64,000 nucleotides of DNA from Ascidia mentula (lineage: Eukaryota > Chordata > Ascidiacea > Phlebobranchia > Ascidiidae). Numbering within the stretch: position 1 is the first letter of the stretch; every line of letters starts with the position of its first letter. Both the position numbers and the translations under genes were made by a program. Of the stretch, positions 1-64,000 are shown piece by piece. The notes below the pieces were generated by a model, which saw only the letters and a list, made by a program, of their open reading frames with translations, ran no database searches and was not told the origin of the DNA. The stretch covers positions 22,201,001 through 22,265,000 of the forward strand of contig OX387199.1 of NCBI GenBank assembly GCA_947561715.1. Reading direction: 5' to 3'.

Positions 1-489
1 CGACTACCCCGACGTTTAACAAACTTAGCTATCATGGACATAGTGCAAGGTATAGCGTGACTACCCTAACGTTTAACAAACTTACCTATCATGGACATAG
101 TGCAAGGTATAGCGTGACTACCCTAACGTTTAACAAACTTACCTATCATGGACATAGTGCAAGGTATAGCGTGACTACTCTAACGTTTAACAAACTTACC
201 TATCATGGACATAGTGCAAGGTATAGCGTGACTACCCTAACGTTTAACAAACTTACCTATCATGGACATAGTGCAAGGTATAGCGTGACTACTCTAACGT
301 TTAACAAACTTACCCATCATGGACACAGTGCAAGGTATAGCGTGACTACCCTAACAATTAAGAAACTTACCTATCATGGACATAGTGCAAGGTATAGCGT
401 GACTACTCTAAAGTTTAACAAACTTACCTATCATGGACACAGTGCAAGGTATAGCGTGATTCCCGTAACAATTAATGAAGTTACCTATC
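1..489. repeat. 57-bp minisatellite, about 8.5 copies
   Basis: A 57-bp unit repeats head to tail from the left edge to about 489 and decays in the last copy. Units differ at only a few positions. The period is 57 = 3 x 19, so one frame stays open for 145 codons as a 19-residue peptide repeat. I read this as a by-product of the period: the last units lose the pattern, and there is no splice or start context. The array probably continues to the left of the window. Confidence 0.95.
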
Positions 490-1049
490 GATGACGCAGT
501 ACAGGTTAAATGATTTTAATTACTCCCCTTGGATGAAAATATGTACCCTCCCTGTTTTCCGCTGCAGTCACGTGTTTAGGTTACTGATTTTGTCCAATTT
601 ACTGATCTTGGACCCTTACCTATGTTAGCCGTAACGTTACAGCCCTATATGAGGCCAAGCGCCCGACTCGTACACCAAGAAATAAACCTGATCGGATTCA
701 TGCCCAGGATGACCTGGGTTCAAATCCCGGTATGGTTAAAAAAAATTCTGTGAATGGCAGTATGGTCAAGCGCCCGACTCGTACTCGTTTACGGCGTATA
801 ATTATGAAAAATACATGCTGATAAATTGTGATTTAATACGAACAAGTAGCCAATAGATCGCCTATTTATCGCAACTTCATCGTACAATTTTGCCGGTTCG
901 CCTTCATTTGCATTGAAAATAATTGTAGAAAACAATCGAAACGTCTGTATAAAGTTCTCTACCATTGTATTGGCTATCTTGTTCATATTAAAGATATATA
1001 AAACCGTGAGTTATGTTTCTAAATTGTGAATTAGTTCATGTCGGGTTTA
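490..1049. other. Intergenic stretch with one SINE
   Basis: No gene is supported here. It holds a tRNA-derived SINE copy at about 656-784 and otherwise AT-rich spacer. A 65-codon open frame on the minus strand (789-986) has no splice or family support. Confidence 0.6.
656..784 (+). mobile_element. tRNA-derived SINE (family 1), copy 1
   Basis: A pol III B-box-like GGTTCAAATCCC lies at 717-728, followed by an A-rich run. The 18-base string CAAGCGCCCGACTCGTAC occurs at both 656-673 and 767-784. It is either a target-site duplication or the A-box region of two SINE units in tandem. The core (AACCTGATC, CCAGGAT, the B box, then GGTATGGTT) is shared with the copies near 36.4, 54.3, 55.0 and 55.1 kb, which lie on the other strand. 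Confidence 0.7.
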
Positions 1050-1339
1050 AGGTGGCTGTACACAGAATGCGTAATGCGTGAACGTACGTAAATCGCATCC
1101 GAAAACGGACCGACAGATTACGCACGTAAACGGACCGAATTTTCGTTCCGAACCATCCGTTAAAAGGCACTGTACACAGAATCCGTTATCGTACGAATTT
1201 ACGCTTGGTTGCGCATGTCAACAAACGACCGATGACTGCTGCTGCGCACATGTACAATACAATTGCAGATCAGTGATTTTCCTTTGGTATCCTTGCTCAA
1301 AGATGGCGGATACTTGGATCAACAATAATGGCAAACGTT

Positions 1340-1456
1340 GAAACTGCAACTCAAGTTGTCAAGGCTACTGTGGTTTTACATAACTGGTTGCAGAGCAAAA
1401 ATTTGAAGAAGTCTTTGGAAACTAGGGAATACAGTGCATTGGTGCCTATGAAGTAA
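1340..1456 (+). pseudogene. Remnant of Harbinger transposase C-terminus
   Basis: The frame reads [19 protein letters not shown] and runs on to a stop at about 1454-1456. The LHN-W/F-L motif is typical of the last helix of DDE_Tnp_4 (Harbinger) transposases. Only this tail is left; no DDE catalytic block is visible upstream. It lies just inside the left inverted repeat of the element at 1050-3288. Confidence 0.6.
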
Positions 1457-1899
1457 CTGTTGAATTTGTTGAGGAAGCTTGACGACAAGAGGAAACTGTA
1501 TGTCTTCCCAACATCAAAGATTTCACCACTTTTCACCAGGGGAAGTTGCTTGGCATTACAACATTTTTTTTCCCTGTTTCACAGGGAACAACCCTTGAGT
1601 AAGACCGACTGCTTTTCTTTTTTATGTTTATTGTTTTTTTTTGTAATAAAATAACAGTTAATGCATACTGAATGTTGGCATATATAACAATGCAAATTGA
1701 AGAGGTATTTGAAGGAAATAAAAAACACTACAGATGAATAGAACAGAACACTGGCAGTAAAATACTAAAGAAAGTGAACAGTGAAATGAAAAGAGCAGTA
1801 CCAATACTTGTGTTTCAAGTAAATTGCAGTCAAACATGTAAAAAAAGAACTGAAAGCAGTTTGATATTTGCATGTACACAATGAATACAAAGCTATAGT

Positions 1900-2870
1900 T
1901 TCCTGCATCTCAACTTTGTCATAATCTGCCAGTATTACAGTAATGGCTACAAAAGCTTTATGCATGTTGTTTGGCAATGCATCTAATCTTTGTTCAATAA
2001 TTTTGGCATAATGGAATGCTGAGGTTTTTTTAGTTGTTCAGAAATCAAAGCATTGGTTGTGTGCAATGTTTTACCCAATTGTTCCCATGCAAAATCATTG
2101 CAATTAAATGATATAAATTATTTTACATATCCTCTTGCTAGGTTTAAATAATATTACCGATAGATCCACACCCGCTGCCTTCCTCCTTCTCTTTTTACCA
2201 ACTGAACTGGATGAACGACCAGTTAATGCTTGTGGATTTCGTTTTTTTGGGGTTTCTAAACTTTCAGGTGTACCAATTTCATGTACTTCGGGCTGTTTAC
2301 CTGAAGTATCAGGACTTATGCCTAAAAAATACAGGACCTTGTCCTAACAGTTTATTAACATGCTGTTGATTGTATTACCAATGTCTGCTGCCTCACAAAA
2401 AGCAGAGTAAACTTGTTGTTCTGCTGTCAAAGTTGGGTCCTCTTGCAAAATGTGAGACTCAGTCCTAAACATGTAGTAAGTTCAGATACAACCAAATAAG
2501 TTTAATAACAATATTGCATGCGATGCTTTGTATAATTGTCCAAAAACATCATTGATGAAAAGTATGGCCAGGTTGGTGTAGGTATGTAACCAGATCCACT
2601 TGGTCTCTGCTTCTTTCTTTTTGCGTACATACGTATCTCTTAGGTTTCTCCATTTTTCTTTGGCACTTTTATCTTTCAAAGGCTGGCGAAAACATTATCT
2701 TTGCTTGGACAAATTGTACAACAATAAAATTTCGAAGTTTTATAATTTTTGTTACCTGTTATACCACACGCTTTGCCAACAGCATCCCATGCATTTTTGA
2801 AAATATATTTTGACACAATGTTTTGTATTTTTTATATCATATAAAGCTGGTCTTTCACGGACAAGTTCAA
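1900..2870 (-). pseudogene. Remnant of MADF/Myb-SANT-like Harbinger accessory protein
   Basis: Going leftwards on the minus strand, pieces read LIELVRERPALYD (about 2860-2825), then KNAWDAVGKACGI (about 2800-2765), then KDKSAKEKWRNLRDTYVRKK (2679-2620). This is the order of a MADF domain. A basic Ser/Lys-rich stretch follows at 2330-2150 and a stretch with NNMHKAFVAITV at about 1970-1900. Frame shifts separate the pieces. Autonomous Harbinger elements carry a second Myb-like protein that escorts the transposase, which explains its presence here. Confidence 0.6.
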
Positions 2871-3291
2871 TCAGTTTTTTTCTTTACTATATTCCATTTT
2901 AGGGGCCTACCAGTTGTTATGCCATTGTAACAGCTATTATTACTGATAATCACTGCCTCAAAAAGATATTTATCCCAAAAAAGGGTAAAAAACCAACTGT
3001 TGATCTTAAAAGTACCATTTTAACCTTTCAAGTAGGCATAAATATTACAAAAACCCACTTTATTAAAGATGGGTATATTTTCACAGCAACAAAATCGCAT
3101 GCGTACGTGCGTAAAAATCAAACATGTTTGATCGCGTCGGATGGCCTTGCGTTAACGCATGGTTCGCAAGTTTCGGACGTTACGCATTCTGTGTAAAGAC
3201 CCCGTCGGAAGGCGACGGACCGAATTTTTACGCGCGTATGCGCTTACGGACGAAAACGGACCGAAACGCATCCTGTGTACAGCCACCTTTA

Positions 3292-6200
3292 GTTGTGTGA
3301 CGTACGAACGGATAACACAGTACGTATTTCTCACAGACTGCGATGAAAAGGAGGTTCCCAAATAATGCGTAGCAAAGACGCAATTTTTACAGCGCATGTC
3401 GGTTGGAAAATTACGCTCGGAGTGTATTTTGTTACGGCTTAATATTGGTCTATTTGTTTTCGTTGCCGCACTGATCGGTGATTTGAGTAGTTGTCAGTGG
3501 TTACGGTCATTAGCCTATGTTGTTTTGGAAACTTTTCAAAATGTTTTGTACAGTTTTTGATATGTGACATGTCACTGACATGGGATGTTTTTTAATACTA
3601 TAAATTACTTAAACGTGTGGAGTACATCCATATATTAGAAACTTATTTGAGTTGTGTACCCACTGAAAACGGCGAATTTGTTTCTAACAATTAAGGCTAA
3701 CACAATAACAACTGTCGACCACATATCTTTGAAGTAGAAGCCACAGTTTTGGGGGTGCGTTGTTATGCCCCATTGCTGTGGGTGTAACCTAGGTTTATCC
3801 AGTGAAGATTAATCATTAGGCAACAATGCATGCGACTAGGGCCAGCAACCAAAAATCCAGGCCCCATTAATGACATTTAGTGTTAATAGGTAAAACGGTC
3901 AACGAACCTTTGGTTTGCATCAATAGATAATGCCACAATTTACCCTGGGGTTAGCAGAACCTTAATTTAGCACTGGATTTACCATATTTGTTAAAGCACA
4001 TATATTTCAGACACAGGTGTATCTGTTATCTGACAACTTCACAAATTCAAAAGAATTTATGGCTGTGTCTCAACATTTTTCATATTTTTAGAATGTTGAG
4101 CGTCGCAACATGCGGAATGTTATGTTAACTTACTGGCAATTAAAAAGTTGCCTGATATGAATGTCAAAATATTCTGGATATATCAGGCAAAATTGTAATC
4201 ACGTGCAGTTCACTATTTGTATCCGGTAGATGGCAGTACATACCTAATTGCAAAAGACTTGTAGATGCGCTCTGGAGTTACGTATCTTTATTAAAACTAC
4301 GGATATCAGTGGCTGGGTTCTGTTTGTTAGGCTATTCTGACATGTATCTTTGGTTTGTAAATGCCGGTCGGCACACGCAAGGGAAAAGTATTATTCTATC
4401 CTGTAGTTAATCAAAATATTCTGTGAAACTTCACTTAAGCGTAATTGTTTCTGAGTTCGCAAGAGAAAGTTTTTTTAATTCCTGTTTCACGTCGATTGTT
4501 TTCAGGTAGCATTTTTATAAGGGGTACGTGAAACAAAACAACCAAATCAGATCTATTTCATGAGATTGTCTCTAAAAATGATCGCCTCATGCTCGCCCTA
4601 AATGTCGTGCGTTTACAAAAAAAACTACCGTTTTTGTTTCGGAAAAAAACACGAAAATATAATTGGAGCAAAAACAGCTTGCAAGTGTTGGAATAAACGA
4701 ACTGAAGAACGAAATTTTGAAACAAAACAAATCAAACAAGTTTTCGTAAATTGGTTGAAAACCTTCAGACAGCGCTAATAAGAGGAAAGTTCTCGAATAA
4801 ACTACAAGTATTGTTACATTCTGTGTTTTGTTATTACGAAACAAATGCGTTTGTTTATGATGACTAATGACAAAACGACAATTAAACAAATTAAAAACAA
4901 ATTCATAACGAAATCAAAATCAAACGATTACGTTTAAAATCCGCTTTTTCGCAGTCATCGGTGTTAACATTTTATTGATTCCGTTCTCTGCATACGTAAA
5001 GAAATGTCGCACGTGGATGACAAGGGATAAAAGTAATGCGCACAGCCTAAGCCTGCAAGAAACATTGCACATCCACTGGGCAATGAATAGAGTGATTGGG
5101 GACGCACCGTAAAAAGCAATAAATTTTTAATTAAATGAGGATGGTTGACCTATGGAGTGCCGCAAACGACCAGTATTAAGTTTTTCTGCCCTGAAATAAT
5201 GGATGTAACACAGGCCCAAGGATGGCAGATGTTAAGGATAGCATATACTGGGATGCTTTACATTGGATTTGTTGGTGGATATTTTTGGTTTGTCAAATAA
5301 ACGAAAATCGTTTGCAGACAATTTAAACCTTTTCAGACAAAATAAACGCTTCTCATAGGATTAGGTGTTGCAATATTGGAAATACCTAAACATGTAGGCT
5401 ATTATCTTGTTGGCTTTGACAAGAAACGGAATATGTTTGATGCTGTAACACTTTTCAAATCAACTGCAGTGATTTTAACTGACGGAAAACTTCGCAAAAC
5501 ACGCAGCGGTTTGTTGGCAAAAACTTGAATGGCGCTTTAGCATTTACCACTTGCAATGGATCAAGAGTGTAATATGCAGAGTTACGCATCACTTTCAAGT
5601 GCAAACAACTGTATTTTGAGTTTTGCCATAAGAGCTTTTTGGGTAAATTCAACATCATGTCTGGCAACGCCAGCAAAATTCTTTCCATTCTCGGGAGGAA
5701 ATTTTCCCGCCCAGAAAAAAGGTTGCGACGAGGCAGGTTGGTCCGAGTGAGGGCCGCGTTCGGTCTCGTCTGTAGGCGGTTTAGGTTCCGTTGCTTCGTA
5801 CGCTGTGAAGCAATGCGATCTTTACCATCGGAAGCGGCAAACGGCCATCTGCTCCAATAGACTAAAAGCTTTTTCTCGTGTAAGGATCGAGACTGATGGA
5901 TCAAATTTACTTTCGCACCTGTGACTGTTGTCTTGCCCGTCAGGGATTAACATGAGGACTTCTGCTAGCTTGTGTTGAAAAGTCGAAAGGGTCGTTTTTT
6001 TGTGAAAGTTGAACTTTGAAATTCATTTATTTTTTGTGATTTTGATTTTATGTTTTAACACCTTTTTGCAAAAGTAAAAATAGCATTTTACAGGAAACAG
6101 CCAGTTTAGGCCGGCGTTGATCGACTGATATTTGTTTTTCACGGATTTCAAAGAAGAGCAGCAGGCGATCAACATCGGCGTGTTTTTTTCTTACAGACAG

Positions 6201-6749
6201 AAACATTAATTTCTTTGAGCTTGCTGAAGTTCACAGCAATAGCTTTTGTTTCGCTGCTACCTTTACTAACTAATGATTTGTTGCTTGCAATTGTCTTTTG
6301 CAGAAACAAAATTATCAACAAATTGTTATTTGCAGAACTGTTGACGCAACAATAAATACTTCTTTTTTAGTGATCACTAATTATTTTACTAATTACATGG
6401 ACACCTGACATTGAAAATCGCAGGTTATTTCGGCGTCTTCCTTCCCCTTCCCTATTGTTTAAGTTTACTTTGTTACATATTTTGATTTTCGTGTTAGGGC
6501 AAAATTAACCAGAAATGTGTTTGTTTGATATGAAAGGCAACAGATTTTAACGATATATAAAACCATGTTTACATAAATGTGGTCAAAAGTAAAAGGTGGT
6601 AATCGTTGGGATAGATTGATGGGGAATGATTTCCGGAATAAGAAATTTATCCGTATTTCTTGTGTTCTGGACAGGAGAAATTAATTCTTTGATTTAAAAT
6701 CTAATTGTGGTTGTTTCTTTGTTCGGCAAATCACAAGATCCCCATAATC
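3292..6749. other. Long AT-rich intergenic region
   Basis: I see no exon chain, RNA gene or clear repeat. The only long open frame is 149 codons on the minus strand (5904-5455) in a slightly GC-richer patch. It shows no family resemblance and no splice context. The stretch before 6750 presumably contains the promoter and 5' UTR of the GABA-B receptor gene. Confidence 0.5.
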
Positions 6750-9700
6750 ATGAAGACAATGCGACTACCGATGTGTGTCACTTTTCTCGCCTTAATTCCA
6801 ATCAGTCTTCAAAAAGATGGGAATAATTTTGGAAACACTGCTGGGGAATCAAGTTCCACGTTAAAAAGACTTCGTCACAACAAGGATTTAAACCTAACAT
6901 CTGCGGAAAGGACTTTGACATTTTGCAATGAAACCTCCAACAGGACAAAAGTGTGGTTCGCGGTTTTTCTGCCTTTTCCTCCGTCGTGGGATTTCGTACG
7001 GGTAAGTTAACATTATGTACAAGTCAATAACCATCACTGAGCTGCAAAAAGTTGTCCACAGAAATATTTCGAATTATCAGTTCTCATCACCTGAAGTTAA
7101 CATTAATTATGATAAAGAATGTAAATTGTTACATTAAAAAAGCGGTAAAACGACGCTTCCGGATTATAGTTTAATCGGCGATTCGAACCGTCTATGGCGC
7201 CACAAATGCTGTTGATTGCAAACGTACTTTGTGAACAATAATTCTCTTTTCACTGTGCGGTAATTCACACACAGTACAATTCAACAATGACATCACAATC
7301 GATTAAACAATGTAATGTAAGTTAACTTGCAATTACCTAATTTGTGACATATTCTTAGATATAAATGCAAGCCATTAGTTGACAAAAGATTTTGTGTGTG
7401 ATATTTGGATTGAGTTGGTGAAGTTGAACTGCATTCGTCACAACGGAAACGAGCGAACGAAGCAGATAATCAATTGTAGTGTTTGACCCAAATACGCCGA
7501 ATCAAATTACTATTGATGCTAAAAATTGGATCAGTGGCCAAGTTGATCATTCCTCAACAGGAATCAATAATTTAAAAAAAATTGAAAGCCAAGTTCCTGT
7601 TTGAATTCACACAAATCCGGACACAATATGATTTGTAGCAGAGATATTCGCAAACCTTTCGACTCGCGGAGCAGATATAGAAAGAAAATCAGCAGGCGAC
7701 CAATGGTTTCTGTTCATTTTACTCTGATTAACTCTGGGTTTTCTATATTTTTTTCCACCTAAATTAACATGAAGTTTCACAAACAATTTGTCAAAAAAAA
7801 TTGCCCCTTGTACTGTAGGGTTTTTAGTTTTGTTTCTGGATTTTTGAGATAAATTGAATGTAGCTGCAATATAGTAAACTGTAAAACCGGTTTATTTGGC
7901 CATTGATCCCGGCGGTATGGAATAGCGCACAGAACACAAAGTGCATTAAACTTCATGCGTTTTAATGCGATTGGCATGAGATGCAGTTGGCGAAATACAC
8001 CGAACCCACACTAAGTAAGGCCGCATTAATAATAAATCAGTTATTGACGGAACACGTTGCTTAACGTTGTAAGCGCAGCATGCTGACGGCTCCACACGCA
8101 AGGTTGGATATTTATTATGGCAAGTTAATTGGACAGTATACGCCGGGGATATGATTTCTATCGTTTTGGCGGGATACCTCATGTTAATTAAGGAGCTTGT
8201 ACTCAATTGGCGACTGGACAACGCGCGGCATGTCTTCAAAAAAACTGTCGCATACATTCGCCCAAAGTCGCTAAAAGAGTTTTTGTTCCATTTCAATTTG
8301 CAGCTAGTTGGTATATTAAGCTCACTCAAGCAGGAATGAGTTCAGACTGTGCTTAAATATAGGTTGCATTTCCCACTGCCTCGTTACAATCTCCCTCCTT
8401 GCCTCAGAAACGAAATAACATGAACCCAATGGTTGTTATGAAAACGGAAATTTGTTGTTTGTTAAACGCAGTAAACTGTGGTTGATTGAGACAACCTTGG
8501 AAGATCTTCTTGTTTTAAGTTTTTGGCTGGTGGTGTTTTGTCATGCTAGGCAAGCAAAACACGTAGAAACAGAGTGGTTATTTATTTCCAACTTTGCGGA
8601 GTAATGCCAGCCTTACACAAAACATTTTCACGGTGAGCTTTCCGATATCGCAAACATATAAGAACAATTTTTCGCGGGGGTAGTGTGTTGTTAGTTCGCC
8701 AGATCTTCAAGGAACTCGCGTTGCACTCGTAACCGCTTCCGTCTGCGTGACCCCCTCATTACTAACTGTAGTTTAACTTGACGGTAATGCGATCAGACAC
8801 AAAAATCAATAGGGAAACGAGCAGGGACACGTGTTCCGAACCCGCTGAGAGGGGAGCTTCTCTCGTTAACCCGCGGAACGTCCCGTCATCGAACTTGTAC
8901 ACACGCATTATTGACGCGCCGATATTTAAACGGAAATATTTGTTGCCCAGCAGAGAATAATTTTTCTCTGTTTGTAATTTCGGGCCCAATGACGGCAAAT
9001 GGATGGCACACAAATATTTTGTGGAGTACTGTTTGGCTTTTTTGTTATGTAACAAATTTCCCAGTTAGTTATGAAAGATTCCACAACAAATATATGATAA
9101 AAACCATTCAATTCCGCAAGTGTGAAAGTTTGTGACGGAAACCTGGACGTTATCTTCTATTACATCGGGATTTCCTGCTTTGAACTTTATCTCACGACAC
9201 CAGATGTGACCTTTAGTAAATCATTGCACCGTAAAACAAAATCATTTAAGCAAAAGTCTTAGTTTTACATAAACATTAGATTTAAACCGAAATATTGGGC
9301 AACCTGAATTTAAACGATAAGACAGCAGGCAGTTTACTAACAGTAGAAGCTTCTCGGTACGCGCAGTTCCAATTCAAGGAATTCGAAGCACTTTTCTAAT
9401 GCCTTTAAAACAGACCGATTCTTTTAAACTTTATTGTCAGTTTTACGCTCGCGTCATCAGGCGCAAAACAATGGCAACAATAAAAACCCTCAAAAGAAAA
9501 AAAGGGTCACAAAGAAGCGACGCGTTCTGAACATTCGTGTAATTGGTTGTGCGAAAATCGAAACAGTTTTCACGCGATAAAAATGATTGACGTTTGAATC
9601 GATGTGAATAATCTCTGCAGATGGCGCCACAAAAGATCAGAGAGCAGTTATAGTTCGACGGGCTTTTGCGCATGTCGCAAATCTTTTGTCAACCACCTGC

Positions 9701-12700
9701 ACAGTTTTTCGTGAAAATCTGCAACAAAAGCGCAGATGAAATACAGGCGTCAGTACCCTGTCTGCTATGTTTGCCTCTGATTGGGACAAACTGCAGATGT
9801 CACAAGGAAACTGAAATATCATTAAATTCCTTTCAGAAAACACCCATACCCACAATGGACAATAAATAAGTCATGCGTTGGATGATAACGCTTAGGTTTT
9901 CTGGCGTTGCGGACAAACTGCACTGGCCACTTTTTCCTGACATTGTGATCGTCCGAACGACTACAATATCTTCCTTTAAAAAAGCTGTATATTCGTTGTT
10001 TCTAAATTTGTGGTAATTTACCATGTGTAACCCGGTGGCTAAACCTATTTTCAGTTTTTAATATTGACGCATTTACCGCATGCCAATGGAAACCTCCTGA
10101 AAAAAAATCCATGTATGGCCAGGATGTACCAAATTGTTTCGTTGCTTTCGTCATCATAAATAACTTCTGAGAACAAAATTCTGACGACCCTTTTTGCAGA
10201 AAACTTTGACATGTTTCATATATTTTAATTTCCACAACATGCACCAGTCTAGAAAATGCGTTACATATTTTGTGTTGTTGATGCTGCCAGGCATGCAACA
10301 ATTTACAATATCACTTACTTCTGGCAAAAATTACCGGACTTTGAATTGCTGTGATACACTTTGGGAGCCTTGCTGTATGGCAGACAAAACGTCACAACGG
10401 AGAATTAAACTTATACCTTAATTTTTTGCCAGAAGTTTAGTTCTATTGTAAACTGCGTACAAACTGTTTCAACACATTCGTAGTGGACAAGTTTCTGGTG
10501 TTGATGTTCCAGAAAGCTTGATAAATCTGATGCATATTGCACACAATTATGTTTAGTTATAAAACTTAGGATGACGTGAGAATCCACCTCCGGACACATT
10601 CGCTTCTTATGGGAGCCTGACGAGATAACGTTGTTTTTACCGGTTCCCAGGTTATTTTAGCGTTGCTTTCAAACGTGATTATACTTTCTTTTTGTTTAGA
10701 TCGATGCTGGGAAATCATCGCCGTCAAATGAAGTAAAAGCTTCCGAGACCTCGGTGGAATCAATATGGAAAGGGATAATTAATGCTCAGCGCAGAGTGAA
10801 TTTCGACTTTAACAAGAGATACGACATCTGCATAGAAGCGTCTCACACACCGGTATAAGAGCTTTATCGAGCAATGCGCATGCGCAATAACGTCAAGATT
10901 AATCCCTCCGCTTTAAAAGCTTTTCCGGGTTCCGGCCTTCCTGTCATCGTTCCTGGTGAAGTTCAAAATCGACCCTCATTCTTTTTATGCATTGACATTT
11001 GCAACAGCGAAAAACCATTTTGTTAAAAGGGACACGGTTTGGATTTTGGGCGTTTTAAAACTGTTCCTTACACCCAACTTGCCGAGAAATTATGCGTGTG
11101 AGTCAGCGAACAGGTGGTGTTCGGTCTATAGTTTTCGGCAGGTTATTGTTGGATCGGTGCAAGGGGAGACCTGTTGTTAAACCACCAAACTAAAACATGA
11201 AGGGTTTTTAAATGCCTTCCAATATTGAGCAATTGAGAAAAACCGTATAAACCATGGACTGTAGATGCTGGCCTAGCAATCACTGTATACCTTCCGTAAT
11301 GACAATATGCACACAAACCACTATATATTTCGCCTGTGGGCATCTTCAGTTCCTTGATTACAGTAAACACAATAATAAAATTATTTAGAAATCGTCTGAA
11401 AAAATCAATAACACTTATTAAAAAACAATAAACAACAGTCAGGCTGATCCTGATGTTGTCAAATGCTAGTGCTTTGTGTGCATTAAGGATGTATTTTTTA
11501 ATCTACGAGAACAAAATGCTTTCAGAGTGTCTTGATGTCAATCGGTTTATTGATCCGTGCATTATTCCCAGTGTGACACAACCCTCGCCATCCGGAGTCT
11601 GTTTTACCAAATGGAAAAACGTCCTGACACTCTTGCTGTGATTGGTCCAAACTGTTATCACGTGATTTCGACTCTGGCTCAAACCATCCAATGGTGGAAC
11701 GTTGTGGAGGTGACGTCACCATGATTTCGAAACGTGTTGTTTTCTTTGCAAAACGCCTGTTTTGGTTCCGGGCAGATCGTCTTCAACGTGAACGAAGGAG
11801 AATTAGCGAACAGACGACTTTTTCCCACCCTGGTCCGGACCATGCCGAGTCTGCGCGCGCAGCTTGTTCCCCTGACAACGATAATGGCGCATTATAATTG
11901 GTCGGTGATAGACGTGGTCCACAACGACGACCCCCGCTGTTACGAGGTAGATGGTGGCGGCCACATAGCGTTGAGGTTCCCGGCACAATTTGCAACATAA
12001 GCCCGTGTGCTGTAGAGGAGTGTACGAAATATTTCACGACCCACAGATTGTCTTCATACACGCTTTTGTTCCTAGTCTGGTTATTTCGTAATAATGGGGA
12101 CTTCCCCTACAGGAACCGAACAATCGCGTTTCTCACCCGCTTATGTCGCCTATTGGTTGAAATGTCATTTGAATATCAAACTAAGATTTGAATATCAAAG
12201 TTTTAAGGACGATGTTTTTAACGCACCTTAGATGGTAGCAAATATTACTTTTGGCCTTGAGTTGGTCGATTAACTACAATTGTATGGTTGTCTTTTCAAA
12301 GAAATACAACCAACTTATTGGCACTCTCGCCTCTCGGGACATTCGGGTCGGGACGGTTTGCGTTTTCGGCGAAGAATCGAGGAACAACGACACCACGTGT
12401 GCAAACGTCATGCATGTAAGGACTGACGTTGTTTGACTGAAAGCCTTGAATAATTTAAATATTCGTCCCTATTCCGGCGTGCCGTGCTAATTGCGTGTCT
12501 CGTCTCGCTTAGTTAAGCATGTAACGTATTTCGTCACGCCTGGTTACCCGTTGTGACCGGTCGGGGATTCCCCGAGCTCTGTTAAGTCAGAGTGTTCAAT
12601 AGGGCGGAAAATTTTGCTTTAACCTCAAAAGCATTCATTTGCACCGCACCCACACGAGACTAATGGTACTTGTACTGAAATATAAGGTTACAGGGAAATG

Positions 12701-15700
12701 CATGACACAACCTGGCCAAGCAGAAAGAACGTTCCCTCGCTTGACGGCCGTGAACTTTGTGATCGATTGGTTTGTTGAAAGCCCCAATGAGGGCCTTCAA
12801 AGCCGAGTAACCAACTGTAACACACGAACGCACGTCATTGAAATTCGTGCCAACTTCAACTCGTTGTGATGGCGACTCCAATATTCCCTGTCAACGTGTG
12901 TCGCTCATATAAGATTGGTATTGTGCCCAAGGGGGGGAATATCATTTAAAACCTAAAGGACTTATGATTGCGCCAACACACGCCTCGTGTTAATATGTTT
13001 AGGTTGGTGAAATTTCCTTACAGAGTTTAATACTTAAATCTCAGGTGAAAAATACTTGGAGTGTGCAATTCTAAAAATGAAACCGAAACTAGCAGCAGGC
13101 TTGGCAACATAGGCTTTCGTTTCTAAACACCACCCTGGGTTCAAAACCTGTCAAAACCATGCTTGTCAGCCTGCAGTGCACGTGGTAATGCGGCCATCGA
13201 CCCACCGAGTATTCAAACCATTGCGATCGTTAAAATTTTGCAAATTTGATTCGCAGGAAACAAGGAACAACATCAAGGTTTATTTGGGGGAAGGGGAAAT
13301 CGCGAGAAGATATTTTTGCCAGGTGAGGGTCGTTGTATATTGTTCATCGAATCATGGCGTGGTTGGTTCCAATTAAATCAATCTGTTTATTGAAGAATGC
13401 AAAGTGATTTCTATCGATGACGTCAAAATTAAATTTGTCTCTCCACATTATAAATGATGCTATAAAAATCAACAACTTAATTTAATTGTCCTAAACATAT
13501 TAAGATTGTTCACAATCTAAATTATTTTTTCTAAAAAAATTTCACGTGGAAAGTATGCTGCAGTATTACAAAAAGTGCTAATATTGCTCGAATTTTTTTA
13601 GAGTTTTTTTTTAATTTTAGGTCCACAAATTAGGCGGTCTGGGCCGCAAGCAAAATACAATATGGTTTATGATCGGAAACTTTGACAACGGTTGGTGGAG
13701 TAACAATGACGTCAACTGCACGTCAGAGGAAATGACACAAGCAGTTTCCGGTCATTTCCTGATTGACGACAGGAGCTCGGTAAAATCTATGCCAGTTTGA
13801 AAAACATTGCACAGAGAAAAAGTTGAATATTTGATGCAGGCAAGTTTTCGTCCAAGCTGGAAAGCGTCCGTGACGTCATGGGCCTATGACACAATCATAG
13901 CCGCGTCATCATCGCTCGACATAGCCCTGAAGGTGTGAATGAGTTCCTACATTGGTATCAGGACCAGTTGAAAATAACGCAATCGGTTTTTAGCTTTGTC
14001 GGTAAATTAATCGATTTTTAAATGTTGGGCAAAATGCCGAAGGCGGTTTACAGTCAGTTAATGACTTGGACGATTACACGTTCGTTTCCAGGCGAATCCA
14101 CAATCAATCGAAAATAAAATTTCTTCCTCTGCTTTCCGGAAAAGATTTCTCACCGCTTTCCAATCTGTGAATGTCAGCGGAAATTCGGTAACCCACAGTA
14201 ACCCTAAGTACTTTGTGACGTAATAAACGAATTTGTCCCGCAGGGGCAACTTGAGTTTAAAGATGGTGAACGCCAATCCACTCTCTTCCTTCGCCAATTT
14301 CAAACCTCCGATTACGTCACCACAGGACGTTACGAAATGATGACGCAATCGCTGGTTCTCAACAAATCCGTTATTGCTTGGCCAGGTTGAAAAAATAATT
14401 TGATATTTGAAGTAAAATTACGTGTATTTTTGTCAAAGCTATGTCACCGATTGTTGAAAAGGTATCAATGGCACAGCAGCCTATGCGTTATAAGCTCTTA
14501 CTTGCTGGTTACAAGTCTCGAAAAAACTCGGCAATGTGAATGCTACGAATTATTGTTTGGTTTTAGGCACGGGGGTAGGAGCTCCCTTGGATAGAGTTGA
14601 AACCTTGCTGAAGATTGATTATCTTTCCCCGTATATTGTGAGCATGATATTAACCTTCTCCGTATTCGGAATCATTCTGGCCCTCCTCTTTCTCGCTTTC
14701 AACATTCGTCATCGCACCATAAGGTGAGAATTTATTGTATCATTGTCTGGGATGCGTGAACGCAATTTTCAACAATAAATATTTAAACGAGCAATTGAAA
14801 ATAATTGCAAGGTTCAAATAGAGTCATTGCGGCCACAGACGTTTGTCATTGTGGAAGCAACTGTCAATGACCTTTAGGGGGAAAATAGCTTTAAACTTTT
14901 TAGTTCTAACTGTAATTAAAATTCCACAAGCGAAACATTGCTTCAATGAAAAACGTTTTAAATTTATACTCAAAATGTCATGACTGACTTTATATTCCTC
15001 AATTGCAGTTTCATGTTAATTTCTAAAATAAAGGGCGAAATTATATATGGGTGAAATATAAACGGGCGAAATATATATGGGCGAAATATATGTATTCTTG
15101 CAACCAGGCGTCTCCGGACGGTTTTGCATATACAGTGCCTGGGTTAGTTTTGAAAATCACAATCAACAAAACGTTTTAAGGAACGACCAAGAACGTACAC
15201 AGTTGTCAGCGGGCGATCCATACATTTTATAAAGTTAAATATTCTTAACATAATAAGCATTAAATTGTATTTAATGTAATATTATGTTCGACACAACCTT
15301 AAATTGAACATTTCTGTTTTGTAGAATCATCAAAATGTCGAGTCCAAATTTAAACAACGTCATTGTCGTCGGTTGCGTCACCGCTTACGTCAGTTTAATT
15401 CTTTCCTGTCTTCAGACCAAATACGTCACTCCCTCCGCCTTCGATATTCTTTGTAAGGTGAGACTTCTGGTAACTAAACGGCTATTTTTCACCACACCGA
15501 TATTCAAACCTAACATATTTATTGTTTTTTATATATTTTTTTTATGTGAGAAACATTATTGTGTGTAAATTGATGCCTGTCTAAAACGCTAGAAAAAAAT
15601 GGTAAATTTGTGTAAAATAACTATTTGTTTTGGGTTAAAGTTTTTGTGACAACGCAACCCAAAATATGTGAACATACTTCAGTACTGCGAACTATGGTAT

Positions 15701-18700
15701 TACCTTCAAACTCCAACTATCCGAACATATTATGTTGTGAGCGAATTAAATAAGTTTAAACGGTCGCATTTTTATGCACGTTTCATCTTCACTTCTTCCA
15801 GATACGAAACCTGCTCCCCACGTGTGCGTTCACACTGGCCTTCGGTACCATGTTTTTGAAAACTTGGAGGGTTCATGCAATTTTTACAAACGTCACAGTA
15901 AAGAAAAAGGTATTTGATTGTGATTCTGTTTTTATTTTCATCCTATACAGCACAGTAAACTCACGAGCCAGAAGTTTACAAAAATTTGATTGACGACCAA
16001 TTGTCCATGCGAGTATAAAGCGGGCAATGATTGTTTCAACAACACTTTATGAACTTTCTATTTATAATAAAATTTTAAAGTTGTAACTTGTTGTTTTGTA
16101 AAAATTACCAATCTATTTAAATAGAAGTGATGACGTTGCATGAAATGCGTTTAGATTCGAGGTCTTTAAAATTGTGGTTTTCGACGTGAAGTTGCACCTG
16201 TGTCACGCATCAGTGGCGTTGGAAAAAGTTGATTTCAGGAAGAAAAACTTTTCGCCAAACGCAAAAAATTTGCTCTAAAATTTCATTAAACTGATGTTAA
16301 CGGCCACTAGTTTGTACCAATGTTTGGGAGGCCAGGTTGGAAGGGATAATGTGACAAAATAGTGTTCTTAGTTTGATCACTGATGCGCATGCCTGCGTTT
16401 TCCCCATACTTCGTAAATATGTTTAGTTACAATACTGGTACCATAATGAAGCCAGCTGATCAATTTTGATGCAAAAGTAATGAAATTCTCTACATTTGTG
16501 ACGTAATAATAGCCTGATTTCCCTGCGTCACGTGGCAGTAACTGGTGCCACCGCTTTGCAGGTGATAAGCGACTACCAGCTTTTCGGGATTCTGGCTGTT
16601 TTTCTGTCTGTGGACGTGGTTGTACTCACAACGTGGCACGTGGTCGACCCAATAAAGCGTGTCGTAAAAAACGCCAGTGACGAGGTAAGGTTTCTGTCAT
16701 TGCGAAACATTTCAAGTGAAAACTCTGCAAGCAGACATTTTTAATTAAAACTGTGAATTTATGATTGTAAACGCGCTATGCAAAATTCTGTCAACTTAGT
16801 CTCCACCTGATCCTTTGGACAAACATTTTGTTTCCCTTGTTTTCAGCGTTGGGATGAGCAGGAAAATTTCTTCGTCATATTTCAAAACGAATTCTGCCAA
16901 AGCAGTTACGCCATCTTGTGGCTGGGTATCATATGCGTATACAAGGGCGTGCTATTGGTGAGTGATGACGCGAAATTCTCCCGGAAAAAGGGTTGAACGT
17001 AATCCTTCGGTCTATCATATCTCCACAAACTGTATGTGGGACTGGATGTTGGGGGAATCCCCTATTTTGTATTGTATGACGTAATGAACAACAACAATAA
17101 TTATATTAAAGGACGCTGCTTAATGTGGAGTAACAACATTTAAAATTTGTAGCTGAAGTCAATAAAGAAGGATTTTTTTTTGTATGCAAAACAATTTTCT
17201 ATTGAACTGGAAACGTCGTTTCAGAATGGCGAAAATTAATTCGGGCCCCAAAGAATTCAAAGCAAACTTTGGATCATTGCGTGTCATTTTATATATCTTA
17301 TAAGTGTGTTTTTGTTGAAACATTGTGTGTTAATCGGCGTAAAACTGTCTGTAAGATTGCCGACAACCCAATGGCATTTTAAGATTTTGATTCGGTTCGG
17401 AATTGGCGTCGTGAACGTTTCGTTCGTTTCGTGAAACAAAGTAACTTCACGAAAACCTCACATTTTCAGGTTTTTGGATTGTTTCTCGCCTGGGAAACGC
17501 GTCACGTTGCCTTGACAACTCTCAACGACAGCAAGTACATCGGCGCCAGTGTCTATGTCACGGTCGTGGCTTGCGTCATCGGGCCGACTACGTCGTTTGC
17601 CCTCAGGTGACGTGTGGAGTGCGAGATCTGAAAAAGCTTTAATCGATTTCCGAACTCTTGTCAAGTCGATTTTGAAATGTCACAAACCCCGGTTATCGGC
17701 TCTTCCCAGGTTTAAATCGAGTTCAAACGAAGAAGACGTCGGGAATGAATTGATTCTAGCTCGCCTTGCGCCGCTTTTGCTGCGCACGTTGGATAGAAAT
17801 CGATAGGGAGGTTTCGTCCAAAGGTTTCCACCAAAGATACCGAGTTGTCTTTAATTGCGCGAATGACTTTTTTGTAATGAAGCAATGTTGGTAAAAGTGC
17901 CTTCACTTTTTTAAAACCCGCTAGCAGTGGTCTTTACTAAATTTAAACTCTGCTGAATAATTGATTTTTAGTACGCAGAAATAGGGAAGGATTCCTAATA
18001 AGTAAAAAAATCGTCGCATAAATTGAAACAGAATGGGGGAATGATTCCAAAATCAATTACATAGTTTGCCTTGGTTTTTGTTTCCTCGTCTCTATGGTTG
18101 CGTGCCCGCTTCTGTAGGCGATTTGCTGCAACTCCGTTACCTCACAGCACTGATAATGAACACAGCAGTGTTCGAAACGTTTGCTCTTACCATAAATGGC
18201 ATATTAGCTCCGGCGTAGTGATATTTCATACAACGGCATGTTCGGCATGTTCGCCCCACGGCGCTAAGCTCTGCTGGCGTTTTTCTTTTCGCAAAGAATA
18301 CCTTGTTTAACTGTAGTAATTTGTTGTATTTCATTGTTCAGAGACTACCTGAATCTTTCCTTTACAATTTCCACGCTCTCCATTCTCCTGTGCACTACCG
18401 CCACCTTGTGCTTGGTTTTTGTACCGAAAGTGACCGCTCTGCGGCGCATGAGAGACAACCCCGACGCTCTGATGCACGTGCGTTTGCGCGGGGTAAGTGT
18501 TCTGAAAGTGTTTGTTACGTCAACAAAGTAACTGCTGTCCTGTTTCGTCTTGCAATTACATAACAACTGTCTGTACTAAATCACACAAATTATTGATATA
18601 AATTAAGGACATTAACGCATAACATATGCTTTTTAGCAGTGTTTCTAATCCTTCCGACTTGCGGGCCATAGTTTTTCTTGCATTAAAATTCTAACCTACT

Positions 18701-20213
18701 CAATGATATTGCGGTTAACACATAAAAACATAAGGTTTTTATTTTATGTTTGTGTATGTTTTATTCCTGAGACTCCCAAAAGACCGTCATTTTTGACATA
18801 TTCTCTTTGTTCATAGATGTTAGTAGTTTGTGTAACTTATGGCTTTGAATTTTCAACTCGGTTGTAGATAACATCTTCTGTGGTTTGTCGTAGATACAAC
18901 GGAAGGGGGCATCCGAGAGACCAGTGAGGAAAATGCTGTCAATGACAATCCGGTAGGAATAAATCCTCTTTATCAAATTTTCACGAACCTATGACACGTA
19001 CTTGCTCCCAACAAAGTGTTATACCGACACGCGTAAAATGCTGAGCTTTTTGTTGTTGGTATACTTCGGCCACAATATTCCCCGTGAAACCGCCGAGCAC
19101 CTGTAGCTCAGTTTTGTAGAACGTTGGGCCTGGTTAGCCCAGGGTCGTGAGTTCAAACCTCACCGGGAGCTTGATTTTTCAAATCTCGCTTCGACTTGTC
19201 AGGAAAAGTGCCCAATCCCGCGCCTGTAAACCTATTTATACATATTTATATTGTTGACTTTTTTTTGCACGAATTCGCTCGGGAAAGCAATGATTCCTTT
19301 TGACCGATGCAATATTTGAAGGTCATGGGATTCAGCTGTTCGAAAACCCGTTTTGCGGATAAATTATTGATAAGATTTGCCGTTGAGCATTAAAACATAA
19401 ACTCCCTCAAACCCTACCGACTTCTACCACAATTTCGCGCTGGCGGATTGCATCCATTGAGGTCTACGGACAATCTGTCCGTCATACACAAGTGCTGAAG
19501 CTTTGTTTGCGCAATTGAATAAACTAAGGAAAAATGCCACAAAGACTTCAGGAATTAGCGTGTTATGGTTTGTGGTGTCAACGAATCTGGCTTTTCTTGT
19601 CACATATCCAAATTACTCCGAAAGAGTGGCTGACGATTACCGCGAGTGCGATCTTTCATTATAAAGTATACATAAATAATAACTGCGCCTGAACGAAATC
19701 GTCAGTTTAAAATAAAGCTTTTAACCGAAACCACATCGTCAGAAACACACCAGGAGTAGCTCGGATGATGAGTGAGACTGTGGAGTCTTCAGTGGATGAG
19801 AAGAGGAGCAGCTCCTCCCAATCACACGATCCCAGTTCTATTCAGGACATCAAGAATCTCAGAGCGCGATTGCGAACGGAAAGGATTCGCTTGGAAAAGA
19901 TTCTAGAAGATGTGAGCGAGCACCGATATACTATAGATAGATTAATATTAATTAGACCTGATGTGATAAATTGTTAAAGAAACCAAGAATTTTTATTTGT
20001 TTTAACACAGGATTACCCCTGGCTAAGGTTTAATTAAACGTGTCAAAAAGTAAAACAAAATTTCTCGCTTAAACATTTTAAAACTCGCAAAAGTCAAATG
20101 CTGTCGTTTCTATTTTCCAGAAAAACTTCGAATTTAATTCTGCTGTTATCAAGGATACTGACAACGCCAATACAACCTCTTCACACGAAAGGCATCCAAG
20201 TTCAGTGTTATGA
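6750..20213 (+). CDS. GABBR2-like: GABA-B receptor subunit, GABBR2-like (class C GPCR)
   Basis: Twenty exons: 6750-7001, 10700-10852, 11572-11709, 11776-11946, 12302-12415, 13257-13322, 13621-13779, 13840-13932, 14092-14187, 14244-14385, 14567-14723, 15325-15457, 15802-15909, 16562-16684, 16847-16957, 17470-17606, 18342-18492, 18894-18952, 19743-19911, 20121-20213. They join in phase to 874 codons, against about 940 in vertebrate GABBR2. The protein has a signal peptide (start at 6750 chosen for it), a Venus-flytrap domain at about 45-460, seven membrane helices from about 483 to 755, and a coiled coil at about 818-842. GABBR2 landmarks include KTWRVHAIF, FLAWET, LNDSKYIG and LCLVFVPK. In vertebrates GABBR2 pairs with GABA-binding GABBR1 and couples to Gi/o; the binding serines of GABBR1 are not kept here. 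No RSRR retention motif is seen. AATAAA lies at 20235. The last three exons are the least certain. Confidence 0.93.
10317..10438. repeat. Short inverted-repeat element inside GABBR2-like intron 1
   Basis: The 17-bp arm ACTTCTGGCAAAAATTA at 10317-10333 is matched in reverse complement at about 10421-10438 with one extra T. Roughly 87 bp lie between the arms. It looks like a small MITE or foldback element. The flanks do not give a convincing target-site duplication, so the family is unknown. Confidence 0.45.
15033..15092 (+). repeat. Short tandem repeat of a GGGCGAAATATA-like unit
   Basis: Three to four imperfect copies of a unit of about 19 bp containing GGGCGAAATATATATG lie in the intron before receptor exon 12. 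It is a simple low-copy tandem repeat. Confidence 0.6.
19058..19200 (+). mobile_element. tRNA-derived SINE (family 2) in a receptor intron
   Basis: The core at about 19099-19171 folds as a near-complete tRNA cloverleaf: A-box TAGCTCAG, anticodon arm TGGGC-CTGGTTA-GCCCA, T arm GTGAG-TTCAAAC-CTCAC. The anticodon would be GGT (Thr), which eukaryotic nuclear genomes normally lack. The D stem and acceptor stem have mismatches. Sequence on both sides of the tRNA core (GGCCACAATAT upstream, TCAAATCTCGCT downstream) is shared with the copy at 51.8 kb, which marks a SINE rather than a tRNA gene. It lies in the intron between receptor exons 18 and 19. Confidence 0.75.
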
Positions 20214-21502
20214 TGTAGCGCGAATCATTTTTCTAATAAATTCGATCCCCGTCTGATTGTACTGATCAATATTTTCGCTACCCAGGAAAAAATGTCCAAC
20301 GCATATTTTGTTTCAAAGTGTTTGTGATGCGACAGTTGCGCCATTGTGAGTTCATACGGGAATTTTGAAATGTGACACGTAACACAACAAGCGCCAAGTA
20401 ATCTAATATGAATGTATTAAGCGAGTGGCAATGTGTCATGTTGTTAGCTGTTCTACTTTGCAACTAGTTCACTGGAGTTGACTCGCCCCGGCTGTTTTAT
20501 TGTCCAGTCCGCGATTCGGGAACTATTACATAACAAACACTTTAGAACAATTTTGACCTTAAAATTAAGCAGGTGTTTATAACGTAAGAAAAGCCCTACT
20601 GTTGTCACGATAACGCGAATTCAACAATGGAATGTTAGAATGCGGGCGGACACAAAAGCGTCAGGAGATTTAGGAATTTCGAGCACTCTATTGTGTTTCA
20701 AGTGCCTTCGTTGGAGTTGTTTTAAACTAATGGAAAATGACAAAAAAACATGAACCATCTTGTTTGAATCATCAGACGTCGTTAGACTTGTGCGTCATCA
20801 CAAGTTCACCAACCCTAATTAAAATATATTGCCACAAGATATTGTGCATCAATTTTTTTGGTTGTACGACTCTTATCAAAATAAAAAAAAAAGTTTTGAC
20901 ATATTACAAATTAATTGAGGAATTCGTGGTTAACGAAAATGAGTTCTGAGCCATGGAAATGAGTTTAAGTCAAGGGTGTACGCCTATTTTTTGGTATTCC
21001 TAAATCTGTTTTACCATAGAAATCACTTGTTGCATTTTATCGATTGGACGTTGCTCGGTTAGTTTGTGCATCGCGAAACGTTATTGGAATTCCTTTCTTG
21101 TTTGTTTTTTACTTTGTTGTTCGCTCGGGAAATATTAGCAATAGGAAAAGTAGCGTTTTAAAGTTTAGCTTTTTTTCAGTGTTATTGTGAAGTTTTTATT
21201 TGATTTGCAAGCTTCGAATTTTTTACAGTATACTGAATATTTTTTTGGATATTGCCAATCTTTTTCACATAATAACGATCATACAAGGAATACTAGGTTG
21301 ATTTGTTACGTTTAAACGTTATGGTTAGAATTGCTGATTAAGCTTTGATGGATGCTTTGCAACTAAATGCTTTTTAATAAACTCGTTATTTGGGGACTAA
21401 ACAGCTTGTCTTGCAGTTCTTTTGTTAAAGTTAGGTTTGTGTTTCCGTAATGTAGTTTTATGACACAAAACATCACTATTTGTGTTGGTACCAAGTGTTA
21501 AA
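20214..21502. other. Spacer between the receptor gene and LATS
   Basis: AT-rich sequence with the receptor poly(A) signal near 20235 and, further right, the presumed promoter and 5' UTR of LATS. No other gene, RNA or repeat is recognised. Confidence 0.5.
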
Positions 21503-33163
<11,661 letters not shown>

Positions 33164-34144
33164 CGGTGGTTTCCCTTTTGCGTTACTTACGACCTGAAGG
33201 CTGGCCCTTCGTGGTGATATTTATATACAAAAAAACTTGTTTCTATATTTTTGCATATATTTAAACGCTTTACTTGTTTTATGATCGTTTTCTCGATTTA
33301 ATTGTGACGTAATAGTTTGTTGCACTGCCGGGCGACGTTGTTACGTCACAAAATCAAACGGAAGTACCTGATGGAGAGGAAGTAAGGGTCGTTTGTTGTT
33401 ATTGCCAAATTTCTCATAAAGTTCCGTTGGGTTTTAAGCCTTGATACGCCTGCCACTTTATCAATACCCCCACTGTATCTGTGAGAATTTTTCTCTTAAA
33501 CGAGCAATTGTGGAAATGATTTCATTCTTTACGACGTTTTTTTGTTGTTGGTGTTATGGTGCTTTTTTACCAGAGGCATAACGGTGTGTTTGTCTTTTAG
33601 CTCTAAGCCAGTTGACTTTGCGTTAGGATTTTTGTTACCTTATTTGACCTTGTTGTCACGTGATCATTGTTTTATTGACGGTGCCTTTGTACTTGACATA
33701 TATTTTCTGACGGGTTTTACTTGGAATAAATCGTACTATGTGAAACTATTTCTTAAGTAAGTTATGGAAGGCAGGTACTTTGCAAAGAGACGTTAATATG
33801 TAATTGTATCCGCTGGTTACCACAAGCCCTTGTGTTATCAATCATATCTTTGGAGCTGGCATTCGACGAAGCGGAGAATTTGGTGTCACTGATAAGGTTT
33901 CCTACCGAAAATACTGCACCAAAAATATGCTCCTGTATGTCCGCTCTACCGTCCTTAACGCCTTAGATATGTAATTGTATCAGTTTCTTACAAATTTTCT
34001 GCTTTATGCTACCCAAAAAAACAGGTCTTTAAATATTTTAATAGGGTATGATTTGTTTATGGTTTTTTGAAACATCCGCCACATCAAGTGATCACAAAAT
34101 TTTACATTTTAAACACGTCTTTATTGAACACACAAGCAAGCAAT
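33164..34144. other. 3' spacer between convergent LATS and POPDC genes
   Basis: It contains the LATS 3' UTR (AATAAA at 33725-33730) and, on the other strand, the 3' end of the first Popeye gene (minus-strand AATAAA at 34125-34120). Nothing else is recognised. Confidence 0.6.
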
Positions 34145-37100
34145 CTAATCTTCTTTCTGCACAGCCGCTGTTCCAGGCTCGCCGGATTTGCGGTCTCTCA
34201 TTTTGTTTAGCAAACCCAGCCTCTGTGACATTCTACGGGCGAATAGCGCACTGTAGTGCTCAGAGGCTGTCTTGCCGAGCTTCTTATGACGTCGCCCTAC
34301 GTCACAATTGCATTTGAAGTTGCTATTTAATTGATTGTGACGCAGGCAATGGATGGAGTGAAGGACGGCTGTCTTGGCAAGCGATGGTTTCATGCAGCTG
34401 TTGTCGGTCAAAGTGAATCCCTTTATACCTCGGCTAATTACATTAGTGTGATCGTGAACCATGTTGAACCGGTGACTGAATGCGTTTAAATGCGTTTAGC
34501 ATAAGGAATTACAAAGCCACAGCAACTAAATTTGATGTGATACTTTACTAAAAGTTACACCAGGATTTAAGATGAATCACGATTTCTTCCTGTGGGATAA
34601 ACGGAAAAACTTGTTGTGGAACAATTATTTATCCGCAAGTTATGAAAGTTTGTTAAGTTGAAGTTGTGATTATACAAACAAAAAAAACTTCTTCCCAATG
34701 AATTTCACAGCAGATATATATGGGGGAATGAGGTATATATCGTGATAGTATGTTTGGAAATGAAAATGAGCGTGACATGCGATACATCATAATTTGACAT
34801 CTCTGCTTTGCAAACGAGAGATATAAATAAAGTAGCGAATCACTTTTTTTACTTTTATTGTATCATTTTCACAGAAGCTGACAAATTGATTTACCTTGTG
34901 ACAAACTTTTTTCTTGTTATTAAAAAACCACTGTTACTTTACTGAAGATAAGTTTATGCATTGATGACACTACTCACACTATCTAACACCAGCACACATA
35001 AAAAGGTTGACTCAAACACAAACAAACAATATATGTCGTCATTTCATGATGATAAAGATGGTGACGGTTGTGATGACGTAACATCAACTGAAACAATGAC
35101 GTGTCAAATGACGCATGACGTCATAAATCAAATTTGATATCACCCCGCTGTACCTGCAGGACTTTCCAACCCCATCGAAACATCTTTCTTGCGCTTTTCC
35201 CGCTCCATGACGTCATCGCGCAGTGACATAACAAGGGGCAGTCTGATGTCATAACGGAATCCTCTCTGATTGAACTGTGTGTTGTTGAGTTGGTAGAGTT
35301 TGTTCACAATATCACGACCTGTCGAATATGGAGGATGTTCGGTCTTTATTCATTGCGAACATAAGAATCAAATGTTTGGGGGTCATTCGAGTTTGATCCA
35401 ACTTTAAAGTAAGGAGTTAAACACGTGATCCTGAACTTAAAGAAATTCAAATGTACGTCGTTGCTATAGCTACAAACAAACCAATCATGTGACTCATCAG
35501 TGTTTCCAGTCGTTTGCGTTTTGCGAGCAATGAGAGAAGCGGCTTTCGTTTCCAGGTGATGTATTTACAGTCTGTCTCAGCCATGATTGTGACCTACAAG
35601 TAACATAATGACCAGAATTACAACAAGACCGCTTGCGCGTCTGGTGTAATAAATTCAAGGGGTTCGGGTCGATTCAATCCTCTTCTGGCAAAAGAAACTA
35701 CTTAATATGTCGACGTTTCGGTCGTCATGCAATTGACCTTCATCGGGACTAAGTACGTGACTTATAAAATAGCTTCTTTTACCGGAAGAGCTTTAGATTG
35801 ACTGAAAATTATGCCTGCATGGTAAAGCCAGCAACAAGAATGCATTGTGATATCTGTGTTTCCGATTTTTCGGCCCTGCTACTAGTATGTTAGTTTTAGT
35901 TTTTAATATTTGCATTCGAACACACAGGCACGACCATTTCTTGCAATCCGTATTATTTCGCACGATTAACAAATAATAACCAATTATAGGCTATACACAT
36001 ACGACAGCATTGGTCGTTTATCTTGTATTCTAGTCAACATAAGCTCAAGAAGGCGAGAGCAAGTGATCAAAGTATTTTGAAAAAGCTAAACCAATTGATA
36101 AAGAAAGCAAACAAACCTTGTAAGTTGACTTGTTGCTGGACGATTTGAGCGATTGCCACTCAGGGGAATCGATAAATTCGTTCGCTTTGATGTAATGCAG
36201 AACCTTGTTGTCGCGTGATACTCTCACTCTGAAAGGGTAATGCGTGTCAGGCAGAAGATAAATGTGTGCGAGATAATTAATGTGAATGAACGCTAGCTGG
36301 ATGTCTCCTCGTTAAGTTCTTTGTGGACTTTATTCGTAATTCCCAAATCCCAACTTTGTTTTAAAGCTTATTGGTTACACATAAATCATTTAAAATCCCA
36401 CAGTTTTTTTTATCACTCCGGGATTCGAACCCACGATATCCTGGCTCCAAATCCCTACCAGGATTTCTTCTTCCTTTGTCGGGCATTTAACCGATGTTAC
36501 CAATAAAGTTAAATATTTAAACAATCACTATTGCTCACCTGCCAGACACAAGGAGCGACAGTTTCTCAATAGGTGTTTTCCCTTCTGCAGAGTAATTGTG
36601 GCCCTTGGAGAGGGTGAGCATTTCGCAGCCCTGTAATATTTGTCCTTTAGTGTTTTGTTTGTGAGAAAAGGACAAGAAAAGTTAAATGAAAACAGCTTTT
36701 GTTGGAGAAAGTATGGTGTGGGATATTTAGGTGTGAAAAGCATGGAATTGGAAACTTCGAATAAGAAAGTCAGAGCTAATATGCTGGACGTTTTCTGGCA
36801 AAGGTTTGAGCACCAGCACTGTGGTGATCATCAGTGCTTTCAATTAGTTATCACTGATGATGAACACAGCCGTTTTCGAAAACAGGACTTAAGGATTATC
36901 TTCCTTTGAATTTCTAAGGGCATGTACCGCGTTTAGACACGAATCAGCCGCACTTTGCCCACTGTGAGTGGTGAGCTGCCCCGTTCTGTACGAATGCCCG
37001 AGGTCAGAAGTTCAAACCTCACCTAGGAATCGTGATTTTACGCATTTCACTTCCAGTGTTGTCTTTGGCCGCAATACAACTTTGATTTGTTCAAAACAAT

Positions 37101-37863
37101 GTGACAAAACTATTAAAACTTGGAGAAGCAAAGTGAAACCCAAGTGGTCAGGTTTATATTTTCACCTTGCAAGTTACAAGATCAACGAAAGTCTCCAGGG
37201 AAATGTCAAACGGGGCGAACCGAAGGAGATAAACTAACTGAGTTTTTCCAACGAACACTTTCTCCGTTTGTTTGGATCTGTACGTGTTGTAAGCGATCTG
37301 AAACGTAATTGAGACAAACGTGCACATAAATAAGTTTTTCTCTTTTTGTTTTTAAAAAATGGCAAAAAAGGTTCTTGTTATGTTATAAAGTGTTACATGT
37401 ATTCATACAAATTCGTCTAAAACTGACCTACAAAAATCCATGCATATCAAATTGGTTAAAACAAGTTATCCCGTGTATAAATACGAGACAACCCCAAACC
37501 GCTCACGTGGGAAACGTTGATGAGAACAATCAGAAAACTCCAAACCACGACGTCCGCAGTGCAGGAGTCGATGATCGCCCAAATCGCACAGAAGAAGAAA
37601 CCGAAAGCGCACATGACGTGGAGGTACATGGCGGCCACCGCATTCTTCCCGCTCCCCATGAAAGCAAGGCAGAGGAAGACGCAGAAGCACTGAAAGAAGG
37701 ATCCAGGCATGGTTCGATACCAAACCTCACACTGCAACCACGTGTCACCACGAATTTCCGGCACCGGTGCTGCTGTCGTCATCTCGTTTGGTGACGTCAC
37801 CGTGGATGCCACGTAGTTATCACCCCTCGCCAGAGCAAAGGCGGGGATTCCCGATGACGTCAT
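34145..37863 (-). CDS. POPDC-like: Popeye domain-containing protein A (POPDC/BVES family)
   Basis: Seven exons on the minus strand: 37863-37507, 37297-37166, 36630-36539, 36228-36117, 35593-35494, 35318-35154, 34296-34145. They join in phase to 369 residues, the usual family length. A short extracellular N-terminus is followed by three membrane helices at about 50-120, then the cytosolic Popeye domain at about 135-300, a cyclic-nucleotide-binding fold. Family landmarks are YSAEGKTPIEKLSLLVSG, FIDSPEW (the DSPE motif that contacts cAMP in POPDC1) and KVTI-AETDC. POPDC proteins are cAMP effectors in muscle and heart membranes that bind TREK-1 and other partners. The C-tail is basic. It starts 1.3 kb from an oppositely directed paralogue and should share its upstream region. 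Minus-strand AATAAA lies just past the stop. Confidence 0.93.
36403..36500 (-). mobile_element. SINE family 1 copy in a POPDC-A intron
   Basis: Read on the minus strand it gives a tRNA-like A-box region (GGTTAAATGCCCGAC), then AAATCCTGGTAGGGATTT, GCCAGGATATC, a B box GGTTCGAATCCC and an A-rich tail. It shares this order with the copies at 0.7, 54.3, 55.0 and 55.1 kb. Confidence 0.75.
36950..37075 (+). mobile_element. Diverged SINE-like sequence related to family 2
   Basis: A B-box-like AGTTCAAACCTCACC at about 37009-37023 follows a tRNA-like stretch, with a downstream CGTGATTTTACGCATTTCAC tail. It resembles the family-2 SINEs at 19.1 and 51.8 kb but is much diverged. It lies in a POPDC-A intron. 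Confidence 0.5.
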
Positions 37864-39185
37864 TGTTTGTTACGTACTTTCAGAACCTGCAATGCAAAAA
37901 ATGCATTCGAACGGAAATAAATTCATCCGCGATTGAAATACAAACTATGGTCAACAGCGCAGCAGCCGCGCGTCTCACAAAAAAAAATAACAGAGTTCAC
38001 ATAGGAAAAAACAAACAAATAATGTCTGCCTCCAAATCATCAAGCGTTTTGTGGTGGTGGACAAAATCGGTTGGCAGGCGTTAGGCCGAACGCCATAAAT
38101 TTAGCAAAACTTTAAATGCAATTCCGTCCCTTTGCACAAAGCAGGGAAAATGTTTTTCTCCGTTTACATCACAAATGTAAATGCAATTTTGCTGCTAAAT
38201 TCGTAGCTCCCGACCAAGCTCCTGTCAGGGGTCATGTTTTTATCTATATTTCCTGCCATAGTCGCTCGGTTTGTCGCCTTTCCTCAAATGTAAAATCAGT
38301 AAGTTATTCTTCTAATTATATTTGTAAACCATTTAACTGTTTTTTAATTTCTACTGTTATTGAATGGATTGTGAATTATATCAGAAATTACATCAATAAA
38401 ACATCGTACGCCGAATAACCACAAAAGTAACTTTCAACTTTCTGAAATGTTCGCGCAATATATTCGACTGTTAGTTCCAAATGTACAACCTCGAGCGTAA
38501 CTTGATAAAATGTGCAGAAAACTTGAGCTTGAACCAAACAACTCGAACTTTCTATCTGATTGACTGACGCTAAACTGCTTGAACAACTTGCTGCAACTAT
38601 GAGTTGAGTTTTTCCCTCTTGCTATCTTGCAGGCGTCCCGGGAAGCAGGCGGCGCTTTGCATTAATTCAATCAAGGATAGGAGGTTTCGTCGCCCGTGTT
38701 AAAAATACCGTCAACTTTGCAGCTGTTTAATCCCGCGTGACTGATGAAAGGCTAAGAGAGGTTGCTTCCAATGTTACTTGCGCTCTCCGCAGTTCGACAC
38801 CAACTCCCACATTCGTTCCAATAGCGAGCTGTCTCAGTTGTAAAACTTCGCGGGAAGTCAGATAACAGAATTACTCGGTTGTTTGGTATACATTTAGGGG
38901 TAACAAGCTGGAAGGTGCCGCGAAAAGCATTTAAATTGAAAACAGAGGTGATGTGGAATAATGCAAGGAAGGATATTAGCTGCAAGTACTCATATGCAGA
39001 CAATACATCTGCCAAACAAGACAGATATCCTGACATCTTGTAATGATGTCGTAAACGATTCAACTTGTTTGTTCTGCTTAGTATTTGTAGCAATAAAATA
39101 TTATGGGCTGGTTGATTTTTGATTGTTTGAATGTTTAAAAATCGTAAACCGGCCACGCTTTTCAGACAATCTCATATAGGACACC
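37864..39185. promoter_or_regulatory. Shared divergent promoter region of two POPDC genes
   Basis: The start codons of the two Popeye genes face away from each other across 1.3 kb. The stretch has no supported exon; a 134-codon minus-strand frame (39156-38752) has no family match. CRE-like palindromes TGACGTCA flank it in or near the first coding exons (near 37793, 37855) and at 39540. Co-regulation is an inference from the arrangement. Confidence 0.5.
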
Positions 39186-42103
39186 ATGAATGGTACATCA
39201 CCTTATGTCACCACATCTCTGTATCCCACCACAACCCCTGCGACGACGGTCGAAGTTATTCCGTATCTACCAGGGATGTGCAATGAATGGTTGAAAGCTC
39301 AGAACCCAACCTACCATGCAAGCATGGCTTTGTTCGCTGCCGCTTTCCTGGTCCCTGTGTCTTTCAAGTAAGTCTACACACGCCGGGTAAAACTCAATAA
39401 AATATAGTCGTATTCCATTATGATCGTGTGGGTTTTATATAAATCTGAAATTATCTATTGGAAACGCTGTGCGTTCATGTGAGGCGCGAATTCTTGCATG
39501 CACGTAGTTTTTATTTCACATCCCGTGACGTTCAAATATGACGTCATACCTGCCCTTAATAAAACCTGTTCGGTTTAATATTCCTGAGCATCAGTGTGTG
39601 TTTTTATTGTCATCCAAGTATCGAAAACCTTAAAACTCCACCTCTTCTTACACTTGCTTTTGTGTGTTAGTTGTGAAATAATCCTCTTTAAATCTTCTTT
39701 GCCACAAAGCATTTATCATTTTATCTACTTCATAATGCGTGACGTTTACATCAGAATATTAAATTCGATCTTTTGTGACAAAAATTTGGGGGACGTCACC
39801 CACGGAAGCAGCAACATTTTAACAAATACCCCCCCCCCCTTTTTTCAGGCATTACGTCATCACCTTGAGATCTCTGTTGGTTTTCGCCTTCGCGTTGCTG
39901 ATTGTGTGGGGGGTGATGTTCTGGTGTACGTACGATGTCGTGATCTGGTGTTCGGTGTATCTTGTACAAAACCTGGTGCAACTTCTCTATGCTTTCTACC
40001 AGATGAGGCAAGTCCGTTTTCCCGCGGATTTGGAGGATGTGTATTTGGAGGTAGGCGGGAAAATCCTCACTTTCCTTGAAGTTTTCTCGCCGGATGGAAT
40101 CCGAAACATGAAGTTTCGGGTGTAAATTTACGGGCGGAAAACATTTTTCTGAACTTTTTACTGCATACATATTTCATCCATGCTTAGACGTCAAGTTCAA
40201 CTACATGTTATAAGATGCGAAATCAATTAAATTTAACAATATTTTACAACACTTCTGCCACTTGTATAACGCTGTCCGCAAATATATCAATCCGCCCTTT
40301 TTCGGAATTCTCTCTCAAAAATCTTCTTTCTTAAACCAATATCATTCAAGTCGCCAACTTAGACAAGCAAACAAGCAAGCTAAAACGAATCGGATCGCTG
40401 CATTTCTGCAGTCCACGTGATGTCACACATGACGTCATATTGTAAATCAGCACGGGATTGTTTTAAATCGACAGGTGTTCGAACCCTTCAATATTACGAG
40501 ACGAGAGTTCAAAGGGTTGACTCACCAGAATTGCAAGTGGGTGAACATCTATCCGGGTGATAAATACGCCGTTGAGAATCACACGACGGTGGAAGCGAGA
40601 GTTTCAATGCTCGTGGTTGGATGGTGGGTGCAGTTTATCCGGTGCATGCTGTTGGTTGTGGAATCGGATCATTGTTATGTGAATCAGGGTGGTTTGAACT
40701 CTAGAGCGCGTCGCGATTCCTTGCGGTCGGCATCGTGCACTCTAGAATATTAAATATCATCAGAATTTCAATATAATTGAAGTTTATTTTTGAATACAGT
40801 GTAAATTTATTGGGGGTGTTGGGGGTTGACTTTATAATAGAAATCGTATATTGTTCCTGAGGTAAATTCCCATTTCCGCAATGTACGCACTTATAACACA
40901 AACAGAGCTCCATTAGCTTGGTCGACGCAGCATTGGAGAGATCAGTTATGTCAACAAAAGGACATTTTCATGTCAAACGTCTCGGGATTTTAAATCTGTT
41001 CTTACTGTTCAGCATGCGCGTGACTCACAAGGGGATGTTCTTGCACGATGTGAAGGAAAAACAAATGATCGATTCTGTTGAGTGGGACACGACCAAGCTC
41101 AGGAGAGGGGAAATGTTTCAGGTAATTTACTGTGTTGCGCTGATGCTGTATGCGTCTGTCGTGCCTGCGCGTTTTTTTCGCATTCTACACACCCTACACA
41201 ATTAGTATAACACGTCAGCTTGCCGGCGCAATACTAATAAGACCGTGCCGGTTCTTTGTGAGTTAATGACCAACACGAACCGGTTGTAAACAACCATATG
41301 TGTAAGCGTATGTTTCACAGCACCGTATTTACGCGGTTACCATGGTATTCTGCTGATGAGGGAACCGGATGCTAAAATATTTGAATCCCACCAATGGTTG
41401 AAAATGTTGTTGAAACGTCATTACATTACAATATTAGATTACGATTTTATGCAGTTTTGTTTTAATTCCAACCAGGTAACGATTGAGGCGATTGACCGTT
41501 GCTTTTACCTTTGCTGGAACCGCGAGAAGCTGCAATATTACATGCAAGTCAACCCGAAAATCGAGGCGGCCTTCGAGTACATCCGGGGAAAGGACATCAT
41601 GGAAAAGGTGACACATTGGTTGTCGCTTTATACCATTCTAAGCTTGGTATTGCGTAGAGCGAGTGCGTTAAAAAAACATCGACACTTTTGGGTCATGTGC
41701 AGATCAATTTTGTTTATATAGTGGGCGGTTACCATTCAAAACACATTGTGACGCAATAAAGGTGATTGTGTTCGTTAGAAGAGTAGAATGCCATGTAGTA
41801 CGCGCCAGACAAAACACTCTAGCGATGAACGGGTAATCAATCTTCAAAACTAACTTTTATCTGCCACAACAACTTTCTCAGTATAACATATTCCCGACCG
41901 TTTCATTTGTCCTCTGCTTTAAATGTTGGTGTAACTGCTCGCAAAAATAAAGCAACTTTGTGTGTGGACAGGTCTACCAGACATCCATGAACGCATTGAG
42001 AAAAGGTCTTAACACCGACGGGGAATTCAAGGAAAGACACCTGACTGCTATCGACATCAGAGAGGGTTTTGTCCATGAGGATCCAAGCGTCATCTACCAG
42101 TAG
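39186..42103 (+). CDS. POPDC-like: Popeye domain-containing protein B (POPDC family)
   Basis: Six exons: 39186-39367, 39849-40050, 40475-40623, 41013-41121, 41476-41607, 41972-42103, in phase, 301 residues. It has a Thr-rich extracellular start with an NGT glycosylation site and three membrane helices at about 45-110. The Popeye domain runs from about 125 to 275. GDKYAVENHTTVEARVSMLV matches the family's YALEGKTPVDRLSLLLSG. FLHDV-KEKQMIDSVEW occupies the phosphate-binding-loop position but has DSVE where the family has DSPE; FQVTIEA is kept. The C-terminus is short. Intron positions partly match paralogue A. AATAAA lies at 42196-42201. Confidence 0.92.
41780..41892 (+). repeat. Dispersed hairpin repeat (GCGCCAGACA family), copy 1
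   Basis: About 110 bp containing CGCGCCAGACAAAACACT, GATGAACG, TATCTGCCAC and AACATATTC match the copy at 50.9 kb in the same order. It lies in the last POPDC-B intron. Confidence 0.65.
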
Positions 42104-42543
42104 ATGTTAAAGGCTGTTGGCTCCCTTTGAAAGAATTGTATGTTGCTCATATTGTTGATTAATGTAAGCCATGTGTGGGATTTACAACTGTAGTGAATAA
42201 AGCCGTGTATATATCATTTGTACCTAAAAGTTATTCACACACCAGAAGTGTCTTTCTTCAATTTTTAAACTAATTCTGAGGTTTGTTCGTTTAACAGCAG
42301 ATAATGTGTTTTTCTAGCAAGTTCATGCCTTACCAACAGTTTAATTACACAGGACTCACGCGGGTTATACGACAGGCATACAAAAAATATCAGTCTATAG
42401 ACAGAAGGGATTAGCAGCAAACGTTTTTATGCTTCACAACCAGTTACTTTTCTTTCAATATTTAACGCAGAAATTACAACAAGAGTTTTTGTGCAACAAC
42501 CAAACACACAAAGAGTTCAACAATTAAGTTTTTTTTAGAGGAT

Positions 42544-44634
42544 TCAGGATGGTTTATATTTTCGTATCAGGCCGTCTCTACAAGCGGTGTACACGAAGCT
42601 GTCACGTGATTCGACGACTTGGTACACAGAATCACAGTCGGGTCCAGTAAGTTCAATGGCAGCTTTTATGTGTTGCTCTTCCGCATTATCTCCGCTTCCA
42701 GTTGGTTTAGAAACTTGCATGAGCGAACACCTTCCATTGCCGAAACCCACCCAGAAACTCAACTCGTAGTTCGCAGTCGAGCTTGGGTGGAGAGCCAGAA
42801 CTGGGGATTCTGTTCCGCGATCCGTAACCATGGGTAGGCTGCAACATTATCATAAGTTTATAGTCAAGGTTTCACGTAAAGACTGCAATGCCTTGGGTGC
42901 AATGTCAGTAAACTTTAAAGCATATTACCACTTACAAAATTATTCAACAAAATCTAACAGATTGTAAAGAAAATCGTGATCAACTGAAAGCAAGAGTTAC
43001 CTACACTCCTAAACAAACAAACAAACCTTGCTAGGGTCAAGTCAATCACATTCACACTTCCATCATGGCACCCCACTGCCACAAGCTGACTATTGATAAA
43101 ACAACAGCAGTTCACAGCACTGGACAATTGCTTTGTAAAAACATTTGATCTGTTTGCGATGTGATACCCTTCCAGGAATCCACTTTCACTTCCAATGATC
43201 AGAATTTTATTTTCTGTGGCACATTCTAAATCACCTTGAAACAAAAAAAAAATGCATTAAAGGGTAAACAGTTATTCTCAAAATAAAATTTGTGCATCTT
43301 ACTTCTTGATATATCTTTGTCAGCATTGTAATCAAAAGTCTCCAAAAGTTTTGGTGTGCCAGTTGCAATAGCACAACAGTTAATTTCTTCTTTACCTTCA
43401 GCTAAACAAGCAATTTGTAACGATGATCCACAGTCCCACAATCTTACTGACCCATCAGCAGAACAAGACACAACATTTTTTCCTTTGTCAACAACTGCTA
43501 TACACCGTACTGCCCTCTTGTGGTGACCATTGAGTGTTCTGAGAAATATTTTGTCGCTAAAGCTGCCAGGCATAAATTTAATTTAATCAACATTCCGGAC
43601 ATAATTTAATAAACCTTTATTAGGACTCTGACCATAACATTGAAAAAAATTTTTTAGTTCTCCTTAAACTGACACAAATACTTATGTTGATTGAATTGAA
43701 ACAGATTTGGTGCCCCTAAACTAATGGCCTCTCTAGTGCTTTACAGTCATAATGTTGATGAATGTCTGTGCCATTTAATCATCCATTGCAACTATCATGT
43801 ATAAGTGCATAATAAAACAAAAAATAGGTATTTTTTTGTTAAATAACAGATCTAGGGTTTCAACGCTTTATTTTTGTCGAATATTTACCATGCATCATTT
43901 GAGTATTTGTGGTTTACATGTTCAAAGTCACCTTGCACAGGATCCATCTTCAGCTGACCATATCTTAAGCTGTGTGTCCATCCCCCCACTCAAAACAACC
44001 ATACCCGAAGGAAAGAATTTACTGCATTCTACCTCACCAAAATGGCCATCAAGCTTTCTCTACACAAAAAGTGTTTTGCAATTACATGTGGAACAAAAAT
44101 AATGAATTGAAAGGATTTTTTTTAAACTAAAAAATCTAACCCTGACATTGCCGGTTTTGGTGTCCCATATCACAAGTGTTTCATCTCTGCCAGAAGAAAC
44201 ACCAAGTCCTCCTCCCACAGATATGTCAAGGGAAGTCACCTACACGAAATCATTATTGCAAAATATAATTTTGTGTGTTGCCAAACTTACATTGCTTTTG
44301 TGGATTCCTGTAAATTCAGAAAAGGGCGCAATAAACTTTACTGCAACTTTTTGTTGAGCATGTTCCAAGAAGATGGAGTTTTTATCAATTTTCTTCACAA
44401 AAAAACCTTCAGTAACATGAAAATTTGTATCTGACTCATCCAAATTTATTATATCAGCATGAATAGTTGGTTGTTGTGGATGCTTTATGTAGGCCCAAGC
44501 TTTTCCACCAGATTGCCTTAAAAATAAGTGACTAGTGAATGTGGTAGTGCACGTTTTTTGTTTAATCCTTACCACAACACTTCATTCCAATTTGGTTGCA
44601 AGACAAGGTAGGAATTGCTTAAATTACAGCTCAT
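42544..44634 (-). CDS. PAAF1: PAAF1, proteasomal ATPase-associated factor (WD40 protein)
   Basis: Seven exons on the minus strand: 44634-44573, 44516-44291, 44239-44141, 44059-43932, 43538-43303, 43234-43027, 42838-42544, in phase, 417 residues (human 392). After an N-terminal region come WD40 repeats; blocks matching PAAF1 are DISVGGGLGVSSG-DE, FFPSGMVVLSGGMDTQLKIW, VDKGKNVVSCSADGSVRLWD and ELTGPDCDSVYQV followed by CRDGLIRKY. PAAF1 binds the Rpt ATPases of the 19S regulatory particle and limits 26S proteasome assembly. ATG 44634 gives MSCNLSNSYLVLQPNW, which leads in phase into the conserved exon. The gene is convergent with POPDC-B (441 bp apart) and divergent from the small gene at 45315. 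Confidence 0.92.
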
Positions 44635-45314
44635 TATGCTGTTTAATTGTTGCACTATTCATATATTTCTTAAAGCTTCGGTCTTGTTGCAGCAACCAAC
44701 CACTTAAATGGCCGCACATGAAGGCGAAAATTAATCTAAAATTAACAATAGTTGAAAGAGGAAAAAGAGAAAATAAATTGAGCATTAAACCTGTTTTCTG
44801 TTGCAAATTTATTACACAGCAACTTCGCTGTTATCACGTGGTTGTGTGTTGTGTTGTGAAATAAATGAAGCGTGTCACTTGTGTTTCCACGCAGAAACAA
44901 GCTGGCATTGAAAAAACATCATTAAAGCAACATAACTTAAAAGAATTACATGAAAAAGTACGACTGGTTGCGACTTCCATGCAGTTTGACTAGATTAAAT
45001 CCTCTGGCGGAGCTTGCTCCCTATGAGGCAATTTCGCATGGGCCCTCGTTGTCCATGCCATTTTGTTTCATTCTATGTGTTGTTAGTGTTTTGCGCAACA
45101 TAAAAATGATTTGATTTGAAAGTCAGTTACAACAAACAGACTATTGTACAATTTATGTGAATTTTTTTTTTTATTCAACGCTAAATTTAATGTGTAAGAT
45201 TTTTATGTGGTCCCAAGATTTGAATTGTGATTTTGGCACCAAATAAAATAAACCATTTCGTGGGAGTTTTCGTGAAAAATTTGCTGTAAAAAGAACAAGC
45301 AGAACAGGAGAGAC
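44635..45314. promoter_or_regulatory. Shared upstream region of PAAF1 and the small coiled-coil gene
   Basis: The 680 bp between two divergent start codons must hold both promoters. No TATA box stands out, and no repeat or exon is recognised. Confidence 0.45.
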
Positions 45315-46121
45315 ATGGAGTTGGTGCGTATCTTGTACTATTTGGCGTTTCTATGTGTTTAAGTAGTAATGTTTCGTTGCAAATAAAGTTTTTTAAATGT
45401 ATGTTTAAGAATTCAATAACAGAAGCTACTGACGTTGCTGGTCAAAAGAATGCAGACAGCACTTTAAAGGGTAAAAAATATATGAATAGAAAGCAGTTTT
45501 TGTTTAGTTTTATATTATGCTGAGTAGCTTAGGTACACAATAATTAAATGTAATTTGTGTGAAAGTAAATGTGAAAGATACTGACTTAGTCCTGCAAGAA
45601 TTATAACCAGATGCTGACAAATATTTTTTTGGTGTTGTTGCTCATCTAGATAAAAAGATTTTTTCATCTATGGTCAGTCAGTTTAAACTTGTTTGCAACT
45701 TTTTATAGATTTAACAAATTCTGTACAGGAGTACACAATGCAGGATTACCTTCCAATGTTTCGGTTTGTTTTTGTTTCAGTTTAGAAGTAGAGGAAAAAT
45801 TTGTAAACTAGGTTTGTTAATGTAGTTTTATTAAATGCTATGCAGTAGCACCAAGTTTGTTTAAATTCATTATTTACAGAGTCATCATAATATGTTTATT
45901 TTTGCCCAGAAACAGCACTCAGTTGGAAAAACAATGTGTGGAAAAGGTGGATGATTTATTACAAAACTATAAACAACAGGAAAAAGGTTAAGATATTCTG
46001 CAAGTAAAAGTTATACATCAATTGAAGTAGACTTTTTATAGATCTTCTAAATGAAAAAAATGCCATGTTGCAGAAGTTAGAAGTTGTATCAAGAAGTCTT
46101 CACCCAACTAAGAACAAATAA
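45315..46121 (+). CDS. Small coiled-coil protein of unknown family, five exons, 93 residues
   Basis: Exons 45315-45323, 45410-45470, 45709-45763, 45910-45986 and 46042-46121 each have AG/GT borders and join in phase from ATG to TAA: 282 nt, 93 residues. The first exon carries only MEL. The middle reads VQEYTMQDYLPMFR. The C-terminal half (about 50-85) is a charged coiled coil: LEKQCVEKVDDLLQNYKQQE, then LLNEKNAMLQKLEVVSRSLH. There is no signal peptide or membrane helix, so it should be intracellular. AATAAA lies at 46203. Every exon is too short to show up as a long open frame. I do not recognise the family; small kinetochore, centrosome or vesicle-complex subunits look like this. Confidence comes from the unbroken phase chain. 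Confidence 0.72.
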
Positions 46122-47337
46122 TTTTCATTTCTTTTCATCTTTTTAGTTTTTGTTTTATAAACTTCGTTCTGCTTAACTTTTTTGTGTTTTTCATTTTATG
46201 GCAATAAACTTATTTTTACATTTTAATTTGAAGTTGTGAACTGCAGAACTTATGGAGTTATGATCAGTGCTAGATTAGGAATCTGCTGGACCCAAGGCGC
46301 CCGAAAATATTGCGTTCCATAGAGTAATAATAAAGCATTAACGAACCTAGCGAAAAGCTTATCAATCATTTTTTCCAAGCAATCACCATTCGATCGTGGC
46401 CTCTTTAATTCTGAACCCAGGCAATAAAGTTATTTAGGTGGCTTGGATTTTCGACTGGCCCTAAGGCATGTGCCTGTTGATTGGTAATTTCGCAGTAAAC
46501 ATATTATTTGTACTTTTTGATAATGATACCAGGAAACTTATTAGTGTCAGTCCAAAAAGACACTCATTGCAAATTAAACTTACATCTCACAATGAAACAA
46601 ACACTATGTTAATAGGATATAAGGAATAAGAAACCGCTGTTTGTAAAGGCACTTATTCGTGTTGTTATTCTGACGCACAAAGGCGGAAATCTTTCATACT
46701 CGTGGGAGAGGTAAACAGAAATCAGCAATTACTGACGTACAACTATGACGCAACAAAATTATTTTAAGATTTTCTGCTAATGTAGATATGTGAACCCGAA
46801 AACCCGGACACGTCTGGCGAAATCCTGATGCCTTGTAAACGCAGTTGGCTTAAATAGAAATTCTAGGATATTCCTTGCAAGTTTATGGAAATAAGGACAA
46901 TAATGATTCCAACAGAGGAACAATGCCAATAACAACCCGATATGAATGTGTCTGCAAATACCACAGTGCCATCTTGGTGATATCATTTTTGCCTGACCAT
47001 AAAGTTTCAATTATAGAATTCGTGGTAATTTGCGTCGTTGAAAATGTTTTCACCCCCAGGCTAAAACGTGCGCAAGTTATCACGTCGTTTGACGTCACAA
47101 TCGCGCTCTCTGTCAGTGGAAATGGATCTGCTGGAAAACTCGTATGTTTTGCATGCAAACAACAGTACGTATGTTGAGGTAGACTGTAATTCTGTTCCGC
47201 AAATAAAATATCACAGAAGATTACATAGGTTCGTTATGGATGGCGCACAGTGCCGGTGCTAACGACCAGGAAATGTTGTTGATAATTTTTTCAACATGTT
47301 TTTTATTGCAGCTGTTGACTAACTGTGTGGTTTTGGA
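46122..47337. other. Intergenic spacer
   Basis: It holds the 3' end of the small gene and the upstream region of the protease gene. Open frames at about 46880-47260 on either strand lack splice and family support. A TGACGTCA palindrome lies at about 47090. Confidence 0.5.
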
Positions 47338-50300
47338 ATGCAGGCTTGGGTTAACACCGCGCATGTCTTTTTGCTGGTTTTAATCTTGTTCATTGTCGGA
47401 TCTACAGAAGCAGGGAAAAGTTTGAGGTGAATGCTAACATTTTTGTTAACAATGAACATAAAGCTTGTTTTGAGGGCACTTTTTTCTGTTTTGACAAAAC
47501 TTAACTTATTTGTTTGCGTAACCAGGCAAAAAAGTCAAGTAAACATTTTTAATTAGTGTTTCGCCTTCATCAGCCCCATGTTGTTGTGCTCCATGCGAAT
47601 GCGTCTTTTTTCTAGATGCCTTCTGGGCTCAGTAGTTTTTTCTTAAAATCGTAGATTAGAGCCCACATTTGGAAACACTTAGCTTAATCGCAATATGTTT
47701 TGCACTTTCCCCGGCCAACAGTTTTCAAAATATGATAAGCAAAGTGGAGCCAATAATATATATTACACAGGGCCTGACGGCACTATTGGTTGAGCTTTGC
47801 TTGGCCATAGTGTTTCCACCTTATTTTCTCCGTAAGGTTGCACCTAGTTTGGTGCCCAACGGATGACGGTGATTGTATAGTCACCACAAAGTGGAAGTCT
47901 TTGCTTGGGCGTTTGGTCGGCAAAGTCGTCTGATAGTCACACCAGCTGCACTGATGAGACCTTATAGGTCGAAACAGTGGCCATCTGTATGCAGCTTACA
48001 CAATTTTCAGAATATTGTACAGTTTAAAAACCATGTAAAACGTGGTCTCCTGTTTTGCAATAAAGACGCATATGATACTAACACAACTTATACGTTGTGT
48101 ATCTTGCGACGCAGGTTAAGGCATCGAAGAAAAAGACAGCTCGGCCACCAAGAATGTTTCACACAAAACACAGCTCATTATCCATGCACCAAAACGGTGA
48201 TGCAGACCTTCCCCTTATATTGTGTGGGTACCTTCTACCCGTACATTTGCCAACAGTAAGTGACTCACCGAGCCAACTTCTTCGATCACAAATTATAATG
48301 TTGCGTAAATTAGTCAACACTTCACTATTTAAAGCAGTAAAGTAGCCATGGTAAACAAACATTTCCGTGCGTATTTCTTTTGTAGCTGACAGTGCAGAAT
48401 ATCAGTAAAGAAAATGAGTGTGACATGACAATGTTTCCCATAATAAATTACACGTGTTGTCGTTCTGTCAGTTATAGCCAAGAATGTTCCTTTAAAATTG
48501 TGCTTTTCCCTATGACGTCCTATTGACGAACAAGTACAGGCTCTTACATAATCCGTGTAGTGGTGATAATTCAGCATGTTTTATTGCAGGCTCCTTTTCT
48601 GGTTTTGTTGAAAAAAAAGATATTTTATTTTCTAAACTACTAGCTTTAGCGAGTTCCCCTCGCTTCATCAGGTGTAAATAATGGCAACGCTACAAAATGC
48701 GTATACAAGCACAAAACACACACATTTTGCTTTCAATGGAGATAAGACCTTAAAATTACAATTGAGAGTCACAAAACTAATACGACTTATTAAATAATTC
48801 AATTTTTTTAGACGGCCTGTAGTTATAACGACAACTTGCACCAGGACTTACAAAGTGTGTTGCGATGGATATAGTGCTCTCGGAGCAGCATGTATACACG
48901 GTTGGTTCCTTGTGGTTATGCTTATCATGCGTTTTCTTATGTGGACCGATACGAATAAATGCGGACGGGGCCTTTTACTCCTTTCGAAAACAGTTTTAGG
49001 GCAATTTTCGAATTGAAAATTAGGAGAATTGATACGGTGTATGGAACCTTTTACAGCACGGTTTCGATTTCGTCAAATCAGTGAAATGTGCCTTGGAATG
49101 ATCGGGTTTCGCCCTTAAGGCCATGTGATCGGGTGGATGGCATCCTTTTACTCAATTCTTATGCCTTAGATTCGAAAAACCCTTGCAACGGATCTCCAAT
49201 GATCATAAACAACACGTTATCGGGATTTCTGACGTCATACAATCACCCGCAGAATTATATGAATCTGATGAATTGTCAGTGGAACATAGAGGGACCGAAT
49301 AATGCCTACATTATTATTCGTGTCACCAAACTCGATTTGCAATCGCAGAGGTAACAATATTTCTGAAAATTTGAAAATTGTTGTGATTATAAAGGAAGTT
49401 TAATTGGAAACCTTACGTGTCGTTTCCTTAATTTGAATCAAGGCTAAATGTGAATCGTCTGGACAGTCTGACGATCTCTTCCCTTCAATTTAAAACAAGA
49501 ACAACCTCAGTTAAACTGGAAGCTGTATTCGATTAGAATGAAAACAAAAAATAACCTTTGTTCATGTCGATAATTTTTTTGATCATTGTCAGAAACCTTT
49601 TCATCGCTGTGCATTGAGTTTGTTAAAAAATGTTAATATTTGATCTGTGTAAAATGGCTTAAGGTAATCTAGTTACAAGATACATCTTTGTACTTTTTGT
49701 TTGTGTTCCATATTTTCGTGTAATATTTGCTACACCGATGAACATAACCTTTTTAACTTAGTGTTAATATGCTTGGTGTTTGTCTTAGATTAGTTTGCAC
49801 GCAAGGAACTTGTACGCAAGTTTGTGATGATAAACTGGAAATAAACGACGAATCGAACTCGATCAAGTTGTGCGGGTCGCGTTCCACTATCGCCTCCTTC
49901 ACTTCATCGGAAAACAAGGTCAACGTGACCTTCACCACCGACAGTCATTCTACCTACCCTGGGTTTAGAATGGAATACGTCATCATTGTCCCGGAAACAA
50001 CTACCACGACTGTTACGTCACAAGCAACAACCACGCCACAGGCGACCACCACGTCACCAACGACTACAACTTCAGTGGCACTGATCCCTTCCACGGCAGT
50101 TGGTTCGAACCGAAGTAAGCTTGTAAACTTGTTTAAAATTTTTCATGAAAAGGCGCTATTGTCACAATGGGTTTGTCTATTGGATGCATGTTGAGAAGTA
50201 GATTTGTGTTGGATTTCTATTCTTTCATTCGTTTGCGGCACACCAAACTTTTAAGTTAGTTCAAGTCAAAAGATAACAGATGACCTTGGTTAGGTGAACG

Positions 50301-53300
50301 AATTGCTTTGATTCGGGGCTACTTTTACTTCCTAGCGTTTTTTATTTTTAATTAGTAGCATCAAGGAAACCGATAATTGCAGTGGAAGTCTATGATATTT
50401 TAATACATTTTCTCGCGGCAAACCAGAACACACTTCACGGCGCACAGTTTGAGAAACCCTGCTTGGAACTACAGAAGGCGGCAAATCAGTTGTGTGTTTT
50501 CCGCTCAGGTCTTACCAACAACCTCTGTCTTGGTGATCAGGAATTCGTTCCCTGCCAACCACCTTGTAACTACCGCTGTGAATTGGGAAGAATCGTCTCT
50601 TACAATTGCTTTGCGAGGACTTGCACTCCAACCTGTGCTTGTCCCTTGGAGAGATACATTTCGCACGGAAGTCGGTGTCTCTCGGAACAACAGTGTCACG
50701 ACCAATGTATGCACTATGTTTAAGTGTATTCGTAACACCGTCTTTTGAAGTTGTTTATAACGATGGTAGCGGTATATCAAAAAAGGAGGGGGGAAATGCG
50801 GAAACAGTCTATAGGTGTTCGGTTACTGTATTTAAATCTATTTAAAACTAATGGCAATTTTGGTGGTCAATAGACGAGTAGTTAACAATGTATGCGCCAG
50901 ACAGAAAACGCTGGTCATGAACGTTAATTAATTTCAGACAACCTTTTGTCTGCCACTGCAGCGTTTCTGTGTTACAACATATTCTAGGAGGGGATGCCCC
51001 ATCCGCCCCCTCCTGTGTTCGCCCATACGTTAGGACTCAAGTTTATGGCGATGGTTGGGAACTTACGTCAATTTCCCGTTGTATTCAGTGCCACCGAAAT
51101 GCGAGGGAGTAAAGCAGCACACGACCTGTATGCGATGCCCCCTCTCCTGTCCTGGCTACGAACGGTTCGCTGCTCCATGTACAGATGCACCGGGAAACTG
51201 CAGAAACGGATGCTCCTGCCCCAGTTTTGCTCCTTACGTTTACGCGCAGAGATGCATTCCACATATACTCTGCCCCCTTCCTCCAGGTAAGCTTGTGGTG
51301 TGTTAACCAAGGTATAATTTTTTCAAGCATTGTTTCTTTGGTTGATGTGAGAGAACCGTCATACGATTCTATTTCCAGCCACATTGTGGTGTTGATATTT
51401 TCAAATTAAGATGTCGTAATGTAACGTTGGATATATCAACGAAAATCACTATTACCATGGGTACAGACAAAGCCGAGAGACTCTCACAATCCGCTCCATA
51501 AACGTCACCGTTCTTTCCTCAGTTTTCCCGCAATGCGAGGGCGGTCGAGTTTACACGGGCTGCATCACGTGTCCACGAACATGCCCGGGATGGGGAAATC
51601 CCATCACAGCAACCTGCGTGCCCGATCCAAACAACTGCGTTTCCGGTTGCGCTTGCCCGAGCTACATTCCTTTCTGGCACAACCGGACTTGTGTCGCCGT
51701 TTGTCCTCCACCACCTGGTAATCACGTACAATACTGCTACGAATCATAAGGTTTACGCAGGCTTCGCAGCCCAAGCATTGCAGTTAAGCTAGATCAGCCA
51801 TATTTATACATGCAAGTCGGAGCGAGATTTGAAAATCAAGCTTCCGGTGAGGTTTGAACTCACGACCCTGGGCTAACCAGGCCCAACGCTCTACCAACTG
51901 AGCTACAGTAGCTCAGTGGTTTCACGAGGGTATATTGTGGCCAAGGTACACTGGTGTGCAAGCGCACAATTTGCCAGGCAACCTTTACTTACGTATTGGA
52001 ACTCTACCACTACAATCACCGCCGCAATGTTTAAGGCAATGCATTCCATGAAGCAATATTTAGATGAATAGTTGCCCATTGTTTTCTTGAAAATCCTCCT
52101 GCGAGCGTTTTTGGTAAACAAGCGGTTGGTGGCAAAATAAATGGATTTCAAAAGTTGCTGTTGTGCCTAATTTATAATGATATTGTTAATATGTGAATAA
52201 CTTCATTTTTTAACACAGTGGGATTTAAATCAATTTAGCAATAAACTGCTGCTTAATACATGCACTATGAAACACACGATCAAGAATCATCATCCCTTCG
52301 GGACACAATGGAAATAAACGACAAATATCACAAATAATTGTCGAACTTTCTTGTAAGCAAAACGTATTATGTTTTACAGTGAGGAAAATTAAGTGCGGAA
52401 CGCAATACTACTTACCGAAAACAAGAATTGTTGGTAAGTTGGGGGCGATAGATTGCCTCTACATTTTTTGTAACATTTCTGATTTGTGCAATAGAAACCT
52501 CCTATCTAAATCGGTAATTTATAAAGAGGTTGCCCCGGCCCTTAATACTGATACAAGAAATTTGAATTTGACATACGTGTGTGAAAAGAGAAAGTTAAAG
52601 TAATTGGACCAGGTGCTTTGTAAGAAATTCAGAAAAAAATATTGACTTCCAAGCATGTGCGAATGCTTACGACTCTACTGGACATTCACCGTGAGTGGGT
52701 CAGCTTAAAATCATGCAGTTTTATGAAGGAATATTACAAAGCCATTTAATACGTTAGCCTTGTTATTTCTACAAATTCTATCTCACATAGACTGAATTAC
52801 TTTTGTTTATGCACTTTACCTGTTGCATAGTCTGTAGTCCTTGGCAGTCGTTACCCAATTATCCAAGAATTTATAATGACCAAATATGTCTTGTTTAAGC
52901 AGAATCCTTATTCAATTAGAATAGAAGACAAGTAAATGTTAACAATTAAGTAAAACAGTGTGACTCACATGCACCTGACACAAAGCACACTTCACAGTGA
53001 ACAGCACAAAATAATGATGACCTCCAACAGCAATAACAAACCACAATGTCATGAGGTCACCAGGTCAACACAATCCACACCACTAGGGTTGAAATTAACG
53101 ATGTTACAAAACTAAGGTACAACAACAATTAACAATTTGCCATTTCAGGTGGTGAGTGGGCAGTTGCTGGATCTTGGCCTTGGATTACTCAAGTTATAAA
53201 GGGAATACTTGGAGCTGAAAAGCACCAATGTGGCGGAACACTAATATGTTCAAACTGGATTCTAACGGCAGCTCACTGTTTTCAGCACGAAAGTGGATTT

Positions 53301-55718
53301 GTGTTGGAGTGAGTTGAGGCCTAAAGTGTTTGTTGGTAACATTTGCAAATTGTTTCTTGATTAAAACATAACGAAGTTCATAAGCATTGAAATACTGTTG
53401 AACACAACGAGAATCCGGCCCTCTATTGTAAGAATAGAAACATGTGGTTGCTAATGAATGCTTCATTTCATTCTTTTTTATGTCTATTTATTTCGCAGGA
53501 AACAAGCTTATCTGTACAGCGTCAACGTTGGGAAACACAAAAAAGGAAACGAAACGGCAAGATTGGTTGTGGTAAGATGCAAATAAAGTCTTAATGCTGC
53601 AAATAAATACTCATATGTGTCGAACTAAAATCACTTCAGTCCAATGGTTAACGCATTGTTTTCAAAACACCTGTGTATGTGTATTAATAGCAGAGCATTC
53701 GCTTGGAATATAACCGTTAAAACTGCTTGTGGTATTGTTTTCCCTCGAGGCTGCAAAAACGCCAAAAGGTTCCATGTCGCTACGAATACATGAACTTTAG
53801 ATTCACTTAAGAACGTTTAAAGGAATGAAGAACTTATAAGTGTCTAAAACCTCTCAGTACGTCTATTAATAGCAACATAGTAGCTTGGACCTTTCTCTTC
53901 CAACTTAAAAACGTGATTTACAAAGTAGGTAAGGATTAGATTTGCACGTTGTTAACCTCGTCCGAATATGCGCATAACTGCACTGACCAAAAGCGGCCTT
54001 CATCGCCCAAAATGGCCGAGATACGTCTTACCATGTCACCCTGACTAACAAACAATGCATCATTTCCGACCCAATCAAGTAACATTGCTGGGGTTTAAAA
54101 TCCCTATATTTTTTGCAGCTGCTGAAAAACTTTATGAAAAAGTTATCACGCTGAAAACAAAGGTTGTCTTAAAATTATTTTCGTTTATCACCAGCGTGTT
54201 TTGTCTGGCGCTTATATAGCTATCTACTCGTCTGTTGATCCAAGTCTCCATTTTTTTTGTATCCCATCGGGATTCGAACCCTGGATATCCTGGCCACAAA
54301 TCGCGATAAGGTTTTTATCTTGTTGTAGGGTAACCACCTACCCCATCCAGAGAAAATTCTGAATCCGTTCACACTCAATGCCTCGATCTTATGTTTCAAG
54401 TTTAATCTCAACCTGTAGAGAATATACACAGAACCAGGTTGCGGACAAAGTGGTCATCCACCCCCACTATAACTTGAACAACCACGTGAACGACATCGCG
54501 CTCATCAGAATCCCGAAGAAGATCGAGATGACACGTCACATCCGTCCAGCGTGTGTACCCGAATTTATTGATCCGTACCAGCGTGGTAGTGCCTGGGGTC
54601 CACCGATTGGTGCTTTCTGCTATGTTGCGGGCTGGGGTTCAACAAAAAGTGAGATATTTGCAGAAATGTTTGTGGTAAATAGGATACGCCTCAGCAACAT
54701 AATATATATATAGCTGTCTGCTTGACCCATATTTCTGAAATAATGTTATATAACTATATGAGCTAGGCATATCCAATACAGCAGCAAGAAAGGCTAATTT
54801 TCGGGGCAAGTTTTGACTGTAGGTTTTATCATGTTATGCTGAAATTACAACGCAGAGCGCGGACCCGCGGCAACAGTTCTAAAGCAAGCGAGTCTTCGTG
54901 TGCGATCATCCCATGAGTGCAAGCTCTTATATCAGGATTTCGATGAGCGGACGATGATTTGTGTCGGAGGTGATGGAAATCACGACACGTGTCAGGTAAA
55001 CTTTACTTACCACACCGGGATTCGAACCCGGGTTATTCGGATCAGGTTTCTCTTGGTATACGAGTTTAGCGAAGCGACTGTGTTGATGTTTGCCAATCTT
55101 TTTTTTGACCACACTGGGATTGGAACCCGGGATATCCTGGGTACGAATCCCAATCAGGTTATCGTCTTGGTATCGCACAAGTCCATTGTAAACCTCGCCT
55201 CTCTAGCGCAAGCCAACGGTAAATTAAAGACATCTTTTTTGACGTATTTACCTGAATCTACTTTTTAAGTCGAAAGTTTGTTCACACAGGGCTGAGGTCG
55301 TCCCCGCCATATTTAGCGGAAACCAACACTTTCTTGCTTTTACACCGGCTGTATTGTTCCTGCGATTAATTAATCAGTTACAGAACAATAGTTTCAACGA
55401 CAAGTTTTTGGGCAAATCCCGACAACCTAACGACTTTTGCAGTCAAACCATGAAGGCGAAAAACCCCCGAGAAAGTATCCACGCACTTTTAACCGCTGAA
55501 ATCCTTCGCAGGGGGACAGTGGCGGACCCCTCATCTGTAAACACGGACAACGGTGGTACGTCGACGGAGTGACGTCATACGGATTGAAGTGCGGCGCCCG
55601 GGGGTTCCCCGCTGTGTACACCCGCGTGACGTCATACACGAAATGGTTACGTCAGCAGATGGCCGGTTCTTCCGACTGCGCGGGTGGAGCCAATTTCGAG
55701 TGGGTTGAGAAGCAGTGA
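47338..55718 (+). CDS. Secreted multidomain serine protease: CUB, Thr-rich stalk, 3 TIL domains, trypsin
   Basis: Thirteen exons: 47338-47426, 48812-48900, 49170-49350, 49789-50114, 50383-50706, 51089-51286, 51523-51717, 52380-52433, 53149-53308, 53499-53571, 54419-54648, 54856-54995, 55512-55718; about 755 residues. A signal peptide is followed by a Cys-rich stretch ([13 protein letters not shown]) and a CUB domain at about 63-195. A Thr-rich, probably O-glycosylated linker leads to three Cys-rich TIL (trypsin-inhibitor-like) domains at about 250-467. The peptidase S1 domain is activated at TRIVGG (about 484). The triad is complete: TAAHC, NDIALI, GDSGGP. Asp six residues before the serine predicts trypsin-like cleavage after Arg/Lys. 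Where trypsins have PGVYT this has PAVYT, so the pocket glycine 226 is Ala. One junction is unsolved: exon 10 ends in phase 0, while the AG sites at exon 11 fit phase 1 or 2. Confidence 0.9.
47760..48012 (+). mobile_element. Hammerhead-bearing repeat element, copy in the first protease intron
   Basis: The stretch shares blocks in order with 58.7-58.95 kb: CCTAGTTTGGTGCCCAAC, CACAAAGTGGAAGTCT, AGCTGCACTGATGAGACC, GGCCATCTGTATGCAGCTTA and CACAATT. The last blocks form a type I hammerhead ribozyme (see 47944-47996). No coding capacity is visible. Short hammerhead-carrying repeats of this kind are known as metazoan retrozymes and as ends of Penelope-like elements; which of the two applies cannot be told from this copy. 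Confidence 0.65.
47944..47996 (+). ncRNA. Type I hammerhead self-cleaving ribozyme, apparently intact
   Basis: All parts are present in order. Stem I 5' arm AGCTGCA is 47944-47950 and the core CTGATGA is 47951-47957. Stem II GACC-TTATA-GGTC is 47958-47970, followed by GAA at 47971-47973. Stem III is ACAG (47974-47977), a 7-nt loop, then CTGT (47985-47988). H17 is A at 47989, making the cleavage triplet GTA. The stem I 3' arm TGCAGCT is 47990-47996, fully complementary to the 5' arm. Cleavage is expected after 47989. All invariant core bases are kept. It lies in the sense strand of the protease gene's first intron. This is a structural call made by hand pairing. Confidence 0.85.
50873..50984 (+). 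repeat. Dispersed hairpin repeat (GCGCCAGACA family), copy 2
   Basis: It carries AGACGAGTAG, TGCGCCAGACAGAAAACGCT, CATGAACG, TTGTCTGCCACTGCAGCG and TACAACATATTC. CAGAAAACGCTG and CAGCGTTTCTG are near inverted copies about 65 bp apart, so the RNA or single strand would form a hairpin. It lies in a protease intron. Copies occur at 41.8 kb (+) and 54.2 kb (-). Confidence 0.7.
51812..51950 (-). mobile_element. tRNA-derived SINE (family 2) in a protease intron
   Basis: On the minus strand this copy folds better than the one at 19.1 kb: TAGCTCAGTTGGTAGAGC D arm, anticodon arm TGGGC-CTGGTTA-GCCCA (GGT), T arm GTGAG-TTCAAAC-CTCAC, acceptor six of seven pairs. Homology with the 19.1 kb copy extends beyond the tRNA on both sides, so it is a SINE and not a tRNA gene. 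Confidence 0.78.
54178..54240 (-). repeat. Dispersed hairpin repeat (GCGCCAGACA family), partial copy 3
   Basis: On the minus strand: ACAGACGAGTAGATAG, then AGCGCCAGACAAAACACGCT and GGTGATAAACG. It matches the left part of the copies at 41.8 and 50.9 kb. It lies directly before a SINE copy in the same protease intron. Confidence 0.65.
54250..54350 (-). mobile_element. SINE family 1 copy in a protease intron
   Basis: Minus strand: GGTGGTTACCCTACAACAAG, AAACCTTATCGCGATTTGTG, GCCAGGATATCCAGGGTTCG (B box) and an A-rich tail. Same order as the other family-1 copies. Confidence 0.75.
55003..55195 (-). mobile_element. Two tandem SINE family 1 copies in the last protease intron
   Basis: Two units in the same orientation lie at about 55003-55085 and 55100-55195. 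Each has, on the minus strand, a TACCAAGA-like start, AACCTGAT, a B box (GGTTCGAATCCC in one, GGTTCCAATCCC in the other) and a GTGTGGT tail. They sit between the exon with DTCQ and the exon with GDSGGP. Confidence 0.78.
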
Positions 55719-56163
55719 TTTCTGTTGGTTTCGTTGCGAATATAAATGTTGTCGCATTTGCACAAACATTTACCGAGTGTTTTGGTTTCTAACTTGACAG
55801 AATATCAAGGCATTATATTCTGCAAATGGCAAAAAAATTCAAGACGGTGAAGCAAGGCATGAATCGCAGAAAATATTACAAATTAATTGTTTCTTCTCGA
55901 GTGTTTGAACACACGGAAAACATGAAGAAAGTTTCATTAAGTTCATTTGAATCGTGGTGAGTCCTCAACACGACTTGATTCACGAGTAGACATTTTAGTT
56001 TTGTCTGCTGTCACCAGAGATTAAACGTAACACAAATATTTGTTGCAAAAACTCCGAAAAAGTTTGGATATTGCAAGATTTACATGCTTTTATTTGCGTG
56101 AAATTGTAAACGAACAAAGCATCTGTTCCGAGAAGATTTCTCCTCTTTCTTCTCTGTCGTTTC
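55719..56163. other. 3' spacer between convergent protease and CUB genes
   Basis: The stop codons face each other across 445 bp. The minus-strand gene has AATAAA at 56094-56089. No other feature is recognised. Confidence 0.6.
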
Positions 56164-59100
56164 CTACTTTGGTTCAACGGCTTCGTAGGTTGCTCTGAAA
56201 CCCGCGTGGCTCCCGCGTCTGCTCGAAGAAAGAACAACGAGCGCTTCGTTCCCTCCTGTGGTGAATATGAACTTGTGTGGGTGTTTCCCTGACAGGGAAA
56301 GGAACCCCGGGGAATCTGTTGTAACTCCGTCGTAGACCTTTGAGACAACAAACACTTGGACGAGGGTTTGAAGAAATCATATTTTTTTTAGCTGAATATA
56401 CTAGGGAAATGATTAAACATCATCATCAACATTGCAGTTACAAATTTTCTATATAGTAGTGATTGGTGCCATGGCAACAAGACACAATGCAATCCCAATG
56501 GTTGCTTTACTCTGACCATCAAATATTTGATTGAAATGTCATAGCGTTTACAGTGGAGCAAAGTTGCGCAGTTAAAATGGTTGATAGTCTTTTGGTCTCT
56601 CTCTATACTCTGTCTATCTCACCGTCAGCGTGTCCAGGGCATTTTCAAGGATGACCCCGAGAATCTTGATTCTGACCTGAGTCCCGAACGGGGATCTGAT
56701 GATCCAGGAACACGTGACACCAACCGGGTAAGTACCGTTAGGGAAATTTGGTGACGAGAAGTACTGAGGGTTGGAGTCGGCGTTCAGGTTTCCTCCGCAT
56801 GACGAAGTAGAAATATCGACTGAAAATATATGTTTAGGTTATTGCCCCTGTTTACATGCAATGGTCGTAAATAAGAAAATAAATATTAAAATAATTAATG
56901 TCAAGCTCTGTTTAATGGGTGCGAGTATTGGAAGATTGAGATCATGCAACAAAACCCACAGTTTAGTTATTGTACAAACCAATACTACTTAACGTAATAC
57001 AACATAGGCCAAAAAGGGTTTGACCAAACACAGGCCTATATAAACCACCTCAAGAGATTTCTTAAAGAAGGTGGTACAGATCAATGGTTGAAATATTTAC
57101 GTCAAAGTAACAATTACGATAAAACCAATTGAAAATTAGAAAATGTTGCACCAGCTGATAAATTAAGCACTTGTAAACACCGCACAGAGACACGTAACCC
57201 TTTATTTACTTACGTGTCGGTTTGTAAGTTTCGTAATAAGCAAAGAAACCCCGTCTTTGGACGATTGAATCAGTGTCAAACTCAACCCGTATGACATTTG
57301 AGCTTGATACATAGCTGTTGAAGGTGATAGGGTAACCGCTGATGACCCCGAGCTTGTCAGAATCGAACTCTGCTCCGTCGCGCACCTAAAATACAAGACG
57401 TCATCATTGTTGGAAACTTTAATATTGGATCATGGCAACGTTGTGCCATCTTTTGATGTTGTGTGTGCTGGTAGTGTGTACTGATGCAGGGTATTAAAAC
57501 CGACTATGCATTAATTTCAAACTACCGCAACATTACAGAGATTTGCATCCGACGGAAACGTTTCCCCGTTTCCAAGAATATGTGTGGTAGCAAAATATTT
57601 ACGGATGACAGCCCAGTACAAGTAGCTCGTTTAACTGAAGTTAATTTGAACAATCGTCGCCCCAATCACCAACAAACAACTAAAAATTTTTTGTACAAAT
57701 TATTTTCACGAATTCGTAACATTTTTTCTGGGAGGAGGGGGGAGTGCACTTGCCCACTTGTTGGGGGAGCACCTGGCCACTAGTACGTCTATGCGTCACA
57801 CAGAAAACAAATAGGGGCCCATGAACATCATAGCATGCTTCAGGACTAAGGCATTTCTATCGTAAAGTTTGGGTGTCATTGAAAATGTCATGCAAAATCC
57901 GCCTATTTTCTTTTCCCAAGACAGCGATCTTTGGGGCTTCAAGGAAATAACTGGGGATAATGTATCGTCACCCCAATGATCGTCTGTATTACCTTAATCC
58001 AATCGCAACATCTTTCTGTGTCAACATACGAGAACCACACCCGAACCCTCTCTCCCTCTGCAGCCCGGATGATCCAAACACACTGCAAACTGCTCTGGTA
58101 TCCATTGGCGTAATTCGGAGAACTAAAGTTTCCATGTCCGGTAGGTGGCGCCACTAACTCACCGCCACATTCTGTGGAAAAGATCCCAGAGTGGTCAAAA
58201 AAATGCTGCATCTTTTGTTTATCAGGTTGGTGACAGAAATTAAACAAACTTGGTCGAGATTAGCAAGATACGGGATTCAAACCAGTGCAGCCATCTAGCA
58301 TACATAAGAAAATGTAGGGCTTTTAGTTGTTCAAGTAGCAAATATCAATCGGTCAAATTTAAGGCAATCACACAGGTCAGAAAATGTACGCAATATGTTA
58401 TCGTACTGGAGTGGTGTCTTTACTTCTAATAGTTGTGTAACACAAGCCACTTATTTTCGCCAATACTGGAATTCAAACTCATAACTTTGAACTGAGGCTT
58501 TTAATGTTATCGATAATTCTTCCAAACTCATAAAAGTTGAAACATTTCGATTTGTTTTACCAGGATCTTCAGGTATCGTAGCTGTCATATTGCCTCGTGG
58601 AACTGAAACAAAGAAAAATATATTTATATGCGCAAAAGAGCCATAATAATCAATGAGAGCTGCAGACAGGGTGTATACACGCACTGTTTCGACCTGTAAG
58701 GTCTCATCAGTGCAGCTGTTGATGTGGCACTGTGCTAGCTGGTACCTAGTTTGGTACCCAACATATCGACGATTGACCGAAAGGTACCACAAAGTGGAAA
58801 TCTGTGTGCCTGCTAGTCTACCAGCTAGCACTGCACTGATGAGACCTTACAGGTCGAAACGACTTTGCTGACCAAACGGCCAAGCAAAGACTTCAACTTT
58901 GTGGTGACAAGAAACAGTGGCCATCTGTATGCAGCTTATACACAATTCATGTTATTGACTCCACTTTGCTTATTTTGAGAAAGACTATTTCCTTAATTTT
59001 GCCAGAATTTATCCCGCTACTAAGCTTTGTTTATTTTAACAATTCCCGTACAGCTTACTGTGTTTACTTGCAATTTTGTACTTGCGAAAAAACAGAGGAT

Positions 59101-61401
59101 ACCCGTGCAGGCGAAATCGATTTTTCAAATTTTATTATAAATCAGCCCAAATTATTGACACTTTTTTGAGAAGCAATTTTTTATACTTCATTGTATTTTT
59201 TTTTCGTTTGCAAGCGGTTGCATTCCTACCTGATATAAATGTGGCAAAAAAACCAAGGAAGATGCGACTCTGGTCGGAACGAAACCGAACTTGTAGAGTG
59301 TTGTTACTTGAAACGACAGAACGGGTTCCGCCACCCGCCCCTGTGACGTAACCAAGGGTCTTCGCGTTTACGTCACTTCCGTCCCGCACCTGAGGTAAGT
59401 GGGGATAAGTGAAAAAGTGAAAAAATAAATACATATCTAGGTAATAAACATTGTTGTGAATCGTAACGCAAGGAACAGGATCGTTTTTTCTTATTCTTTT
59501 CCACTTTTTTGTAGTAAATCTAGATGTGAAAAGGGTGAGAAGAAAGCTATTACGATCATGTGATTAACACAATAATCACAGATCAACTTTCACATAAAAT
59601 ATTACAATAAAGTAGTGTAGCTACGATCCTGTGATTCAAATCGCGATATGAGTAATAACGGTCACGTAATTAATATCGTGCAGTAAAACAGAAATGATTG
59701 AAATTAATTGCCATAGAAATCACTCACCAGGACGCTGTCGCAGCATGTTTCCAACTCGAAGAGGAAAAAGGAGATTGCGACCATGTGATCAGGGTCTGAG
59801 GCACGGATCGTCCAAAGGCAGAACATATTGTTTCTGTAATACCCAGGCCAACCTGGCGACGACAAACTTTGCCTGAATGGTGTAGCTGTGACGTCACCTC
59901 CACATTCCGGAAAGTCTTGAGTGACAGCTGAAATGTATAAGAATCATACGATTACAAAATAAGTAAATCGATTGAAATATTGTAGGACTTTTTGTGCGGT
60001 GAGGTTGGTTTGTTGGTTTTCCCAAACATACCGATATATGGATACCAAACATACCGATATATCGATACAAAACATACCGATATGATACTGAACACGAAAA
60101 CCACGACCAGTAATGGATTCATCCGAGCTGAACGATACGCGCAGGGCGTCGTATGTCGATACGAAATATCGTGTCTTCGTTCTGTTTCCGCTTGCAGGGA
60201 AAAGTATCGGTGACGCGGACGATTCTCCATCTCTTATCTGAAAAGAACCACGTGACCAATCAAAAATAAGACTTTTGTGATTTAGCTGGTTTCTTTATAT
60301 TTTATTGTTTAGTTATTTTCTTACATTTTATATCTATTGCAAGAATGACATGTTATATTTCTCAGTGAGGTTCAACTCGCTTAACCAGCATAAGTTTTAT
60401 TGCTTGCGTTACACTGACATTTTCATCGCTATTATTTCTGTGTGCGTCAAGGAAATTAGTAAAGAAACAATTTCGTTATGAAGTTTTGTTTGTGGTTTGC
60501 ATGCTGTTGGTCATAAAACGTCACTTGATTATTTTTGAAACATTGTTCATGTAAAACTCAGATAGCGGCTGATGAAACAGTTTGTTTAAGCAAATAATTC
60601 ATCCGGTTTAATCACTCTAATATGGTGAAATAACTTGCGGGAGGTCGAAACCAACAATTGAGCGTTACTTTAACAGTAAGTTTAATTTTTTTTAACTAAC
60701 CTGCATTCGAGGTTTAGGAAAATGTTATGGATTTACGTTTTCAAGTGCAGTTTTCCAAATTTACGATGTCTCGCATCCGAAACACACTCACTTTCCTATA
60801 CTTACGTGAATGAAATCACAACAAGCTTCGGTGTCGATTACAGAGAAGAGGATTTCGACCTTCTGGTCAGGGTTTGGGGCTTTCACGATCCAGACGCAGT
60901 TCAGATGGTTGGGATACGGTTCGGGATAGTTAGGGGTGGTAAAAGAATCCACCGTTTCGTTGGCGATCAGAATGAATTCACATTCCTCTGGTTGTTGTCC
61001 AAAAACAGCTACACCGATAAAGGATGAGAATATTACTTTATTGCTTGTGTTTTACATTAATTATTAAGTTTTCAAAATTACATAGATGTGATTTAAACAG
61101 ATTTGCCGATTTCCAATCTTCTTTTTTAATTTTGCTGAATAAAATTATAGTACATTTTTCATTCGCATGTCAATCCACCTAATTTTATTATTTTTTCACC
61201 ATCGCAGTCTGGTTAAATCTTATCACAATTGAAAAGATATTGAAGTTATTTGTTTTTGCATTCATTGCAATCAACATTGTGTTATGAAATAATCACCAAC
61301 TGCTAAGACTGCAACCTGTATACCAATATACAGAATCCTCACTCACCAAGAAACGCTTCCACCAGCACAAAGCTACCAAGCAAAGCTGCCACAAATTTCA
61401 T
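56164..61401 (-). CDS. Secreted four-CUB-domain protein
   Basis: Ten exons on the minus strand: 61401-61347, 61008-60806, 60237-60078, 59927-59728, 59389-59230, 58602-58561, 58171-57993, 57385-57214, 56819-56623, 56337-56164. They join in phase to 513 residues. MKFVAALLGSFVLVEAFLG is a signal peptide. CUB1 is about 28-139, CUB2 about 148-259, CUB3 about 274-387 and CUB4 about 396-510. Each CUB is built from two exons joined at phase 0, and CUBs are separated by phase-1 introns. Exon 6 is a 42-nt symmetric (1-1) linker. The second halves begin VRDG, the usual CUB edge, except the last (VYDG). Several CUBs show CCD where classical CUBs have C-YD. There is no catalytic or membrane domain, so it is probably extracellular and adhesive or scaffolding; the exact role is unknown. 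A TATA-like box lies about 50 bp before the start. Confidence 0.88.
58658..58717 (-). ncRNA. Type I hammerhead self-cleaving ribozyme, apparently intact
   Basis: Minus strand: stem I arm AGCTGCA (58717-58711), CTGATGA (58710-58704), stem II GACCT-TAC-AGGTC (58703-58691), GAA (58690-58688), stem III ACAG (58687-58684). Then comes a 14-nt loop containing the self-complementary GTGTATACAC, then CTGT (58669-58666). H17 is C at 58665, giving the canonical GTC cleavage site, and the stem I return arm TGCAGCT is 58664-58658. All invariant core bases are present. It is on the sense strand of the four-CUB gene. Confidence 0.85.
58829..58936 (+). ncRNA. Interrupted hammerhead-ribozyme copy
   Basis: CTGATGA (58836-58842), stem II GACCTTACAGGTC (58843-58855) and GAAAC are followed by about 55 extra bases. 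After these the expected GAAACAG (58911-58917), CTGTA and TGCAGCT (58930-58936) resume. The extra block separates the core halves. It probably does not cleave as a single hammerhead, though the block itself can fold (CTTTGCT with AGCAAAG). Confidence 0.6.
60022..60082 (+). repeat. Short tandem repeat, CATACCGATAT unit
   Basis: Three imperfect copies of a ro. 22-bp unit with CATACCGATATAT lie at the 3' border of exon 3 of the four-CUB gene. The third copy overlaps that exon's donor site (minus-strand GTATGT), so repeat copies may offer extra donor-like sites. Confidence 0.6.
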
Positions 61402-61451
61402 GGTGAAAGTATTGACAATGCAAGACGCCGAAATATTGGTCTGGATGCCAA

Positions 61452-61457
61452 CTTATA
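61452..61457 (-). promoter_or_regulatory. TATA-like box of the four-CUB gene
   Basis: The minus strand reads GGGTATAAGT here, about 50 bases before the ATG at 61401. That spacing would put transcription start some 20-25 bases before the start codon. Confidence 0.5.
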
Positions 61458-62363
61458 CCCGGCCTAATTTTGCTGCAGGGCATTTGCAGGTTCGGCTTGC
61501 ACTGTTGCTTGATGCTATATTTAATTTCGCCTACTTACGTTAAATCATTTCCCATTAAGCATTTGCGTACAATGTGTCAAACTCAATGGCGTGGTGTTGT
61601 AATCTTAATATCTGCCAAAGTCTAATCTTATTATTCGCAAAAATTTAATTTATATTAAAATCGTTTCACAAACTCCCTTTTAATCTTGTAATGTTTGCCG
61701 TTCGCTACTTTGCATTGAGGAAAGGCGTACCTGGAAAAATGCGGTTACTTCGTGCACAAACAACTGGTTTCAATAGACTGCATATGTTTTGTGGAAGACA
61801 ATTTTTTTTAACTTGCAATTTCGAATGTTATAAAGCGGAGGTAGATTGCATCCAAAGGTGAATTAACTCCACGAAACTTCATTCTTTGGTTTGCATCAGC
61901 TCGAAATATGTTGTACTGATAAAGGTTGCAAAGATTGTAATGAAACCTCGACAGTTTTTTTCTGTAAGCAAAAGAACCCCAGAGAATAAACGAACATGTT
62001 TAACATACCTGGTTTGGATCTATCCCAGATATTGCCCATCGGGGGTGCTCATATCTGTGTGGGACACGAAAAACTTTATTAACGTGTGCGCAGTTGCTTG
62101 GTCAGGTAATAAAGTGGTTTGTTGCATCGATATATTACATGTGCTTCCTACAGGTGGTCCACTTAATGTATTGCACTTGTTGGAATGGCAAGTGTTTAGT
62201 TTTTTCACACTTTGCGTTGCGAACAAGGATTTGCATATTGCGATAATGTCATTGGGTTAATGGATATCTATTTAGGTTACTCTAGGTATTAAAAGCTAAA
62301 AACGGATAAAAATATATTGACCGTTAAGGAGTGCGGCGTGCGACAAAACAAAATAGAGTGGTA

Positions 62364-62417
62364 CAGACCCCAATAAAGGGTATTCCAGGTCAGACCCCAA
62401 TAAAGGTTATCCCAGGT
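62364..62417 (+). repeat. Tandem duplication of a 27-bp unit
   Basis: Two adjacent copies beginning CAGACCCCAATAAAGG and ending CCAGGT differ by two or three bases. Each includes AATAAAGG. No function is evident. Confidence 0.75.
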
Positions 62418-62638
62418 CAAACTCAACAACATTCGTACGCAAAGTCCGCAACAGTCTTTGCAATAGATTAGATTTTTTTGCTTTCGCTGAAGCAGTGCAA
62501 ATTAATCCAGCTAGAGCTATACTGTTTTAATAAACCCTACACAAGCACAACTGACGTAATGGCAACACGTTTATTTACATATGCTAAACAACTTTTCCAT
62601 CAGCTCCGTGAACTGCTATTCAGATTTGATATATTCTA

Positions 62639-63524
62639 TCACTCTGTACTTTTTAAGAACACATCGTCTGTCGGGACTGACTTGTAGCTGGCACGGAATC
62701 CACCATGGGATGTGGTTGCATTGCTGCGAAGTTCAAGTCTGGCAGCGTTTGAAGAAAATAAGATACGGTAGGTCAGGTAGAAATTTCCAGAGAACCGGAA
62801 CATTACTTTGTCTGCGGATGTCAGACCGTTGAAAACCTTGACACAAAATTTCAAAATTTATTTTAAATGCAATATTTCCTACACCACCATCGATAATACA
62901 AATTTGTGTAGAAGAGTGACACGAAAACATGTTACCGTGATTGAGTCCCATTGACATTCAATGATCATGACCAAAAATTCGATTATAATTCTAGTTCCAA
63001 ACGGAGCCCGAACTGTCCAAGACAACTTTACCGAAACTGGGTATTTCCCATTAGGGAAACCAGGAGATGAGAAGTATTGCACACTTGGTGTCGCTGTAAG
63101 TTTGTAAGTGCTCGATTCGGATGCGAGAGCTGAAAAAGGCAAATACGCTTTCAAATCGATTTGTTTATCCTTTCAGCTGTAAAATCTAATCATTTTATGT
63201 GGCAGCGAATTCGCCTGCAAAACTCTTTATTACAGAGTCTGTGAACCAAACATTCCTAAGAAAAGAATTTTTTAGGTGTTTCGGTGTAACATTTTGTTAA
63301 GGGTGAGCATATCACGGTTGTATAAAGGTTGGAAACCACTAATCTGTTTTACCTTCTGGTCTGTGTACTTCATAGAAAGCCCTGAAGCCACGTTTGTTGT
63401 AAGTGCTGTCGCTGTCGAACTCGACCCGAACCACGTTGCTGGTCGACACGTAACTATAGAAACGATTCTTGGAGCCACTCACGAGGCCGAGTTTGGTGGA
63501 AGTCGGTTCTCTTCCGTCCCGAAC
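62639..63524 (-). CDS. CUB-domain protein, 3' part of a tandem paralogue (cut by window edge)
   Basis: Three exons on the minus strand: 63524-63353, 63129-62936 and 62836-62639 (stop TGA at 62641-62639). The first is the second half of one CUB (VRDGREPTSTKLGLVSG); the other two make the last CUB, ending YKSVPTDDVFLKSTE. The phase pattern (0 to 1, 1 to 0, 0 to stop) matches the last three exons of the four-CUB gene next door. The first of these exons is 172 nt in both genes; the next is 194 versus 197. It is therefore a tandem duplicate. The 5' part, with signal peptide and earlier CUBs, lies beyond 64000. Confidence 0.85.
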
Positions 63525-64000
63525 CTGGACACGAGACGTTTTGAATAAAATTCGTAAAAAGGTTAAAATACCACAAGCACTTTTGTGAAAGTGGATTTGA
63601 ATCAAATGTTTATGAATTTACATACAATACGACCGCTCACCCGCAGGGCAGTGACTCCCAACCTTTTTGTGGTTGCGTAACCACTTGCAGGTAAAACAAT
63701 TTCGACGCGTACCACCTAGTTGAGTGTTACAAAGTAACCTAGGGAATGAAGTAACAAACATTTTAAGATCACTTACGATTTTTTAAATTCGATTTATATC
63801 TGCATATTACAAAAAGGTGCGTGCGTACGACCGAACAGTATTAATGCAAAAGCTATCTAGCTTGACATCAAACTTTTGTGTCATATTTACAATTCGGAAA
63901 CCAACATCTCTAAAAGGTAAAAATCTAAAGGTTATTAAAGAAAGAACCTTGTTACGTTCTTCGAAAACATATCTATTTTTTCATGAAACTTCTTCCATTG
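63525..64000. other. Intron of the edge CUB gene
   Basis: No exon is recognised up to the window edge. It contains a hAT-like terminal sequence from about 63651. Confidence 0.5.
63651..63735 (+). mobile_element. Fragment or left end of a second hAT-type MITE
   Basis: CAGTGACTCCCAACCTTTTT at 63651-63670 resembles the terminal repeat of the MITE at 24029, and GCGTACCACC follows further in, as in that element. The other end is not seen before the window ends, so the element may be truncated or may run past 64000. Confidence 0.5.

Follow-up and report, generated by a model that had tools for sequence, protein, structure and literature searches.

The hammerhead ribozyme at positions 47944–47996 of the 64-kb window (the whole 64,000-nt stretch of Ascidia mentula DNA analysed here) is genuine, and the element that carries it is of an established kind, a metazoan non-LTR retrozyme. 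We put a probability of roughly 80% on a wider reading, in which this non-autonomous, ribozyme-bearing element passes through a circular-RNA cycle and is inserted into the genome by the protein of a Penelope-like element (PLE), with the window copy as an end product. The features read directly from the sequence are the hammerhead, a 285-bp unit, paired ends, divergent arms, target duplications of about 12 bp, homogeneity of units and likeness to PLEs. Retrozymes of this kind were known before; the PLE-type integration signature is the new part.

Type I hammerheads are defined by an invariant core, CUGANGA...GAAA, and an NUH cleavage triplet. The window motif, which reads AGCTGCA-CTGATGA-GACC-TTATA-GGTC-GAA-ACAG-TGGCCAT-CTGT-A-TGCAGCT on the plus strand, has all core bases, an NUH triplet (GUA, preceding the predicted cut at 47989/47990) and three helices, with helix I open-ended; stems I, II and III have 7, 4 and 4 bp, and stem II can also be drawn as 5 bp with a triloop instead of 4 bp with a 5-nt loop. 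With a strict descriptor of type I, requiring the core, GAAA, UH, stems II and III of 4 bp each and a stem I of at least 5 bp, two matches were obtained in the window and none in 751 dinucleotide shuffles of it, and a looser pattern, CTGATGA...CGAAA, occurs four times against 0.18 expected. The two strict matches and neighbouring fragments are as follows.

47944..47996, plus strand: type I hammerhead ribozyme (sequence, descriptor match, fold energy)
58658..58717, minus strand: the other complete hammerhead, from a related subfamily, B2, with GUC and a longer stem III loop (descriptor)
58859..58973: fragments of the divergent subfamily B1, 58859–58908 on the minus and 58911–58973 on the plus strand

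A B2 hammerhead core on the plus strand (58831–58860) adjoins the B1 fragments, which separate it from its own stem III. Elsewhere in the window, a decayed retrozyme relic with 77% identity to the 285-bp unit lies at 27866–27976 on the minus strand, and a tandem array of 8.6 copies of a 57-bp unit occupies positions 2–489.

The predicted hammerhead fold is competitive with the minimum. For the 53-mer, drawing stem II with 4 bp gives −15.3 kcal/mol and drawing it with 5 bp gives −16.2 kcal/mol; the minimum is −16.3 kcal/mol, which leaves gaps of 1.0 and 0.1 kcal/mol, respectively. The predicted minimum of the 54-mer is a rival pairing, CACUG/CAGUG, and the full hammerhead is the minimum-energy fold in none of three longer stretches (67, 270 and 501 nt). 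On these models, self-cleavage by the window motif is plausible. Comparison of 12 homologous sequences (11 distinct) revealed no pair changed on both sides, the helices being conserved in sequence. The initial annotation had described an apparently intact type I hammerhead with 7, 4 and 4 pairs and a GTA site, which the sequence and the descriptor (0 of 751 shuffles) bear out, and had named the lack of a covariance-model match above threshold as a refutation, an outcome that technically occurred: no Rfam model reached its gathering score, and the best match, to the type III model RF00008 in a shifted register, scored 25 bits against 48.5. The type I model RF00163 is absent from this output, which shows only the best of overlapping related families, and a search of the genome with RF00163 gave no match, but neither did its control. 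Because 1365 exact copies of the core exist, the Rfam gathering test is too strict for this retrozyme family.

First, the motif belongs to a large, tandemly organized family. A core pattern with 29 fixed bases has 1365 exact matches in the genome (678 + 687) and none when reversed, and matches to 47700–48120 occur on all nine large contigs (40 scored of 2558 candidates). The source genome has the mitochondrial code of ascidians: in COX1 on contig C79, AGA and AGG stand at glycine sites, TGA codes for tryptophan and ATA for methionine. The window copy represents a minor type with GUA, which has 8 exact 45-base matches and 50 with at most one mismatch, several of the 50 bearing a different triplet. 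Among the first 100 of the 1365 cores, on contig C1, all seven same-strand neighbours lie at 285–286 bp and all 11 opposite-strand neighbours within 600 bp are divergent. One array on C1 comprises an inverted arm and six units spaced at 285, 286, 285, 285 and 285 bp, the whole enclosed by a single 12-bp duplication, ATAACACCTAAT; tandem copies are seen at L069 and L070, the latter being a second array. The 285-bp unit is non-coding, with a GC content of 0.474 and a longest stop-to-stop frame of 94 codons (read on the dimer). We considered that the retrozyme might itself be an autonomous PLE and rejected this, the unit having no long frame and no reverse transcriptase or GIY-YIG open reading frame. 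The sequence marks of a retrozyme are present: a type I hammerhead in a repeat of 150–450 bp, tandem genome copies (a property of the family and not of the single window copy), a GC content below 50% and target duplications of more than 4 bp (at 24 of 41 loci, most of them 12–13 bp long). With its 285-bp unit, sometimes in tandem, the family is a metazoan non-LTR retrozyme.

Second, units within an insertion are nearly identical. Over about 208 bases, the mean difference between copies of the same insertion is 0.5% (21 pairs, with L019, an insertion at 5%, included), and that between copies from different insertions is 4.1% (759 pairs). The six units of the C1 array have four departures from the majority in common, and only two sites vary among them. 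This homogeneity fits repeated copying of one circular RNA; tandem linear transcripts could be an alternative template of the tandem units. Folded as a circle, the unit is on average more stable than its shuffles (z = −2.97, 100 shuffles), and retrozyme circles have been reported as stably folded.

Third, retrozyme insertions have a characteristic anatomy. We parsed 41 loci, chosen by similarity or intact core and not at random: 20 of the best-matching places, 20 stretches from 100 core matches (mostly of the window's subfamily) and the window itself. Many of the insertions have two arms, which point outward, and arm lengths vary. A flanking duplication with a score of at least 9 was found at 24 of the 41 loci, 18 of these being 12 or 13 bp long, and in 0.8% of 1640 mismatched flank pairs; the other 17 loci have none at that score. 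Loci L074 and L075 have a common duplication and represent a single event. Outer ends cluster near unit positions 250 (site 1) and 284 (site 2), 34 bp apart. Both ends could be classified at 18 loci: 17 of these combine site 1 with site 2, and L012 has site 1 at both ends. One side has no recognised end at 15 loci, and at the remaining eight an end fits neither site, for L070 because the retrieved sequence breaks off within the array. Divergent arms, a tail on one arm and a target duplication are together marks of PLE-type integration.

The window copy displays this anatomy.

47722..47733: target-site duplication, left copy, TTTTCAAAATAT (flank comparison)
47734..48003, plus strand: the whole 270-bp retrozyme insertion, as delimited by the target duplication
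47734..47760, minus strand: left arm, consisting only of the inverted tail, with its outer end at site 2 (end classes, unit alignment)
47761..48003, plus strand: right arm, the retrozyme body with the hammerhead at its end; outer end at site 1, no tail
48004..48015: target-site duplication, right copy, TTTTCAGAATAT (flank comparison)

The two 12-bp copies, TTTTCAAAATAT and TTTTCAGAATAT, match at 11 of 12 positions. Positions 47730–47759 on the minus strand correspond to unit positions 256–285 with 96.7% identity; the right arm covers unit position 11 to about 250, and 47765–48017 is 92.9% identical to the unit. Release of a monomer needs two hammerheads in the same direction; the window copy has one, which can cut an RNA a single time, so it should not make circles. 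The suggestion that this copy is a source of circular RNA accordingly finds no support, and the broader proposal of a retrozyme-type element with a Penelope connection is upheld by the 1365-copy family, the tandem unit and the insertion signature.

Fourth, the PLEs of the same genome leave similar marks. At least 121 GIY-YIG matches have E ≤ 0.001 (150 scored of 382 candidates), and all four PLE open reading frames tested contain GIY-YIG, with RVT_1 above cut-off in three and weak in one. In PLE families F1–F4 the arms are divergent, one end being short and the other reaching about 31–42 bp further, and where both ends can be classified (13 loci), a short end stands opposite a tailed one in 12 cases; the exception, L068, has an end that lies before site 1. 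An anchored duplication of 12–15 bp flanks 12 of 15 two-armed PLE loci (10 of the 12 being 12 or 13 bp), and 1.0% of 210 mismatched flank pairs score at least 9. Locus L031 has no duplication; at L058 and, by eye, at L049 and L050, duplications are visible but unanchored. An unanchored search on the PLEs returned internal palindromes, and the anchored search was used instead. The L049 and L050 copies (G000:C67:6133000-6150000) have open frames of up to 892 codons and are arranged both in tandem, at 2870-bp spacing, and divergently, which suggests recent PLE activity.

The resemblance lies in the anatomy of insertions and not in the end sequences. Between the 3′ ends of the retrozyme and those of the sampled PLE families F1–F6 we found no significant similarity, and we therefore leave the donor enzyme unnamed. 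The best case, a likeness to the tail of F5 that looked suggestive by eye, was set aside, since 127 of 2000 shuffles did as well even with no correction for the 14 comparisons made. Predicted hairpins at PLE and retrozyme ends have z-scores between 1.37 and −1.53 relative to shuffles, no clear gain in stability, and we make no claim of a common start-site hairpin. Other resemblances to F5 occur in the window: a hammerhead-core pattern at 36854–36881 resembles that of F5, and 28752–28857 and 18146–18190 are similar to F5 ends. Genome-wide, the F5 hammerhead pattern has 192 matches with at most one mismatch.

The integration marks of the retrozyme correspond to those published for PLEs. The PLE hallmarks given in the available sections of PMC3846280 are duplications of 8–10 bp, a pLTR in inverted orientation and, on one of the arms, a 31-bp tail that may be absent. 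Excerpts of PMC11167929 describe cleavage and extension of both target strands and two adjacent reverse transcription start sites that match the tail and are called unique to PLEs. PLEs, as portrayed in the accessible parts of these two papers and as seen in this genome, and the Ascidia retrozyme have in common divergent arms, one with a tail of 30–40 bp, short target duplications and a hammerhead upstream of the end sites. In contrast to PLEs, the retrozyme encodes no protein and its end sequences lack significant similarity to theirs; its stem III has 4 bp, whereas PLE hammerheads are described as minimal variants.

Among retrozymes, the closest known systems are the metazoan non-LTR retrozymes of Acropora, Mytilus and axolotl (PMC7229834, partial text), which, like that of Ascidia, have a type I hammerhead in a short unit, tandem copies, a GC content below 50%, duplications of more than 4 bp and PLEs in the same genome. 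The available text of PMC7229834 does not describe what is found in Ascidia: outward-pointing two-armed insertions whose end sites are paired and a 34-bp tail that is optional. That text proposes PLEs as mobilisers on the basis of common hammerheads, tandem copies and co-existence; insertion scars are a more direct link between retrozymes and PLEs than co-occurrence. According to the accessible part of PMC7761336, no conserved motif in metazoan retrozymes shows which element mobilises them. Type I hammerheads likewise occur in another tunicate genome, that of Didemnum vexillum, for which the available sections of PMC8704543 list nine loci and do not give the element context; the words hammerhead and ribozyme do not occur in PMC5006418. 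In the literature considered, which was largely without subscription papers, we noticed no earlier report of the paired-end signature of retrozymes or of the 366-bp tRNA family described below.

From these comparisons of sequence we infer mobilisation of the retrozyme by PLEs, which is well supported. In the cycle that we propose, self-cleavage, circle formation and a PLE protein acting in trans would be combined. Hammerheads would cut the RNA of tandem copies into 285-nt monomers, which would be circularised; the RT/GIY-YIG protein of a PLE would cleave both target strands about 12 bp apart and prime cDNA synthesis at either end. Synthesis of one arm would begin at site 1 and that of its partner 34 nt downstream, at site 2; the two would then meet head-to-head, with the target duplications outside, and more than one round of the circle would yield tandem units. 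Published observations also count against this scheme. Partial text of PMC3846280 states that no cross-mobilisation between two PLE types was seen and suggests, for the head-to-head arms, self-priming on an antisense template, and, as described in excerpts of PMC11167929, an anole PLE inserts in vitro with no need of hammerhead cleavage, unprocessed RNA being the main substrate, so that circles may not be the template.

A different enzyme could in principle leave inverted arms. Twin priming yields inverted copies, and their outer inverted end is an internal site of the RNA, not its start site. A LINE that moved the retrozyme by target-primed reverse transcription, with twin priming, would account for the inversion, and published work leaves LINEs open as mobilisers; we nevertheless regard this as improbable, since 17 of the 18 insertions with both ends classified have the same pair of RNA sites at their outer ends and since the site 1/site 2 pairing matches that of the PLEs of the genome, the retrotransposons with which it was compared.

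The location of the window copy invites a functional explanation. The surrounding gene, of a CUB/TIL-like/trypsin architecture, is predicted as follows.

47338..47426, plus strand: predicted signal-peptide exon (hydrophobic stretch, donor GAG/GTGAAT)
47427..49119, plus strand: predicted intron 1 of the protease gene, which holds the insertion (phase-consistent exon junction)
49120..55715, plus strand: rest of the CUB/TIL-like/trypsin gene (Pfam domains in frames)

Domain-bearing frames lie at 49085–49354 (predicted exon 49120–49350), 51420–51746, 54363–54710 and 55500–55715, with Pfam matches to CUB (E = 8.5e-7), TIL (E = 7.2e-5; 23.3 bits, just below the cut-off of 24.5) and Trypsin (E = 2.4e-10 and 4.3e-14); the frame at 50404–50748 has no Pfam match. 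A scan of 47200–47460 for bacterial-type promoters was discarded as irrelevant to an animal gene. Exon 47338–47426 joins in phase to the CUB exon at 49120, which places the insertion in the predicted intron 47427–49119, and on this gene model it is plausible that the retrozyme lies in the first intron of a protease gene, on the sense strand. That the intronic copy is a working regulator, cutting the protease pre-mRNA in its first intron, would agree with the sense orientation, the complete motif and a hammerhead fold near the minimum. We consider this very improbable: the copy is one of a repeat family numbering over a thousand, minimum-energy folds contain other pairings, and GUA with the window's loop is a minor variant (8 exact matches, 50 with at most one mismatch). 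On our reading the copy is a dispersed end product that carries one hammerhead and probably plays no part in the working of the protease gene.

Hardly tenable is the notion of MITE-like or fold-back DNA transposons, or of a dispersed satellite, with an incidental hammerhead, for although the inverted tail resembles a terminal inverted repeat and tandem arrays occur, the ends are asymmetric (a tail on one arm and none on the other), arm lengths vary, copies of the same insertion are more alike than copies across insertions, and duplications centre on 12–13 bp, as in PLEs.

A second non-coding family in the window, taken up as a potential contrast to the retrozyme, has a similar anatomy. Two tRNA-like sequences, at 51839–51912 and 19097–19171, belong to a 366-bp unit, copies of which lie at two places in the window.

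51743..52010, minus strand: copy of the 366-bp family
19064..19210, plus strand: copy of the 366-bp family

This unit is also found in tandem at constant spacing, one run on contig C73 comprising 12 units, and at L090 three inverted and two direct units form one insertion with a 13-bp duplication, AAACATTTTTTGG. Six loci (L090–L095), picked for showing both orientations, were parsed without a mismatched-flank control: all six are divergent, and four have duplications of 13–17 bp, one with a mismatch. Four of the six clearly pair an end near unit position 167 with one near 256; L093 fits this pairing roughly and L095 does not. About 88 bp separate the two end sites, a larger distance than the sampled PLEs show. 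ARAGORN calls the tRNA as Thr (GGT), and a search of Rfam with the unit, at E up to 1, returned only tRNA and no recognised ribozyme. The family looks like a second PLE-inserted, circle-like element. It is possible, and we raise it tentatively, that the PLE machinery is a general inserter of small RNA circles, priming from both target strands at two fixed RNA sites, running round the circle and acting on at least two unrelated non-coding families; the families served would be the hammerhead retrozyme and the 366-nt unit with its complete tRNA-Thr-like sequence, whose circle, with no recognised ribozyme in the unit, would have to form in another way.

The literature has left open what mobilises animal retrozymes, and the insertion scars of Ascidia point to PLEs. 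Published long reads and RNA-seq exist for A. mentula, in which circles and cleaved ends could show. If PLEs insert circular RNA, such RNA has a route into the DNA of a near relative of the vertebrates.
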